A DNA stretch of 64,000 bases from Cryptobacterium curtum DSM 15641. Its GTDB lineage: Bacteria > Actinomycetota > Coriobacteriia > Coriobacteriales > Eggerthellaceae. The position numbers and the translations under genes were made by a program. How positions within the stretch are numbered: position 1 is the first letter of the stretch; each line of letters starts with the position of its first letter. This document shows positions 1-64,000 of this stretch, in pieces. Where the stretch lies: positions 1,404,501 to 1,468,500 of the forward strand of contig NC_013170.1 of NCBI RefSeq assembly GCF_000023845.1. The letters are read 5' to 3'. The notes under the pieces were generated by a model. That model worked only from the letters and a program-made list of their open reading frames with translations, was not told where the DNA came from and searched no databases.

Positions 1-920
1 TCCAACGTTGCAGTAAGCACCTCTTGCTTTGGTGTTGTCCCCCATCGCACAAGCGCAACCGGCGTATCCGCAGGACGGCCATGTTCTATCAGCCGCTGTG
101 AAATCAATGGTAAGTCGCGAATACCCATGTAAAAGCAAAGGGTGTCGCTGCCCTGTGCCAGATGCTCCCAATCGATAGTTGGTGCTTCTTTATCGGGAGT
201 CTCATGCCCCGTGATCAGTGTTACTGAACTTGCCTGTGTGCGATGTGTCACGGGAATACCCGCATAGGTAGCTGCAGCCACCCCGGCCGTTATGCCAGGC
301 ACTACTTCAAACGGAATACCAGCATCCACGAGGGCAAGTGCTTCTTCACCACCCCGACCGAATACAAATGGATCGCCGCCTTTCAGGCGCACAATAATCG
401 CATGATGGTCTTGACGGGTTGCTTGATCCTGCGCTGCCGCCTTATCTAGCTGGCTTATTTCATCTTGCTGCGCTGTTTTGTCATGCGAGACTCCCTTGCC
501 AGGGTAAGTTGCCGCACCTTGCTGTGTTGCTCCATACTGTTGGGCCGTTTCATACTGTTGGGCTACTGCAATAAGACACTGGTTAATCTCTTCTTGCGTA
601 ACATGGTCAGAAAAACCCTTCTTGCCCACAAATATCCGCTGAGCAGCCGGATTGACAAAGTGCATGACAGCACTGCTCGCCAGATAGTCGTAGATAACCA
701 CATCAGCGCACTCAAGCAGCTCTTTCGCGCGCACCGTCAGCAAACCTGGATCTCCCGGTCCAGCCCCAACCAAATACACCGTGGCGCCTAAACACTCAGA
801 CACAGCGGTACCTTCAACTTTCGCAGCGTCTGATCGTTTCTTGAGCGTCTTGAGCGACTGTTCAGCTAGCATCGAAGTATCAGTGCAGTTTGAAGAAGCG
901 CTTTGCTCGGTCATCGTCAT
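1..920 (-). CDS. cobA: Uroporphyrinogen-III C-methyltransferase, 3' end beyond window
   Basis: Methylates uroporphyrinogen III twice with SAM to give precorrin-2, the entry to siroheme and cobalamin. The first 306 residues are in the window and the C-terminus lies to the left. After a non-conserved 45-residue leader come the methyltransferase motifs YLVGAGPGDPGLLT and RLKGGDPFVFGRGGEE, then VVPGITAG and PVTHR. The start is fixed by GGAGG 7 nt upstream and by ATGA overlap with the hemC stop. Residues ~122-171 are a Gln/Ala-rich insertion absent from usual CobA, containing an 18-bp tandem repeat. In related bacteria the gene is often fused to hemD; this cannot be seen here. Confidence 0.93.
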   Translation of the reverse strand, partial: MTMTEQSASSNCTDTSMLAEQSLKTLKKRSDAAKVEGTAVSECLGATVYLVGAGPGDPGLLTVRAKELLECADVVIYDYLASSAVMHFVNPAAQRIFVGKKGFSDHVTQEEINQCLIAVAQQYETAQQYGATQQGAATYPGKGVSHDKTAQQDEISQLDKAAAQDQATRQDHHAIIVRLKGGDPFVFGRGGEEALALVDAGIPFEVVPGITAGVAAATYAGIPVTHRTQASSVTLITGHETPDKEAPTIDWEHLAQGSDTLCFYMGIRDLPLISQRLIEHGRPADTPVALVRWGTTPKQEVLTATL

Positions 921-1858
921 CGCAATGCCTCCAAGATCTCTGTGGCACCCTGACTTACCAAGTCATCAACGATTTTCCCAGCAGCCTCAATTGCTTGATC
1001 AACAGGTGTGCTTGCCTGAGCTCGCAAGAAGCGCGTGCCATCAAGCGTTGCGACGAAAGCATCAATATGAATCATTCGTCTTCCCTGTTCATCTTCCGAT
1101 TCGGTAGCATAAGCACCCATCGGCACCTGGCAACCCCCTTCAAGAGCGCGCATAATATAACGCTCCGCCTCAACAGCACGAAGCGTTGGCTGATGCGATA
1201 TCGCTGTACACAGATGCGCCACCTCGCGGTCATCTGCTCGGGCTTCAAGCGCGATCGCTCCCTGGCCAACAGCAGGAATCATCTCTTCAGTCGGGATAAG
1301 CGACGATATCTGTTCTTCTAACCCCAAGCGATACAGGCCAGCTGCCGCCAAGATAGCAGCATCAAATTCCCCTGCAAGCACGCGCCCAATACGCGTGTCA
1401 ATATTGCCGCGTATTTCGCACGCGGTGACATCAGGACGCAAGCGTGCAAGCTGCGCCACACGCCTCAGCGACCCTGTTGCCACTCGCGCACCTGCGGGAA
1501 GATCAGAAAGTGTCAGCCCTTTAGCAGAAGCAACAATCACGTCGTTCGGATATGCGCGTTCGGTAACCCCTGCAATAAAAAGACCTTTGGGCAGAACCGT
1601 CGGCATGTCTTTCATTGAATGAACGCACACATCTACTTCGCCCTCAAGCAGGCACCGCTCGAGTTCCTTAGTAAATAGACCCTTATCCCCAATTTTTGAA
1701 AGGGCGACATCAAGAATCTTGTCGCCTTTAGTGCGTATTACCTTTACCGCGCAGTGCACTTCAGGAAAAGTCGCCTGTATAAGCGCACGCACTTTTTCAG
1801 CCTGCCACAAAGCAAGCTTGCTTCCCCTGGTTCCAATGGTGATAGTTTTATCGGTCAT
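917..1858 (-). CDS. hemC: Hydroxymethylbilane synthase (porphobilinogen deaminase)
   Basis: Polymerises four porphobilinogens into hydroxymethylbilane in the cytosol. The 313-residue protein has the family length, the N-terminal motif ITIGTRGSKLALWQ, and the C-terminal EGGCQVPMGA whose Cys carries the dipyrromethane cofactor. A start at 1858 is preferred over an in-frame ATG 18 nt upstream because GAGGAAG sits just before it. It lies 32 nt after hemA and overlaps cobA by 4 nt, so these genes are translationally linked. Confidence 0.97.
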   Translation of the reverse strand: MTDKTITIGTRGSKLALWQAEKVRALIQATFPEVHCAVKVIRTKGDKILDVALSKIGDKGLFTKELERCLLEGEVDVCVHSMKDMPTVLPKGLFIAGVTERAYPNDVIVASAKGLTLSDLPAGARVATGSLRRVAQLARLRPDVTACEIRGNIDTRIGRVLAGEFDAAILAAAGLYRLGLEEQISSLIPTEEMIPAVGQGAIALEARADDREVAHLCTAISHQPTLRAVEAERYIMRALEGGCQVPMGAYATESEDEQGRRMIHIDAFVATLDGTRFLRAQASTPVDQAIEAAGKIVDDLVSQGATEILEALR

Positions 1859-1890
1859 ATCGCTTCCTCGACACATAGAATGGCAGAGAT

Positions 1891-3288
1891 TTATTGCGCA
1901 AGCACAGTTGGCACAAAAGTGGTCTGTGTCACGTTTTTCAACTGCGGATATACCGTAGTTACGCCAGGTGCATCGGGTACATCAGGCGAAACACTGTCGG
2001 CCATGCCCGTATCTGTTGCCTGTGTGCATCCCATCATGTCTTCGGAATAGCCAAACAGATAGCGGACGGCCTCGATACATTCGAGATCGGCACCGCCTGC
2101 ACCCTGCTTAAGCCGTACCGTCGGCGTATGAAGAATCTTGTTCACGAGCGCACATGTAGCAGCATCAATCGCTTCGCGCGCAGGCGAATCCGCTTCAATG
2201 TGTAACACACGCAAAAGGTGATCGACCTCGGCCGCGCGCACCGCTTCAGCATCAGCGCGCATGCGTTTGATGGTTGGCGTTACAGCATGTTCGCCCGTCC
2301 ACTGAATAAAGAGGTCGGTTTCTTCATCGACAATACGTCGTGCTTCATCAGCAGCGCGCTGACGCAAACCGCGATTGTTCTTGATACGTTCGTTGATGTC
2401 ATCCAAGTCGTAGAGAATAACCCCCGGAACATTCTTGCAAGCAGGATCAATGTCACGCGGAAGAGCAATATCGAGCATAAACAGCGGCTTGTCACGATTC
2501 TTTAAGATCTCAGGGCCAATAACGTAGTGCGGTGCGGCTGTGGACGAAAGTACGATGTCAGCCATTTTGATAAGGCTTTCAAGTTCCTCAAAATAGCGAG
2601 CGCTTCCTCCCAGTTCACGCGCAAGAGAGCAGGCATGGGCGTATGTCCGACTAGAAACAATAAACGATTCGACTCCCTGGCTTTGCAGGTATCGTGCGGC
2701 AAGTTCGCTCATTTCTCCCGAACCAACCACAAGGGTTGTTTTCCCTTCGAAAGAATCGAGCGTTTCCCGTGCAAGATCGATAGCCACCGTCGAGACTGAC
2801 ACATGGTTTTCGCTGATTGCAGTCTGGTTGCGCACCCGTTTACTGACCGCAAGCGCCTGACGGAACAGATGAGCGAGCATCATTGTGGCGCCCCCCGCTT
2901 GAAGCGCTTCGCTAAATGCGGTGCGAACCTGGCCGGCAATTTGCTGTTCGCCTAAAACCATCGAGTCGAGCGAAGATATAACTGAAAATAAATGATGAAC
3001 GACCTCGGTTTTTTGCCGAACATACAGATGTCCCTCTAGAGAAGCGGGATCAATATTTTTGTACGAACTAAGAAACTGAAGGATACTCTCGTGAGCAGCT
3101 GTGATATCCGCTGCATCAACATAGATTTCCATGCGGTTGCAGGTTGATAGGATAATTGCCCCCTGAATAGAAGGCATATCGACAAGTGTGCGTATTGCTT
3201 CTGTCAGCGTCGTGCGTCCAAAAGCAACGCGTTCGCGCAGTGCCATATCGGCCGTACGAAAGCTCAGTCCCAGCAGATAGAGCTGCAT
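1891..3288 (-). CDS. hemA: Glutamyl-tRNA reductase
   Basis: Reduces Glu-tRNA(Glu) to glutamate-1-semialdehyde with NADPH, the first committed step of the C5 tetrapyrrole route. The 465 residues show the catalytic STCNRMEIY motif (Cys near residue 50), the LGEQQIAGQVR region, and the Rossmann motif VVGSGEMSELAARYL. The last ~50 residues are variable. The start lies 2 nt after the siroheme dehydrogenase stop. Presence of hemA shows that 5-aminolevulinate is made from glutamate rather than glycine. Confidence 0.97.
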   Translation of the reverse strand: MQLYLLGLSFRTADMALRERVAFGRTTLTEAIRTLVDMPSIQGAIILSTCNRMEIYVDAADITAAHESILQFLSSYKNIDPASLEGHLYVRQKTEVVHHLFSVISSLDSMVLGEQQIAGQVRTAFSEALQAGGATMMLAHLFRQALAVSKRVRNQTAISENHVSVSTVAIDLARETLDSFEGKTTLVVGSGEMSELAARYLQSQGVESFIVSSRTYAHACSLARELGGSARYFEELESLIKMADIVLSSTAAPHYVIGPEILKNRDKPLFMLDIALPRDIDPACKNVPGVILYDLDDINERIKNNRGLRQRAADEARRIVDEETDLFIQWTGEHAVTPTIKRMRADAEAVRAAEVDHLLRVLHIEADSPAREAIDAATCALVNKILHTPTVRLKQGAGGADLECIEAVRYLFGYSEDMMGCTQATDTGMADSVSPDVPDAPGVTTVYPQLKNVTQTTFVPTVLAQ

Positions 3289-3290
3289 GA

Positions 3291-4058
3291 CTACCGCTCT
3301 TTCCCGGCGGTTGTCGCGGTGGTTGTCGGCTCGTCATGCTTGACTGCTGATGCATGCCCGCCGGATTCGGATGTCGTCTGCGATACAGATTGCGCTAGGG
3401 CGACCGCTTCGTTATAAGCGTCCTCAACCGAAATGCGCTCACCTGCCGCCAAACGTTTGCGCCAGCCAGCATCGGCAGCAGCCTCGAAAATAGGTTTGCG
3501 CGCGTCATGCCCGCCCGAAATGCGCTCTTTCACGAGGTCTCGCACCTGTGTCATCAAGTCGAGATAGGCGACCCAACTTTCATCAAAGTCATCCTCAAGA
3601 CGATGACGAATGCGTTTCGCTTCTGTGCAGGCCGCCCCTGAAGTGGAAACCGCAATGGATAAAAGACCACGTCGCACAATAGATGGCACGATGAAATCGC
3701 ATTCTTCAGGCACATCAGCAACATTGAGCAGGCAATTGCGTGAACGCGCTTCTTCGTGAATGCGCACATCAACAGCGGGAATACCGCACACGGAAAACGC
3801 GATTGATGCGCCGGCTAAATCACCCAGCTCATAGACCCGAGGAATCCATTCGACCTTGCCTTCATCGACAAGCGCCTGAATACCCTCGGTAATTTTGGGA
3901 GAAACAATTTTGATACGCGCACCATAGCGCAGTAGCGTGCGCAGTTTATGTTCAGCTATCGCGCCGCCACCGATAACCACTACCAGGCGGTCTTCGAGAT
4001 CAACAAACAGAGGATACCCTGCATGCCGACCCACGGGTGCCTCGGTTGCATCCTGCAT
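3291..4058 (-). CDS. Precorrin-2 dehydrogenase / sirohydrochlorin ferrochelatase (CysG-N / Met8 family)
   Basis: Expected to oxidise precorrin-2 to sirohydrochlorin with NAD and perhaps insert iron to give siroheme. Residues ~15-150 match the CysG N-terminal domain: PLFVDLEDRLVVVIGGGAIAE is the NAD-binding turn, followed by LLNVADVPEECDFIVPSIVRRG and the STSGAACTEAKRIRHRLE segment. The C-terminal ~60 residues are Ala/Thr/Ser-rich and not conserved. It is the first gene of the operon that continues with hemA, hemC and cobA. Together they supply a complete branch toward siroheme except for steps encoded elsewhere (hemB, hemL). Confidence 0.92.
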   Translation of the reverse strand: MQDATEAPVGRHAGYPLFVDLEDRLVVVIGGGAIAEHKLRTLLRYGARIKIVSPKITEGIQALVDEGKVEWIPRVYELGDLAGASIAFSVCGIPAVDVRIHEEARSRNCLLNVADVPEECDFIVPSIVRRGLLSIAVSTSGAACTEAKRIRHRLEDDFDESWVAYLDLMTQVRDLVKERISGGHDARKPIFEAAADAGWRKRLAAGERISVEDAYNEAVALAQSVSQTTSESGGHASAVKHDEPTTTATTAGKER

Positions 4059-4107
4059 AGCGTTCCTTCTCTCGTCTGCAATTAGAACTGCGAGAACTGT
4101 ACGCTAT

Positions 4108-4118
4108 GACGTAACGTC
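4108..4118. promoter_or_regulatory. Small palindrome upstream of the siroheme/heme operon
   Basis: GACGT-A-ACGTC is a perfect 11-bp inverted repeat 50 bp upstream of the first gene of the tetrapyrrole operon, in a 120-bp intergenic gap. It could be a regulator site, but it is short and its role is unproven. Confidence 0.3.
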
Positions 4119-4178
4119 GCATGCAAGGAAAAATCACACAGATGAAGAATTGCCCGATGACGACGTATCGGAAAAACT

Positions 4179-5219
4179 TTAAGCTGCCAAAGAGCTATTG
4201 GGATTAGCGGTGGCAGAACCAGAATTAGAAGAATCGGACGAAGTTGTTGCTTCAGTGGAAGACGTTGATGTCCCAGAAGAGGAATCCGAAGAGGACTCTG
4301 TGGTAGACGATGAAGCAGCAGAATTGGTAGACGAAGCTGTTCCTGAAGTCTTCGATGAGGCGCGTTGTGCGGTTGCTGTCTGAGAATATTGATCGAGCGA
4401 TAGGGCACTTCCTAGCCATTTCGCTTCAATAATGCTGCCAATGCCACCCGAATTGATGGCATCAAGGGCATCGGAGACCGCTTTCTTCAGTTCGTCATTC
4501 GAGCTCAAAACACCAATAGAGCGACCAGAAACCTTCTGCATAAGTGCAGTAATATGGACATCACTGTGAGTCGTGTGCGTAATGTAGACACCAATAACGG
4601 CATCGGCCGCAACATAATCAACTTTACCGTCATTCAAATCAGAAAACGCAGTTTTCAAATCGGGCACGGTCTTCAGCGCCTCGTCACCGAATTGATTTGA
4701 AACTTCCCAGGCGCTCATGGAAGCGGCCTGCGCTTCGATGCTTACCGAACTAGAAGCACTTGGCACAGAAGATGCTTGACCTTTCGAAAAAAGAGCCACG
4801 CACGTCTGCAAATAGGGGTCTGAAAGCCAATAAGAAGACGACGAATCGGATGAGTCCATGCTCATCACCACGTCCACGGTACCTGCCTTAAGCGCCCCTT
4901 CGGCATCACTTCCGACATCAACCAACTCAAGTGACAAGCCCATCTGTGCAGCAAGCGCTGCCGCCATGTCGACATCGATGCCAGCAAGCTTGCCTGACAC
5001 CTGCGTCGAATAGGGAGCATTCGACGCATCAACGCCGACGCGCAGAACCCCTTCTTTGCCGATAGTTGGTGTCGATACTGTTGGCTGCAGTTTTTCAGGG
5101 GTATACGGCTTACCAAAAAGAGACGAAGAAAGTTCCGACACCTGTGCACATCCACACAGACCAAGCACGGCGATAAGCAAGGCTGACACAACAGCCAGCA
5201 ACGAAACTCTCTGCTTCAT
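4179..5219 (-). CDS. Amino-acid ABC transporter-type substrate-binding lipoprotein with Ser/Thr tail
   Basis: Predicted extracytoplasmic binding protein of the SBP_bac_3 type. The signal peptide ends in the lipobox LCGC (Cys ~24), so the mature protein is lipid-anchored. The domain spans residues ~55-270 and starts EGVLRVGVDASNAPYS, with IDVDMAAALAAQMGL. The final ~75 residues are almost only Ser, Thr, Ala and Gly, an odd place for a linker because nothing follows it. No permease or ATPase gene is adjacent, so it is an orphan that may pair with distant transporter genes. AAGGAG lies 11 nt before the ATG. Confidence 0.88.
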   Translation of the reverse strand: MKQRVSLLAVVSALLIAVLGLCGCAQVSELSSSLFGKPYTPEKLQPTVSTPTIGKEGVLRVGVDASNAPYSTQVSGKLAGIDVDMAAALAAQMGLSLELVDVGSDAEGALKAGTVDVVMSMDSSDSSSSYWLSDPYLQTCVALFSKGQASSVPSASSSVSIEAQAASMSAWEVSNQFGDEALKTVPDLKTAFSDLNDGKVDYVAADAVIGVYITHTTHSDVHITALMQKVSGRSIGVLSSNDELKKAVSDALDAINSGGIGSIIEAKWLGSALSLDQYSQTATAQRASSKTSGTASSTNSAASSSTTESSSDSSSGTSTSSTEATTSSDSSNSGSATANPNSSLAA

Positions 5220-5627
5220 GAAGCGCCCAACTCCTTTTTGAAAAACGAACAGGCTCTTACGGCTGACCTAGTCTTCGCCCCCACACTCGCGCACTGGGGT
5301 TGAGCTTGCACCATCACCCTCTCGCCCGTGCAGCCCTCTGCTGCATAACGCGGACGGTGCGTCTTACTTCTAGAATGCGCCGTGCTCACCAACACCTTGC
5401 GGTGTGGCTTACGTGGATCCTTTTGACCGCATCTGCCATGGAATAGAAGGAACTACCTTCGCAACTACAGCCCGTAAAAGCAATTGGATTCTATCAAACA
5501 CCCTCTCGCGTTCGATAAATTGCTTAATTTTAATATACCCGTTTCAGTACAACACCGTTTCAATACGTGCGCACGAACTTGGTGTCATAGGACGACTTGT
5601 TGTTTGCCTTGCTATGGGAGTGCAGCC
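5220..5627. other. Gene-free leader of the binding lipoprotein
   Basis: No convincing coding sequence. On the minus strand it would be the upstream region of the lipoprotein gene. It holds an ACACC-GCAA-GGTGT tetraloop hairpin (near 5391-5404) and a CCCCA/TGGGG stem near 5280-5300, so a structured leader is possible, but I could not match it to a known riboswitch or T-box. Confidence 0.4.
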
Positions 5628-6392
5628 TTAGTACACTCGGGCGAATGTCGCACCATAGACTGCCGACGCGCCCTTCCTGCACAGAATATCCGCTGCAGCA
5701 TAGAGTGTGGCGCCGGTGGTATGAACATCATCCACGATGATATATCGCCCTGACACCGATGAGGCACATGGCTGCATCGTCATGCGCATGTTTTCTAGGC
5801 GTTCTGTTCGTGAAAGTCCGCGCTGATCACGGGCATGCTCGAGGGTAATTGTTTTAGCAAGCGGCACGCCCAGAAAACAAGCAACGTGGCTGGCTAACTC
5901 TTCGGCATGATCGAAACCACGACGAAGCCGTGCAGCCCGCGTTGAAGGAACAAAGGTAATAGTTGCCCCTTCAACCCAATCGGACGGGATCGCACAGGCA
6001 ATAGTAAATGCCATGTCATGCGCTAAACGACGCTCACCAGAATCCTTGCATACCGTCGCAATCCGTGCGGTTGCTGCATCAAAAAGTACCGCCGAGACAC
6101 ATCCATCAAGAGGAAAGGTGGTTAAACCCGCTTCGCGCAGACTAAACGAATTACATTCACTGCACTGAATAGCACCCCATGGCGCACCACAACGCGGGCA
6201 CGCCTTCCATTGATCAATATACGGAAGATTTTGTCGGCACGAATCGCAGAGAACAGCACCTATCGCATCGCATACTGCGCAGCGCGGCGGCCAGAAAGCA
6301 TCAGCTGCAAACTGCGCAGCGTCATGCACGACAGACGACACTGCTGATGCGACACAACTTACTTGAGATGTTTGTTGAAGTACTTCTAACAT
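5628..6392 (-). CDS. ComF family phosphoribosyltransferase-like protein
   Basis: ComF-type protein linked in other bacteria to DNA uptake or amidophosphoribosyl chemistry. Residues ~30-90 form a double zinc ribbon (CAVC, CDSC, CPRC, CSEC). The C-terminal half is a type I phosphoribosyltransferase fold with the PRPP-binding loop YIIVDDVHTTGATL. The 254 residues are normal length. It stands alone, with no com genes nearby. The ribosome site is weak (GTGGG), so the start is less sure than the family call. Confidence 0.9.
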   Translation of the reverse strand: MLEVLQQTSQVSCVASAVSSVVHDAAQFAADAFWPPRCAVCDAIGAVLCDSCRQNLPYIDQWKACPRCGAPWGAIQCSECNSFSLREAGLTTFPLDGCVSAVLFDAATARIATVCKDSGERRLAHDMAFTIACAIPSDWVEGATITFVPSTRAARLRRGFDHAEELASHVACFLGVPLAKTITLEHARDQRGLSRTERLENMRMTMQPCASSVSGRYIIVDDVHTTGATLYAAADILCRKGASAVYGATFARVY

Positions 6393-6799
6393 GAACCCAC
6401 TCGGCTTCGAATAGGCTTGATGCTAGCGCGACTATCTGTCCGCTTGCTGGCCAAAAACGAGCCAAGAGTTAGCCAGGTTATTTCAGAGCAGGTCTCAAGC
6501 CACTATCACAATCCGACGGCGATCGGCAGGGATAATACCTGTCTCTCAATAGGCAACCAGATGACACCTATCTCTCGATGAAGAATTGTGCGATATAGAT
6601 TCGTAGAGCAGCTAAAAATACGTATCTGTAAGCTTTGGGCTCTCGATAAAAGTGCCCCTATCGCTGCCGAGCGAAATCGATATATCGCCTGATTGAAAAG
6701 GTCGACCAGGTAACAGTTGGGATAAAACGGCGATCGCCGGCATCTGTGACTAAACAAAGGCGCTATTATCCCTTCGACGAGACAATTGAAAGGATAATC
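6393..6799. other. Gene-free stretch between comF-like gene and glutaredoxin gene
   Basis: About 400 bp separating two divergent genes. Reading frames here lack codon structure or recognisable motifs. A perfect 12-bp palindrome centred on GATC (CGGCGATCGCCG, 6728-6739) lies 60 bp before the glutaredoxin start and may be a regulator site. I see no known RNA family. Confidence 0.4.
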
Positions 6800-7048
6800 A
6801 TGGTTTCCTCAGATTCCTTACTGCTGTATGTACTGCCCGGCTGCCCTTTCTGCGCACGGGTTGATCGTTTTCTTGACGACCAGGGCATCAAAATTGAACA
6901 CCGTAGTGTGCGCGAGCCAGAAAATGCCGACGAACTCAAAGCCATCGGCGGCAAAGTACAGTCCCCTTGCCTGGTCATTGACGGTAAAGCACTGTACGAA
7001 TCGAAGGACATCATTGAATTTCTGAAACGCGAAGTTGTCGGCGCATAA
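6800..7048 (+). CDS. Glutaredoxin
   Basis: Small thiol-disulfide oxidoreductase of 82 residues. The active site CPFC lies near residue 13 in the context LYVLPGCPFCARV, followed by a thioredoxin-fold pattern with VQSPCLVIDGKALYESKDIIEFL containing the cis-Pro region. The start at 6800 has GAAAGGA just upstream; an in-frame ATG at 6746 would add 18 residues with no family counterpart. It is monocistronic and probably has a role in redox repair of protein thiols or ribonucleotide reductase. Confidence 0.92.
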   Translation: MVSSDSLLLYVLPGCPFCARVDRFLDDQGIKIEHRSVREPENADELKAIGGKVQSPCLVIDGKALYESKDIIEFLKREVVGA

Positions 7049-7191
7049 CGAATAAAAGGGTATCGACTGTTCTTAGGATGGCAGCCTGATGTGTCCAAGA
7101 AATCGTCTGGAGGCCCACCTCGAATAAAAGGCGTTTCCTTAATGAAGCGCAATAAAGCTCGCTGATTAAGAGTTTCTGAAAGGCAAAGGGT

Positions 7192-7223
7192 TAAAAGAGG
7201 TTTAAAGAACAAGCCCTCTTTTA
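7192..7223 (+). terminator. Hairpin downstream of glutaredoxin gene
   Basis: TAAAAGAGG and CCTCTTTTA form a 9-bp stem with a 14-nt loop. The A/T ends make it readable as a terminator from either side. Confidence 0.5.
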
Positions 7224-7254
7224 TGTACACGCTGATGCAGCATGAAATCAATTG

Positions 7255-7290
7255 GAAGGGCCTACATACAGCAGGCCCTTCTTTATCTTT
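7255..7290 (+). terminator. Rho-independent terminator before tRNA-Gly
   Basis: GAAGGGCCT / AGGCCCTTC is a 9-bp stem with a 9-nt loop followed by TTTATCTTT. It points rightward and would stop transcription before the oppositely oriented tRNA genes. Confidence 0.65.
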
Positions 7291-7292
7291 AA

Positions 7293-7366
7293 TGGAGCGG
7301 GTGACGGGAATCGAACCCGCGTTAGCAGCTTGGAAGGCTGCAGTTCTACCATTGAACCACACCCGC
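7293..7366 (-). tRNA. tRNA-Gly (TCC)
   Basis: A 74-nt cloverleaf with acceptor GCGGGTG/CACCCGC, anticodon loop CTTCCAA (TCC), T-loop TTCGATT and an encoded CCA end. It follows tRNA-Pro on the same strand, 93 nt away. Confidence 0.97.
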
Positions 7367-7459
7367 ACAGGAAACTGCTGCCTGGTCAAAAAAACCTGAC
7401 AAGTGCTGGAAATGACAGCGAAGGCAAGCGGATTCCGATCAGCATCAATATCAAAAAGC

Positions 7460-7536
7460 TGGTCGGGACGACAGGATTCGAACCTGCGACATCCTGCTCC
7501 CAAAGCAGGCGCGCTACCAAACTGCGCCACGTCCCG
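7460..7536 (-). tRNA. tRNA-Pro (TGG)
   Basis: A 77-nt cloverleaf with acceptor CGGGACG/CGTCCCG, anticodon loop TTTGGGA (TGG), T-loop TTCGAAT and encoded CCA. Likely co-transcribed with tRNA-Gly. Confidence 0.97.
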
Positions 7537-7552
7537 CCTGTGCAGCTCAGCC

Positions 7553-7580
7553 ATTATAGCAAACTTGGCTTAAGCGTTAA
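7553..7580 (-). promoter_or_regulatory. Promoter for tRNA-Pro/tRNA-Gly
   Basis: A perfect TATAAT -10 box (7553-7558) lies 17 bp before the tRNA-Pro 5' end, with TTAACG 16 bp further upstream as a -35 candidate. It overlaps the end of the rdgB gene. Confidence 0.6.
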
Positions 7581-8166
7581 GAAGTTTCTTTTTGAGTTCA
7601 CGTAACGCATTTCCTCGATGAGAAACCGCGCTTTTTTCCTGCTGCGTTACTTCAGCAAGCGTTTTAACGCCACCGAGAACATCGGGAATGAACAGCGGGT
7701 CGTAACCAAACCCTTCGGTGCCACGCGCTTCAAAGCCAATAATACCCTCAACGGTACCGCGTGCGGTTGTTTCGCTTCCGTCCTCATCAATAAAGACAAG
7801 CGTGCAAACAAAACGCGCTGTTCGTGATGACTGTGGAACATCAGAAAGCTCGGCAAGCAGTTTCGCGTTATTGGCTTCATCGTCGCCATGAAGACCTGCA
7901 TAGCGAGCAGAAAAAACGCCTGGATTGCCACCGAGCGCGTCAACTTCAAGACCCGAGTCGTCCGCCAACACTGCTCCGCCCCATGCTTCATGCGCTGCCC
8001 GTGCTTTAATCCGCGCGTTTTCTAAAAAGGTCTGGGCGTTTTCTTCCGGGTCGGATTCGATACCAGCCTGTTGGAGCGTCTTAAATTCCCACCCCTCAAA
8101 ATTAAGTGCGTCTGCTATTTCAGATACTTTATGGGCGTTGTTGCTGGCGATAACTACCGTTTTCAT
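7570..8166 (-). CDS. rdgB: XTP/dITP diphosphatase (Ham1/RdgB family)
   Basis: House-cleaning nucleotide pyrophosphatase that hydrolyses dITP, XTP and ITP to monophosphates so that deaminated purines are not built into DNA or RNA. The 198 residues begin KTVVIASNNAHKVSEI and contain the metal site ADDSGLEVDALGGNPGVFSAR and the EGFGYDPLF and VSHRGNALREL motifs. The ATG at 8166 is preceded by AGGGGA; another ATG at 8193 overlaps the upstream stop but lacks a ribosome site. It follows the TetR regulator directly. Confidence 0.96.
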   Translation of the reverse strand: MKTVVIASNNAHKVSEIADALNFEGWEFKTLQQAGIESDPEENAQTFLENARIKARAAHEAWGGAVLADDSGLEVDALGGNPGVFSARYAGLHGDDEANNAKLLAELSDVPQSSRTARFVCTLVFIDEDGSETTARGTVEGIIGFEARGTEGFGYDPLFIPDVLGGVKTLAEVTQQEKSAVSHRGNALRELKKKLLNA

Positions 8167-8189
8167 GCATTCCCCTTGAAGCCCGTGCG

Positions 8190-8873
8190 TCATGCAGAAA
8201 AACTTGCGCTCGATTCTTCCTGCATGCGGTGCAACGTCGCAGAAAGATTGAAGGTACCAAAGCTCTCTTCAGGATTGAGCTGATGTAGCTGCGTCAAAGG
8301 GTACCCAAGCTGCTTGGCAATAGCTCTCACAACGGGAGCAAGACCCTCGGCTACATCGTATGGTTCCCCTCCGTCCAAATGGACATACAACGCTTCATGA
8401 AAGCCGCCAAAGGGAACAATAATCTCATCGGAAGGCGGACAGAGCGCCGCTACATTGCTTGCCCCGCCCGATGCAACCGCAACATGAGAAGCAATCCACG
8501 ACCCATTAAACGGAATAACTCGATCGGTAAGCATGCGACTTTCAAGGATGTCGCACAGAAAAGTCGATCGGCCGCCCGGAACACAGAATGATCCATAGAA
8601 TGCCGCACCGACGGCATAGATCTTATCGAGACTGTTTGAAAGATCAATATCAGAAAAGCCCCATGCTTCTTGAGTGCGCTTGAGTTCGTTTGATAAAAAT
8701 TGCGCCGCAAGAGCTTCCTTCTTCGGAAAGTGATACTGCACAAGCGGGCGCTTAATACCACATGCCTCAGCCATCGCCGTATAGGATGTCGCATGATATC
8801 CAGTCGTTGCAAATAAGTGCCATGCTTCGCGGCGGATAGCTTCTTTCAGTTTGTCATTACGGGGTCGTGCCAT
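8190..8873 (-). CDS. TetR family transcriptional regulator
   Basis: DNA-binding repressor of 227 residues. Residues ~10-55 form the TetR helix-turn-helix, including TSYTAMAEACGIKRPLVQYHFPKKEAL; the rest is a ligand-binding domain without clear relatives I can name. A strong GGGGGAGGA ribosome site precedes the start. It faces the secreted flavoprotein gene across a 288-bp shared promoter region, so control of that gene, and of itself, is the likely role. rdgB downstream may be read through from it. Confidence 0.88.
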   Translation of the reverse strand: MARPRNDKLKEAIRREAWHLFATTGYHATSYTAMAEACGIKRPLVQYHFPKKEALAAQFLSNELKRTQEAWGFSDIDLSNSLDKIYAVGAAFYGSFCVPGGRSTFLCDILESRMLTDRVIPFNGSWIASHVAVASGGASNVAALCPPSDEIIVPFGGFHEALYVHLDGGEPYDVAEGLAPVVRAIAKQLGYPLTQLHQLNPEESFGTFNLSATLHRMQEESSASFSA

Positions 8874-8907
8874 AAAACCGTCCTCCCCCTTAGAAAAGTT
8901 GCAGAAT

Positions 8908-8923
8908 GGAAAAGTATATTTCC
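8908..8923. promoter_or_regulatory. Candidate operator in the TetR/flavoprotein divergent region
   Basis: GGAAA-N6-TTTCC is an inverted repeat 35 bp upstream of the TetR start. It is flanked by two direct copies of CCTTAGA (near 8888 and 8922). Position fits a TetR autoregulatory site; the sequence is short and unproven. Confidence 0.35.
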
Positions 8924-9161
8924 TTAGAGAAAGGTAGCAAAAATGAATCGCCTATTGTGACGAATGCTCTTAAAACCGTAAAATTCAAAAAAAGTGCAAA
9001 TGTTTATTCCATTGAACAGATCCGTGGCTTCACCCATTTTCGGGTACGGAAAGATACCCGCATGTGCGCGATGTGTTCTTGCAAAGATTCCCACACAATT
9101 AATCCCGTGAGGCCACCGATAGCTGTCAGATAGCTCATCGGCGATAATCAAGGAGGGAATC

Positions 9162-10862
9162 ATGTCAAATACTAATCTCAGTCGTCGCGATCTGTTTAAA
9201 TTCAGCGGTATCGCCGCTGCGGGTCTTGCCGGAGCTGCTGCTCTCTCTGGTTGCGCAAGTCCGAAAAGTGCCAGCGAAAAAACAGCGGACAAAACTACAT
9301 CAAACTGGCGCAACAAACCGGAAGCTATTACCAATATTTCCGAAACCGTGGAATGCGACCTTATTGTCGTCGGTGCAGGCAACGGTGGGCTCGTTGGCGC
9401 AATGACCGCACAGGAAGCTGGATTCGATGTAATTGTGCTTGAAAAATCTGGTGCGATCGCGCAGGCGCGCGAGGCTATCGGCACTATCGGTTCACGTCAT
9501 TCTCAGGGACATGAACCAGACATCCCCACCCTAATGAATCACGCTAAAACCACGCAGAGCGGCGATGTTAACATGGCGCTGTATCGTACCTGGGCAGAAA
9601 AGTCAGGTGAATTCATGGACTGGCTCGAAGATATTGAAACTCCTGCCGGCATGACCTTCCCCTTTGAATACCATTCCCCCGCCGACCCCCATGCCTATTA
9701 CCCCGCTATCTGCACAAATCCTGTTATGGGTGAATTTAATCCTCAGGGACCCAATATGGGTGCGTACGCCCATCTCGAAGTGCTCCGCGATCTGTTCTTG
9801 GCAGCTGGTGGGCGCATTGACTTCACCACACCAGCACGGCAGTTGGTGCAGGATGCTAGCGGCAAGGTAACTGGTGTTATCGCCCAGAACAAAGAAAAGT
9901 ACCTACAGTACAATGCTAAACACGGTGTCATCCTGTGCACCGGTGGCTATGGTGCGAACAAAGATATGGTTCAGGAGCTCTGCCCCGCCTCGCTGAATTA
10001 CTGCACAAGCACCGCAGCTACCACCGAAGAAGGCGACGGCATTCGTATGGCACTGTGGGCAGGCGGCGTACTTGAAAAGGGCGCTGGCGCTATGGTGTGG
10101 AATCGGAGCGTCGTCGATGACAGCGAAGAAGTTGGCCCTGAAAAGGCACAGCCGCTCTTTCTGCCGGCAAGCCAACCATTCTTGCGCGTAAATGTGCATG
10201 GTGAGCGCTTTATGAACGAAGACTCAACCTATCCGGAAATCTATGCACAGGGCACCCGTCAGCCACGCGGATTTAGCTGGCAGGTGTTTGACGGCACCTA
10301 CTGGGAAGATATCCAACGCTTCGACACAGGCGGGTGCAGTCGCCTGACGCCCGCACCTGATGGCAGTGCTTTTAATGCGGATGTATATAACTGTGAAGCT
10401 CTCAGTAAAGAGCACTTGGATTCAACCTGGATGCAACCAATGCTTGATGCCGGCATTCTCAAAAAGTGCAACACGATCGATGAACTAGCTGAAACCATGT
10501 TCCCCGAAAAGGAAGATCGTACGACCTTCCTAGCAACTATTGAGCGCTACAATTCCCTGCAAGCCACGGGCGATATCGATTACGGTAAAGCAGCATTTCG
10601 CTACAGTACCGTTGAAGAGGCTCCGTTCTACGCCATTCGTACCGCCGGCAACTTCCTGGTAACTATCAACGGCATTATTACTGACACAAAAAGCCGCGCC
10701 CTGCGTGAAGATGGCAGTGTAATTGAGGGTTTGTATGTCTGCGGTAACGACCAAGGTGGCTTCTACCCGCACAACTATCCCAGCGAGTTTACGGGTATTA
10801 ACGCAGGGCGAAGCGCAACCTTTGCTCGCATCGCTGCCAAGGACGCGTGCTCAATCGCCTAA
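9162..10862 (+). CDS. Secreted FAD-dependent fumarate-reductase-like flavoprotein (Tat substrate)
   Basis: A 566-residue catalytic flavoprotein of the fumarate reductase/succinate dehydrogenase superfamily. The N-terminus has the Tat motif SRRDLFKFSG and then a lipobox LSGC (Cys ~31), so it is exported folded and may be lipid-anchored. The FAD fold starts at DLIVVGAGNGGLVGA (~residue 67); the C-terminal GGFYPHNYPSEFTGINAGR completes the FAD site. GERFMNED lies in the substrate domain. No heme-binding CxxCH and no cytochrome or quinol-anchor gene is adjacent. Family members reduce fumarate, urocanate or diet- and drug-derived compounds; the substrate here is unknown. Confidence 0.9.
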   Translation: MSNTNLSRRDLFKFSGIAAAGLAGAAALSGCASPKSASEKTADKTTSNWRNKPEAITNISETVECDLIVVGAGNGGLVGAMTAQEAGFDVIVLEKSGAIAQAREAIGTIGSRHSQGHEPDIPTLMNHAKTTQSGDVNMALYRTWAEKSGEFMDWLEDIETPAGMTFPFEYHSPADPHAYYPAICTNPVMGEFNPQGPNMGAYAHLEVLRDLFLAAGGRIDFTTPARQLVQDASGKVTGVIAQNKEKYLQYNAKHGVILCTGGYGANKDMVQELCPASLNYCTSTAATTEEGDGIRMALWAGGVLEKGAGAMVWNRSVVDDSEEVGPEKAQPLFLPASQPFLRVNVHGERFMNEDSTYPEIYAQGTRQPRGFSWQVFDGTYWEDIQRFDTGGCSRLTPAPDGSAFNADVYNCEALSKEHLDSTWMQPMLDAGILKKCNTIDELAETMFPEKEDRTTFLATIERYNSLQATGDIDYGKAAFRYSTVEEAPFYAIRTAGNFLVTINGIITDTKSRALREDGSVIEGLYVCGNDQGGFYPHNYPSEFTGINAGRSATFARIAAKDACSIA

Positions 10863-10990
10863 CCAGTATTGAGATACCTCCCCATCACCCCGCCCTGTAA
10901 TGATTCCCTTTTTTGCACGCGTTCACTCCTTCGCGTCGATGGAATAATTCCTATCTACGCGTACCTTGAGTCCCATGCCCTCTCTCATGC

Positions 10991-11035
10991 AAGCGGACCG
11001 TGTTGCCACGTTGTCGGCCGCACGGTCCGCTTGTT
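10991..11035 (+). terminator. Rho-independent terminator of the flavoprotein gene
   Basis: AAGCGGACCGTG pairs perfectly with CACGGTCCGCTT, a 12-bp stem around an 18-nt loop, followed by GTTAAAGT. It sits 130 bp after the flavoprotein stop. Confidence 0.8.
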
Positions 11036-11103
11036 AAAGTAAGCCTATGAATCATGCGTTACACTGAACCGCACCATTAGAGCATTACCTGAAAGAGGCT
11101 GCC

Positions 11104-12225
11104 ATGACTGCTACAACTATCGCCAAGCGCGTCGGTTTGGTCATAGCTGTTCTTATTGCAATCCTGATACTTATTGTTGGAGGATATGTCATATACCTCG
11201 AGGCAACCTATTCCCGCATCGCTGATAACGTTGATGCACCCGTAGCAAACAACCCAGAAACCAGCCTTGAAACCGACCACACTTATACCGCTGTAACCTA
11301 CAACATCGGCTTCGGTGCCTATACCCCTGATTACACCTTCTTTATGGATGAAGGGATCATGGATGATGGCACCCAGACAACCGGCACTCAATCCCGAGCA
11401 GTCAGCAAGCAAAGCGTGGAAGACTGCACTGCAGGCAGCATCGCAATCCTCAAACGTCTTAACCCCGATTTCGCCTTAATCCAAGAGGTTGATACCGATT
11501 CTGACCGTAGCTTTCATGTCAACCAGAAACAATCGTTTATCGAGGCCTTTCCTTCTGACGGATCTTCCTTCGTCTCCGACTTTCATAGCGCCTTTCTCGC
11601 TTACCCCTTAACCGAGCCTCATGGTGCTGTTGAATCGGGCCTTCTTACCCTTTCGCGCGCTCATATTTCCTCGGCGGTGCGGCGCAGCTATCCTGTTGAT
11701 GGGTCGTTTCCCGCGAAGTACTTCGATCTCGATCGCTGCTTCGAGGTGATGCGCATACCCGTGCAAAATGGTCACGACCTCGTGCTTATCAACAGTCACA
11801 TGTCAGCCTACGACAAAGGCGGAAAAATTCGCGCACAGCAGCTGGCTCTTATCGGCAACATTATGAAAGCGGAATATGATACCGGTAATTATGTGATCTG
11901 CGGAGGCGACTGGAACCATGCACTTGCTGGGAGTGAAGATATCTACCCCTCAAAGCAACAAGTTCCTCCCTGGGTATCCATACTCGACGATGCCGACCTC
12001 CCCACTGGTTTCAGTATTGTAAAAGCAGATAATCTTTCTGAAGTAGCAAGCTGTCGTGGTTGCGATATCCCCTATGAAAAGGGCGTTACCTATACCACCA
12101 CCGTTGATGGTTTTATTATTTCTGACAACGTGCAAGCATACGCTGAAAATATCGACTGCGGGTTTACCTATAGCGATCATAACCCTGTAAAACTGACCTT
12201 CGAACTACAGGAAGCGCTCCAATAG
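11104..12225 (+). CDS. Membrane-anchored endonuclease/exonuclease/phosphatase (EEP) family protein
   Basis: Predicted metal-dependent phosphodiesterase or phosphatase. One membrane helix (residues ~10-32) anchors it, with the catalytic domain probably outside. EEP signatures follow in order: VTYNIGFG (~residue 63), the metal-binding Glu in DFALIQEVD, LINSHMSA, CGGDWNH and the terminal YSDHNPVKL. The 373-residue size suits the family, which includes DNases, sphingomyelinases and inositol phosphatases; the substrate cannot be read. AGAGG lies 6 nt upstream of the start. It is a single gene. Confidence 0.87.
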   Translation: MTATTIAKRVGLVIAVLIAILILIVGGYVIYLEATYSRIADNVDAPVANNPETSLETDHTYTAVTYNIGFGAYTPDYTFFMDEGIMDDGTQTTGTQSRAVSKQSVEDCTAGSIAILKRLNPDFALIQEVDTDSDRSFHVNQKQSFIEAFPSDGSSFVSDFHSAFLAYPLTEPHGAVESGLLTLSRAHISSAVRRSYPVDGSFPAKYFDLDRCFEVMRIPVQNGHDLVLINSHMSAYDKGGKIRAQQLALIGNIMKAEYDTGNYVICGGDWNHALAGSEDIYPSKQQVPPWVSILDDADLPTGFSIVKADNLSEVASCRGCDIPYEKGVTYTTTVDGFIISDNVQAYAENIDCGFTYSDHNPVKLTFELQEALQ

Positions 12226-12361
12226 GATTAGTGAAATCTCTGAAGCGGCTCACCTCGACGGGCAAAACAGCATGAGTTTACCACTTGCGCGCAATGCTAT
12301 GCGCAGTAAGGTGTGCGGATCTACTAAAGATCTACTGAGACAAAGATGTACTGGAACGTCT

Positions 12362-14044
12362 CTACTGTATGGCGAGATCGATTAATTCTTGCCGCGAATG
12401 TACACCAGCTTTTGCGTAAATATGCTTAACATGGGTAGCTGCCGTATCGCGTGAAATAACCAGTTCATCACGAATGTAGGGAACCGATCGCCCGCGCACA
12501 AGCAAGGAAAACACTTCTGTTTCCCGCGGTGTCAGTGAAAACTCGGCGGCAAGACGTGCAATCACCTCGTCAAATGATTCTTGTGGCGTGTTTTCTTGCG
12601 GGGATCCATCTTGAATCGGCACATCCACTATTTTCTGTTCCCCCGCTGTCGTGCTCACTTGCTCCCCCGCTATCGCTGAGGATTCTTTTGAAGCTACTGT
12701 CGGTCCGTTTTCCGAAGCCGTCTTGGCAGATGCAAATGCAAGATTGCGCAGAGGTACAGGATGCATAACTTCTAGGCGATCTTCAAACGCATAGGCTACA
12801 CTGCGCTCGTCACCCATCATACACATAGCCACAACAACCAAAAGGATCACGCAGACCGATGCTACCTGCGAAGCGGGAAATACCATACCAGCAAAGGAGC
12901 CGTCACCTAACGCAAGCAAACAGATAAGGCCGAGGGCATCGCCCACATGAACGAATATCCAACCCCATCCGTACGATTGCGTGGCGGTAGCCTGACCTGA
13001 TGCCACAAATCGCGCGAAGTACATCTGGGTAATCACGCAAAAGGCAAATCGTCCGGCAATTGAAGCACCATATGCAAGAAACGACCCTAAACCTTCCCCA
13101 AACAGGGAAATCGATGCAAAACCAGCTACCAGCAGGGGGCAAAGCCATCGAAACGCAAATGACACCGACACTCTCCGTGGCCCCGCAATAGACACCAAGC
13201 CAACAACTGCCATAACAAGCGCGCTGACCACAATGACCGCCTGCACCGACGTCACATCGCCAGCACTCCAAAAGCCCCCTTCAACGCAGACAAAAAAGCA
13301 GGCCGCAAGAATGCCCCATCCACTTCGCCCCATAGCGCGCAGGGCCCTGAAGGGCTGCTCAGTCAGCTGACTACCCGCCGTTTCGTGAACACTCTGACTG
13401 CCTGTAGAAAACGAATCGACCGAACGATTGCGACTATTTTGTCGATCTTCATGCTCCGCCCAGTAGAAGCACAAGCACGATGCCAGCGGAAGCGCCGCCA
13501 CAAACACTGCACCCACCACACCACTCATAGCTGAAACGGCCACGATACCAACCGAAGCAAGCAAGGCAGAGGCTGGAGCAAACAACTCAATTTCATCGCG
13601 GGAAAGCCGAGAATAGTAATCGCCCCAGATAACCCACAGAACCGCACTCCCCGCACCTGTGCATACTGCGCCAATAATAAACAGAACACCGCTGAGACCG
13701 TCGTCAAGCCCCAGCGAAGACGGCACGTGGACAAGCGGTGATGCCACTGAAGCACATAGAGCGGTAATAATCACGAACGCTTTGTGAGAGGTAACTAGGC
13801 CAGTGCGTTTTTCCAAAACAATCAATGCCAGCAACACAACAATGGTCGAACCGACCGGCAGCAACAGGTGCATGCCTCGCACCGATAGGCTTGCCTGCCC
13901 CTGCAAGTCCACCGCTCCCACAATTGTCGCAGCGATATCGGTGTAGAACATGCAGAATACCCAGGCGAGTAAAAACCCCCATCCCAACTGGGCAAATGAT
14001 GGCATACGCCATGCGTTACCTGCTGAAATACGCCCTGATTTCAT
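12362..14044 (-). CDS. LuxR family regulator with N-terminal 12-helix membrane domain
   Basis: A 560-residue membrane-bound transcription factor of a type very common in Eggerthellaceae. Residues ~15-420 form about twelve hydrophobic helices resembling an MFS carrier fold, probably a sensor. A variable Ser/Thr/Glu linker follows, then a LuxR helix-turn-helix (~495-560) with LTPRETEVFSLLVRGRS and VSRDTAATHVKHIYAKAGVHSRQELI-type residues. In related species such genes sit next to respiratory or drug-metabolising reductases and control them. Here it is convergent with the EEP gene and upstream of aroE, so its target is not evident. Confidence 0.9.
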   Translation of the reverse strand: MKSGRISAGNAWRMPSFAQLGWGFLLAWVFCMFYTDIAATIVGAVDLQGQASLSVRGMHLLLPVGSTIVVLLALIVLEKRTGLVTSHKAFVIITALCASVASPLVHVPSSLGLDDGLSGVLFIIGAVCTGAGSAVLWVIWGDYYSRLSRDEIELFAPASALLASVGIVAVSAMSGVVGAVFVAALPLASCLCFYWAEHEDRQNSRNRSVDSFSTGSQSVHETAGSQLTEQPFRALRAMGRSGWGILAACFFVCVEGGFWSAGDVTSVQAVIVVSALVMAVVGLVSIAGPRRVSVSFAFRWLCPLLVAGFASISLFGEGLGSFLAYGASIAGRFAFCVITQMYFARFVASGQATATQSYGWGWIFVHVGDALGLICLLALGDGSFAGMVFPASQVASVCVILLVVVAMCMMGDERSVAYAFEDRLEVMHPVPLRNLAFASAKTASENGPTVASKESSAIAGEQVSTTAGEQKIVDVPIQDGSPQENTPQESFDEVIARLAAEFSLTPRETEVFSLLVRGRSVPYIRDELVISRDTAATHVKHIYAKAGVHSRQELIDLAIQ

Positions 14045-14071
14045 ACCGCGATCAACCTTCCGACTAATCTT

Positions 14072-14950
14072 TTATCGGTACAGTTCTCGCTCGATAAGAT
14101 CGGTATCCATTTCGATGCCGTACCATATCTTTTCGCCAGCTGCCGCTTGCTCAATCAACATACCCAAGCCACCAATAGTCGTGCACCCACACACTCGCGC
14201 ATCTTTGAGCAGCTGCGTTTCGCGAGGAAAATATACGACGTCGGCCACCGCCATACCAGATTGTAGAAAATCGGCGGGCACCGGGGTTTCCGTTGAGGCT
14301 TCTCCCATACCGACCGAACTGGAATTAACCAGAATGTCTGCCTGCGCCACACACGATTGCAACGTTTGCACATCGGCAAGGGAATGAATCGCTATTGAAC
14401 AGCCCGTCCTATCATGGAGAGGGTTCGCGAGTCGACGAGCATTGTCTTCACTTCCACCGCCCAGGCGCACGAAGACATCAATTGTTGAAACGCCGTCGAG
14501 AGCAGCCTGAACAAGAATGGCAGAACCGGCGCCTCCACAACCAATGAGAACCATATGCGCGCCCTTATCCTTCACGCCGTGCTTACGCACGTTTTCCATG
14601 AAGCCAACGCCGTCGGTGTTGTACCCCTTGAGTATGCCATTCCGGCACGAAACAACATTCACCGCGCCCATAAGCTGCGCCGCTTCATCCAATTCATCAA
14701 GTAAGGGAACCACTGCTTGTTTCGCAGGCATTGTCAGATTGGCGCCATCCCAGGTATCAAGGGCGCGCATCGTTGCAAGAGCTTCTGGAAGATTGTCGTT
14801 TTCGATATCGAAGCACAAGTAAACAGCATCGATACCAGCCTGCGCAAATGAAAGGTTATGTGTCGCAGGAGACAATGAGTGATGGGTTGGTTTACCCAGC
14901 AGACAGACCATATGAGTTGACCCACTTATCGATACCGACTTCTCAACCAT
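14072..14950 (-). CDS. aroE: Shikimate dehydrogenase
   Basis: Reduces 3-dehydroshikimate to shikimate with NADPH. The 292-residue protein has LLGKPTHHSLSPATHN for substrate binding, the catalytic Lys in ANLTMPAKQA, NTDGVGF, and the Rossmann loop LIGCGGAGSAILV. The C-terminal GLGMLIEQAAAGEKIWYG is typical. The start at 14950 is chosen for the AAGGAGA site; an ATG at 14980 would add ten unconserved residues. It follows aroD by ~180 bp on the same strand. Confidence 0.96.
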   Translation of the reverse strand: MVEKSVSISGSTHMVCLLGKPTHHSLSPATHNLSFAQAGIDAVYLCFDIENDNLPEALATMRALDTWDGANLTMPAKQAVVPLLDELDEAAQLMGAVNVVSCRNGILKGYNTDGVGFMENVRKHGVKDKGAHMVLIGCGGAGSAILVQAALDGVSTIDVFVRLGGGSEDNARRLANPLHDRTGCSIAIHSLADVQTLQSCVAQADILVNSSSVGMGEASTETPVPADFLQSGMAVADVVYFPRETQLLKDARVCGCTTIGGLGMLIEQAAAGEKIWYGIEMDTDLIERELYR

Positions 14951-15128
14951 TGCTGTCTCCTTCCGATTTGACTGCCCCACTTGAATCGTTCTCTGCGAGC
15001 TTTCTATCTATGTACCCTCTTCTGAGGTGCTTTTTATAGCCCTCGACCGACCTTTAACCGGTTCGGTACATACATCCATTCTACAGAGCAAAGCCGTACT
15101 CGTGGCACCGCATACATGGTGCGCTCAC

Positions 15129-15908
15129 CTATTCAGCAAGCTCGTCATGCGCAAGTGCATCATGCAGCAGGTTGATAATCCTGCGCGCTTCAGCCAGCTC
15201 CACCTGGCCCGGAGCCGATGTCCCTGACACCGAGCAAAACGTTAAAGCTGAACCAAATGTTTCACCCGCAAGTCGCGTGATAACACCCTCCTTCCCCATA
15301 GCCATTGCCACAAGCGGCCCTTCGTCCGCGCGAGCACAGACCGCAGTGGCGCGCATTAGCTCAAACGCATCAGACTGAGCTCGCGCCATGGTTGCAACCT
15401 TTGCGATATCGGCACCCCATGTGCGCATCTGCCTGATTAATTCCACAATATCGTCTGATGGCGGGGTTGCCGTGAAGTCGTGAAATGAAACAACCGATGC
15501 CACGCCTTGCTCGCGTGCAGCCTTCGTTAGCGAGCGCACCGCGCGCTCGCCCAGCCCTATTTCAATATCAACTAAATCGGCTGCGTGCTCATCGATAAGA
15601 GAGGTGATCAGCGCTACCTGATCTTGTGATGATAGGCTCCCCTGACCGCCCTGCTCTTTCGATCGGAAGGTCACCAGCACGGGATTGTGGGGATATGCGT
15701 TTGTAAGCGCTGCCGCTTGATGAACAATTTCAGAGGGAGAAACGTGTGCATCGAGAAAATCGATGCGCCATTCAAGGCAATCTGCCCCAGCCTGCACGGC
15801 GCAGCGTGCTTGAGCAGCAAGATCTTCTTGCTGGGTTGACATAAGCGGGACAATTGTTTTAGGTGCACCCACCCCAAGAGGAATCTCTTTGATAATTAAG
15901 GGCTTCAT
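15129..15908 (-). CDS. aroD: Type I 3-dehydroquinate dehydratase
   Basis: Dehydrates 3-dehydroquinate to 3-dehydroshikimate through a Schiff base, the step before AroE. The 259 residues include ADCLEWRIDFLD, VLVTFRSKEQGG, the catalytic His in VVSFHDFTATP, the Schiff-base Lys in GADIAKVATMARAQ and the C-terminal GSALTFCSVSGTSAPGQ. Type I enzymes are less common than type II in Actinobacteria. aroE lies next; aroK is 20 kb away, so the shikimate genes are dispersed. Confidence 0.96.
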   Translation of the reverse strand: MKPLIIKEIPLGVGAPKTIVPLMSTQQEDLAAQARCAVQAGADCLEWRIDFLDAHVSPSEIVHQAAALTNAYPHNPVLVTFRSKEQGGQGSLSSQDQVALITSLIDEHAADLVDIEIGLGERAVRSLTKAAREQGVASVVSFHDFTATPPSDDIVELIRQMRTWGADIAKVATMARAQSDAFELMRATAVCARADEGPLVAMAMGKEGVITRLAGETFGSALTFCSVSGTSAPGQVELAEARRIINLLHDALAHDELAE

Positions 15909-16150
15909 TGCTATTTTCCTCTTTCTGCCGGTTTCCCTTTAACAAACAAGATAGCTTCTGTGATCGCTACAGTTTTGTCCTCTCTGACTGCTACGCCTTG
16001 TCTTCCGCAACTCAGCTGCGAAACCACATTCTCTACGATCACTGTAGGTGACCATACCGCCTGTGACCCTACAGATAAACCGATAAGACCTCTCACCCAC
16101 AGATGAGCTCAGCATGGTCACTCTTAATCGAGAAACCCCTGTAAAGCACT

Positions 16151-17590
16151 CTATTTTGTTGGAATAGTAGGAATCTCGGTATGATCGGGTTCGTTTAAGT
16201 TGTCTTCGTATACGTAATGCTTTGTCTCGCGTGCAATAAGACCCGAAAGCAGCAACACCATAATGATGTTCGGTATCGCCATGAGCGCATTGCCAATATC
16301 AGAAATGGTCCACACCATATCGCCAACGCCCAGCGCGCCCAAAAAGCCAACCGCCACATACAGCACCTGATAGGGACGAATAGCACGGCGGCCAAACAGA
16401 TACGTAACACACCGATTGCCGTAATAACTCCAACCAAGAATTGTCGAATAGGCAAAACTGACCATACCCACCACGAGAATTGGGGTACCAACGTACGGAA
16501 TTGTCGCGAATGCTGCACTGGCGAGCGCAGCCCCTTCTTTGATGCCGCCACCTTCGATAATGCCAGGATTTGCCAGGAGAGTTGACACCATAACCAAACC
16601 GGTAATAGCACAGATGACAACCGTTGACCAAAACGTGCCCGTCATGGCAATAAGTGCCTGTCGAGCTGGGTTTCTTGTAGCAGCTGCCGCAGCCACAATG
16701 GGAGCTGTACCCAAACCAGACTCGTTACTAAAGAGACCGCGTGCACAACCAAATTGAAGTGCCACCATAATGCCTGATCCCACAGCACCACCAAAAGCAG
16801 CCCGACCCGTCAGCGCAGAATCAAGGATGGTCGAAAGTGCTTGCCCCACATAAGAACCGTTATAAACCAGAACGATGATGCAGCCAAGGGCGTACGCCAC
16901 GGCCATAAAGGGAACGAGCTTCTCGCAGACAGTCGAAATAGAGCGCACCCCGCCAAAAATAACGAGCGCGACCGCAAGAGCAATAATAAGCGCGATAAGC
17001 CAATCAGGAGAACCAGGAATACTTGACTCAATAATGCCCGTCATAGCCGCCGACTGCACGGCAGATCCTGTTCCGATTGTTGCAATAACGGCAAAGAGGG
17101 CGAATGCCACAGCCCCTAAACGTGCCCACCAGGGGGTTGATCCGTCCGCGCGCGCAAACGCACGCTCCCACGCGTACATCGCACCGCCCAGCATTTCGCC
17201 GCTCGAATCTTTCACGCGGTATTTAACCGACGCATAAACCTCAGCGTATTTCGTCGCAATACCAAAGACACCCGTCAGCCACATCCAAAAGATAGCACCA
17301 GGGCCACCGGCGATAATAGCTGTCGCCACACCCACAATCGAACCAGTGCCAATGGTGCCAGCCAGGGCGGTAACAAGGGCGCCAAACTGGCTAACATCAC
17401 CTTCAGCATCGGGGTCTTCCACCACCGACATCTTAATGGCCTGGGGAAGCTTGCGCTGAATGAAGCCCGTGCGAATGGTAAGAAAGATGTGCGTGCCCAA
17501 GAGCAGGCAGATCATTACCGGGCCCCACACCACCGCATCAATTTGATTAAGAATAGCTATTATATCCATGCGGGCGATTATATAACGCAT
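16151..17590 (-). CDS. AGCS family alanine/glycine:Na+ symporter
   Basis: Sodium-coupled carrier for alanine or glycine, ~479 residues with about eleven membrane helices. Family motifs are visible: VWGPVMICLLLGTHIFLTIRTGF at the N-terminus, the GTIGTGSIVGVATAIIAGGPGAIFWMW block, ARGLFSNESGLGTAPIVAAAA and the terminal GDMVWTISDIGNALMAIPN. Starts at 17590 (AAGG 8 nt upstream) or 17569 (better match to family length) are both possible. It is a single gene. A second AGCS gene lies at 34006-35502, suggesting reliance on small amino acids. Confidence 0.93.
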   Translation of the reverse strand: MRYIIARMDIIAILNQIDAVVWGPVMICLLLGTHIFLTIRTGFIQRKLPQAIKMSVVEDPDAEGDVSQFGALVTALAGTIGTGSIVGVATAIIAGGPGAIFWMWLTGVFGIATKYAEVYASVKYRVKDSSGEMLGGAMYAWERAFARADGSTPWWARLGAVAFALFAVIATIGTGSAVQSAAMTGIIESSIPGSPDWLIALIIALAVALVIFGGVRSISTVCEKLVPFMAVAYALGCIIVLVYNGSYVGQALSTILDSALTGRAAFGGAVGSGIMVALQFGCARGLFSNESGLGTAPIVAAAAATRNPARQALIAMTGTFWSTVVICAITGLVMVSTLLANPGIIEGGGIKEGAALASAAFATIPYVGTPILVVGMVSFAYSTILGWSYYGNRCVTYLFGRRAIRPYQVLYVAVGFLGALGVGDMVWTISDIGNALMAIPNIIMVLLLSGLIARETKHYVYEDNLNEPDHTEIPTIPTK

Positions 17591-17826
17591 CGACCCTGCC
17601 TTGCAGCGCAAGTGCAAAATAAAGTCTAAAGTCTCAACCTCACCTAAAGTTTCAACCTCAGCCGCATCTCCAATCCAAAATGACTCAGCATTAAGAAAAA
17701 GGGTTTCATGAAAGTTCGCTCGTTTTCATAGTCGTAATTGGTAGAGCGAATATCGCTATACCATTCATCAAACCAAATACCAGAAAATTCTGCCTCATTT
17801 AAATTCAATACCTTCCTGCAAAGGAC

Positions 17827-17855
17827 TTTCCCTGTAAAGAAGAGCGTGCTAGAAT
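17827..17855 (+). promoter_or_regulatory. Promoter of the riboflavin transporter operon
   Basis: TAGAAT (17850-17855) with a 17-bp spacer from a weak TTTCCC -35 box. Predicted transcription start (~17862) falls exactly at the 5' edge of the FMN riboswitch. Confidence 0.55.
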
Positions 17856-17861
17856 TGCCCC

Positions 17862-18038
17862 GCTGTTTCAGGGCGGGGTGAAATTCCCCACTGGCGGTCA
17901 TTCGGCGCAGACAACAGCCTGCGATGCGCACTCTGCGCATGAACCGATAAGCCCGCGAGCCCTGCCGCGTTGGTTCGCGGTGGGGTTGATTCGGTGAAAA
18001 TCCGAAGCCAACGGTTAAAGTCCGGATGAAAGAGGCAG
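17862..18038 (+). ncRNA. FMN riboswitch (RFN element)
   Basis: The conserved blocks of the RFN element appear in order: CAGGGCGGGGTGAAATTCCCC, ACTGGCGGTCA, a variable ATGCGC/GCGCAT hairpin, GATTCGGTGAAAATCCG, CCAACGGTTAAAGTC and the closing GGATGAAAGAGG. The last block lies directly before the ribosome site of ribU, which suggests translational control with no room for a separate terminator. FMN binding is expected to lower expression of the riboflavin uptake operon. Confidence 0.95.
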
Positions 18039-18046
18039 GTGATCAT

Positions 18047-18631
18047 ATGTCTGAGCAGTATGCATCCATCCACAATACTAATAAATGGGAGACGAAAACT
18101 CTCGTGACGCTCGCACTTCTTTGTGCCATTAGTGTCATTTTGAGTTTTGTCGAGTTTCCCCTGATCCCTGGTATTGCCTGGTTGAAATACGACCCCTCAT
18201 GCATGCCAGCTATGGTGGCAGGCTTCGCTTTTGGACCGGCAGCTGGATTAGCTTGTGGCCTGATCAGCGCTCTTATTCATGGGATGATCATGGCAGACTG
18301 GGTAGGTGCCCTGATGACCAGTATTGTGGTAGCAGCGATGGTGGTTCCTTCTGCTGCGCTCTATCGGAAAAATCGCACGCTCAAAGGTGCCATTATCGGT
18401 TTGATCGTCAGCATTATCTGTACACTCATTGCTGCCATTGTCAGCAATCTAATTATCGACCCGCTCTACCTGGGTATGCCCTTCGAAGCAGTGGCTGCCC
18501 TTGTTGTACCCGCTCTGTTGCCTTTCAACCTGGCGAAAGCCTGCTTAAATTCCGTGCTGACCGTTATCGTGTATAAAAGCATCTCGAACCTTATTACTCC
18601 TAAGAAAAACCAGGTAAAGGGCCGTTCGTAG
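18047..18631 (+). CDS. ribU: Riboflavin transporter, ECF S-component
   Basis: Substrate-binding membrane subunit of an energy-coupling-factor importer. The 194-residue protein has about six hydrophobic helices, with LSFVEFPLIPGIAWLKYDPS and an AGFAFGPAAGLACGLISALIHG stretch typical of RibU-type S-components. The start at 18047 follows AGGTGAT; the ATG at 18026 belongs to the riboswitch 3' block and should not be used. The FMN riboswitch and the ecfA1-ecfA2-ecfT genes behind it support riboflavin as substrate, although the ECF module may also serve other S-components. Confidence 0.93.
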   Translation: MSEQYASIHNTNKWETKTLVTLALLCAISVILSFVEFPLIPGIAWLKYDPSCMPAMVAGFAFGPAAGLACGLISALIHGMIMADWVGALMTSIVVAAMVVPSAALYRKNRTLKGAIIGLIVSIICTLIAAIVSNLIIDPLYLGMPFEAVAALVVPALLPFNLAKACLNSVLTVIVYKSISNLITPKKNQVKGRS

Positions 18632-18632
18632 C

Positions 18633-19484
18633 ATGCAGAAGCTTCCGTTTATTTCCTTCGAGGACGTCGCATTCACCTACGACGGTACGTCATTTGTACT
18701 TGATGGAGTAAATCTTTCCATCGAGCAGGGAGAATTCGTCGCTATTCTCGGAGGAAACGGAAGCGGAAAAAGTACGCTCGCTAAACACATCGATGCGCTA
18801 CTTACCCCTGATAGCGGGCGTGTACTCATTGATAGTAACGACACCGCCGATCCGTCATGCACCTACCTTATCCGCAGTATTGCGGGCATGGTGTTTCAAA
18901 ACCCTGACGATCAAATTGTCGCAAGCATTGTCGAAAATGATGTAGCTTTTGGACCCGAAAATTTGGGTGTTGACCAATCTGAACTGCGAAATCGAGTAAC
19001 TAAAGCACTTGAGCTTGTCGACTTGCAAGGGTACGAAAAGAACGAAACGAGTGCATTATCCGGTGGACAGAAGCAGCGTATTGCACTTGCTGGAGTGCTT
19101 GCCATGGAACCGCGTGTACTCGTGCTTGACGAAGCGTCTTCTATGCTCGACCCGCGTGGGCGGCATGGGTTGATGAAAACCTGCCGCGCTCTCCATGAAG
19201 CCGGCATGACCATTATCATGATTACCCACTTTATGGACGAAGCTGTCGAAGCCGATCGTATTGTTGTGATGGCGGATGGGCACCCCCTTATGCAAGGCTC
19301 CCCCGCCGATGTGCTTTCCCGCGACAGCGAGCTTGCCCATCTTTCCCTTGAGGCTCCTTTTGCCGTAAAGCTTTGCCGCGCACTACAGGCGCGTGGTATT
19401 GAACTTGCCACATCGGTAGATGAAGACGAAATCATAGCGCACCTTGCTGCGCTTGCTCATGAAAGTGCGGCTGTCCATGATTGA
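18633..19484 (+). CDS. ecfA1: Energy-coupling factor transporter ATPase 1
   Basis: ABC ATPase that powers vitamin uptake by the ECF complex. In 283 residues: A-loop Tyr in FTYDG, Walker A GGNGSGKST, Q-loop FQNPDDQ, signature LSGGQKQRIALAG, Walker B VLVLDEASSMLDP and H-loop ITHFMDEA, all intact. FQNPDDQ is typical of the cobalt/ECF ATPase group. It starts 1 nt after ribU ends and overlaps ecfA2 by 8 nt. Confidence 0.95.
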   Translation: MQKLPFISFEDVAFTYDGTSFVLDGVNLSIEQGEFVAILGGNGSGKSTLAKHIDALLTPDSGRVLIDSNDTADPSCTYLIRSIAGMVFQNPDDQIVASIVENDVAFGPENLGVDQSELRNRVTKALELVDLQGYEKNETSALSGGQKQRIALAGVLAMEPRVLVLDEASSMLDPRGRHGLMKTCRALHEAGMTIIMITHFMDEAVEADRIVVMADGHPLMQGSPADVLSRDSELAHLSLEAPFAVKLCRALQARGIELATSVDEDEIIAHLAALAHESAAVHD

Positions 19485-20511
19485 GTTTAATCAGGTTTCC
19501 TATTCGTATCAGGCTCCTCGAAACCGGAAGCAAAAGAAGCCTTCCCGCTTATCTACTCATACAGCGCGCCAAGAATCCCCCAAAGCCACTAAGCACGGCG
19601 AAAACATATTCCTGTCTAGATCTCAAAAGCCCGCTTGGGGAAACGATCCTGCCGCTATCTGGGCACTTGAAGACATCAGCTTTAGCGTCCACGACGGGGA
19701 GTTCTTTGGCATAGCTGGGCATACCGGCAGTGGAAAAAGCACGCTTATCCAGCACATGAATGGGTTGCTTTCTCCCACCGAAGGACGGGTGTTGATAGAT
19801 GGACGCGAACCATACGGGAAAAATGCACCTGACGACATCTGTGGTCAGATTGGGATTGTCTTTCAGTACCCAGAGCGGCAACTGTTTGCCCAAACCGTCT
19901 TCGAAGATGTTGCATTTGGCCCGCGCAATCTCAAACTTGATGCCGCCGAGATTGAGCAGCGTTATCTACGCGCCATGGAGGTCGTGAGGCTTGATGCAAA
20001 CGCTTTGCGTGAAATAAGCCCTTTCGAGCTTTCGGGTGGCCAACAGCGGCGGGTGGCATTCGCCGGTGTACTCGCTATGGGGCCTCGCGTGCTAGTGCTT
20101 GATGAGCCAACCGCCGGACTCGATCCGCAATCACGCGCATCCTTTCTGGCTTTAATCGAACGACTGCATACCAGCGAAGGACTGACGGTGGTTATGGTCA
20201 GCCATAACATGGATGACCTGGCACGACTGTGCGATCGTGTGCTCATTTTGGAAAAGGGGCGCCTGTTTGCGCTGGGGACACCAGCAGAAGTATTTGCCGA
20301 CGAGGGACGATTGAATCAGGTTGGACTCGCGCTCCCCTCCACTGCTCGTATTGCTCGCAAGCTCCAGGCAGCTGGCATGCCGATCGCTCTGCCGACGGGC
20401 GATTTTAGTATTGAGACACTTGCAGACTGCATTGCAGAAACTCTTCGGAAAAATCCCGTTCAAACAGGAGAGGGCGCGGCATTTGCTCAAAGGAAGGGCA
20501 CCCAGCAATGA
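19477..20511 (+). CDS. ecfA2: Energy-coupling factor transporter ATPase 2 with N-terminal insertion
   Basis: Second ATPase of the ECF dimer, 344 residues against a usual ~285. All ATPase motifs are intact: Walker A GHTGSGKST, Q-loop FQYPERQ, signature LSGGQQRRVAFAG, Walker B VLVLDEPTAGLDP and H-loop VSHNMDDLA. The extra length is mostly a ~46-residue basic, Ser/Lys-rich insert (residues ~15-60) just after the A-loop VSYSYQAP and before ALEDISF. The start at 19477 matches the family MIEF opening. It overlaps ecfT by 4 nt (ATGA). Confidence 0.94.
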   Translation: MIEFNQVSYSYQAPRNRKQKKPSRLSTHTARQESPKATKHGENIFLSRSQKPAWGNDPAAIWALEDISFSVHDGEFFGIAGHTGSGKSTLIQHMNGLLSPTEGRVLIDGREPYGKNAPDDICGQIGIVFQYPERQLFAQTVFEDVAFGPRNLKLDAAEIEQRYLRAMEVVRLDANALREISPFELSGGQQRRVAFAGVLAMGPRVLVLDEPTAGLDPQSRASFLALIERLHTSEGLTVVMVSHNMDDLARLCDRVLILEKGRLFALGTPAEVFADEGRLNQVGLALPSTARIARKLQAAGMPIALPTGDFSIETLADCIAETLRKNPVQTGEGAAFAQRKGTQQ

Positions 20512-21317
20512 CGCAGAATGCTCTCTTTGGCCAGTACTGGGCAGCCAACAGCCCCGTACATGCAATGGATCCACGCATTAAATTAACGGCACTTCTTGTT
20601 GTAATGATTGCTATCTTTGCAGCTGCCAGCTTTACAGCCCTGGGGGTTTGCGCCTTGTATATCATCCTCTTCTATGTGATCGCTCGTATCCCCTTTCAGC
20701 AAGCGTTCAAAGCCATTGCTCCCCTTGCCTTTATCGTAGTTATTACTGCGCTATTGAACATGTTTTTTGTGCAAGGAGGACCGGTCTATTTTCAAACAGG
20801 GCCTCTTGAAATAAGCCAGTTGGGACTGCATAACGCGGCGTTTCTGGGACTGCGTTTAACCGAACTGCTTTTCGCGGCAAGCTTATTGACGCTCACAACC
20901 GCTACGCTCGATCTCGCCGATGCCTTTGAAGCAATGCTCGCCCCATTGCGACGGGTGGGATTTCCCGCCCATGAATGCGCCATGATCATGGGAATCGCTT
21001 TGCGGTTTCTCCCGCAGTTTATCGAGGAATGGCGGACTATCCGCGCTGCACAAATCTCACGCGGGGCACACGTCGGCAAACAATCGCCCGCTGCTGGCCT
21101 TCGCATGCTAACCAGTTTGATGGTTCCGTTATTCACCAGCGCATTTCGACATGCTGATACCCTTTCAGCCGCCATGGATGCTCGATGCTACCATGGAGCC
21201 GAAGGGCGTACGAAACTCAAACCGATGCAGTATACACAACGTGATACGCTGGGTACTATCCTCGTGTTTGTGCTGCTTATCAGTGTTATTGCAACAAATA
21301 CTTTGCTGGCGCACTAA
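20508..21317 (+). CDS. ecfT: Energy-coupling factor transporter transmembrane protein
   Basis: Membrane scaffold that links the S-component to the two ATPases. The 269-residue protein has about five or six helices (TALLVVMIAIFAAASFTALGVC, FKAIAPLAFIVVITALLNMFF) and the two coupling-helix motifs with Ala-Arg-Gly-like cores, seen here as RAAQISRGAH and SAAMDARCYHG. It ends the four-gene operon under FMN control. No terminator is obvious behind it. Confidence 0.94.
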   Translation: MTQNALFGQYWAANSPVHAMDPRIKLTALLVVMIAIFAAASFTALGVCALYIILFYVIARIPFQQAFKAIAPLAFIVVITALLNMFFVQGGPVYFQTGPLEISQLGLHNAAFLGLRLTELLFAASLLTLTTATLDLADAFEAMLAPLRRVGFPAHECAMIMGIALRFLPQFIEEWRTIRAAQISRGAHVGKQSPAAGLRMLTSLMVPLFTSAFRHADTLSAAMDARCYHGAEGRTKLKPMQYTQRDTLGTILVFVLLISVIATNTLLAH

Positions 21318-21408
21318 AGACCGGAAGCGCTTGCAAACGAGCAAATAGACAAAACTAACGCAAGATATCGGCAAGTTACTCGAAGTAGTTATACTCCACT
21401 CAAAACAG

Positions 21409-21729
21409 CTATTCGAAGTCGTAAAGACCTTTTGCCGCCTTCTTAAACTCTTCGTAAACAGCCAGCGCCGTTGCTTCATCATCGAGCATCTCGAATGAAG
21501 TCGGCTGACCTTCGCTATCAAGCTCTGTTACTTGCAGTACCACAATCTCGCCGGATGACAGCGCCGGCGCATCATCGCTAACAGGAAAGAAAAACCCGTA
21601 GCGCGTTTCGTTAAACAGCAAAAGACCCAGAAACTCGAGCGCGACTTCAACGCCTGATTCATCCTCAAACGTAAAAACCGCGCCCTCTTCAACAGGCGGA
21701 GCAAAATTCGGGGCACTACCTGTTCTCAT
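21409..21729 (-). CDS. DUF1292 family protein
   Basis: Small acidic protein of 106 residues. The opening FTFEDESGVEVALEFLGLL and the later EIVVLQVTE follow the DUF1292 pattern, a family of unknown function widespread in Firmicutes and Actinobacteria. Its ATG overlaps the secDF stop (ATGA), so it is translated with SecDF and depends on that transcript. No membrane helix or catalytic motif is visible. Confidence 0.8.
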   Translation of the reverse strand: MRTGSAPNFAPPVEEGAVFTFEDESGVEVALEFLGLLLFNETRYGFFFPVSDDAPALSSGEIVVLQVTELDSEGQPTSFEMLDDEATALAVYEEFKKAAKGLYDFE

Positions 21730-24659
21730 TCAGTTTCCTTACCGGTCGCGTCAGCACCCAGATCGTCGAATTTTTCTCGGTCAACAATTTTGATGTCCGG
21801 AGCACCCAAGCCCTTATCCGATTCGCTTTGTGCATCACGCTTCGCCCCCGAAGCAGCTTTCTTATGTGCTGTGTCTTTGCGATACCTCACGCGACCGCTT
21901 TTCGCCTTCGACGCAGAAGCACCCTCAGAATGAGCAGATGAAGTGCCGTTCTGTCCACCCTGTGCCGACGCGTTACTCTGAAATGCTTTATGAGAGACCT
22001 CACGAGACGACTTGCCGCCTGATGCTGCCGGCGCTTCTTCAGAAGAAGCTTCCTGCTGCTTATCAGCTGCCGCATTGCGTGCGCCAGCTGCACTACTATC
22101 TGCAACATTCTGACCAGCCGAAGCCACGTCCGATGAAGCACCACGTGCAAATTCAAAGTGCATAATTGCAGCGCCATACTTCTTAACAAGTCGCACATTC
22201 TTCGGTTCACGTGTTTTCCAAATGGCAAACAAGGGGCAGGCAATGGCAATGGATGAATACGCGCCCGCAAGCAGACCAATGGTCATAGCGAATGCAAAGT
22301 CTTTGAGCGTTTCGCTGCCAAACAGCAACATGGCCAAAACTGGGATGATCGATGTTAGCGTCGTATTAATTGAACGCATGAACACCTGGTTCATCGAATG
22401 GTTAGCCATGGTCATAAATGTGCACTTGATTTCTGAATGCTGCATGTTGTCGCTAATACGATGGAACACAACTACGGTGTCGTAGAGCGAATAACCCAGA
22501 ATAGTCAGCAGCGCAGCAATCGTGTTGGGGTTAATTTCACGCCCCACCAGCGCATACACACCCACTACCAAGATGATGTCATGTAACAGGGCGATAATAG
22601 CAGTGATGCCCATCTTGTATTCGAATCGGATAGCGATATAGATAATAATCAGGACAAAGGACACCAGTAGGGCAATAACCATCGACTGAATGATGCTTGC
22701 ACCCCAATCGGGACCAATGGTGCTTACCTGGAAGCTATCGGTAGAAAGATTGAGAGACTGCGCAACCTGTGTGGCTGCGCCAGCTGCTGCTGAAGCATCC
22801 GTATTGGCAATACGCACAATGAACCCAGGTTCTCCATTGCTTTCTGTCGTTTGAATGACCGCATCCGATTCACCCGCAGCAGCAAAAGCACTGCGCACCT
22901 GGTCAGTTGTTACACTGCCCGTTTCGTTAAACTCAATGCTGGTGCCACCAACAAACTCGATACCCAGGTTCAGCCCGCGCACGCCAATAACCAGAGCACA
23001 CAGCACCATAGCAAGAGCCGCAATACTCAGAAACACCTTTCGTGCTCCAAGGAAATTAATATCATGCTTAATAAAGCGACCGCGAACCTTCGAAGCTGCC
23101 TGCGCTGCTTCAGTTCCTTCGGCACCACCCTTGCGAGAAGCGTACGCTTCACTTTCGGCAGAATTGATAGCCTCAGCTGAAACAGCCGTTTCCACCATTT
23201 CACCCTCGGCAGCTGCAAGGCGTCCATACACCTTTGAAGCCGCTTGGGAGTCTTTCACACCCCAGAAACCTGGATGTTTGGCAATAGCATGAGGAGCAAG
23301 CAAACGAATGATTGGTGCTTTAAACAGCAACATCATCACGATGTCGCACATAATTCCCAGCGCCAATGTGAGTCCGAAGCCCTTAACCCCACTTGAAGCC
23401 AAGAAGAACAGTGAAAGAGCAGTGACCAACGAAACCAGGTCGGCGTCGATAGAGGTCTGAATACCGTGACGCACACCAGTAATGGAAGCAGCGCGGATAC
23501 TGCGCCCAAAGCGTATTTCTTCGCGGAAACGCTCAAGCGTCAGAATGGACGAGTCAGCAGCCATACCAATGGTCAACACGATACCCGCAACGCCAGCAAG
23601 CGAAAGGCTGAAGAGTCCAAAATGGGAAAGCGTGGCAAGTAAACCAAGATAGAGCACAGCAAACACTGCCATAGCAGCAGCTGTAATCATGCCCAGTCCG
23701 TGATAGAACACAAGCAGATAGAGCATAACGAGCACCAAGCCTGCCAGCGCCACCAGCACACCACTCGACAGAGCATCCTGACCCAAGGTTGGGCCGACGG
23801 TCTGACTTTGAGCATAGCTAAAGCTTACTGGCAGCGATCCACTTTCAAGAACAGTCTTGAGTCCATTAGCCTGATCCTGCGTATAGTTGCCCGTAATCTC
23901 TACTTTGCCGCCCGTAATTTCGGACTGAACAGCAGGTGCAGAATTTACCTGACCATCAAGAATAATGACGATCTTTCCGTGGGTTGGTGCTAAATCACGA
24001 CTGGCATCAGCAAAAGCCTTCGTGCCATCGGCATCCAACTGAAGATTAACGGCATAATACAGGCCACCGCCACTGCTAGCGCGATCCACCGTAACGCGTT
24101 CGATATTGCTTCCCGTAACGATGGGCGTGTAAGTGCCCTCTTCTACCGTAAGTGGCTGAGTTGTTTCAGCGGGTAACTGATTGCCATAAGCGTCGGAAAC
24201 AGTCGTTGAACCCTGGGTAAGCTGCCCGTTTTCTATTTTTTGACGAACATCTTCGTCGGTGAAGGAATCAAGACGTGCAAACTCAAGTTTGCCGGTTTTG
24301 CCAATGGTATTGAGCGCTTCCTGCGTATCAGATAAACCAGGAATCTGCACAAGAATCTGATTGGAACCCTGTTTTTGTACGGTCGCTTCAGAAGCACCAA
24401 GAGCGTTCACACGCGATTCAATAATGTCGCGGCTGATGTCCATGTCTTCACTGGTTACCGCTTCGCCCGTAGTGCTGTTTGCGGTAAGCACCACCGAAAG
24501 ACCACCCTGAATATCAAGACCTTGGTTAATCTTCTGCTGTGGCGGCATAAACATGACGACTGAGCCAATTACCAGCAGTGTTGTCAGAATAAGAAGCCAA
24601 ACATTGCGGCGATCGTTGCCATTTGTATGCTTACGTTTCTTGCGTGTGCTCTCGGTCAT
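21726..24659 (-). CDS. secDF: Fused protein translocase subunit SecDF with long C-terminal tail
   Basis: Uses proton motive force to help pull proteins out of the Sec channel. The 977-residue protein fuses SecD (residues ~1-480: GLDIQGGLSVVL, large extracellular domain, VLTIGMAADSSILTLERFREE) with SecF (~540-820: LGIEFVGGTSIEF, TILGYSLYDTVVVFHRI). The last ~150 residues are Ala/Ser/Lys/Glu-rich and look disordered. The common neighbour yajC is not found between this gene and tgt. GAAGGA precedes the start. Confidence 0.95.
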   Translation of the reverse strand: MTESTRKKRKHTNGNDRRNVWLLILTTLLVIGSVVMFMPPQQKINQGLDIQGGLSVVLTANSTTGEAVTSEDMDISRDIIESRVNALGASEATVQKQGSNQILVQIPGLSDTQEALNTIGKTGKLEFARLDSFTDEDVRQKIENGQLTQGSTTVSDAYGNQLPAETTQPLTVEEGTYTPIVTGSNIERVTVDRASSGGGLYYAVNLQLDADGTKAFADASRDLAPTHGKIVIILDGQVNSAPAVQSEITGGKVEITGNYTQDQANGLKTVLESGSLPVSFSYAQSQTVGPTLGQDALSSGVLVALAGLVLVMLYLLVFYHGLGMITAAAMAVFAVLYLGLLATLSHFGLFSLSLAGVAGIVLTIGMAADSSILTLERFREEIRFGRSIRAASITGVRHGIQTSIDADLVSLVTALSLFFLASSGVKGFGLTLALGIMCDIVMMLLFKAPIIRLLAPHAIAKHPGFWGVKDSQAASKVYGRLAAAEGEMVETAVSAEAINSAESEAYASRKGGAEGTEAAQAASKVRGRFIKHDINFLGARKVFLSIAALAMVLCALVIGVRGLNLGIEFVGGTSIEFNETGSVTTDQVRSAFAAAGESDAVIQTTESNGEPGFIVRIANTDASAAAGAATQVAQSLNLSTDSFQVSTIGPDWGASIIQSMVIALLVSFVLIIIYIAIRFEYKMGITAIIALLHDIILVVGVYALVGREINPNTIAALLTILGYSLYDTVVVFHRISDNMQHSEIKCTFMTMANHSMNQVFMRSINTTLTSIIPVLAMLLFGSETLKDFAFAMTIGLLAGAYSSIAIACPLFAIWKTREPKNVRLVKKYGAAIMHFEFARGASSDVASAGQNVADSSAAGARNAAADKQQEASSEEAPAASGGKSSREVSHKAFQSNASAQGGQNGTSSAHSEGASASKAKSGRVRYRKDTAHKKAASGAKRDAQSESDKGLGAPDIKIVDREKFDDLGADATGKETE

Positions 24660-24978
24660 GTTAGTCCTTCAAAATAGGTAGCGCGACTTTTGCCGCACGA
24701 ACAAAGCCTTCGATGCCGCCTGAAAGCTTGGCAGCATCTTGGCATCTTTCCCATACAATCCGATTCATTATGCCATATCACTATTGTTCTTCTAAGGAAA
24801 CCTTGCAGTCTTGCAGGAAAATTACCTGATGCGCGCTGCCCATTGCTTAATTCGACACTTAATTTGAAAGCTCATTCAAACACTGAGTTTTCATTCTCAT
24901 ATTGAGCCGCACATGTCTAGATGAATGTAAGAATCTCTTTCTAGAAGTTCGGGCTAAAACCCACCCAAAGATATCTAC
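24660..24978. other. Gene-free gap between tgt and secDF
   Basis: About 320 bp in which I see no coding sequence on either strand. The position is where yajC is found in many bacteria. It presumably carries the secDF promoter; no clear terminator was seen. Confidence 0.4.
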
Positions 24979-27025
<2,047 letters not shown>

Positions 27026-27181
27026 AAAAACCTTTCAAGTGCAAACGGCGCACATCTTCATCGGTTGCAAAACAGCGAGCTATTTCTCTTTGCCGCGTAT
27101 CGGCAGTATAGAGGGAACCTTTGCAATACACAGAACATACCCCTATAACATATACCTTAAAAGGATACGACTACGTGGTCG

Positions 27182-27273
27182 CGCTGATTTTCCGTACATC
27201 AGCGGTTGGGGCTTTACGCGTCGCGTCTTCCCTCGTAGGGTATGAGTATTACAGCATTACGGCGCCACCAACC
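27182..27273 (+). promoter_or_regulatory. Possible structured leader of queH
   Basis: CGCTGAT-N9-ATCAGCG makes a 7-bp hairpin, directly followed by a long-range GGTTGG/CCAACC pairing that closes 20 nt before the queH GTG. It does not match preQ1-I or preQ1-II consensus as far as I can tell. The pairing could be chance. Confidence 0.3.
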
Positions 27274-27292
27274 AGAGTGAAAGGTCCGATTC

Positions 27293-28018
27293 GTGAAACT
27301 GTTGCTTCATGCCTGTTGCGGGCCCTGTTCGCTCGAGCCGGTTCGGTTACTTGCCGCCCAAGGGTACGATATAACTATCGCATTTGCCAATTCCAACATT
27401 CAACCGCGCGCCGAATATGACCATCGCTTAGAAACACTGCACGATTGGGCCCGTGAAGAGGGAATTCCTGTTATTGAAGGTGCTTACAGCGACACCGCCT
27501 GGAACGCAACGGCTGGGGCTGCTTGGAAAGAAACACGCCGTATAAGCGACCGTTGCCGAGCGTGCTATCGAATGCGTCTTGAAGAGGCCGCTCGTTTTGC
27601 TGCTGAAGAAGGCTTCGAAGCTCTGTCGACTACCCTGGCTGTAAGCCCCTATCAGCTTTTTGATATTTGTCACGAAGAATTGGAAGCGGTGTGCAGCCAG
27701 TATGGCCTGACCTGTGTTTGGCAAGACTTTCGCCCCTATTACCCGGAAGCGACCCGTCGCAGTCGCGATGCTGGCATGTATCGCCAAAATTACTGTGGCT
27801 GCGCCTATTCAAAAATAGAAGCTGATGCCGAGCGCGCCGAACGTAAGCGTCGCCGTGCACAAGAAAAGGCACAACGCGCAGCAGCTGAAGCTCCCTTGCG
27901 GGCTGCTGCCGAAGCACAGCGTCGCCTGAAGAATGAACAGCAAGCTGCCTACGCTCGTAAACAGCAGGCAAAACGAGCTGCACGTAATGCAGCAAGAGCA
28001 CAGATGGTTCAGTCGTGA
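27293..28018 (+). CDS. queH: Epoxyqueuosine reductase QueH
   Basis: Non-orthologous replacement for QueG that reduces epoxyqueuosine to queuosine in tRNA. The 241-residue protein has LLLHACCGPCS at its start, SDRCRACYRMRL near residue 85 and YRQNYCGCAYS near residue 165; these Cys residues bind the Fe-S cluster and second metal in characterised QueH. The last ~50 residues are an Ala/Arg/Gln-rich, probably helical tail not needed in the family. GTG start with AAAGG upstream. It overlaps queA by 4 nt. Confidence 0.94.
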   Translation: MKLLLHACCGPCSLEPVRLLAAQGYDITIAFANSNIQPRAEYDHRLETLHDWAREEGIPVIEGAYSDTAWNATAGAAWKETRRISDRCRACYRMRLEEAARFAAEEGFEALSTTLAVSPYQLFDICHEELEAVCSQYGLTCVWQDFRPYYPEATRRSRDAGMYRQNYCGCAYSKIEADAERAERKRRRAQEKAQRAAAEAPLRAAAEAQRRLKNEQQAAYARKQQAKRAARNAARAQMVQS

Positions 28019-29091
28019 AAACAAGCGATTTCGATTACGATCTACCTGAAGAGCGCATTGCTCAAGAGCCAGCACCCATTCGCGACAAGTGCAAAATGCT
28101 TGTCATGGATCGCATTACCGGTGCTCTTGAAGATAAAATATTTTGCGACATCATCGACTACATCAATCCCGGTGATGTCCTCGTTGCAAATGAAACGCGT
28201 GTCTTGCCAGCTCGTTTGCTCGGTGCCAAACGCACCACAGGCGGCGCGGCAGAAGTCTTTTTGCTCCGTCCCCTTCCCCACGGGCAACAAAACAACACTC
28301 AATCGGACTGGGAAGTGCTCGTGCGTCCCGGTAAACGCCTGAAACCTGGTGCGATCATTGACTTCCCCAGTACAAATGGAAGCACGGCTCTTACCGCCGA
28401 AATAGTCGGCTTCGTCGAAAGTGGGAAAGGCGAACGCATCGCCCGCCTTTCCACAGAAGCCTACTCTACCCTTGATGAGGCGCTTCATGCTGTCGGCCAT
28501 ACACCCCTGCCGCCGTACATCAAACAGTATGTCGGCGACGAGGAAATGTATCAGACCGTCTATTCAAATCGTGAAACAAGCGCCGCTGCACCCACTGCAG
28601 GGCTTCATTTCACGCCCGAGCTTATCGAGGCTATTAAAGCAAAAGGCGCTCGCTGGGAAACGGTCGAACTGCAAGTAGGCATCGATACCTTTCGTATTGT
28701 CGACGAAGATGACCCACGCAACCATGCGATGCACACTGAAACCTATACTGTGCCACAGCGGGTTGTTGATGCCTGTAACGAAGCTCATCAGCGCGGTGGA
28801 CGCGTTATTGCTGTTGGTACCACAAGCACCCGCAGCTTGGAATCGGCTTGGGATGTTGAAACGCACCAACTTGTTGCGCGCGACCAGGCACAAACTGCGC
28901 TGTTCCTTTTACCGGGAAGCAACTTCCATGTTATTGATGCCCTTATCACGAATTTCCATGTGCCACGCAGCACGCTCATGATGCTGGTATCAGCCTTCAG
29001 CAGTCGCGACGCTATTATGGCTGCCTATCGCCACGCCATCGATAACAAATATCGCATGCTATCTTTTGGCGATGCGATGTTTATCCACTGA
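28015..29091 (+). CDS. queA: S-adenosylmethionine:tRNA ribosyltransferase-isomerase
   Basis: Adds the epoxycyclopentane unit from SAM to preQ1-34 in tRNA, the step between Tgt and QueH. The 358 residues have the family features DFDYDLPEERIAQEP, ANETRVLPARL, RETSAAAPTAGLHFT, GIDTFRIV and VGTTSTRSLES. A GTG start overlaps the queH stop (GTGA). Both genes act on tRNA after Tgt, so the pair finishes queuosine synthesis. Confidence 0.96.
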   Translation: MKTSDFDYDLPEERIAQEPAPIRDKCKMLVMDRITGALEDKIFCDIIDYINPGDVLVANETRVLPARLLGAKRTTGGAAEVFLLRPLPHGQQNNTQSDWEVLVRPGKRLKPGAIIDFPSTNGSTALTAEIVGFVESGKGERIARLSTEAYSTLDEALHAVGHTPLPPYIKQYVGDEEMYQTVYSNRETSAAAPTAGLHFTPELIEAIKAKGARWETVELQVGIDTFRIVDEDDPRNHAMHTETYTVPQRVVDACNEAHQRGGRVIAVGTTSTRSLESAWDVETHQLVARDQAQTALFLLPGSNFHVIDALITNFHVPRSTLMMLVSAFSSRDAIMAAYRHAIDNKYRMLSFGDAMFIH

Positions 29092-29335
29092 AGACCGTTA
29101 CAGCAAAACCAAGAGATCCAGCCCTCTTGCAGGCAAGTAAACAGAGGCGACTCGGCTTTTCGTTAATGATTCTTTACCAATATACGAAAGCATATAAGCT
29201 GAAGCAGCACAGTGACTACTGACGCTGAGACAGTGTAAGGGCGCTAAAATCGAGGTGACGCGATGATCATCACTGGGGCTGAGGCCAGCCATACAGCGAC
29301 TAGTAAGTTGATGCAGTGTGACGTATGGCGAATGC

Positions 29336-30082
29336 TTAGGCTGACGCAGCATGTCCTTTGAGAGAGCCATCCGCCTGAAAATCTTCCGCTTGCAGGCTTT
29401 CTAGCTGAGACTGAATGGGTGCCTGTGACCGCCGAGTTAATAGATAGAAGAAGGGCGTATCGCAAGCAGCCAGCATAAACTTGATAAGGTACTGCCCTAC
29501 CATCATGGCCCCTAATTGTGGCAGCAGAGCTGCATCAAACAACCAACCGAAGCCAAAACCAAAAGCGATACCAACAAACACTACCGTATCAATGATCTGC
29601 GAAGTCATCGTTGAAGCATTGTTCCATATCCATCGCGCCCGCGCAGAATGATTACCACTGAGCACACGGTCGCGAATCTTGTGAAATACCCACACGTCCC
29701 ATGATTGCGAAAGAAAATACGCCGTCATGCTGCCGATAACAAAGACGACATTCTGACCCAGCAGCATGTCATAGGCATTCTGCATATCGGCACTTACTGC
29801 CGGCAGCGACTGCGTGAATACAATTAGCACGGTAGCCAACACCTGGCAAGCGAACCCACCATACACAATAGTCTGTGCTTCTTTGCGCCCCCACACTTCG
29901 CCAACAACGTCAGTCATCAGAAAGGTAATTGCGTAACACAGGGCAGCACCTGGCAGGGTAATAGTGCTTCCAAATAACGGGATGCCCGTCTGGATGGTTT
30001 TTGCGGTAACCACATTCGAAATAACAAGCGAAATGGCAAATACCATGGCGCAAATAAGCAGGTTACGATTGGTTTTCTTCAT
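29336..30082 (-). CDS. Queuosine precursor transporter (YhhQ/VUT family)
   Basis: Integral membrane carrier of 248 residues and about six helices, of the DUF165/YhhQ family shown elsewhere to import preQ0, preQ1 or queuine. Typical stretches are SNVVTAKTI, ITFLMTDVVGEVWGRKEA and SQIIDTVVFVGIAF. The start at 30082 is set by AAGGAG at 30090-30095. A preQ1-I aptamer overlaps that ribosome site, so uptake is presumably shut down when preQ1 is plentiful. It converges on queA. Confidence 0.93.
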   Translation of the reverse strand: MKKTNRNLLICAMVFAISLVISNVVTAKTIQTGIPLFGSTITLPGAALCYAITFLMTDVVGEVWGRKEAQTIVYGGFACQVLATVLIVFTQSLPAVSADMQNAYDMLLGQNVVFVIGSMTAYFLSQSWDVWVFHKIRDRVLSGNHSARARWIWNNASTMTSQIIDTVVFVGIAFGFGFGWLFDAALLPQLGAMMVGQYLIKFMLAACDTPFFYLLTRRSQAPIQSQLESLQAEDFQADGSLKGHAASA

Positions 30083-30089
30083 GGGGAAA

Positions 30090-30126
30090 CTCCTTAGTTT
30101 TTTTAGGTTGGATGTTGCGAACAACC
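30090..30126 (-). ncRNA. preQ1-I riboswitch
   Basis: On the minus strand GGTTG-TTCGCAACAT-C-CAACC forms the short P1 stem and loop, followed by the A-rich strand TAAAAAAACTAAGGAG. This is the layout of the preQ1 class I pseudoknot, the smallest known aptamer, in which the A-rich tail and part of the ribosome site pair back to the loop. The AAGGAG lies inside it, supporting translational control. A CCCGC/GCGGG hairpin (30127-30142) abuts its 5' side and may end queC transcription. Confidence 0.88.
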
Positions 30127-30389
30127 CCCGCCTTCAAGCGGGATCGGGCACAATGCCGAATTCAGACAACGTGCAGACGGCATTATAGCGCATCGTCGCC
30201 AAGATGAACCTTTCTATTACCTCTGTCTACTTGGTGGCTCTGTCACGAAATATGGATATGAAATTTCTTGTCGGTCCGTCTAGCACCCGTGTCTGCCTGC
30301 TGTCCTTGCCAATTTTAGTTAATGACAAGGACGAAGATGTTATCCGTGAAGGCATCTCTTACCTGCACTCGTCTTCTGTTTATGCTTGC

Positions 30390-31112
30390 TTATCTATAGG
30401 AAACGGGATCCTTCACACCGTTTGCTTCAAACGCAGCAATTCTGTCCAGACAAGTTGCACAGGTACCGCAGGGCTTTTCGCCCCCTTCATAACACGACCA
30501 GGTCATTTCGTACGGTACGCCAAGGCGCAAGCCCTCTGCCACAACCTGGGCCTTGTTCTGATTAACAAATGGTGTTTCAAGCCGTACATTTCCGTACGTC
30601 CCAAACGAAATAGCACGACCCATATGTGCAGTAAACGCTGGTGAGCAATCGGGGTAGGCATTCCCTGCCGCATCATCGGCATGCGCACCTAGGTAGAGTG
30701 CACACGAAGTATCAGGAAAAAGCGAAGCAGCCAAAGCGGCGGCGGCAGAAAGCATGAGTCCATTACGAAATGGCACGTAGGTATTTGGATGACCGTCATC
30801 TTCCATCTGCTGCGCATAACTGCCATGGGGAACATGCTGCGTTGATGTGGCCATGAGCGCATTATTGGAGTAATGCATCACACTTGCCAGATCAAGCACA
30901 TAATGATGAACGCCATAATGCTCGGCTACCGCAGCAGCGGCATCCAGTTCGCGGCTATGGCGCTGCCCATAAAAGAACGACACTGTTGAAACGTTTGCCT
31001 GCCCAAAACGATCCACCGCCAAAGCAAGACACGTGGTTGAATCAACCCCACCGCTTGATAACACCAAGGCATGGGCCGTCGACGCTGGTGCAGTTTCGTT
31101 GGTTCTAGTCAT
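30390..31112 (-). CDS. queC: 7-cyano-7-deazaguanine synthase
   Basis: Converts 7-carboxy-7-deazaguanine to preQ0 using ATP and ammonia. The 240-residue protein has the PP-loop [37 protein letters not shown], the [17 protein letters not shown] segment and the C-terminal zinc site [21 protein letters not shown]. Its ATG overlaps the queF stop (ATGA). queD and queE, which make its substrate, are not in this window. Confidence 0.96.
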
Positions 31113-31735
31113 CGTGCCCCGTCGCCTCGATCTAAATCGGATAACTGTTTAAATAAACGACGTTGTGCAATATCCTGATAGCCGAAACGCGGATGCGCCC
31201 AATTGGCAAAGGGATAAATAGAAATACCACCACGCGGATAGAACATTCCGCGTACTTCAAGGTATTTGGGTTCCATCAGTTCTACCAGGTCGTCCTTGAT
31301 TACATTGACCACATCTTCATGAAAGTCACCATGATTGCGAAAGCTACACAAATACAACTTGAGCGACTTACTTTCCACCATACGCACCTGCGGAATATAG
31401 TTGATGTACAGCGTGGCAAAATCTGGCTGACCCGTGATAGGACAGAGCGTGGTGAATTCAGGGCAACGGAAAGTCACCATGTAATCGTGATCCGCATGCT
31501 TGTTTTCAAAGGTTTCCAACAAACTGGGATCGTAATCGCTGGCATACTGCGTGCCCGCATTGCCTAAAAGCGTAATGCCTTCCGCTTTTGCATCGCGACC
31601 CTCTGTCTGGAATGAGTCGACCAGCGAGCTTGCAGCCGCTTGTGATGGCATTTTTGCATTGCAACCTTTTGCATAAGACGAATCCGTCGTAGCGGTTTCT
31701 ACATCGGACGAATCTGTTGTAGGAGTATGAGACAT
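31109..31735 (-). CDS. queF: preQ0 reductase (7-cyano-7-deazaguanine reductase)
   Basis: Reduces the nitrile of preQ0 to the amine of preQ1 with NADPH. Short unimodular type: catalytic Cys in [19 protein letters not shown], with [21 protein letters not shown] and the terminal [13 protein letters not shown]. The first ~50 residues are Thr/Ser/Ala-rich and extra compared with usual ~160-residue enzymes. GGAAGGG precedes the start, supporting the long form. First gene of the queF-queC operon. Confidence 0.95.
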
Positions 31736-31869
31736 GCCCTTCCTTTCATTAACGAGCAGATCAGTGCCTTACTATACCATTCGTTCCCAACACCTTTTAC
31801 TCCGCACATGCCCAGCAGATGAGCACCCTATCCTCATTGTGAAAGTATCAATTTTTCATTTTATGCATC

Positions 31870-31898
31870 TTCCCTGCATGCTTTATATCAACTAGAAT
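31870..31898 (+). promoter_or_regulatory. Promoter ahead of lysine riboswitch
   Basis: TAGAAT (31893-31898) with a weak TTCCCT -35 box 17 bp upstream; this layout matches the promoter before the FMN riboswitch. Predicted start falls just before the aptamer. Confidence 0.5.
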
Positions 31899-31917
31899 GA
31901 AGCGACTGTAAGCCTAC

Positions 31918-32083
31918 AGGTGTGGTAGAGGCGCGGTTTTCATCAGTAGCTCCTTAACGGTGCGGAAACACACGGAGTAAAAGGGAACGCCGCCGAAGGG
32001 TCGCACAATTTCCGTTGTACGATACCTGGCAAGCGCGAGAATATCGTACTTGTTGCCGCTTTTGCGGAGAGCTATCGTGGCGT
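31918..32083 (+). ncRNA. Lysine riboswitch (L box)
   Basis: Conserved L-box blocks appear in order: GGTAGAGGCGCGG, ATCAGTA, a P2-P3 region, AAAAGGGAACGCCGCCGAAGG, a variable P4-P5 part, and the closing GCGGAGAGCTATCGTGGC. The terminal GGUAG/CUAUC pairing encloses the aptamer. The ribosome site of the carrier gene lies ~50 nt downstream; I see no clear terminator, so translational control is likely. It makes lysine the predicted substrate of the transporter. Confidence 0.93.
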
Positions 32084-32141
32084 GCGGACGTTCCCGTCGG
32101 CAAGTCATGGCGATCATGACCTGTTCGACAAAGGAGCATAC

Positions 32142-33740
32142 ATGGAATTCATCGGAACGTTTTGGGCGCTCGTGCCCCCTATTGTTGCTATTATCTTAGC
32201 ACTTATCACGAAAGAAACCTTTAGTTCGCTTTTTATCGGCATCGTTGTCGGCGCAATACTGCTTGCTGCGGGTAATCCTGTTCAGACCCTTCAATTCATT
32301 ATTTCTGGCACGCTCGGCGAAGGCGATGACGCTAGTAAAACTGGTTTTATCAATGCCCTAGCCGACCCTTGGAACGCTGGCATCTTTTTCTTCTTGGTTA
32401 TGCTGGGTATTATCGTGGCGCTCGTGAATGCAACCGGTGGCGCAGCTGCTTTCGGGGCTTGGGCGGCGCGCCATGTGAAATCACGCCGGGGAGCCATGCT
32501 TGCCACCTTCGTGATGGGCGTACTCATTTTTGTGGATGACTATTTTAACTGCTTAACGGTGGGTGCTGTTATGCGTCCCGTTACCGACGAGCAGCGAGTC
32601 TCACGCGCAAAACTGTCTTACCTTATTGATGCGACTGCTGCACCTATCTGCATGATTGCCCCTATCTCTTCGTGGGCAGCGGCTGTTTCAGCTACCGCGT
32701 CCAACCTTGATACTGGCATTACGGGTATCCAACTATTCATCCAGGCTATTCCGTTTAATTTCTATTCCATCCTGACCATTGTGTTTATTATCGGCATATG
32801 CATTATGGGCTTCGATTATGGCCCCATGGCTTCAGCTGAATTAGCCGCATATCGCGATGGTGAACTGGGTAGTCTCGGTGGCGAAGAACGCGCGCATAAC
32901 AAACGCGCAACGCTGTGGGACATGCTTATCCCCGTGCTTTTGTTAATCGCTTTCTGCATTATCGGTATGCTCTATGTGGGCGGTTTTTGGGATCCAACCG
33001 CGGACGGATTCGCTGATCCTTCAGCAGCATTTGCAAATACTGATGCTTCGGTCGGTTTACCTTTTGGTTCACTTATTGCTCTTATCTTGTCGTTTATTTA
33101 TTTGATTGCACGCCGCGTAATCACCTTTAAGCGGGCTACCGATTGTTTCGTCGAAGGCTTCCGCGCCATGGTACCTGCACTACTTATTCTTACCTTCGCC
33201 CTTACCTTGAAGTTGATGACCACCGCGCTAGGGGCCGATACTTACGTGGCAGGACTTATGGAAGGCGCGGCAGCTGGTCTATACAATTTCCTGCCCGGTA
33301 TTATCTTCCTTGTTGCTTTGGGGCTCGCTTTTTCAACGGGTACCAGCTGGGGAACCTTCGGTATCCTTATTCCTATTGTGTTGCCAATTTTCTCAAGTGA
33401 ATCAACGCTGCTGACTATCGGCATTTCGGCCTGTCTTGCTGGCGCCGTATGCGGCGATCATATCTCACCCATATCCGATACAACAGTTATGTCATCGGCT
33501 GGTGCAAACGTCAATCATCTGGACCATGTATCGACGCAGTTGCCCTATGCGCTAACGGTAGGAGGTCTTTCATTTGTTATGTTCCTTGTTGCCGGCTTTG
33601 TGCAGAACGCAGCTATCTGTCTTCTTATTGGGATTGTGCTCACGATAGCCACTTTGATTGTCTTGAAGCGAACCATTGGATCAGTGCCAACAGATGCAGC
33701 AGGTGTCCCAGCAGGTAAGAGCACTGCCAAAACCAACTAA
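32142..33740 (+). CDS. NhaC-family carrier, predicted lysine transporter
   Basis: A 532-residue polytopic membrane protein of the NhaC Na+/H+ antiporter superfamily, with about twelve helices. Recognisable regions are LVPPIVAIILALITKETFSSLFIG, VDDYFNCLTVGAVMRPVTD and SAGANVNHLDHVSTQLPYA. NhaC-type proteins placed under L-box control in other bacteria have been predicted to move lysine rather than only protons and sodium, and the riboswitch here supports this. AAGGAG lies 6 nt before the ATG at 32142. It is transcribed alone. Confidence 0.9.
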   Translation: MEFIGTFWALVPPIVAIILALITKETFSSLFIGIVVGAILLAAGNPVQTLQFIISGTLGEGDDASKTGFINALADPWNAGIFFFLVMLGIIVALVNATGGAAAFGAWAARHVKSRRGAMLATFVMGVLIFVDDYFNCLTVGAVMRPVTDEQRVSRAKLSYLIDATAAPICMIAPISSWAAAVSATASNLDTGITGIQLFIQAIPFNFYSILTIVFIIGICIMGFDYGPMASAELAAYRDGELGSLGGEERAHNKRATLWDMLIPVLLLIAFCIIGMLYVGGFWDPTADGFADPSAAFANTDASVGLPFGSLIALILSFIYLIARRVITFKRATDCFVEGFRAMVPALLILTFALTLKLMTTALGADTYVAGLMEGAAAGLYNFLPGIIFLVALGLAFSTGTSWGTFGILIPIVLPIFSSESTLLTIGISACLAGAVCGDHISPISDTTVMSSAGANVNHLDHVSTQLPYALTVGGLSFVMFLVAGFVQNAAICLLIGIVLTIATLIVLKRTIGSVPTDAAGVPAGKSTAKTN

Positions 33741-33818
33741 CCACGCACGCGGCTCATCTCTCACGAACTTATGAGTCACAAGCACGAGCCGCTGGTGCAA
33801 AACGCTCACACGGGCAAG

Positions 33819-33889
33819 CGGATAAACCGCCTGGCAAGGTTTTGCTTCCACAATAAGTACTTCTTAAAAGGAGTAGGGCGGTTTATCCG
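33819..33889. terminator. Long inverted repeat between nhaC-like and AGCS genes
   Basis: CGGATAAACCGCC and GGCGGTTTATCCG pair perfectly over 13 bp around a 45-nt interior that can form its own small stem (TGGcAAG/CTTcCA). It may end the upstream transcript or act as a leader structure for the AGCS gene. No long T run follows, only ATAAAAGT. Confidence 0.5.
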
Positions 33890-34005
33890 ATAAAAGTGGT
33901 AGTCTGTTCGCATTTATTCAGAAGTGGTTCAAACATTCTAGAAGCATGTTTTCCTCATCCCAGAGTTACGCTTCTATGAAGAATTCAGAAGAGGAGTTTT
34001 GTATC

Positions 34006-35502
34006 GTGGAACCAGTGTTTGCTGCCATCAACAGCTTCCTGATGGCCGTCGACGATGCCGTGTGGGGTGTACCGCTTATTTGCCTCATCCTATTTGGCGG
34101 CATCTTCTTAACCTGTCGCATGGGTGGACTGCAATTTAGACAGCTCGGTCGCGCTTTGCGTTACATGTTGAAAAACGAAAAAAGTGCGAAAGGGGAAGTT
34201 TCCAGCTTTGGTGCACTCTGTACAGCACTTTCTGCCACAATCGGAACTGGCAATATCGTCGGCGTTGCCACTGCAGTAATCGCAGGCGGCCCCGGCGCGC
34301 TTTTTTGGATGTGGATAGCTGCTCTGTTTGGCATGGCAACAAAATACTCCGAAGGCCTGCTCGCAGTTAAGTATCGTAACTGGGATTCGAAAACAGGCCA
34401 TGTGCTCGGTGGCCCTTTTTACTACATCGAACGTGGCATGGGCCATCGCTGGAAATGGCTTGCAAAACTATTTGCGTTTTTCGGCGTGTGCGTAGGACTG
34501 TTTGGCATTGGTACCTTTACCCAAGTCAACAGTATTTCATCTTCGATTGTTAACTTTTTCGACCCTCAGAAGTCCGTCACCGTGCAACTGCTTGGCATGG
34601 ATTACTCCTGGGCAACCGTTATTGGTGGTCTTTTGCTGGCTGCATTTGTTGCCTTAATCGTTATTGGCGGTCTCAGGCGCATTGCCTCAGTAGCAGAACG
34701 TGTTATTCCCGCTATGATGGTCATTTATGTGGGTCTTGCAGTGTTGCTGATCATATGTAACCTTGACAAGCTACCAAGTGCCTTCATTGAGATTTTCGAA
34801 GGTGCCTTTGGCCTGCGGGCTGCAGCAGGTGGAGCACTTGGTGCCATTATTATTGCCATGCAAAAAGGTATCGCCCGCGGTATCTTCAGTAACGAAGCAG
34901 GCTTGGGTTCGGCTCCTATTGCGGCAGCAGCTGCTCAAACAAACGAACCGGTGCGTCAGGGTCTGGTGTCCATGACAGGCACCTTCCTCGACACCATTGT
35001 CGTTTGTTCAATGACTGGTCTCGCTCTTGTGATGACCGGCGCCTACAACATCGCTGATTTGCAAGGTGCTGCTGTCACCATGAAAGCATTTAGCTTAGGG
35101 CTGCCATTCTTGCCTGAACTTCTGGTGAACTTCCTCGTAATGATATGCATGGTACTCTTTGGTTTTACTACGATTCTTGGCTGGGATTACTATAGCGAGC
35201 GTTGCCTTGAATATCTTACTGGCGGCAATCTACAGGTAGTAAAGGCCTACCGATGGCTTTACATCCTCTGTGTATTCATTGGACCATACATGACTGTTGC
35301 TGCTGTGTGGACCATTGCTGACATCTTCAACGGCCTTATGGCTATTCCCAATATGATTGCGCTGTTTGCCCTTTCAGGAATTGTGGCTCACGAAACAAAG
35401 ACGTACTTCACGCGCTTAGCCGATGCTAGCGGCAACGAAGAAGATATGGTCGCCTACGTGAACGATCCTATTGACTGGAAGGTCGGCTCCCCGCAGGGGT
35501 AA
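34006..35502 (+). CDS. AGCS family alanine/glycine:Na+ symporter (second copy)
   Basis: Sodium:amino-acid symporter of ~498 residues and about eleven helices, paralogous to the gene at 16151-17590. Motifs: FGALCTALSATIGTGNIVG, VIAGGPGALFWMWIAALFGMATKYSEG, ARGIFSNEAGLGSAPIAAAAA and AAVWTIADIFNGLMAIPNM. A GTG start at 34006 with GAGGAG upstream fits the family N-terminus; an ATG at 33946 would add 20 polar residues. A strong terminator follows. Confidence 0.93.
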   Translation: MEPVFAAINSFLMAVDDAVWGVPLICLILFGGIFLTCRMGGLQFRQLGRALRYMLKNEKSAKGEVSSFGALCTALSATIGTGNIVGVATAVIAGGPGALFWMWIAALFGMATKYSEGLLAVKYRNWDSKTGHVLGGPFYYIERGMGHRWKWLAKLFAFFGVCVGLFGIGTFTQVNSISSSIVNFFDPQKSVTVQLLGMDYSWATVIGGLLLAAFVALIVIGGLRRIASVAERVIPAMMVIYVGLAVLLIICNLDKLPSAFIEIFEGAFGLRAAAGGALGAIIIAMQKGIARGIFSNEAGLGSAPIAAAAAQTNEPVRQGLVSMTGTFLDTIVVCSMTGLALVMTGAYNIADLQGAAVTMKAFSLGLPFLPELLVNFLVMICMVLFGFTTILGWDYYSERCLEYLTGGNLQVVKAYRWLYILCVFIGPYMTVAAVWTIADIFNGLMAIPNMIALFALSGIVAHETKTYFTRLADASGNEEDMVAYVNDPIDWKVGSPQG

Positions 35503-35595
35503 CACAAGAAGTTGCCCCACCCGAGGGATAAAGACAAACGCAAGAACAAAGACGCGGATAAACACCGCATATTTAGAAAACGAGCAACGGTAGCT

Positions 35596-35631
35596 AAAGA
35601 GCCTTCCTCGCTCTTGCAAGGAAGGCTCTTT
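35596..35631 (+). terminator. Bidirectional Rho-independent terminator
   Basis: AAAGAGCCTTCC pairs perfectly with GGAAGGCTCTTT (12 bp, 12-nt loop), ending in T residues in both directions. It separates the AGCS gene from convergent aroK and can serve both. Confidence 0.9.
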
Positions 35632-35680
35632 CTGAAAGTTTCTTATAGGCTTATAAGCTCGTTTTCTTATGAAGACCACC

Positions 35681-36220
35681 CTATGAAGGGTTTGAAGGAT
35701 TTGATTCCTGCAGCGACAAAATATCAACAAGCTTACGGGCAGCATCACGCACGCTCATACCATCAAGATCAAGAGTCACTTCAGCATATTGTTCATACAG
35801 AGGAATACGCTCTTCATACAGGTCGGATAGGCTCATACCCATACCGTCTTTCATCACAACGCCACGTTCGTATAACCCACCAAGTCGCATGGTGAGTTCT
35901 TCAAGCGATGTCTTCAAGTACACTATCGTACCAATATGCATAAGGTGCTTCATGGCTTCGTCGGAATACACGGCAGAGCCACCAGTTGCTATTACCGTGC
36001 GCGATGCTTCGAGACCGCAAAGCACTTCGTTTTCTACCTGAATAAAGCCAGTTGGTCCACAGGCATCAAGGATCTTTTGCAGAGTCTTATTACTCTGATT
36101 CTGAATAAGCAAATCAGCATCGATAAAATCGAACCCCAAGATCTTGGCCAACACAATACCGAGTGTCGACTTTCCAGCTCCTGGCATGCCAATAAGCACA
36201 ATATTATCTTTCTCCACCAT
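35681..36220 (-). CDS. aroK: Shikimate kinase
   Basis: Phosphorylates shikimate at the 3-hydroxyl with ATP, two steps after AroE. The 179 residues show the P-loop LIGMPGAGKSTLG, the Asp pair in FDFIDADLLI, the shikimate loop VIATGGSAVY, and an LID-like segment around LYERGVVMKDG. Somewhat divergent but of normal length. AAAGGA precedes the ATG. It is not linked to other aro genes. Confidence 0.93.
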   Translation of the reverse strand: MVEKDNIVLIGMPGAGKSTLGIVLAKILGFDFIDADLLIQNQSNKTLQKILDACGPTGFIQVENEVLCGLEASRTVIATGGSAVYSDEAMKHLMHIGTIVYLKTSLEELTMRLGGLYERGVVMKDGMGMSLSDLYEERIPLYEQYAEVTLDLDGMSVRDAARKLVDILSLQESNPSNPS

Positions 36221-36371
36221 GGCGTTCCTTTACCTATTCACACCCAACAACATTCAATCACAGCACTATAGCAAGTGATAGCCAAAATAAGTCAGCACAA
36301 GTGCGCGTCGTGAGCAAATCATTTTTAGACGAGCGTTAAAACACAGTTTTACTGAAGTATGCTTCGCAGGC

Positions 36372-38360
36372 TTAGCGCGCACCGCCTCCGCCGCCGCCAA
36401 AACCGCCTCCGCCGCCGCCGGAGAACCCTCCGCCAAAACCACCACCAGACGATGAAGGCGACAGGGCACTACTTACCACACTTTCGGTATTACTGACCAT
36501 CGTGTCGAAAGCTGACGTAAAGCTATCCGCAGCAGATCCCCCGTGTGCACCAGCATTGTATGCATACCACGTTGTATACCAGTTAAGAGAGGAATCACTT
36601 CCCGTCTCGGCTTCGGCAAACATCTCAGGGAAGGCTGCACGCAACTGAGCAATCGTTTCGGTGGCAACACCAAACAGATAGGCATATACCATGAATTCAC
36701 CCCAGACCTTTACATCAGTCGGCGGTCGCTCGTCGATAGCAGAAAAGTCCTTTAGCCAGTTACGTAATGCTTTACAACGTGCATACGTATCAGTTCCCTT
36801 CTGCGTACGACGTTCCATCTTTGAAGAAATAATAAAAATAATAAACGCTGTCGGAACCGCACAAATAAGTGGAATGAAATTCCCGGTTACGAAAGACGCA
36901 CCAAAGGCAGCAATAACAACAAATCCCCTTAATGCCGTGAGGGTACCCTTATGAGACTGCTCAAAGTATTCCTGCCTGTTTGTTTCAGCGGTTACCAGCC
37001 CGCGCCACGATCTAATCTGCTTATCGTATGCGCTGGGATTGTCTGAGCCATACTGTTTGATAGTTCCTAACCAGAGAGCGTCTTCACCCTGTGCAATCTT
37101 ATCAAACAAAAACTCAATGACTTTCCGATCAATCGGGTCGGCTAACTGCTCAACTTTGGCAGGTACGCGTGTGAGATAGAAATCTTCTACTTCTTTACCT
37201 TTTGCATTGGGATAGGTACCACGTGCAATAATAACGGCACCTTCGTTAGCCAGATGCATGATAGTTGCTGTTAGCTCAGAATTGTTTGTCTTTCCCATCT
37301 TCCACAGGCGCGCTATCACCGCAGGATGTACCTCTTTATCAGGTACATCACGCCAATATTTATCCGTAAAAGTTGGCTTGAATTCCTTGCCATACCGAAG
37401 ATACAAACGCCAAGCAATCAAAAGAGCAAGCACACAAAGAAGCACAACACCCGCAATAAATGCGATGTTTAATGCCCGCCCTAGATTAGCCTCATTAGCC
37501 CACTTCTCTTCTTCTTCTTTCACCTGGTCAAGATGGGAGACACCGGGGTGGTAATTCGCATAATTCTGTGGCAAATCGACAAGCCATGCACGCGGGAAGA
37601 CCACTCGTGCCTCAGCAAACGAACCCGAAGGAACCTTGGAAATCGCATAGGTAAGACTCGTTCCATCATCATTAAACGAAACCGTACCACTTGCTGGGCC
37701 GTGGCCCCAGGCATAGACATCGCTTCCGGGCTGCGCAGCTATTCCAGCTGGTGCAGGTAGATTTATCTTACAGGTAACATTCGAGGAAGCTTCACTCCAA
37801 CCGTCTCCGACAAATTGCCAATAGAGATCAACTCCATCATCGTAGACCGCTACGGTATCAACGACGGTGTAGTCGATAGTGATGGTGCGCTGCTCGTTAG
37901 TTGCGAAGAAAAAGGCATACACCGTATTCTTCACGCTATCCACTGAGTAGGCCTCTTTTCCAGGCCCTCCTTCATTGCGCCACGAGGTTTGAAAAGGCAC
38001 TTCTGAAAGTTCTACCGTGCTCGTCTCCGGTCCGGATGTCCACTGGGTTGTTTTTGTCATAGACATACTATTGACGGTGATATTACCGCTATTGAATGTC
38101 CACCAAATTGCTGAGAACGATCCGTCAAAATCAAAGGTACGCTTTTCAACAACATGCAGCGACCCATCGCTTTGCATGTCTGCAACGATATCCACCTGAG
38201 GCATCTTGAAATCTTTCGCCCACGCCGTAGACGGAAACGTTGCCTGAACAGCAATGAAGAGCGTGAATAACGCAAGCGAAAAAAGCAGGAGATGACTGAG
38301 CTTGCTAGAGTGTGCAGAACGATGGGGGGTGTGCACTAAGGCAGCTGACTTCACTGGCAT
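36372..38360 (-). CDS. DUF2207 membrane protein with Gly-rich C-terminus
   Basis: Predicted membrane protein of 662 residues. A signal peptide (residues ~20-48, ending STAWA) leads an extracellular beta-rich DUF2207 region (~50-290). A membrane helix (~310-335) precedes a cytosolic segment with a winged-helix-like stretch; two more helices lie near 490-530. The end is a short Ser stretch followed by Gly/Phe repeats ending GGGGGGAR. DUF2207 proteins are usually found beside LemA genes, as here. Function unknown. GGAGG precedes the ATG at 38360. Confidence 0.88.
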   Translation of the reverse strand: MPVKSAALVHTPHRSAHSSKLSHLLLFSLALFTLFIAVQATFPSTAWAKDFKMPQVDIVADMQSDGSLHVVEKRTFDFDGSFSAIWWTFNSGNITVNSMSMTKTTQWTSGPETSTVELSEVPFQTSWRNEGGPGKEAYSVDSVKNTVYAFFFATNEQRTITIDYTVVDTVAVYDDGVDLYWQFVGDGWSEASSNVTCKINLPAPAGIAAQPGSDVYAWGHGPASGTVSFNDDGTSLTYAISKVPSGSFAEARVVFPRAWLVDLPQNYANYHPGVSHLDQVKEEEEKWANEANLGRALNIAFIAGVVLLCVLALLIAWRLYLRYGKEFKPTFTDKYWRDVPDKEVHPAVIARLWKMGKTNNSELTATIMHLANEGAVIIARGTYPNAKGKEVEDFYLTRVPAKVEQLADPIDRKVIEFLFDKIAQGEDALWLGTIKQYGSDNPSAYDKQIRSWRGLVTAETNRQEYFEQSHKGTLTALRGFVVIAAFGASFVTGNFIPLICAVPTAFIIFIISSKMERRTQKGTDTYARCKALRNWLKDFSAIDERPPTDVKVWGEFMVYAYLFGVATETIAQLRAAFPEMFAEAETGSDSSLNWYTTWYAYNAGAHGGSAADSFTSAFDTMVSNTESVVSSALSPSSSGGGFGGGFSGGGGGGFGGGGGGAR

Positions 38361-38481
38361 GTATACCTCCAGAAACGGTGTGCATTTCAATTGTACCAGC
38401 CGACTGGCAGCAGAGATTGACACGAAAGCTAGAAATGCGGTGATGATACCGAAAGAGCGCGCTGAATCACTCTTCCGCTTC

Positions 38482-38510
38482 TTGCATCTTTCATTGAAAG
38501 ACGCTAGTAT
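38482..38510 (+). promoter_or_regulatory. Promoter of tRNA-Ser (GCT)
   Basis: TTGCAT and TAGTAT separated by exactly 17 bp, ending 42 bp before the tRNA 5' end. Confidence 0.6.
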
Positions 38511-38551
38511 GAGCCATTGCGTCTCGGGCTTCGGACGCGTAAAGGCCGGAC

Positions 38552-38642
38552 GGAGAGCTGACCGAGAGGCCGAAGGTGCTCGCCTGCTAAGCGAGTATGC
38601 CCCAAAAGGGTATCTGGGGTTCGAATCCCCAGCTCTCCGCCA
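38552..38642 (+). tRNA. tRNA-Ser (GCT)
   Basis: A 91-nt class II tRNA with acceptor GGAGAGC/GCTCTCC, anticodon stem-loop CTCGC-CTGCTAA-GCGAG (GCT), a long variable arm, T-loop TTCGAAT and encoded CCA. It lies on the plus strand inside the minus-strand DUF2207/LemA cluster. Confidence 0.96.
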
Positions 38643-38827
38643 CTTTTATTCTTGAGTCTGCTTTTCAGACACCCACCCATACGTAATATCAGCAAGCGGT
38701 TTTGACCCGATATACCCGTGTCTATTTCCGTACACTGCAACTCAGCTCAGTCGTATTCTTCTTACAGCCGCCGGAAAGTGATACCGTGCAAACGGTGCAT
38801 CGCCACAGGTGTCGTCGCAAGTATCAA

Positions 38828-39223
38828 TTAGCGGCGGTGCAGCAGACGACGAAGCACTTCAGCAGCAATGCGCTGCCATATTGGTGGGTTAATAACCTCT
38901 GCTTCCACAGGTATAAAACGGTAGTGCGGATGGTTTCGATGAAAAATCGTGCGACAGATTGCTGTCACCACCAAACCAATAGCCCCTACCGCAAAAAATG
39001 AAAATGCCAATTCGACTGCCACACTGTTCGATTCAAACAAGGCATAGAGCGCTGCGAGACCAAAAAATGCGCAGATAAGACCATTGATTCCGAAGAAAAT
39101 ATGAATGAGTAACTCTTTCGCCCGATTGGGAGAAGAGCGCCATGACACTGCTACGTAGATTACAGCAGCAATAAGAGCCATCACCACCAGAAGAGGCAGG
39201 ACACGCGCAAAACGAGCAACCAT
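38828..39223 (-). CDS. Small membrane protein of the LemA/DUF2207 cluster
   Basis: A 131-residue protein with about three hydrophobic helices (residues ~8-27, 40-62, 68-92) and a basic C-terminus (ending VLRRLLHRR) probably in the cytosol. I do not recognise a family. It starts 34 nt after lemA with AGAGG upstream, so it is part of the same operon. Confidence 0.75.
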   Translation of the reverse strand: MVARFARVLPLLVVMALIAAVIYVAVSWRSSPNRAKELLIHIFFGINGLICAFFGLAALYALFESNSVAVELAFSFFAVGAIGLVVTAICRTIFHRNHPHYRFIPVEAEVINPPIWQRIAAEVLRRLLHRR

Positions 39224-39257
39224 CTCGACCTCTGGGTGAAACTACGACTGGAACTAA

Positions 39258-39818
39258 CTACGATTGAAATTGCACAGCGGGTGCCTGCTCGGCACCACTT
39301 GCAGCATCAAAGCTCTCACGCTTCGTAAAGCCCATAGCACCAGCAATAAGTACTGCTGGAAATGTCTGAATAGCATTATTGAAGTTCATTACCGTGTCGT
39401 TATAGCTCTGCCGCATGTAACTGATCTTATCTTCTGTGTCTGACAGCTGATTCTGCAGGTCAAGGAAGTTCTCGTTTGCCTTCAGCTCTGGATACGATTC
39501 ACTGACAGCAAAGAGCGTCTTTAAGGTACTGGTCAGCACATTATCGGCTGCCATCTTTTCACCAGGAGTCTGAGCTGTCGCCACAGCTGCACGCGCTTGC
39601 GTGACTTCATCAAGTGTTTTGCGTTCGTGCTGAGCATATCCCTTAACCGTCTCAACCAGATTAGGAATCAAATCAAGACGCCGTTGGAGTTGTACATCTA
39701 TCTGCGACCAGGCATTATCTACTCGGTTACGCAATTTGATCAGATTGTTGTACAGCGCAATAAGTGCGATCGCCAACACAACGATGATGCCGACAATAAT
39801 AAGGATGGCAGAAATCAT
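39258..39818 (-). CDS. lemA: LemA family protein
   Basis: A 186-residue protein with an N-terminal membrane helix and a long helical-bundle domain. Typical LemA sequence: LYNNLIKLRNRVDNAWSQIDVQLQRR, LIPNLVETVKGYAQHE, AVSESYPELKANENF and ISYMRQSYND. The role is unknown; LemA and DUF2207 proteins are thought to form membrane assemblies. The start at 39818 follows AAGGAG. First gene of the cluster. Confidence 0.93.
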   Translation of the reverse strand: MISAILIIVGIIVVLAIALIALYNNLIKLRNRVDNAWSQIDVQLQRRLDLIPNLVETVKGYAQHERKTLDEVTQARAAVATAQTPGEKMAADNVLTSTLKTLFAVSESYPELKANENFLDLQNQLSDTEDKISYMRQSYNDTVMNFNNAIQTFPAVLIAGAMGFTKRESFDAASGAEQAPAVQFQS

Positions 39819-39981
39819 TGCAGTCTCCTTTGTAGGGAATCGATGCACTTTATTCTAGCATGCTCCCTTCACAGATGAACTCACGGACAAGCTCTGAAAC
39901 CAAACCGACGGCTTCGAATAGCTTTTACGCACTGCTTCGGCTTTTTATTCATCCAAAGGCTGCTTGATGCCAGCCTGAGGG

Positions 39982-40047
39982 ATGCTATGGCGCTAGCTTA
40001 CGAATGCTATGGTGTCAGCCTGACTGCTATGACACTAACCTGAAGAA
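39982..40047. repeat. Three imperfect 22-bp tandem repeats
   Basis: Units begin TGCTATGGCGCTAGCTTACG, TGCTATGGTGTCAGCCTGAC and TGCTATGACACTAACCTGAA. A more decayed copy (GATGCCAGCCTGAGG) precedes them. They lie just behind ispE in non-coding DNA. Confidence 0.6.
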
Positions 40048-40059
40048 TGTAGCCAAATC

Positions 40060-41100
40060 TTAACGAGGAAGCTGAGCGGCGCGAATAGAAGAAAACGATG
40101 TCGCACGCGCCCAATACCCCGCTAAACGAGCAGCGGCAGTCAGTGCGTGCGCTGCTTCAAGACTCTCGCATACCACGAAAGTGGCTGAACCGCTTCCACA
40201 AAGCAAGCAATCCTTTGGCGCCACACTATCATCCTCCCCTGCACTATCGGCCACTGTGCTATTCACCTCTGCGTTACCCGCTCGCGTAGTATTCCGTATG
40301 AAGCCCTTCACGTCAGAAAGTGCCGGCAAGAGCAATTCGGCAGGCGCTTGAAGATTGTTGTAAAGCGGAATCTCAGACGCATCGGTCGCATCGTGTAGCA
40401 CTGCAAGCATATCGTCACACGAATAAACAGGGGCTTTGTCAAAGGTTCGATAGGCTTGTGCGGTCGAAATACCTTCAGCGGGGCGAATAATAACAACCTG
40501 TTCGCTGCGAGAACGATATCGCTTACGAAGAATGTCTCCCCGCCCCTCTAAAAGGGCACTTCCCCCGTGCAAGAAAAAGGCTGTATCCGCGCCAATTTCC
40601 TGAGCCGCCTGATAAATCACCTGGTCTGTTGGGTCAACATTCCACAGTGCCGCGGCGCCTATCAGGGCAGCAGCTGCATCGGAACTTCCTCCCCCCAAGC
40701 CAGACTGCGGCGGTATATGTTTTTCAATCACCAGACGCACATGTTCGTCGTTAGTGCGCCCCATCAAACGCGCCAGTACACGTACTGCGCGACAGGCAAG
40801 ATTATCTTGATCGGTAATGTCTGCGGGAGCAATTCCTTCGCGCCATTGCATATTGACGCTTACAGAAAGCCCGCTTCCTGCAGGAACTTCAATCGTATGC
40901 TCGCGTATCGGCTGAGCTTCGTCGCACGGTTCTGCCAGCACAACCTGCTCGCCGCTGGAAACCAGCGTCATATGAATCGTGTCGTGCAAAGCAAGGGCCT
41001 GCATAACAGTTGTCACCTCGTGATAACCGTCGGGCTGCAAGCGACCAACACCCAGAAACAAATTCACTTTCGCTGGTGCAATAAGATTAATTGTCTGCAT
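40060..41100 (-). CDS. ispE: 4-diphosphocytidyl-2-C-methyl-D-erythritol kinase
   Basis: GHMP kinase of the non-mevalonate (MEP) isoprenoid pathway; it phosphorylates CDP-methylerythritol. The 346-residue protein has APAKVNLFLGVG, the ATP loop PPQSGLGGGSSDAAAALIG and the C-terminal LLCGSGSATFVV. It is ~50 residues longer than usual, with an acidic Ser/Asp-rich insert shortly before the last motif. The start at 41100 follows AAGGAG and overlaps tadA by 14 nt. Confidence 0.95.
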   Translation of the reverse strand: MQTINLIAPAKVNLFLGVGRLQPDGYHEVTTVMQALALHDTIHMTLVSSGEQVVLAEPCDEAQPIREHTIEVPAGSGLSVSVNMQWREGIAPADITDQDNLACRAVRVLARLMGRTNDEHVRLVIEKHIPPQSGLGGGSSDAAAALIGAAALWNVDPTDQVIYQAAQEIGADTAFFLHGGSALLEGRGDILRKRYRSRSEQVVIIRPAEGISTAQAYRTFDKAPVYSCDDMLAVLHDATDASEIPLYNNLQAPAELLLPALSDVKGFIRNTTRAGNAEVNSTVADSAGEDDSVAPKDCLLCGSGSATFVVCESLEAAHALTAAARLAGYWARATSFSSIRAAQLPR

Positions 41101-41707
41101 CAGACTGTTCTCCTTCACCTTGCGTGCCCTGGCTGTCGGATAAGGCGCTATATACCTGACCGTCTGCTGTGCTGCGTCGCGCCCGCGCTTGCGCACGCCG
41201 TGTCGCAAAGAACGAACGGAGCAGCTGAGCACTTTCATCGGCGCATACACCTGACCGTACCGCAAAGGAGTGATTCAACCGTTCATCTTCGTGAATGCGA
41301 TATAGAGATCCCAGCGCGCCAGCCTTCGGATCGAAAGCGCCAAAAACACAGCAGTCAATACGCGCCTGATGCATCAGACCTGCGCACATGATGCAGGGCT
41401 CAAGCGTGACATACACCGTACAACCAGTCAGTCGCCAGACGCCGAGCCGCCGAGCCGCTTCGCGCAAGGCTAAGAATTCAGCATGCCCCGCTGGATCGGC
41501 GTCGGTCTCGCGACGATTTCCTGCACGAGCAATCACCTGCGGGCAAGCAAGCGGACGACGTGTAGCTGGGTCAATAGGCTCATACACGACCACAGCTCCA
41601 ATGGGTATTTCACCCAAGCCCTGCGCATGACGCGCTTCGTTAAGAGCCATCTGCATGTATTCGCTGTCTCTGTATTCGCTGTTTTGTTCTTTCATATCGC
41701 GCATCAT
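41087..41707 (-). CDS. tadA: tRNA adenosine-34 deaminase
   Basis: Makes inosine at the wobble position of tRNA-Arg(ACG), and a tRNA-Arg(ACG) gene lies nearby at 43626. The ~206-residue protein has the zinc and catalytic motifs HAEFLALREA and PCIMCAGLMHQARI, and GAFDPKAGALGSLY. The C-terminal ~40 residues are unconserved Ser/Gly/Asp-rich. The exact start is unsure: ATG 41707 (AGGA 9 nt upstream) is chosen, though 41704 or 41695 would also serve. Confidence 0.92.
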   Translation of the reverse strand: MMRDMKEQNSEYRDSEYMQMALNEARHAQGLGEIPIGAVVVYEPIDPATRRPLACPQVIARAGNRRETDADPAGHAEFLALREAARRLGVWRLTGCTVYVTLEPCIMCAGLMHQARIDCCVFGAFDPKAGALGSLYRIHEDERLNHSFAVRSGVCADESAQLLRSFFATRRAQARARRSTADGQVYSALSDSQGTQGEGEQSDADN

Positions 41708-41752
41708 TATATGGTATCCTGATGCACGCACCGTGCGAGCACGGCGTAATTA

Positions 41753-41840
41753 GGAGGAATGGCCGAGTGGTTGAAGGCGGCAGTCTTGAAAACTGTTGAG
41801 CCGCAAGGTTCCGTGGGTTCGAATCCTACTTCCTCCGCCA
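41753..41840 (+). tRNA. tRNA-Ser (TGA)
   Basis: An 88-nt class II tRNA: acceptor GGAGGAA/TTCCTCC, anticodon loop CTTGAAA (TGA), long variable arm, T-loop TTCGAAT and encoded CCA. Confidence 0.97.
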
Positions 41841-41848
41841 GCACTATC

Positions 41849-41880
41849 GGGCCCAGAAGTATCTGAGCCCTTTTATTTTG
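41849..41880 (+). terminator. Terminator of tRNA-Ser (TGA)
   Basis: GGGCCCAG / CTGAGCCC stem with one mismatch and a 6-nt loop, followed by TTTTATTTT. Confidence 0.8.
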
Positions 41881-42075
41881 ATTATGAGTTCCTTCTTTAG
41901 AGCTGGGGATATAGGCAGAAAAGTGTGTCTGTGGCTACTCACCACCATAAGGCCACAAATCGCTTGATCCTCTAATCTATTCGATATGAACTGTTCGTAT
42001 GAAAGTCTGTCCATTCTATTGCTGAACCCCAACACTTTACCCTGCGTTTTGAGCTGAGTCTTCATTCTTCCTAAA

Positions 42076-43431
42076 CTATTCAGTCAACCGCTTTTCCACG
42101 GGAACCCACGGACGCGTCTCGCGACGTGTCGATTTATATGCCGGGCGAATAATCCGTTTACCGCTTACCAACTCTTCAAAACGATGAGCACTCCATCCCG
42201 CCAGACGAGCACACGCAAACAGTGGCGTGTATAAGTCTTCAGGAATACCCAACAGGGAATACACAAAACCAGAATACATATCCACGTTTGCACACATGTC
42301 TTTTTTGATGCCGCGTTCACGCAGGATGACCTCGGGACTCAACCGCTCAATAGATTCGAGCAGCTTAAACTCCGCTTCAAATTCAGTTCCGGCCGCCAAC
42401 CGAGCGGCAAATCGCTTGAGAATGACAGCGCGCGGATCGCTGCGCGTATAAACCGCATGGCCCATCCCATAGATGAGACCCGTGTTGTCATAAGCCTTTT
42501 TGTTCACGATACGCGCCAAATAATCCGCGACTTCATCGTCGTTTTCCCAACACGTAACGTGATCTTTAATCTCCTGCTGCATTTCGCGAACCTTATGGTT
42601 CGCGCCCCCATGTTTGAGCCCCTTGAGCGATCCAATAGCGGCCGCGTATGCTGCATATGGATCGGTATCAGCCGAAGAAAGAACGCGACAGGTAAAGGTT
42701 GAATTGTTTCCGCCACCATGTTCAGCATGCAAGCACAGCATGATATCGAGCAGGCGCGCCTCTTCTGGGGTAAATTGGCGATCGGGACGCAACATAGACA
42801 GAATCGTTTCAGCCGTCGAAGAGCCAGGCAGAAACGGATGCATAATCATTGAACCTTTTGCAAAACGTGCTTGCTTGGCGTAGTACGTCAGAACAGCAAT
42901 CCGCGGTAGACGCGAAAGAAGCGATATGGCTGTTTTCACCTCATGCTCGTAGCTGCGCACCTCTGCGCTGACGTCGTATGAATACAGCAGCAACACACAA
43001 CGCTGCAGCATATTCATGATGTCGGGTGGCGTTTCCTTCATGATGATGGACGCCGTGAAACCATCGGGTAAATCGCGCTCGGCATCAAGAGCTTCCACGA
43101 AACTTTCGAGCTCTTCTTGATGAGGCAAATCACCCATAAGAAGCAGATAGGCAATCTCTTCGTAATTGAAACGCCGCGTGGCGTCCTCTTCGCCAATCAG
43201 GTCGCCAAGGTTATAGCCGCGCAGCGTAAGACGCCCTTCATCAGGTACCTTATCGCCATCGCTCATCACGTAACCATGCACGTTTGAGATGTTTGTAATA
43301 CCCGCTACGACGCCTGATCCATCGGCATTACGCAAACCACGTTTGACATCGTATGCATCGTACCATGCAGGATCGATTGAGTTGATGCGCTCGAAGTCCT
43401 GATAGAGTGCTAGTTTGTCGCACACGCTCAT
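42076..43431 (-). CDS. Citrate synthase
   Basis: Condenses oxaloacetate and acetyl-CoA, feeding citrate toward 2-oxoglutarate and glutamate. In 451 residues: LRGYNLGDLI, HAEHGGGNNSTFTCRV with the first catalytic His, LKHGGANHKV with the second, GMGHAVYTRSDPR, and the final catalytic Asp in MCANVDMYSGFVY. The long N-terminal part resembles the citrate synthases of anaerobic Firmicutes and Coriobacteria. It stands alone; a 2-methylcitrate role is possible but not indicated. Confidence 0.93.
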   Translation of the reverse strand: MSVCDKLALYQDFERINSIDPAWYDAYDVKRGLRNADGSGVVAGITNISNVHGYVMSDGDKVPDEGRLTLRGYNLGDLIGEEDATRRFNYEEIAYLLLMGDLPHQEELESFVEALDAERDLPDGFTASIIMKETPPDIMNMLQRCVLLLYSYDVSAEVRSYEHEVKTAISLLSRLPRIAVLTYYAKQARFAKGSMIMHPFLPGSSTAETILSMLRPDRQFTPEEARLLDIMLCLHAEHGGGNNSTFTCRVLSSADTDPYAAYAAAIGSLKGLKHGGANHKVREMQQEIKDHVTCWENDDEVADYLARIVNKKAYDNTGLIYGMGHAVYTRSDPRAVILKRFAARLAAGTEFEAEFKLLESIERLSPEVILRERGIKKDMCANVDMYSGFVYSLLGIPEDLYTPLFACARLAGWSAHRFEELVSGKRIIRPAYKSTRRETRPWVPVEKRLTE

Positions 43432-43575
43432 AAGCGAACCCCTTCCGCCAAATTATCCGCTGGCGTACTTTCCACAAGAATTTGCATAGAACTGTCAATC
43501 AGCCGATAGAGATGCATAAACTATGCATTATAGAGTGATTATTTGCAACACGGGAAACTTTTTTGTTTAAACCCG

Positions 43576-43604
43576 TTGACAGGGTAAAATGGTAATGGCA
43601 ATAT
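43576..43604 (+). promoter_or_regulatory. Promoter of tRNA-Arg (ACG)
   Basis: Consensus TTGACA, 17-bp spacer, CAATAT -10; it ends 21 bp before the tRNA. Confidence 0.8.
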
Positions 43605-43625
43605 GATCAACGCTGAATTTCAAAT

Positions 43626-43702
43626 GCGCCGTTACCTCAGCTGGATAGAGGGACTGACTACGAATCAGTACGTCGGGGGTTCGAATCCCTCACGGCGCAC
43701 CA
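43626..43702 (+). tRNA. tRNA-Arg (ACG)
   Basis: A 77-nt cloverleaf with acceptor GCGCCGT/ACGGCGC, anticodon loop CTACGAA (ACG), T-loop TTCGAAT and encoded CCA. It is the natural substrate of TadA, encoded 2 kb away. Confidence 0.97.
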
Positions 43703-43713
43703 GCTGAATCTAT

Positions 43714-43744
43714 AAGCCAGGAAGCTTTTGCTTCCTGGCTTTTT
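43714..43744 (+). terminator. Terminator of tRNA-Arg
   Basis: AAGCCAGGAAGC-TTTT-GCTTCCTGGCTT, a perfect 12-bp stem, then TTT. Confidence 0.93.
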
Positions 43745-43955
43745 ACTTCTCGCGTATTTTGAGATTGCTATCAGCTACTATACGCAGAAGGTACATACCG
43801 TTTGTTCTGCATCTCAAACGACTAACAGGGAACATAAAGAACAACTACGAATACCAAACGCTTCTTAAATTTCAATGTTACGGACAAGAAGATCCTGATG
43901 TCCGCGTATTTTTCAATTAGGGCACGAATGTCAAGCAGTATGCAGGGGGTTTGCC

Positions 43956-45752
43956 ATGGAACAAAAAGTAAGAGCGAGCGCACCAAGCACTACCCAACGC
44001 ACCCTGTACTACTATTGGCAAGCAACGCGTAACCATCTGGGATATTTTATTGCCCTTTTGGTATCTGACATAACATTTATCGCACTGCTTTCCTACGGCA
44101 ACCCATATGTCATGAGCTTGATTGTCGATCGCGTGAGCGCCGACCCAGTACCAGCCGACCAAGTACTAAGCGTATTTGGCCTCTATATTGTAGCGCTGAT
44201 ACTGATAAATCTTATTGGGCAAATTGCAAGCAAGCTGCAGGACTACACCCTGTTCAAACTTGAAATTGCTGTATCGTATGACCTCGCCAAAATGAGCTTC
44301 GACGCTCTGTCAAACCAATCGATGACTTTTCATTCCAACCGCTTTGGTGGCACGCTTGTAAGCCAAACCACTAAATTTATGAACGCATATTCGCAGATTA
44401 TTGAGAACCTTAACTTCCCATTTATCCCTGTTGTGTGCTCGGTGGTATTCACCTGCATTATCTTGATGCCACGCGTGTCGTTATATGTAGCCATCTTGTT
44501 GGCGCTGCTTGTTATCTATGCCACGGTTTCCTACATTATGTATAAGCGCATCCTTGGTCTGAATGAAAAAGCAGCCGGTGCCCAGAACCAACTTTCCGGC
44601 GAGCTTTCAGATGCCGTCACTAACATTCTTTCTGTAAAAACCTACGGGCGCGAAGATTACGAGCGCCAGCTGTTTGATGCAGCCAATAAAGAAGTAGTGG
44701 CACGTGATACAAAACGCATGATGAGTTCGCTTGCCCGCGGAATTATTACGGCATCTATCACGCTTTTCATTATGTCCATGGTTTCGATCTTTATTGCTGG
44801 CGGCAATGCGTGGTTTGGCATTACCCCTGGTACGCTGGTTGTTATGTTCACATATACATATAGTATTACGAACAACTTTAACTTCATTAATACCGGACTG
44901 CAGCGCTTCAATCGCGCATTTGGTGATGCCAGCGGAATGACCCGCGTTCTGGATGAGCCGCGCCTTGTTGATGACGAACCCGATGCCGCGCCGCTTATCG
45001 TGCATGAAGGAACAATTGACTTCAAAGATTTGAATTTCTGGTATGTCGATGGCGGAGTTCAGACCAAGGTATTCGACGAATTCAACCTGCATATTCCTGC
45101 GGGACAGCGCGTTGGCCTGGTTGGCCGGTCGGGTGCCGGGAAAACCACGCTCACGAAGTTGCTCCTCCGCCTCTCCGATGTGCAAGAAGGTCAGATTTTA
45201 ATCGACGGGCAAAATGTGGCAAAAACTACGCAGCAAAGTCTTCGTCGCCAGGTTGCCTACGTGCCACAAGAAGCGTTGCTGTTCCATCGAACAATCGCTG
45301 AAAACATTGCATATGGTCGACCCGACGCCACTAGGGAAGAAATACGTGAAGCAGCACGCCAAGCAAATGCGTTAGAGTTCATCGAGCAACTTCCGCAGGG
45401 ATTCGAAACTATCACCGGAGAACGAGGCATCAAGTTGTCAGGCGGTCAGCGCCAACGGGTAGCTATTGCCCGTGCCATGCTTGCCAACTGCCCTATTCTA
45501 GTTTTGGATGAAGCGACTAGCGCCCTTGATAGCGAAAGCGAAAAGCTTGTACAGGAAGCGCTTGAAAAGCTCATGCATGGCCGCACGTCTATTGTGGTAG
45601 CGCATCGGCTTTCAACAGTCGCCAGCCTTGACCGCATTGTAGTGCTCGATCATGGGCGCATTGTTGAAGATGGCACCCACCAAGAACTGATTGCTACCGG
45701 TGGTGAATACGCGCACCTCTGGAACCGTCAGACAGGCTTTTGTGAAGGTTAA
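43956..45752 (+). CDS. ABC exporter, fused membrane and ATPase domains
   Basis: Half-size ABC exporter of 598 residues, expected to work as a homodimer. Six helices span residues ~30-310. The ATPase domain has Walker A GRSGAGKTTL (~residue 390), Q-loop VPQEALLFHRTI, signature LSGGQRQRVAIAR, Walker B ILVLDEATSALDS and H-loop VAHRLS. Substrate unknown; the family exports lipids, peptides or drugs. Only one half-transporter is present, so a homodimer is likely. A tiny membrane ORF follows 1 nt later. Confidence 0.93.
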   Translation: MEQKVRASAPSTTQRTLYYYWQATRNHLGYFIALLVSDITFIALLSYGNPYVMSLIVDRVSADPVPADQVLSVFGLYIVALILINLIGQIASKLQDYTLFKLEIAVSYDLAKMSFDALSNQSMTFHSNRFGGTLVSQTTKFMNAYSQIIENLNFPFIPVVCSVVFTCIILMPRVSLYVAILLALLVIYATVSYIMYKRILGLNEKAAGAQNQLSGELSDAVTNILSVKTYGREDYERQLFDAANKEVVARDTKRMMSSLARGIITASITLFIMSMVSIFIAGGNAWFGITPGTLVVMFTYTYSITNNFNFINTGLQRFNRAFGDASGMTRVLDEPRLVDDEPDAAPLIVHEGTIDFKDLNFWYVDGGVQTKVFDEFNLHIPAGQRVGLVGRSGAGKTTLTKLLLRLSDVQEGQILIDGQNVAKTTQQSLRRQVAYVPQEALLFHRTIAENIAYGRPDATREEIREAARQANALEFIEQLPQGFETITGERGIKLSGGQRQRVAIARAMLANCPILVLDEATSALDSESEKLVQEALEKLMHGRTSIVVAHRLSTVASLDRIVVLDHGRIVEDGTHQELIATGGEYAHLWNRQTGFCEG

Positions 45753-45753
45753 T

Positions 45754-45867
45754 ATGGGGAAACACGTAAACAGCCTGCTTGCGCGCGGGGCTTTATGGGC
45801 AACGGTTGGGATCGTCGCAGTACTGACGGTAATTCTGCTCGCACTGCAGGTTCTTGGCGTTGGGTAG
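45754..45867 (+). CDS. Tiny single-helix membrane protein behind the ABC exporter
   Basis: A 37-codon frame starting 1 nt after the ABC exporter stop, with GAAGG 6-8 nt upstream. Residues ~14-36 form one hydrophobic helix (WATVGIVAVLTVILLALQVLG); the N-terminus has a His, a Lys and an Arg. It resembles small accessory subunits of transporters in size and topology, but I recognise no family. Translation is unproven. Confidence 0.5.
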   Translation: MGKHVNSLLARGALWATVGIVAVLTVILLALQVLGVG

Positions 45868-45976
45868 CGCGACCACATCAGTTAGTGTGCACCACAGCAA
45901 GTAGAGAAAAGAATGCCCTACACTTTCCTCTATCGCTTGCACATGCAGCACCAGCCAAGAAGGATAAGAGGATATC

Positions 45977-46786
45977 TTGAATAAATCCCCTATTGATAGC
46001 TCATTTGAACGTGAGCAGGAGAAGCAAAAAGCTACTACTTCTGTAGCACAGCAAAATTCATTTATGAGTACTTCTCTGGCGCAACAAAGTTCATCTACTA
46101 CTGCCCCGTCAATGAAACAGGATGCACGCGCTGATGGCGTTCAGCAAAAAGCACTCGATCAGGAAAAACGTGCGCTTCGCAAACACATGCTGGGTTTACG
46201 TGATGCGATAGATCACAAAAGCCGCGCAACAAAGAGCACAAACATCTGTCGTCAAGTCGCACATCTCATTTCTGCGTGGCAGCAGGAACATATGCCCGCC
46301 GACCGCATGACTATCGGCGTTTATTTCCCTATGGGAAGTGAAGTAGATATAAGAGAGCTTATCGATTGGGCCTACCAGAATGGGCATACCGTTGCGTTTC
46401 CTTACTTGATTCGCAAGGACTATGCAGCGGCTGACGAAATACGCGCCTTACCCACCATGCGCTTTCGCACCATACCAGCCACCCACTATCACGATGCGTG
46501 CCAAAACTTTATTGGCAAGCCACTTAAAACATGGGATCCCACCGACGCAGCACTTGAAGCATATCCCGCCTGTGAGCCAAACCAGATTGATGCTCTTGTT
46601 GTGCCACTGGTTGCATTTGACCAGGAACTTCATCGCCTAGGATACGGTGGAGCTTGCTATGACCGCTTGTTACCCCGCCTAAAAGAGGGCGTCCTGGTAA
46701 GTGGTGTAGCCTTCTGCGAGCAGCAAACAGGTAGTGTGCCGCACGACGACCGCGACATTTCTCTGCCTCGCATAATCAAAGCGTAG
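45977..46786 (+). CDS. 5-formyltetrahydrofolate cyclo-ligase
   Basis: Converts 5-formyl-THF to 5,10-methenyl-THF with ATP, salvaging folate. The conserved part (residues ~60-269) has EKRALRKHMLGLRDAI, IGVYFPMGSEVDIREL, the DALVVPLVAFD segment and RLGYGGACYDRLL. Residues 1-60 are Gln/Ser/Thr-rich and absent from typical ~190-residue enzymes. The start is a TTG with AGAGGA upstream; a downstream start inside the low-complexity part cannot be ruled out. Confidence 0.9.
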   Translation: MNKSPIDSSFEREQEKQKATTSVAQQNSFMSTSLAQQSSSTTAPSMKQDARADGVQQKALDQEKRALRKHMLGLRDAIDHKSRATKSTNICRQVAHLISAWQQEHMPADRMTIGVYFPMGSEVDIRELIDWAYQNGHTVAFPYLIRKDYAAADEIRALPTMRFRTIPATHYHDACQNFIGKPLKTWDPTDAALEAYPACEPNQIDALVVPLVAFDQELHRLGYGGACYDRLLPRLKEGVLVSGVAFCEQQTGSVPHDDRDISLPRIIKA

Positions 46787-46899
46787 AAGCCGTCCTATTC
46801 GCTCACGGCGCCATCCTCTCAAGTTTCTCGCTTCCCGCTGCCTCGGGCGTCCCGTCTTTTCGGGCTGCTCGCCGTCGCGTTGTCTCGGGTCTCCTCAGC

Positions 46900-47370
46900 T
46901 TATTTGGCCTCCTCGGATTCAGCCCCCCGGGCTCCCCCTAACTCTTCACTCTCTTCAGCTTCACTCACAGTGTCATCCGCTAAAAAGGCTTCCATAGCAG
47001 CTTGCGGTCCTGTTTCTTCGTCAAGTGAAAATCCAAATGAATCCGCAAGCGCTTGCGCCTGATCAAGACGCAAGGCAGCACGCTCTACATTGCCAGCAGC
47101 TACTAGGTAGTTCGCTTCAAGACGCAACGACCGCCCGACATATTCGGCCATCTGAGCACCATCGGAAGACACGCGCAAAACATCAGCAAGCGAATCGGGG
47201 GCAAGCGAAAGAAATACCCCACTATCCATGTCAACCGCTGTGCCAATAGCCCCTTCAAGCAAGTCTGCGGCAGCCGCTGGATCTTTATCTTCGTCGGCAA
47301 GTTGAAAACTGCGCTGAATGGCTTCAACCAGCTGCATGATAAGCCGCATTAGATAATCTCGTTCAAACAT
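46900..47370 (-). CDS. DUF6483-like protein behind ruvB
   Basis: An acidic, mostly helical protein of 156 residues, opening FERDYLMRLIMQLVEAIQ, which resembles the DUF6483 family of unknown function. Helical pairs around residues 60-120 look TPR-like. The C-terminus is Glu/Ala-rich. The ATG at 47370 has AAGGAG upstream; earlier in-frame starts lack one. It lies 47 nt after ruvB on the same strand. Confidence 0.7.
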   Translation of the reverse strand: MFERDYLMRLIMQLVEAIQRSFQLADEDKDPAAAADLLEGAIGTAVDMDSGVFLSLAPDSLADVLRVSSDGAQMAEYVGRSLRLEANYLVAAGNVERAALRLDQAQALADSFGFSLDEETGPQAAMEAFLADDTVSEAEESEELGGARGAESEEAK

Positions 47371-47417
47371 ACTGCTCCTTGTTGTGCTGCCAGGTGCCTG
47401 CACCAACCAGCCGCTAC

Positions 47418-48515
47418 TTAGTGGGGCTTGTCACTCGGCGCAAGAATACCTAGATGATGATAAGCGCGATCCGTTGCCTGTCGGCCTTTCGGCGTCCGAA
47501 TGAGCAACCCCTGCTGCATCAGATACGGCTCATAGACATCTTCAAGCGAATCAGGATCTTCTGACAACGCCGAAGCAAGCGTAGAAAGCCCTACTGGTTG
47601 TCCACCAAACTGCTGGCAAAGTAACTGCAAGATACGATTATCTACAGCATCAAGGCCAAGAGAGTCTACCTCGAAAAAGCTCAATGCTTCAGCGGCACAG
47701 TCTTCATCGATACTGCCATTTCCTTTGACTTGCGCCCAATCACGGACACGCTTCAAGAGACGATTTGCTAAACGTGGTGTCCCTCGGCTCCGGCGAGCAA
47801 TCTCAAGAGCCCCTTCAGCATCTATAGACACCTCGAGAATTTCTGCCGAACGAACAACAATGGCAGAAAGCTCTTCAGGTGTGTAATAGTTCAAGCGGAA
47901 GGCAATGCCAAAACGATCACGCAAAGGACCGGTAAGCAGACCGGTGCGTGTAGTGGCACCGATAAGAGTAAACTTCGGCAGATCGAGCCTGATAGAACGG
48001 GCAGCAGGGCCCTTACCAACAACAATATCGAGCGCATAGTCCTCAAGCGCTGGATACAGGACTTCTTCCACCATTCGATTCATTCGATGAATTTCATCAA
48101 TAAAAAGAACGTCGCCATCTTCCAGATTTGTGAGAATAGCAGCAAGATCGCCCGTCCGTGCAATTGCTGGCCCGCTGGTTGTTTTGATGTGAGCACCCAT
48201 TTCGTTGGCTACCACCGTTGCAAGGGTAGTCTTGCCTAAACCCGGAGGACCCGAAAACAAGATATGATCGACAACATCCTCACGCTGTTGAGCAGCCTTG
48301 ATAAGAATACGAAGGCTATCTTTAATTTTCGTTTGACCAAGATAGTCCTCAAGCATACGAGGACGCAAACTTCTATCAAGAGCAAGATCGTCTTCGGTTA
48401 ACTCCACCGAGGCAATACGTTGGTGCTGGTTATCCGGAGAGATCATCGTCTGCCCCCCCTCTGATGCCGACGATGCGTCGAATATAGTCCCTTCGATGCG
48501 TATGCCGTCGGACAC
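47418..48515 (-). CDS. ruvB: Holliday junction branch migration ATPase
   Basis: AAA+ motor that drives branch migration with RuvA. The 365-residue protein has an unconserved ~35-residue leader, then [12 protein letters not shown], Walker [12 protein letters not shown], Walker [11 protein letters not shown], sensor 1 [19 protein letters not shown] and a C-terminal winged helix ending [16 protein letters not shown]. The GTG start lies directly after the ruvA stop. Confidence 0.97.
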
Positions 48516-49100
48516 TTATTCCCCCAATCGTTTCAGCGCATATTGAACAAGCGATGCTTCTGTCGCATCTTTTGGCGCCCCTTTGAGTGCCAACTCAGCT
48601 TCTGTCGATGAAAATCCTAAAGCAAGCAGATCATCGAGAGCCCGATGATGTAGTTGTGTATCACTCGGTACTGCCATTTGATCAGATGTCTGCTCGGCAA
48701 CATCAAGCGAACCTTGTAGTTCAAGAATAATGCGCTGTGCCGTCTTTTTTCCAATGCCGGGAATGCGCGATACCCCTGTTACATCGTTGGTCATGATAGC
48801 AGACGTCAATGCATCGGGAGTAAATGACGAAAGCGCTGATAACGCAACTTTTGGACCGATACCTGAAACGCTGAGGAGTTTTTCGAAAAGGGCTTTTTCT
48901 TTTACCGATGTAAACCCAAACAGCGTGAGTGCATCTTCGCGCACCTGCAAATAGGTATGAATCTGCACGGTAACACCAACCGAAGGGAGCCGCGAGAGAG
49001 ATTGGGTTGACATGCCGACGGAAAATCCGACACCACCGACGTCAAGAACTATACCGTCTGCCTCCCGTGCTACTAAAGTTCCTTTCAGTGAGGCTATCAC
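48516..49100 (-). CDS. ruvA: Holliday junction binding protein RuvA
   Basis: Tetrameric junction-binding subunit. The 194 residues start IASLKGTLVAREADGIVLDVGGVGF, with the helix-hairpin-helix segments LLSVSGIGPKVALSALS and VSRIPGIGKKTAQRIILEL, and a C-terminal RuvB-contact domain. GTG at 49100 is chosen: it has AAAGGG upstream and overlaps the ruvC stop (GTGA), whereas 49142 would add 14 unconserved residues. Confidence 0.96.
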   Translation of the reverse strand: MIASLKGTLVAREADGIVLDVGGVGFSVGMSTQSLSRLPSVGVTVQIHTYLQVREDALTLFGFTSVKEKALFEKLLSVSGIGPKVALSALSSFTPDALTSAIMTNDVTGVSRIPGIGKKTAQRIILELQGSLDVAEQTSDQMAVPSDTQLHHRALDDLLALGFSSTEAELALKGAPKDATEASLVQYALKRLGE

Positions 49101-49621
49101 GATATCGGCCCTTTCATCGATATAGGAGTTACGGGAGTACACACGCCTTCATGTGTGGTGTAGCAAATAGCAGCTGCCAAGGCGTCAGCCGCATGGTCGG
49201 GCTGTGGTTCAGTTGCTAAACCAAGAATTTGCGCCACCATGTACTGTACTTGATGCTTATCGGCTGAACCTGTACCAACAACTGCCATTTTAATAGCACT
49301 CGGCGTATATTCCCCCACCTGAATTTTGCCTTGCGCACAAGCAACTAACGCGGCACCACGTGCTTGCCCGGTTGCAAAGGCGCTGGTTACATTGTTGCCA
49401 AACCATATTGTTTCGATGCCAACACAAGCTGGACGATAATGGTTAATAACGGCCCCTATTTGTTCGTAAATCTTGTTCAGGCGCGACGAAAGCGGCTGCG
49501 CAGCCGTGGTAACAATACAACCGTATGCCTCGCAGGACAGGCGTAAACCCGTTTGATTCACAATGCCCCATCCTGTATGAGCAAGGCCGGGATCAATTCC
49601 CATGACAATACGCGATTCCAT
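49097..49621 (-). CDS. ruvC: Holliday junction resolvase RuvC
   Basis: Cuts Holliday junctions. In 174 residues: VMGIDPGLAHTGWGIV with the first catalytic Asp, the catalytic Glu in CVGIETIWFGNNVTSA, VGTGSADKHQVQ and the last acidic pair in HAADALAAAI. First gene of ruvC-ruvA-ruvB-DUF6483. The C-terminal ~15 residues are variable. Confidence 0.96.
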   Translation of the reverse strand: MESRIVMGIDPGLAHTGWGIVNQTGLRLSCEAYGCIVTTAAQPLSSRLNKIYEQIGAVINHYRPACVGIETIWFGNNVTSAFATGQARGAALVACAQGKIQVGEYTPSAIKMAVVGTGSADKHQVQYMVAQILGLATEPQPDHAADALAAAICYTTHEGVCTPVTPISMKGPIS

Positions 49622-49771
49622 AGTTCCCCAACCACTCAGTTAATAATACAAACATCTGTTCGAATCATACCATATCAACAGCTGAAAAAATACCAACTCA
49701 GTAGACAGAATTGTGGCGTATTGTTAGCACATTTCTAGCAGGGTCGAGAATGCGCCTCGACAAGCCGCCTG

Positions 49772-50176
49772 CTATTTAGACTCAAGTCCTTTAATGTAGG
49801 CAATCCACTTCTCGTAGGAAGCGTCGCTGATATCGTGCTCGATCAGGCATGCTTCAGTATCAGCGGTTTCTTCATCGATACCCAAGATATCGTGTAAAAA
49901 GCCGAATAGGAGCATATGGTGATCCAGCACTTTGCGCCCATATTCATAGCCAACTGACGTTAACGTAATATCGCCATAATAGGGCTGGTCAAGCATTCCT
50001 GCTGCCTTCAGACTCGATACGGCCTTACTGACTGACGCCTTTGACACACCAAGGTCGGTCGCCACATCAACAGAGCGAACCGGCGTTTTATCGGTTCCCC
50101 CAAGGCGAACGATTGATTCAAGATAATCCTCGTGCGATTCCGACATAACCGGACGAGCTTGACGATGCTTATCCAT
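49772..50176 (-). CDS. DtxR/MntR family metalloregulator
   Basis: Metal-dependent repressor of 134 residues with an N-terminal winged helix (SVDVATDLGVSKASVSKAVSSLK) and a dimerisation/metal domain with EDYLESIVRL and VLDHHMLLFGFLHDILGI plus IEHDISD, which holds the usual His/Glu/Cys-type metal ligands. No SH3 domain, as in MntR. Next to the suf genes and 9 kb from a second DtxR gene, so it may sense iron or manganese. AGGGGA precedes the ATG. Confidence 0.9.
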   Translation of the reverse strand: MDKHRQARPVMSESHEDYLESIVRLGGTDKTPVRSVDVATDLGVSKASVSKAVSSLKAAGMLDQPYYGDITLTSVGYEYGRKVLDHHMLLFGFLHDILGIDEETADTEACLIEHDISDASYEKWIAYIKGLESK

Positions 50177-50447
50177 AGCTTCCCCTATCGTTGCTCACAC
50201 TTTGATAGCCACGTAAAACGCAGTATCCGTCTGCCCATTTCTTAATATAGCATTCTCTCACCTGGTAGAAAGAAACAGTGTGGTGAAAAATGGTCTCTTC
50301 GAAGAAGTTATGCAGTCCGCACCCTATAGATCTTGTGCGTCTACAAGTTGCGGCTAAGCAGAAGGCTAAATATCGATCAAAGATCAAGCTCGCGCCCTAT
50401 AGGTTTGTGCACCTGTGCGTGGTTATGCAGTTATGCGTCTCGTCTTC

Positions 50448-50903
50448 CTATCCGTTCTGCGCATCCTGCGCAGCAGAAATGCTCTGATCAAGCATGGTGA
50501 GTGCAGTACGCCAACCAAGTTCAGCACACTTTACGCGTGCGGGCATCAAAGCAATGCTTTTCAGCTGAGCCGCCTCGCCGAGTTCTTCAAGTTCTGCATC
50601 GGTAGCATTACCCACAATCATGCGAAGGAAAATATCACAGAGATGCCGGGCATTCTCAACCGTTTCATCGGTAATCAGGTCAGCCATAATATCGGCCGAA
50701 GCTTGGCTAACAGCACAGCCACTTCCCACAAATGCAGCTTCTTCTACAACCCCATTTTCAATCTTAAGCGACAGCGTAATGTCATCGCCACAACTCGGGT
50801 TAATCCCCTGATGAGACATCGTGGGGTCGTCCATTTGATACTTGTAATCCGGGTGAGCATTATGCTCCATAAGAGCCGCTGTATAAATATCATTAAGCGC
50901 CAT
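50448..50903 (-). CDS. sufU: SUF sulfur acceptor/scaffold SufU
   Basis: Zinc-dependent sulfur-transfer partner of SufS. The 151 residues show the SufU/IscU pattern: MSHQGINPSCGDDITLSL with the first Cys, FVGSGCAVSQASADIM with the second, and MPARVKCAELGW with the third. Start at 50903 overlaps sufS by 11 nt. Last gene of the operon, as in Firmicutes. Confidence 0.95.
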   Translation of the reverse strand: MALNDIYTAALMEHNAHPDYKYQMDDPTMSHQGINPSCGDDITLSLKIENGVVEEAAFVGSGCAVSQASADIMADLITDETVENARHLCDIFLRMIVGNATDAELEELGEAAQLKSIALMPARVKCAELGWRTALTMLDQSISAAQDAQNG

Positions 50904-52161
50904 GGAATATCTCCCGCACCTTTGCAATACCTGACACCAATGCATCGATGTCAGACTGATCGTTATAAAGAGCCACTGAAGCGCGGCAGCAACTTTCAAC
51001 ACCCATCCAGCGAAGAAGGGGCTGCGCGCAATGATGGCCAGCGCGAATAGCTACGCCCTGAGAATCGAGAATGCTTGCGACATCATGGGGATGCACCCCA
51101 CAAACATTGAATGACACCACCCCAACATGTGATGCTGGATCGGACGGGCCGATCAGGCGAATGTAGGGTAATTCACATAAGCGACGCGTGCATTCAATCA
51201 CTAAAGCCCGCTCGCGCGCCTCAATATTTTCACGCTTGACCGCACGCATATAGTCGACCGCTGCCCCCAGTCCAACAATGCCAGCAGCATCTTGAGTGCC
51301 TGCTTCAAACTTCTGCGGAACAGCAGCGCAACCATACGATTCTTCGGTTACCCAATCGATCATTTCACCACCCGTCAGGAATGGTGGCATTTTTTCGAGA
51401 AGGCTTTTCTTTGCCCAAAGTACACCAATGCCCATAGGGCCGAACATCTTATGGGCCGAAAATACGAATGCATCGCAGCCAAGTTCCTGTACATTGACAC
51501 CCATGTGGGGAGCGCTCTGAGCGCCATCAACGAAACAGAGAGCGCCCATTTCATGGGCACGTTGAGCAATCTCCCGCACCGGATTCTCAACACCAAGTAC
51601 GTTGCTTACCTGCACGACTGAAACAATCTTCGTGCGCGGCGTGATTTTCGCCTCAATTTCTTCAGGTGTGATAACGCACTCACTGTCGGGACGCATAAAC
51701 ACCAACTTGGCGCCCGTGGCACGGCATACTTCCTGCCAGGGAATGAGATTGCTGTGATGCTCCATGATGGTAATGCACACTTCATCGCCCGGCCCCAAAA
51801 TGGTGCGCCCGAGCGATGCCGCCAGAATATTGAGCGACTCTGTTGCGTTACGGGTAAAGACAATTTCCTGAGAGAGCGGAGCACCAATAAAGTCAGCGAC
51901 CTTGCGGCGTACCTTATCGATTGCCTCAGTTGCTTCGATAGAAAGACGATAGAGCCCCCGAAGCGGATTGCTGTTGAGGCGCTCATAAAAATCGCGTTGA
52001 GCATCAAGGACACCGGCAGCGCGCTGTGCCGTAGCTGCACTATCCAAAAACGTAAGATCTTGCGCGTTTGCAAGAAGGGGAAAATCCTTCTTGTAGGGGT
52101 TTTCTTGTATATCGACCGCGTCAATAGCTTCTTGCGTGGCCTGAGGAGCGAAAGGTGCCAT
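50893..52161 (-). CDS. sufS: Cysteine desulfurase SufS
   Basis: PLP enzyme that takes sulfur from cysteine. In 422 residues: FLDSAATAQRAAGVLDA, IMEHHSNLIPWQ, FVDGAQSAPHMGVNV, the PLP Lys in FSAHKMFGPMGIGVLW and the persulfide Cys in IRAGHHCAQPLLRWMG. It starts at the last base of the sufD stop (TAATG overlap). Partners are SufU and the SufBCD scaffold. Confidence 0.97.
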   Translation of the reverse strand: MAPFAPQATQEAIDAVDIQENPYKKDFPLLANAQDLTFLDSAATAQRAAGVLDAQRDFYERLNSNPLRGLYRLSIEATEAIDKVRRKVADFIGAPLSQEIVFTRNATESLNILAASLGRTILGPGDEVCITIMEHHSNLIPWQEVCRATGAKLVFMRPDSECVITPEEIEAKITPRTKIVSVVQVSNVLGVENPVREIAQRAHEMGALCFVDGAQSAPHMGVNVQELGCDAFVFSAHKMFGPMGIGVLWAKKSLLEKMPPFLTGGEMIDWVTEESYGCAAVPQKFEAGTQDAAGIVGLGAAVDYMRAVKRENIEARERALVIECTRRLCELPYIRLIGPSDPASHVGVVSFNVCGVHPHDVASILDSQGVAIRAGHHCAQPLLRWMGVESCCRASVALYNDQSDIDALVSGIAKVREIFHGA

Positions 52162-53468
52162 TAGTTTTCTTCTCCTTTGTCGTTCTCGCTACCGGCCCTA
52201 CGGTCAATAACACGCAGCGCAAGACGATCGATACTAGTACGAGCAGCCTTGGTACGTGCATGTGTAGCGGCGTAATCAAACTGTGCGCCAATAAATAGCG
52301 CTTCGGCTTGCTTAACTGACAGCCCACGTGCCTGTAAGTATTCCAACTGTTCAGGGTTTACATGCCCAATAGTTGCCCCGTGATCGCCCTGCACATCGTC
52401 CTCGTGACAGAGAATAACAGGCATCGTTTTATTGCGCGCGCCTTCACTAGCAATAAGAACGGTTTCTTGTTCACGCCCAACTGAACCCGAACAACCGCGC
52501 ACCAAATCGATAGTTCCACGTAGTGTTTTACTCGATTCATCAGCTAATACACCGTTTGCAGAAAGCAGCCCTTCAGTTTCTGTACCGCGCTGAACAATAA
52601 GGTAATTGAAGTCGAGCTTCCCCATACCATGCCCCAGGTAGTGCGTGTCAACACCCGTGGTTGCCTTCGCACCCGCAAGATCGATCGCCATACCTATCCA
52701 TGAAGCATCTGAACCAAGAATGGTCTCGTCCATTTCGATGCGTGCTTCGCGTGTCGCGAACGCAGCGACATTTTCGAGGTATGCAAAGCCTTCATCGAGT
52801 GTCTGTAAGAACTCAACGCGGACACATGCCTGTGCAGCAGCCGCAACGCGCACTTGTACGCCCGCGGTACCACAAATGCCCGTACCGGTAACACTGGGGC
52901 CAGCGCTCGGAGAATCGCTGTCGATATCAGCATCACTGCCGCCAGCATGAACACCAACGCCAGTACTACTACCAGCCGGAGAATCCACATGAACCAACAC
53001 ACGAACGCGGGCTTCAGGAAGTGCAGCTACGTTGAGAACAGCCACCGTAGTAGCCTGTGCTTGAGCATCGAGATACAAATCGATTGTTGCATCAGCACCT
53101 TCGTCAACTACCGCCGAAGTTGTCGTGCAAGCCGCTCGATCGAGCCATGCTTCCGCTTCCGGACCCATGCCCGATTCGAACCGTTCTGCTTCAATCTGTG
53201 CAAGGACTTCATCAAATGCTGTTTGACCCGATGAAAGAACAACGCCCTTGGAAGCTGAAAGCGAAATAGAATCGGCATTAGCACGCACGAGGGCGGCTGT
53301 CTTAAAGGGAACTTCATTCATTTTAAGATTATGCCAGGTAATCGCCCGCGGACGGTTCACCATAAGTATTTGTGCTTCATCGCCCATTGGAGAAGCAGCT
53401 ACTTCTTCAGCGGTAAACTGACTGCGCCGCGCAGTACGTAAGGCGGTATCTTGTGATGTCGTACCCAT
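52161..53468 (-). CDS. sufD: Fe-S assembly scaffold subunit SufD
   Basis: Partner of SufB in the SufBCD scaffold. The 435 residues carry the SufBD core: a right-handed beta-helix (~200-370) ending VILCHEDDVQGDHGATIGHVNPEQLEYLQARGLS. It is more divergent than SufB, with a variable Ala/Val/Gly/Ser/Asp-rich stretch around residues 160-210. It overlaps sufB and sufS by 1 nt each. Confidence 0.93.
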   Translation of the reverse strand: MGTTSQDTALRTARRSQFTAEEVAASPMGDEAQILMVNRPRAITWHNLKMNEVPFKTAALVRANADSISLSASKGVVLSSGQTAFDEVLAQIEAERFESGMGPEAEAWLDRAACTTTSAVVDEGADATIDLYLDAQAQATTVAVLNVAALPEARVRVLVHVDSPAGSSTGVGVHAGGSDADIDSDSPSAGPSVTGTGICGTAGVQVRVAAAAQACVRVEFLQTLDEGFAYLENVAAFATREARIEMDETILGSDASWIGMAIDLAGAKATTGVDTHYLGHGMGKLDFNYLIVQRGTETEGLLSANGVLADESSKTLRGTIDLVRGCSGSVGREQETVLIASEGARNKTMPVILCHEDDVQGDHGATIGHVNPEQLEYLQARGLSVKQAEALFIGAQFDYAATHARTKAARTSIDRLALRVIDRRAGSENDKGEEN

Positions 53469-54886
53469 TACCCGATCGCCCCTTCCATGCCTTCCATCTC
53501 CAGCTTGATCAGGTTGTTCATCTCAACTGCGTACTCAAGTGGCAACTCTTTGGAAATCGGATCGGCAAAACCGTTCACGATCATCGTAGAAGCCTCTTGC
53601 TCTGAAATGCCACGGCTACGTAAGTAGAACATCATGTCGTCACCAATACGGCCAATACTTGCTTCGTGGCCAACGTTGACGTGCTCGGCACGTACATCCA
53701 TTGCTGGAATCGTATCGGACCGACTGAGATCGTCAAGCATAAGCGACTGACACGACACATAGACATCGGCGTCCTCGGCCGCTTCAGTAACTAACACACT
53801 CGAACGGAATGTCTGAACACCACCGTCCTTAGAAATACCCTTCGTATCAATATGAGCAGCCGCACGCGGAGCATTCAGCACCACCTTGCAGCCCGTATCG
53901 AGGTTCTGCGTCGCGCCTGAAAACGTAATGCCGGTAAATTCGCAGGACGAATCGGCGCCATTCATAATGCTCATCGGGTACAGATAGCCCACGTGAGAGC
54001 CAAAACTACCCGACACCCATTCAATCTTGCCATTGTCGTCAACGACAGCACGTTTGGTGTTGAGGTTATACATATTCTTCGACCAATTTTCGATCGTTGA
54101 ATAGCGCAGCCGCGCGTTCTTACCCACAAACAGCTCAACCGCACCGGCATGCAAATTCGCCACATTGTACTTCGGAGCGCTGCATCCCTCAATGAAATGC
54201 AGATCGGCATCGTCCTCAACAATAATGAGCGTATGTTCAAACTGGCCAGCCCCTTTCGCATTTAAGCGAAAGTAGCTCTGCAGTGGGAAGTCCATCTTTA
54301 CCCCGCGCGGGACATACACAAACGAACCACCTGACCAGACTGCTCCATGCAGTGCCGCGAATTTGTGATCTTCGGGCGTAATCAGCTTCATGAAGTGCTC
54401 GCGGATAAGATCGGCGTACTCGCCATGAAGCGCTTCTTCGATACCGGAATACACCACGCCCTCTTTGGCAACAGTGTCCTGGATGTTGTGATAGACGAGT
54501 TCAGAATCGTACTGAGCACCAACCCCCGCCAAATAGGCACGTTCTGCCTGCGGAATACCTAAACGCTCAAATGTGTCCTTAATGTCGTCAGGCACGCTTT
54601 CCCAGTCGCTTTTTTGCTCGGTCGGCGGTTTTACGTACGTGACAATATGATCCATATCGAGACCTTCAACCGAAGGGCCCCAATCGGGCACCGGCATGCG
54701 ATTATAGATCTCAAGCGATTCCAAACGCAGATCGAGCATCCACTGCGGTTCATCTTTGCGCGCAGATATTTCACGCACGATATCGGGAGTCAGGCCGGCA
54801 TCAAGCCGATCGTAGCCCTCTTCACTTTTAATGAAGTCGTACAGGCTCCGATCGACCTCGGTAACCGCCTGTGTTTCGGCAGCCAT
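53468..54886 (-). CDS. sufB: Fe-S assembly scaffold subunit SufB
   Basis: Main scaffold on which new Fe-S clusters form. In 472 residues: WMLDLRLESLEIYNRMPVPDWG, GGSFVYVPRGVKMDFPLQSYFR, FIEGCSAPKY, GSFGSHVGYLYPM and the terminal HEASIGRIGDDMMFYLRSRG with the conserved late residues. Very well conserved. The start overlaps the sufC stop by 1 nt. Confidence 0.97.
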   Translation of the reverse strand: MAAETQAVTEVDRSLYDFIKSEEGYDRLDAGLTPDIVREISARKDEPQWMLDLRLESLEIYNRMPVPDWGPSVEGLDMDHIVTYVKPPTEQKSDWESVPDDIKDTFERLGIPQAERAYLAGVGAQYDSELVYHNIQDTVAKEGVVYSGIEEALHGEYADLIREHFMKLITPEDHKFAALHGAVWSGGSFVYVPRGVKMDFPLQSYFRLNAKGAGQFEHTLIIVEDDADLHFIEGCSAPKYNVANLHAGAVELFVGKNARLRYSTIENWSKNMYNLNTKRAVVDDNGKIEWVSGSFGSHVGYLYPMSIMNGADSSCEFTGITFSGATQNLDTGCKVVLNAPRAAAHIDTKGISKDGGVQTFRSSVLVTEAAEDADVYVSCQSLMLDDLSRSDTIPAMDVRAEHVNVGHEASIGRIGDDMMFYLRSRGISEQEASTMIVNGFADPISKELPLEYAVEMNNLIKLEMEGMEGAIG

Positions 54887-55818
54887 TACTGATCCTCCGC
54901 AGAAAGAGCTGCCTCAGCCCGTTTAAGAGCAGCCTCGGCATCGAAGGAGGACTCTTCTTGTGCTACCTCGTCAGCAAGAGGCTGAGCGTTGCCGGTGGTG
55001 CGAGTTCCCTCGTTGGCATGCACGTTTGTGTCAGAATTGGCACAAACGTTGGAATTAGAACCAGCATCAGGATCGGGGTCGCCGAATTGCTCGAAGCCCC
55101 GTTCGTTAATGTTGTCAATAAGTGACGCATCACCTTCGGCTACCATATGACCCTTTACCATTACGTGCGTGCGATCGACCGAAAGATGCTCAAGAATGCG
55201 CGTGTTGTGGGTGATAAGCAAAATGGTGCCATCGCAGTCTTCGCGATACGCGGCAATGGCACGCGATACCACATTGAGCGCATCGATGTCTAAGCCCGAA
55301 TCGGTTTCATCGAGAATGGCAAGCTTCGGCTGCAAAAGAAGCAGCTGGAGCATCTCGACCTTTTTCTTTTCGCCACCCGAAAAGCCAACATTGAGCTCGC
55401 GCTGTAAGTATGACTCGCTCATGTCGAGCTGATCCATAACTTCGGCAATACGTTTTTTGTAGCGCTTGCCCTTAAGATTTAGATTTTTATGCTGCGCGGT
55501 AATAGCGCGAAGAAAGCTTGACAGCGGCACTCCCGGGACTTCGACAGGTGCTTGAAAGCTCATAAACAACCCCTGGCGGGATCGATCGGTTACATTGAGT
55601 TCCGTGAGGTCTACCCCATCAAGCACAATCGACCCACCCGTAAGGTCATATACGGGGTTGCCCATAATAACCTGACCGAGCGTGGACTTACCTGCCCCGT
55701 TAGGACCCATGAGCACATGAGTATTACCGCGATTAATTGTCAGATCGATGCCATGCAAGATCGGCTTATCGTCCACACCAGCATTAAGACCATGAACAGA
55801 AAGTAGCGCGTCTTCCAT
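54886..55818 (-). CDS. sufC: SUF ATPase SufC with C-terminal extension
   Basis: ABC-type ATPase that drives shape changes in SufBD. Motifs are intact: Walker A GPNGAGKSTLG, Q-loop SFQAPVEVPG, signature FSGGEKKKVEMLQ, Walker B LAILDETDSGLDIDAL and H-loop LITHNTRIL. The 310 residues exceed the usual ~250: residues ~246-310 are an Asp/Asn/Ala/Glu-rich tail. First gene of the operon, with GGAGG before the ATG. Confidence 0.96.
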   Translation of the reverse strand: MEDALLSVHGLNAGVDDKPILHGIDLTINRGNTHVLMGPNGAGKSTLGQVIMGNPVYDLTGGSIVLDGVDLTELNVTDRSRQGLFMSFQAPVEVPGVPLSSFLRAITAQHKNLNLKGKRYKKRIAEVMDQLDMSESYLQRELNVGFSGGEKKKVEMLQLLLLQPKLAILDETDSGLDIDALNVVSRAIAAYREDCDGTILLITHNTRILEHLSVDRTHVMVKGHMVAEGDASLIDNINERGFEQFGDPDPDAGSNSNVCANSDTNVHANEGTRTTGNAQPLADEVAQEESSFDAEAALKRAEAALSAEDQ

Positions 55819-55857
55819 ATGCGCCTCCTTGAGTTTTGTTTGCAGCGGAGTCTGCTA

Positions 55858-55915
55858 TCCCGCTTGTCCGTTTCACGGAGAATATCCTACCACCGAACTA
55901 GGATATCAGGCGGGA
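55858..55915 (-). promoter_or_regulatory. Palindromic/branched element ahead of the suf operon
   Basis: ATATCCTA-N9-TAGGATAT (55882-55906) is a 25-bp palindrome ~65 bp upstream of sufC. TCCGT-TTC-ACGGA (55867-55879) lies beside it, and TCCCGC/GCGGGA (55858-55863 with 55910-55915) encloses both. As DNA, the 25-bp site has the size and the ATA-N-CC...GG-N-TAT ends of an IscR type 1 (Rrf2) box; as RNA it would be a three-way junction. Either way it is likely a control element. Confidence 0.55.
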
Positions 55916-56007
55916 CATTGAAACAAACCATATCTGCTACTCAAGCAGAATCATTTAACGCTAACAGCGTGGTGCTCGGATGTCGGCACTCAAGCAAGCG
56001 AAGTGAA

Positions 56008-56256
56008 CTAGAACAACCCCAAAAATCGCTTACGAGGCTCACCAACCTGCGCAGACACAAATGTATAACCCGTTTCGTCAATTATGTGTTTGAGCTGGGA
56101 TTCATCAAGCGGCTCTTCAGAAAGAACAACCGCTGTGCCCTTCCCGTGAGACGCTGAAACCTTTTTTACGGAAAACGCTTTACGGATAGCATCATTGATA
56201 TGCGCTTCACACATACCGCACATCATTCCATCGATATGAATCGTTGTCTGTATCAT
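56008..56256 (-). CDS. Heavy-metal-associated (HMA) domain protein
   Basis: An 82-residue CopZ-like metallochaperone. The metal site is GMMCGMCEAHI (Cys ~13 and 16), followed by a ferredoxin-like betaalphabetabetaalphabeta pattern ending IIDETGYTFVSAQ. The tail GEPRKRFLGLF is an addition. It lies ~160 bp behind the P-type ATPase on the same strand, so it probably delivers metal to or from that pump. Copper or zinc are the usual ligands. Confidence 0.9.
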   Translation of the reverse strand: MIQTTIHIDGMMCGMCEAHINDAIRKAFSVKKVSASHGKGTAVVLSEEPLDESQLKHIIDETGYTFVSAQVGEPRKRFLGLF

Positions 56257-56416
56257 ACTCTATCCTTCCACCAGCTTAATTGAATAGTGTTCCACACACG
56301 AACGACAACACGCCATTACCCTTAAAAGCCTCTTGTCAAACACGTGAAACAATCCTTCGTCAAACTCTCCTCACAAGAACGAACATGCAAGTGTACCTTG
56401 CTCTGACTTACAGCGT

Positions 56417-58549
56417 TTAGAAAATTTCCGCATCAGATTCAGGTAAAGATGCCGCTGGCAACAAAGAGGTCGTGTTATGTGCGGTTACTCCCACCGTTGA
56501 AAGATTATGCAGCGTTGAGGTAATCGCAGGGGTAAGTACGCCGGCCACACCCAATGCAATAAGCGTGGTGTTGAACCCAACAATAAATTGATAGTCGCTA
56601 TGAATACGCTTCATCAATCCACGTGAAAGCCGACGAAGCATCACCAATGACTCCAGCGAAGCGTCAAGCACTGTCACATCAGCTACCGCACGAGCCACAT
56701 CGCTAGCGTCACTTAAGGCAACTGATACGTTCGCTGAAGCAAGCGCCGGCGAATCATTAATGCCATCGCCAACCATAATGACCGTGTGTCCTTCTTCTTT
56801 AAGACGCTCAACATAGCTCGCTTTATCTTCAGGCAATACCTGTGCATGATATTCATCGATACCAACTTGTTTAGCAATTTGTCGCGCACACAACTCAGCA
56901 TCACCTGTCAGCATAACCACCCTCTGAATGCCTGACGCACGCAACTGCGCTACCGCATCAGCCGCCTCAGAACGCAAAGGGTCGGTAATACATAGCACGC
57001 CGCGCAAAGTACCATCAATAGCTAAAAATACAGTAGACGAAGCAGGAGCCTCGGCTTCTAGTCGTTCAAATAAACCTTCAGGACAGGGTGTTCCTTCATC
57101 TTCAAAGATAAAGTGAGCACTACCAATGCGTGCCGATTTTCCCCCAACTGTCGAAGCAATACCGTGTGCAACAACGTATTCAACTTCGGTATGAAGTTCT
57201 TTTTCATGATGAAGTCCCGCATCGCTGGCGGCTCTAACAATTGCACGAGCTAGACTGTGAGGGAAATGCTCTTCAAGGCAGGCAGCAATCTTAAGGACAT
57301 GGTCCTCATTTTCGCCATCCATACAGATAATTTTTTCAACCTGTGGAGACGCTTCGGTCAACGTACCCGTTTTATCAAATACAACCACGTCAGCAGCATC
57401 GAGTGCTTCAAGGTATTTGCCACCCTTAACCACAGCACCGCGATTAGAAGCTTCCCGCATCGCAGACATTACTGCAACAGGCGTCGAAAGCTTAATTGCA
57501 CATGAGTAATCCACCATGAGAGTGCTTGAAGCACGTACCAAGTTTCCACCTGTAAGGGCTAACATAGCGACGAATGCAAATAAATTAAATGGAACAAGTC
57601 TATCAGCCAAACGCTCAGCACGGCTCTGAGCTGACGCCTTAAGTTCAGATGACTCTTGCACAAGCGCAACAATACGATCAATACGAGTGTGGCCCGGAAG
57701 CGCGTTGACCCGCACAATCATTGAGCCATCCTCAACTGCAGTTCCTGCAAACAATGTTGAGCCTTCACGCTTATGAACCAAAATGGATTCGCCAGTCATC
57801 GAAGCTTCGTTCACTTCACCTTCACCTTCAACGACTGTTGCGTCAACCGGCACCGAAAATCCAGTACGGATACGAATAAGTTGTCCAATTTGAACCGTCT
57901 CTAGACGGTGTTCACGTTCAGATCCGTCATCGTCAACTACCCATACCGTGTCGCCACGTACAAGAAGACTGTTTTCAAGTGCAATACGAGTACGTGCATT
58001 CACATGCTGCTGCATCATGTCGGATATCGACAGCAGAAACATAATGCCGCCTGCCTGTGCGAACTGACGCTGCAGCAGAGATACCGTAATGGCTGTTGCA
58101 TCAAGCACCTCAACTGTCAACTTACCGGAAAGCAAATCACGCAAGCCCTTTAAGATAAACCCAGCTGCTCGAATAAGTGTGAATGCTGTTGCAAATGGTG
58201 GTGGCATCAAAAACCGCCTGGTAATATACCCACCGACCGCAATTACAAGAGCCCGGGCAAATTCGTTATTCTCATGAGCCATGTCCTCGTTCGCATCCGC
58301 TTCAGCCACAGGCAGGTCATACATATCGAGCCCATTAACGAGCGCAAGAGCTTGATCGCGCACGACAGAATGTACAGGGTCATATTCAATCAACACGCTG
58401 CCATTCGCACTGCGCACCTGTGCGTTATCAACGCCCTCGATCTGACGCAGGGCAGCCGCCACACCATATGCCTCAACAGTGGTAAATAACGCAGCACCAC
58501 AACGTAAGCGTAAACGACCCGGAATATCTTGCATGACGCGATAGATCAT
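56417..58549 (-). CDS. P1B-type heavy-metal ATPase with DYSCAIK metal motif
   Basis: Metal efflux pump of 710 residues. An N-terminal degenerate HMA-like domain (~1-75) lacks the CxxC pair. Phosphorylation site VFDKTGTLT, TGES actuator motif (ASMTGESILV), HP motif EEHFPHSLA and hinge GDGINDSPAL are intact. The helix-6 metal site reads VDYSCAIKLSTP rather than CPC, close to the SPC/YSC type of the mycobacterial CtpC group, which is tied to Mn or Zn. The preceding PacL-like gene supports that grouping. Confidence 0.92.
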   Translation of the reverse strand: MIYRVMQDIPGRLRLRCGAALFTTVEAYGVAAALRQIEGVDNAQVRSANGSVLIEYDPVHSVVRDQALALVNGLDMYDLPVAEADANEDMAHENNEFARALVIAVGGYITRRFLMPPPFATAFTLIRAAGFILKGLRDLLSGKLTVEVLDATAITVSLLQRQFAQAGGIMFLLSISDMMQQHVNARTRIALENSLLVRGDTVWVVDDDGSEREHRLETVQIGQLIRIRTGFSVPVDATVVEGEGEVNEASMTGESILVHKREGSTLFAGTAVEDGSMIVRVNALPGHTRIDRIVALVQESSELKASAQSRAERLADRLVPFNLFAFVAMLALTGGNLVRASSTLMVDYSCAIKLSTPVAVMSAMREASNRGAVVKGGKYLEALDAADVVVFDKTGTLTEASPQVEKIICMDGENEDHVLKIAACLEEHFPHSLARAIVRAASDAGLHHEKELHTEVEYVVAHGIASTVGGKSARIGSAHFIFEDEGTPCPEGLFERLEAEAPASSTVFLAIDGTLRGVLCITDPLRSEAADAVAQLRASGIQRVVMLTGDAELCARQIAKQVGIDEYHAQVLPEDKASYVERLKEEGHTVIMVGDGINDSPALASANVSVALSDASDVARAVADVTVLDASLESLVMLRRLSRGLMKRIHSDYQFIVGFNTTLIALGVAGVLTPAITSTLHNLSTVGVTAHNTTSLLPAASLPESDAEIF

Positions 58550-58856
58550 GAATTAATCCCCTTCTTTAAACCCACTCAACTCTCATCGGTTACCAGTAGT
58601 ACGTCTATAAACAACGCGTACCGTTAAATGCTCCAACTACGGGGTTTAACCTCAAGCAACATCAACTGTAAAAGGCGATGTAACCACAGGCAATATCAAC
58701 TACAGGTAACAATTGCCTACACAATACCAACTGTAAATAATAGTTTTGGTTACAAAAGACAATTAGTAGTAAATAACAGTAAAACGAATAACGACGCGCC
58801 CAGCCAATACGGCTAGGCGCGTCTCTCTGCACTACAGCAGCCTGTTTCAGGTAGAA
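58550..58856. repeat. Four degenerate repeats spaced ~31 bp, before the P1B ATPase gene
   Basis: A gene-free 307-bp stretch. The core [at]YCAACTRYR occurs at about 58632, 58661, 58694 and 58725, i.e. every 29-33 bp or three helical turns, with CAAY just ahead of most copies. A terminator (58793-58823) separates it from the PacL-like gene. The repeats may be protein-binding sites or an old tandem duplication. Confidence 0.45.
58793..58823 (-). terminator. Terminator behind the PacL-like gene
   Basis: GACGCGCCTAGCC-GTATT-GGCTGGGCGCGTC on the minus strand, a 13-bp stem with one G-T wobble, followed by GTTATTCGTTTT. The wobble pairs only in minus-strand RNA, which fixes the direction. It should reduce read-through into the ATPase gene. 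Confidence 0.85.
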
Positions 58857-59168
58857 TTACTTTCCTTTTTTGGATGTAGTCTTACCGTCGATTTGCGCGG
58901 TTGCTTCTTCGCGAGCTTCTTGTTCAACTTCATCCATGCGCTGACGAACCGCTGCTTCAATGCGACGCTTGCGATCAGCTTCAGCACGGAGGTCCTGTGC
59001 ATCATCAATAATGCTCTGCGTTGCTGTCTGAAGACTATCGTTTGCAGCCATGGCTGACGCCACACCTTTCACGACGCCCTTACGCACCGTCGCGCTTTTC
59101 GATGCCGCTTGGATGACTGCTGACGCAACCATGCCACCTGCAAATAAGCCGATTTTTGCCCAACCCAT
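58857..59168 (-). CDS. PacL/DUF6110-like small membrane-associated partner of the metal ATPase
   Basis: A 103-residue protein. Residues ~3-24 form a Gly/Ala-rich hydrophobic helix (WAKIGLFAGGMVASAVIQAA), then VRKGVVKGVASAMAANDS and a long Ala/Glu/Arg helix (~50-95). This layout resembles PacL/DUF1490 proteins, which stand beside CtpC/CtpV-type ATPases in mycobacteria, and DUF6110 proteins of Firmicutes. The usual C-terminal metal motif is not seen; the tail is Lys/Thr/Ser-rich. The start at 59168 follows AAAGGGG. Family placement is inference. Confidence 0.68.
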   Translation of the reverse strand: MGWAKIGLFAGGMVASAVIQAASKSATVRKGVVKGVASAMAANDSLQTATQSIIDDAQDLRAEADRKRRIEAAVRQRMDEVEQEAREEATAQIDGKTTSKKGK

Positions 59169-59310
59169 AGTCAGACCCCTTTCAAAGATAATTACATGTA
59201 CATTGCATACCTTGCTTTCGCCACAACTGAGTATCCAAGCGGCGCCGTCGTTATTCCACTCCAAAAAGACGAGAACAATCCAAAAGGACCATATGCGAAA
59301 TAATCCACAT

Positions 59311-59331
59311 AAGGTTGGAAAACCTAACCTT
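59311..59331. promoter_or_regulatory. DtxR-box-like palindrome, upstream of PacL-like gene
   Basis: AAGGTTGGAAAACCTAACCTT: six-base arms AAGGTT/AACCTT around a 9-bp centre. It resembles the DtxR/IdeR consensus half-site AGGTTAG. It lies in the 278-bp region shared with the divergent DtxR gene. Confidence 0.55.
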
Positions 59332-59381
59332 CCTCTTTTTATTTTTGACAGTAATTCCTTACTTCTTTTCACTTTTAAAGG

Positions 59382-59398
59382 AAGGTGAGGCTAACTCT
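59382..59398. promoter_or_regulatory. DtxR-box-like site at the promoter of the DtxR gene
   Basis: AAGGTGAGGCTAACTCT closely follows the DtxR/IdeR consensus (AGGTTAG-S-CTAACCT) with a mismatch in each arm. It covers the -35 position for a TACAAT -10 box at 59412-59417, so binding would block transcription of the regulator: a probable autoregulatory site. Confidence 0.55.
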
Positions 59399-59446
59399 CC
59401 ATTGTTTTAGCTACAATAGTAAAACCGAATTGGGAAGGATACGCTT

Positions 59447-59860
59447 ATGTCCCTTGTCTTACATGAATCCGCTGAAATGTATCTCGAAACCATCTATCTA
59501 CTGCAGCAACGAAGCGACAATGTGCGTGCTGTCGATATTGCTGCAGAGATGGGTTTCTCAAAACCAACCATTAGTGAATGGATGGGAAAGCTCAAAAAAG
59601 AGGGGCTGATTAGCGCAGCAGCAAACGGCTCTATCATTCTGTCGGAGCATGGCGAGAAAATAGCACAAAGCATTTATGAACGCCATACGGTGCTCAATCA
59701 AATATTCCAATTGATCGGCGTTTCCCCCGATGTGGCCGTCCATGACGCCTGTCGCATCGAGCACTATATCAGCGATGAAACCTTTAAATGCCTTAAAGTA
59801 TATTTCGCTGATGCCCTTAAAGACGCTCCTCAAGAAGAGGACGAGTCAGAAACAAAGTAA
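59447..59860 (+). CDS. DtxR/MntR family metalloregulator (second copy)
   Basis: A 137-residue metal-sensing repressor. The winged helix is VRAVDIAAEMGFSKPTISEWMGKLKKEG (~residues 25-52); the metal/dimer domain has ESAEMYLETIYLLQ, RHTVLNQIFQLIGV, Cys-Arg-Ile-Glu-His (CRIEHYIS) and an acidic tail. No SH3 domain. Divergent from the PacL-like gene, with operator-like sites between them; it probably controls the efflux module and itself in response to Mn, Fe or Zn. AAGGAT precedes the start. Confidence 0.92.
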   Translation: MSLVLHESAEMYLETIYLLQQRSDNVRAVDIAAEMGFSKPTISEWMGKLKKEGLISAAANGSIILSEHGEKIAQSIYERHTVLNQIFQLIGVSPDVAVHDACRIEHYISDETFKCLKVYFADALKDAPQEEDESETK

Positions 59861-59984
59861 ACTTGTCCTGAAAGCGAGGGGCAGAAGGTAGAGAACAAAG
59901 TGCCTTTAAACCCTCGCCTACCGCCTGGTATCTGCCGCTAAAACTGCACCAATATGTTATCCCCCGATAAAGATACCCCGAGAA

Positions 59985-60905
59985 TTAGGTTTCCGCTGGA
60001 TTCGCGCGCTGTCGCCAAAGGCGCGGTGTCATACCCATGCAAGCCGTAAACGCATGGGAGAACTTTGACGGGTTTGCGTAGCCGACTTCAGCGGCAATAC
60101 TCGCAATTGAAACGCCTCCGCGCTCCAGAAGAAGATCGCCAGCACGTTGCATGCGGTACAAGCGATACCAGGAATACAAAGGAATGCCAAATGCTTCTTT
60201 AAAAGCTTCTTTGAGCACCGTCGCTGATGCTCCACATTCTTGTGCAACCTCAGAAATGGTTAAAGCCCGCGTGAGGTCACGCATCATAACCTCTTGAGCG
60301 CGCAGCGCAATACGCAGTCGACGCGCTTGCATGCTTGCATCAGCACTGAGCAGGCCCTGCTGACGTGAAGCGCGCAAAGCCACGAGCAACAATTCAATTG
60401 CTTTAAGACGACAGTACTCCACATCTCCTTCGCGAGCCATATTTTCTATTTCAGCTGCAATATGAGCTATCGCGGTACCCGTTTCAAGATGACAACAGGA
60501 ATCTTTAGGAGCAACAAGGCTTGCCATGGCTACCCCAGTAACACCAAAGCGAGATAGGCAGCCATCAGCTTCGTTATAAGCACGCGCCTCACATGAAACA
60601 ACCACGCCACGAAAGTTCTCGAGAGTAACAGATGCTTGCTGTTCTGAATTGGAGTGCAGCGCTACCGTACTTCCAGCATGGACCGTTGTATTGTGCCTAC
60701 GAGAAAACCGACAGTGCGCAAGCCCTCTCCCACAGTAAGCAATCGATGTTGTTTCGCCTGCATGTGGCAAAGTAACAGCATTCTGCTTGCCCGAAGCTTG
60801 TGCAACAGGCAGCATATTGACGACGTAAAGAACGACACCCGGAAAAAGCTCTATCGATCGCGCTCCATAAAACGGGCGCACAGGTCGAAAGGCAGCCTCT
60901 ATCAT
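59985..60905 (-). CDS. AraC family transcriptional regulator
   Basis: A 306-residue regulator with a variable N-terminal domain and a C-terminal double helix-turn-helix (~210-300): LTISEVAQECGASATVLKEAFKEAFG and ISIASIAAEVGYANPSKFSHAFTACMGMTPRLWR-type residues. The layout resembles PchR/YbtA-like regulators of iron genes. Its place between the Feo genes and the DtxR module fits metal control, although the target is unknown. The N-terminal domain has several Cys residues that could sense metal. Ribosome site weak (GGTGG). Confidence 0.88.
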   Translation of the reverse strand: MIEAAFRPVRPFYGARSIELFPGVVLYVVNMLPVAQASGKQNAVTLPHAGETTSIAYCGRGLAHCRFSRRHNTTVHAGSTVALHSNSEQQASVTLENFRGVVVSCEARAYNEADGCLSRFGVTGVAMASLVAPKDSCCHLETGTAIAHIAAEIENMAREGDVEYCRLKAIELLLVALRASRQQGLLSADASMQARRLRIALRAQEVMMRDLTRALTISEVAQECGASATVLKEAFKEAFGIPLYSWYRLYRMQRAGDLLLERGGVSIASIAAEVGYANPSKFSHAFTACMGMTPRLWRQRANPAET

Positions 60906-60939
60906 GCGTGCAATCCACCTTTATTTTTCTGAGCCGCTT

Positions 60940-61134
60940 TCATTGACGCCTCTGCGCCCTTTCATCAGCCTTTTCCATATCGGCAACCATTTTATCGGCA
61001 ACATCACACCCATTGCAGGCACCGTCGCATCCGTCGCACCCGCGCGGTCCACGACCCACCAAGCGACGAATCGTCGGAATAAGGGCGATCAAAATAATCG
61101 CCAGCGTAAGAATTGTTCCTACATTCAGTTCCAT
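60940..61134 (-). CDS. FeoB-associated Cys-rich membrane protein
   Basis: A 64-residue protein with one membrane helix (~6-22) followed by RGCDGCDGACNGCD, four Cys in CxxC-x3-CxxC-like spacing. This is the FeoB_associated (FeoC-like) family, usually encoded behind feoB. It starts with the same five residues as FeoB (MELNV). A strong hairpin sits between feoB and this gene, so its expression is probably lower than feoB. Confidence 0.88.
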   Translation of the reverse strand: MELNVGTILTLAIILIALIPTIRRLVGRGPRGCDGCDGACNGCDVADKMVADMEKADERAQRRQ

Positions 61135-61234
61135 GACGTATTACCTTACTTTCTTAACCTGTCTGCCATCAAAAATTACTCTTAGCGACAGGGGAAATTC
61201 CATCTTGTTACAGGTATGAAACCAGATGGATAAA

Positions 61235-61263
61235 GGGGCGGTCGGGCAAAACCCGACCGCCCC
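61235..61263 (-). terminator. Terminator/attenuator between feoB and Cys-rich partner
   Basis: GGGGCGGTCGGG and CCCGACCGCCCC form a perfect 12-bp stem with a 5-nt loop. On the minus strand it is followed by TTTATCC. Lies 12 bp after the feoB stop. Confidence 0.85.
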
Positions 61264-61275
61264 AAGATGCATCAA

Positions 61276-63750
61276 CTATGACGCATCCTTTTCATTGACA
61301 GATAAGCGCACTTTTTCGCTCTCGTACTTGTTTGGGCGAACAAGCAGATAAATCATCGCAGCTGCTACCGCAATAGCGACAATAGTGAATACATTGAACG
61401 AAACCTCGCCCAGAACCAAACCAGCAAACTGGTAAATGAGCATCGAGATTACGTATGCGAAACCGCACTCATAACCGATGGCCGCCCAGAACCACTTACC
61501 ACCGCCCATTTCCTTACGAATAGCGCCCATGGCAGCAAAGCACGGAGCACACAACAGGTTAAAGGCCAAGAATGCGTAACCCATTGCAGGAGCATAAGCC
61601 GCCTGCACATTGGCGTACCAGCCAGCACCACCAGCGTACAAAATACCAAAAGTACTGATGACGTTCTCCTTGGCAATCAAACCTGTAATGGTAGCCGCTG
61701 CTGCCTGCCAATCATTGAAGCCTTGCGGCGTAAAGATCCACGCAATCGCGTTACCAAACATGGCTAGTAAGCTCATAGCCTGGTCGTCAACTGGCCCGAA
61801 TGCACCATCAGTAAATCCGTAACCCGAAAGGAACCAAATCACGATAGCTGCAGCCAAGATGATCGTGCCAGCTTTTCTGATGAATGACCAGCAACGCTCA
61901 CCCATACTACGTAGGATTGAACCTGGTGTTGGCCAGTGATAAGCCGGCAATTCCATAACAAACGGAGCTGCTTTGCCAGCAAAAGGCTTTGTCTTCTTCA
62001 GGATAATACCTGATACGAGAATCGAGGCTATTCCCAAGAAGTAGGCGCTTGGGGCAACCCACCATACGCCGCCGAATACGGCACCAGCAATAAGCGCAAT
62101 AATAGGAAGCTTAGCTGAGCACGGCATGAACGTCGTGGTCATAACCGTCATATGACGATCGTTTTCATTCTCGATCGTACGCGACGCCATAACACCCGGC
62201 ACGCCGCAGCCAGTACCGATAAGCATCGGAATAAAGCTCTTGCCCGACAGGCCGAAACGACGGAACACACGGTCAAGAATAAAGGCAACACGCGCCATGT
62301 ACCCGCAACCTTCAAGGAATGCGAGGAACAGGAACAGAAGAATCAACTGCGGCAAGAAGCTCAGTACAGAACTGACACCAGGAATAATACCGTCGGTTAC
62401 TAAGCTCTGAACTTGCTCGTCAACATGACCAGCTTTCATGGCGTCGCCAAGCAGAGCTGACACACCCGGCACCCAGAAGCCATATTCAGTTGGATCGGGT
62501 TCTTCAAGTGCAACAGCATCGGCATATTCGTCGGCGTCGACCGTCACGACTTCGTTTTCGCCGGCATCCTGATCGTAGGCATCGTAGTCAATCGAAATAC
62601 CTGCATCACGTGCCTGCTGAATAAACTCATCAAGGTCGTCTTCATATGCGGCCTTATCGGCATCGCTCGCATCATCACCAGGAGCTTCAGGCGCTTCTAA
62701 GCCATACTCAGCAGCAGCTTTATTGAATGCTTTAATCTCATTCTGCGCCTGTTCATATGGGTCATGCACTTCACTGTATTCATCTTGACCTGCACCGATA
62801 TACCAACCATCACCAAAAAGGCCATCATTGATCCAGTCAGTGAGGTTCGTGCCCAAGGCGCTTACCGACACCCAATACACAAAGAACATAATGACAACGA
62901 AAATAGGCAGAGCTAAGAAACGGTTGGTTACAACCTGGTCAATTTTGTCAGAAACACTCATGCCACCTGTGTTTTTACAGGTAACGCACCGATCAATAAT
63001 ACTGGTAATATAAGAATAACGCTCATTAACAATGATGCTCTCAGCATCGTCGTCCATAGATTTCTCAAGCGTTTTAATGATGTCTTCGACAGCGGGTTTT
63101 GCACTCAGATGAGATTCTATCTTGCTGTCACGTTCAAACAGCTTCACAGCAAAGAAACGCTTCGCACCAGCCGAAACATCGGCAGGTAAAAGATCTTCGA
63201 TCTTGGTTAGTGCCTGCTCAACTTCATCGGCAAACTGGTGTTTGCGAACAGGAGCCTGTTTAGCTTGTGCTACTTCAAGAACCTTCTCGACCGCTTCGGT
63301 GATACCGGTATTCTTAAGGGCTGAGATAGCGACAACCGGACAACCCATTTTTTCAGAAAGCGCCTGCAGATCAATGCTATCGCCTTCCTTTTCTACAACG
63401 TCCATCATGTTCACGGCCATGATGGTAGGTATGCCAAGCTCGATCACCTGCGTGCTTAAGTAAAGGTTGCGCTCTAGGTTGCTTCCGTCGACGATATTGA
63501 TTATCGCATCAGGCTTCCCATCGATTAAATAATCGCGCGCCACCACTTCTTCAAGCGTATACGGTGAAAGCGAGTAAATACCCGGCAAGTCAACGATGGT
63601 CACATCTGAATGGCCTTTCAACTTACCAGTTTTCTTCTCAACGGTTACACCAGGCCAGTTACCTACGTACTGGTTTGCACCGGTGAGGGCGTTAAATAAG
63701 GTGGTTTTCCCACAATTAGGATTGCCCACCAACGCCACGTTCAGTTCCAT
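61276..63750 (-). CDS. feoB: Ferrous iron transporter FeoB with acidic insertion
   Basis: Main membrane pump for Fe(II), 824 residues. The G-protein domain has GNPNCGKTTLFN, GNWPGVTVEKK, DLPGIYSLSP (G3) and AVNMMDV (G4), then the FeoB core helices from ~285, with the first conserved helix FLALPIFVVIMFFVYWVSV and later GTGCGVPGVMASRTIENENDR. Residues ~318-425 are an Asp/Glu-rich insertion not usual in FeoB, placed after the first helix. ATG at 63750 has GGAGG 5 nt upstream; an upstream start adds 4 residues. Confidence 0.96.
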   Translation of the reverse strand: MELNVALVGNPNCGKTTLFNALTGANQYVGNWPGVTVEKKTGKLKGHSDVTIVDLPGIYSLSPYTLEEVVARDYLIDGKPDAIINIVDGSNLERNLYLSTQVIELGIPTIMAVNMMDVVEKEGDSIDLQALSEKMGCPVVAISALKNTGITEAVEKVLEVAQAKQAPVRKHQFADEVEQALTKIEDLLPADVSAGAKRFFAVKLFERDSKIESHLSAKPAVEDIIKTLEKSMDDDAESIIVNERYSYITSIIDRCVTCKNTGGMSVSDKIDQVVTNRFLALPIFVVIMFFVYWVSVSALGTNLTDWINDGLFGDGWYIGAGQDEYSEVHDPYEQAQNEIKAFNKAAAEYGLEAPEAPGDDASDADKAAYEDDLDEFIQQARDAGISIDYDAYDQDAGENEVVTVDADEYADAVALEEPDPTEYGFWVPGVSALLGDAMKAGHVDEQVQSLVTDGIIPGVSSVLSFLPQLILLFLFLAFLEGCGYMARVAFILDRVFRRFGLSGKSFIPMLIGTGCGVPGVMASRTIENENDRHMTVMTTTFMPCSAKLPIIALIAGAVFGGVWWVAPSAYFLGIASILVSGIILKKTKPFAGKAAPFVMELPAYHWPTPGSILRSMGERCWSFIRKAGTIILAAAIVIWFLSGYGFTDGAFGPVDDQAMSLLAMFGNAIAWIFTPQGFNDWQAAAATITGLIAKENVISTFGILYAGGAGWYANVQAAYAPAMGYAFLAFNLLCAPCFAAMGAIRKEMGGGKWFWAAIGYECGFAYVISMLIYQFAGLVLGEVSFNVFTIVAIAVAAAMIYLLVRPNKYESEKVRLSVNEKDAS

Positions 63751-63779
63751 TGATACCTCCATGATACTACAATAGTTAG

Positions 63780-63803
63780 CTATTGTTAACTATTGACCTA
63801 AAA
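63780..63803. promoter_or_regulatory. Palindrome between feoA and feoB
   Basis: AATAGTTA-N8-TAACTATT, arms of 8 bp, ends about 30 bp before the feoB start (around 63771-63794; exact ends within a few bases). It is near a GACCTAAA and looks like a metal-regulator site for an internal feoB promoter. Not a match to a consensus I can name with certainty. Confidence 0.45.
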
Positions 63804-63843
63804 TAAAGCTGCAAAATTGGCCAGCAGTAGCACAGGTGATCGT

Positions 63844-64000
63844 CTAAACGATCTCTACATGCTCAGCTTCGCTTTTACGCAAGGACAGCTCATAGCCGCG
63901 AACAGTTACTTCAACTGGATCTCCCAGTGGAGCAACCTTACGCACATATACCGAAGTGCCTTTGGTGATACCCATGTCCATGATGCGACGTTTTGTGGCG
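63844..64000 (-). CDS. feoA: FeoA domain protein, 5' part beyond window
   Basis: Only the last 51 codons are in the window. The sequence RRIMDMGITKGTSVYVRKVAPLGDPVEVTVRGYELSLRKSEAEHVEI is a classic SH3-like FeoA domain. It ends ~95 bp before feoB on the same strand, giving the usual feoA-feoB order. The start codon lies to the right of the window. Confidence 0.93.
   Translation of the reverse strand, partial: ATKRRIMDMGITKGTSVYVRKVAPLGDPVEVTVRGYELSLRKSEAEHVEIV

Follow-up and report, generated by a model that had tools for sequence, protein, structure and literature searches.

We describe here a gene cluster of the oral bacterium Cryptobacterium curtum DSM 15641 that, on balance and from comparison with related genomes, we read as a FezAB-type iron-sequestration module, probably one that makes ferrosomes, built into an iron-import cluster. 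The reading draws on the order of the genes, the family of the ATPase, the remote homology of a small membrane protein to FezA and DUF6110, the linkage to feoAB, and the iron-type ligands of a DtxR-family regulator. The four genes named in an earlier note on this DNA are all in place in the window (the whole stretch analysed, 64,000 nucleotides). Those for a FezA/PacL-like small membrane protein of 103 residues (58857..59168, minus strand; assigned by family profile match and position), a predicted FezB-type P1B-6 ATPase of 710 residues (56417..58549, minus; TIGR01525, E 1e-144) and an HMA-domain protein with the motif CGMCEAH (56008..56256, minus; Pfam HMA, E 3e-9) are transcribed in that order, and a DtxR-family gene (59447..59860, plus) is divergent from them. 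Just past the latter, and absent from the earlier note, are minus-strand genes for an AraC-family regulator (59985..60905), a FeoB-associated Cys-rich membrane protein (60940..61134; PF12669), the ferrous iron importer FeoB (61276..63762), and FeoA (63844..63981, a partial read near the window edge).

The ATPase has the non-CPC site previously noted, with VDYSCAIKLS at residues 346–355 of TM4 (YSC at 348–350) where CPC is expected. Its motifs include LMVDYSCAIK (TM4), DKTGTLT, EEHFPHSLA and GDGINDSPA; the N-terminus is HMA_2-like without CxxC (PGRLRLR), and the C-terminal LHNLST, with LHN at 680, places HN in the last helix pair. A conserved HN motif is a trait of P1B-6 ATPases (PMC9374683), and the C. 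curtum protein has both the HN motif and the lack of CPC in TM4 that mark this group. In a tree of 53 sequences, the C. difficile ATPase, clade A (the C. curtum subgroup) and clade B form a clade of 45 sequences with support of 100; all of its readable members carry [YF]SC[AG] in TM4, and in those with a complete C-terminus HN replaces the MSxSS of CPC pumps. The CtpC-type pump of pacL-ctpC also has HN in the last helix pair, but it lies outside this clade and is only 33% identical to the C. curtum ATPase, and zinc or cadmium is not indicated for the latter. A PDB search with the ATPase gave Cu+ and Zn2+ pumps as the nearest solved structures and no P1B-6 pump. From these sequence features we assign the C. 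curtum protein to the P1B-6, or FezB-type, pumps.

The 103-residue protein has an N-terminal membrane helix with GG followed by a long Ala/Glu/Arg-rich helix, and is predicted to form a single helix over residues 8–97. Past residue 65, it and nearly all of its relatives lack His and Cys, in agreement with the earlier statement that an evident metal-binding tail is missing. Its family profile aligns with a DUF6110 profile headed by FezA of C. difficile at an hhalign E of 2e-10, with no control better than 0.028. The protein itself scores 13.7 bits (E 0.067) against Pfam DUF6110 (PF19605), below the gathering score of 26 bits; none of the clade A small proteins is above that cut-off (best E 5.9e-5), and Pfam DUF1490 (PF07371) gives no match to the protein and a best E of 6.8e-5 within the family. 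Weak matches to DUF6110 and to DUF1490 occur in 11 of 23 and 10 of 23 family members, respectively. The proposed likeness to PacL and DUF6110 proteins is thus borne out by the profile comparison and the weak member matches but not at either Pfam cut-off, and we place the protein, at the level of profiles, among the remote homologues in the PacL (DUF1490)/DUF6110 circle. Membership of PacL itself was rejected, as the protein is below the DUF1490 cut-off and has no metal tail, and its partner ATPase has YSC and lies outside CtpC. The clade A proteins are probably a distinct FezA subgroup that is invisible to Pfam. A DUF1490 search of 149 genomes of the phylum found one clear member and three weak matches, two of them DUF6110 proteins of clade B genomes, and a PDB search with the small-protein profile gave chance coiled-coil matches only.

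The small-protein gene lies directly upstream of the ATPase gene in all 27 genomes in which this is measurable; two of the initial 30 matches, a partial one (L029) and one inside an FtsK-like frame (L030), were not counted. Both a family match and a conserved neighbourhood with the ATPase, the joint absence of which would have spoken against the earlier proposal, are therefore present. The pair is of a wider type than the "actinobacterial-anaerobe version" of PacL that had been suggested, since pairs of DUF6110 and P1B-6 proteins occur mainly in Firmicutes and also in Actinobacteria (PMC9374683). With these "PacL-like" pairs (PMC9374683, PMC13043812) the C. curtum genes share architecture, type of ATPase partner and adjacency, the small proteins having in common a membrane helix, an Ala/Glu helix and no metal-binding motif; the clade A subgroup differs in being below the DUF6110 cut-off and linked to feoAB, whereas the sampled clade B pairs are unlinked. 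The mycobacterial PacL1-CtpC (DUF1490) effluxosome shares the remote likeness and architecture of the small protein, but the C. curtum protein has no DLHDHDH-type tail and its ATPase no CPC.

The best relative of the ATPase in C. difficile is a single P-type ATPase (40% identity, E 4e-168; next best E 4e-74), and the sole DUF6110 protein of that genome is encoded directly upstream of it. We take this pair to be fezAB because it is the same pair, in the same order, as CD630_05910-05920, which are the fezAB genes of strain 630 (PMC11651100). These were listed as "ATPase" and "Hypothetical protein", with expression that rises when iron is low or fur is mutated, and with a Fur box that lies at the gene of the hypothetical protein (PMC6311696); their identity as fezAB follows from later papers and gene order. 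FezA and FezB, both named for C. difficile, are needed for its ferrosomes (PMC12574912). The two systems have in common a small DUF6110-type gene directly upstream of an [YF]SCA/HN ATPase, 40% identity across the whole ATPase, a profile-level match of the small proteins and an iron context. They differ in that the C. curtum small protein is below the Pfam DUF6110 cut-off, with a longer second helix and a shorter tail, that the C. curtum-type cluster adds feoAB and AraC, and that DtxR, in C. curtum and its nearest relatives, would take the place of Fur control; ferrosomes, which C. difficile has, are a prediction for C. curtum. The clusters of D. magneticus include FezC, a DUF4405-like cytochrome.

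Linkage to the feo genes is widespread among the relatives. In 15 of 28 clade A genomes, spanning nine genera, feoB is within 8 kb of the ATPase gene, against about 1.3% expected per genome, and in 13 of these 15 loci it is co-directional with the fezA-like/fezB-like pair. The usual row is feoA-feoB(-araC)-fezA-like-fezB-like, all co-directional, and a divergent arrangement (G284) also occurs. Seven related Atopobiaceae-side loci have AraC homologues (35–47%) between feoB and the fezA-like gene, and FeoA matches genes upstream of feoB in relatives by tblastn at 73–89%, one of which (L121) was confirmed as Pfam FeoA. Judged by these related genomes, feoA, feoB, the FeoB-associated gene and the araC gene belong to the same cluster as the pair. 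That the feo cluster is a housekeeping unit, independent of a P1B-6 pump for an unknown metal and set beside it by ancestral chance, is very improbable given the recurrence of the linkage across genera and in two arrangements, even though the clade B pumps, whose partners are true DUF6110 proteins, have no feoB nearby in the sampled loci.

The DtxR-family regulator has Met11 and the Cys of Cys-Arg-Ile-Glu-His aligned to M10 and C102 of DtxR, and alignment to 2h09 and DtxR puts Met and Cys at the positions of MntR Asp8 and Glu99. We take Met/Cys to be the iron-type ligands and Asp8/Glu99 the MntR-type pair. By its sequence the protein has the former and lacks the latter; its best NCBIfam match overall is an MntR model. 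It shares with DtxR and IdeR the Met and Cys-x2-Glu-His ligands and the N-terminal and dimerisation domains, but is short (137 residues) and, like MntR, has no SH3-like third domain. Apart from C. curtum, just two near relatives have the divergent dtxR gene. The 278 bp gap between the divergent small-protein and DtxR genes does contain the two DtxR-box-like sites described before: GAAGGTGAGGCTAACTCTC (59381..59399, plus), which matches 14 of 19 consensus positions and ties for the best score in the 64 kb, and a weak second site (59309..59332, plus; 13/19) with the inverted repeat AAGGTTGGAAAACCTAACCTT at 59311–59331. These are statistically weak and suggestive only, since 1.9% of shuffled gaps reach 14/19 and no site within three mismatches of the full consensus was found; comparison of the relatives' upstream regions gave no consistent motif. 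Control of the module by the DtxR protein is somewhat favoured.

The earlier note had proposed a PacL/CtpC-like module for efflux of Zn or Mn, with the HMA protein as a fourth part and replacement chaperone. The DUF1490-type similarity of some small-protein family members, the MntR-model match of the regulator and the adjoining HMA gene are in its favour, but we consider it improbable. TM4 has YSC rather than CPC, the ATPase falls outside the CtpC-type pump in the tree, and the HMA gene, while adjoining the ATPase gene in C. curtum, is by sequence comparison no conserved partner: of 40 related loci, a single one has a homologue less than 8 kb from the ATPase, at a distance of 4 kb and on the opposite strand; only 4 of 149 genomes have a homologue, and those elsewhere have no P-type ATPase in the surrounding 1.5 kb or so. 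The HMA protein was accordingly rejected as a member of the module. Mn and Zn were likewise set aside as first-choice metals on the FezB clade of the ATPase, the feoAB linkage and the Met/Cys ligands of the regulator, and iron, as Fe2+, is quite probably the cargo. The combination of a fezAB-like pair, iron-import genes and an iron-type regulator makes iron storage likelier than Mn or Zn export. The C. curtum genome yielded no ferritin or bacterioferritin, only Dps and a rubrerythrin-like protein.

In the iron-sequestration reading, FeoAB would bring Fe2+ into the cytosol, and the FezB-type ATPase would move it from there across a membrane. The FezA-type protein would bind and cluster the ATPase and probably organise the membrane in which it operates, and together the two would fill a membrane-bound iron store, or ferrosome, as in C. 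difficile; in iron-replete cells the genes would presumably be repressed by the DtxR protein. Alternatively, the pair could rid the cell of surplus iron as a clustered pump of the plasma membrane and make no organelle. Other bacteria do have P1B pumps that export Fe2+, and no sequence feature tells efflux from storage. The plasma membrane is also where PacL proteins gather pumps into clusters (PMC13043812). However, co-directional feoAB would then couple import to export, and the nearest characterised pair gives a ferrosome and is expressed more at low iron, and we regard plain efflux as unlikely. With an iron importer alongside a FezAB-type pair, loading of a store fits better than the efflux first suggested, and storage as the direction of transport is modestly preferred.

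More tentatively, and at less than even odds in our estimation, the Coriobacteriia may have a self-contained line from import to organelle, with FeoAB uptake feeding a FezAB ferrosome, and a FezA subgroup that bridges FezA/DUF6110 and mycobacterial PacL. Such a bridge would make effluxosomes and ferrosomes two outcomes of one membrane-clustering family that works with P1B-6-type pumps, and would join two systems studied separately, the pump-clustering PacL of mycobacteria and the FezA required for ferrosomes; PacL papers of 2022 and 2026 link PacL to DUF6110 with ferrosomes unmentioned. If the ferrosome reading holds, iron-storage organelles are to be expected in Actinomycetota that live in the human mouth and gut, in Cryptobacterium and a broad set of related Coriobacteriia. 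Ferrosomes in commensals are a named open question (PMC12574912), and our literature search found no report of them in these Actinomycetota. In the joint feoAB-fezAB cluster, the question of iron storage against iron export by P1B-6 pumps can be put to a natural test.

A Rfam search of the region and eight related loci found no metal riboswitch. A terminator-like hairpin of 14 pairs, 10 of them G-C, lies between the fezA-like and fezB-like genes (58793..58823, minus), and beyond it comes a leader of some 240 nt that contains imperfect repeats. The gap between the two genes measures 310 nt from match to match in C. curtum, as against 15–132 nt in 25 of 27 genomes.

The four genes that the earlier note read as a metal-efflux module are all present in the C. 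curtum DSM 15641 genome (one contig of 1,617,804 bp, the published size; PMC3035227). The minus-strand order is feoA, feoB (61276-63762), the gene for a FeoB-associated protein, an AraC regulator gene (59985-60905), the gene for the 103-residue small protein (58857-59168), the ATPase gene (56417-58549) and the HMA gene (56008-56256), with dtxR (59447-59860) on the plus strand between the AraC regulator and small-protein genes. The small protein and ATPase are of an already described kind, represented by FezAB and by DUF6110 proteins paired with P1B-6 pumps; judged from sequence, what is new is a small-protein subgroup lying under all Pfam cut-offs, the joint cluster of the pair with feoAB, and an apparently iron-type DtxR at the divergent position beside it. 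We rejected the HMA protein as a fourth part, since its homologues occur in 4/149 genomes and near the pump in just one related locus, on the opposite strand; on this evidence it is a neighbour and not part of the module. It carries MMCGMCEAH, is rare in the class and has no known partner here.

The ATPase passes the cut-offs of general heavy-metal P1B models and, at subfamily level, that of the Cd model TIGR01512, and falls far under those of the CopA and ZntA equivalogs. Relatives at E <1e-100 occur in 105 of 296 Coriobacteriia genomes and form two groups, clade A, which includes the window pump (45-63% identity to it), and clade B (39-46%). A C. difficile genome, located with a 16S probe and searched with the ATPase, gave one ATPase as top match (40%, E 4e-168; the runner-up P-type ATPase has E 4e-74), and its sole DUF6110 protein is encoded directly upstream. 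The fezAB genes of C. difficile 630 are CD630_05910-05920 (PMC11651100), annotated 'ATPase' and 'Hypothetical protein', induced in low iron and also up in a fur mutant, the gene for the hypothetical protein having the Fur box (PMC6311696); ferrosomes need both FezA and FezB, and both are Fur-repressed (PMC12574912). Because the pair and its order match CD630_05910-05920, we take the two C. difficile proteins located here as FezA and FezB. A quick tree of 53 ATPases places the C. difficile pump together with both clades in a single 45-member clade (support 100). The CtpC-type pump from a relative that carries DUF1490 falls outside it, as does every CPC pump. TM4 reads [YF]SC[AG] in all 45 members. 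Wherever a member's C-terminus is complete, HN occupies the site at which CPC pumps, the CtpC type excepted, carry MSxSS-like residues.

The proposed kinship of the small protein with DUF1490 and DUF6110 holds at the level of weak and profile matches, and not of Pfam cut-offs. Searched against Pfam and NCBIfam it has nothing above cut-off (best DUF6110, E 0.067). Relatives were found in 30/296 genomes, two being set aside, and the gene lies directly upstream of the ATPase gene in all 27 measurable genomes (spacing 15-310 nt), the conserved neighbourhood that had been anticipated. Aligned against a DUF6110 profile headed by C. difficile FezA, a profile built from 23 members gives a probability of 96.9 and E 2e-10 across 66 columns; the best reversed or block-shuffled control reached E 0.028. 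Single members weakly match both DUF6110 (11/23, best 5.9e-5) and DUF1490 (10/23, best 6.8e-5), and the subgroup therefore sits between the two families. Single-sequence prediction gives one long helix; the N-terminal start is hydrophobic with an invariant glycine, and the protein has no His/Cys tail. DUF6110 proteins are already known as P1B-6 partners without a metal-binding motif (PMC9374683). At two clade B loci (L149 in G021, L150 in G018) the proteins upstream of the ATPases match both families (L149: DUF6110 1e-13, DUF1490 1e-5), direct sequence evidence that these Pfam families are related.

The feo linkage and the regulator favor iron over the Mn or Zn suggested previously. feoB lies within 8 kb of the pump in 15/28 clade A genomes, a count that is phylogenetically non-independent yet covers nine genera and two arrangements; chance predicts about 1.3% per genome, at about 1.8 feoB per genome. 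Thirteen of the 15 have the co-directional row feoA-feoB-(araC)-small protein-ATPase, and the 15 clade B genomes sampled all lack feoB near the pump. The best full-length model for the window DtxR is an MntR. Its Met11 aligns to Met10 of DtxR, and its Cys-x2-Glu-His to Cys102-x2-Glu105-His106; MntR has Asp and Glu at the two Met/Cys positions, and iron is thus the favored metal. A divergent dtxR occurs, among related loci, in C. curtum and two near relatives, G284 and G189, only. The two operator-like sites in the C. curtum gap are weak. The G189 copy (L107, ~10866-11054) has an in-frame TGA within the matched stretch, reflecting either a decayed gene or an assembly error. A second DtxR-family gene (49787-49960, minus strand), just past the suf cluster (50893-55818), has Asp at the first ligand position and Cys at the second.

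Beyond the families, gene order, linkage and ligands observed, we infer Fe2+ as the cargo. The ATPase would carry it from the cytosol to a membrane-bound store, while clustering of the pump by the small protein would be FezA-like, on the model of PacL (PMC13043812) and FezA. Storage seems to fit better than plain expulsion, because an expulsion-only pump would be odd in a row with an iron importer. Ferritin-superfamily matches in the genome are one Dps and one rubrerythrin-like protein, with none beyond these, a result compatible with a further iron store.

In five related loci of genus g45 (L126 3402-12515; L087, L088, L122, L125), opposite-strand cation-efflux (CDF) and MarR genes separate feoB from the pair, and the ATPase gene is followed by genes for DUF3793 and flavodoxin. 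In C. curtum a strong terminator-like hairpin (58793-58823) lies 3' of the fezA-like gene, and a leader of ~240 nt (58550-58780) with imperfect 12-21 nt repeats precedes the ATPase gene. The 310-nt gap between the two genes is the longest among 27 genomes, and may set unequal amounts of small protein and ATPase.
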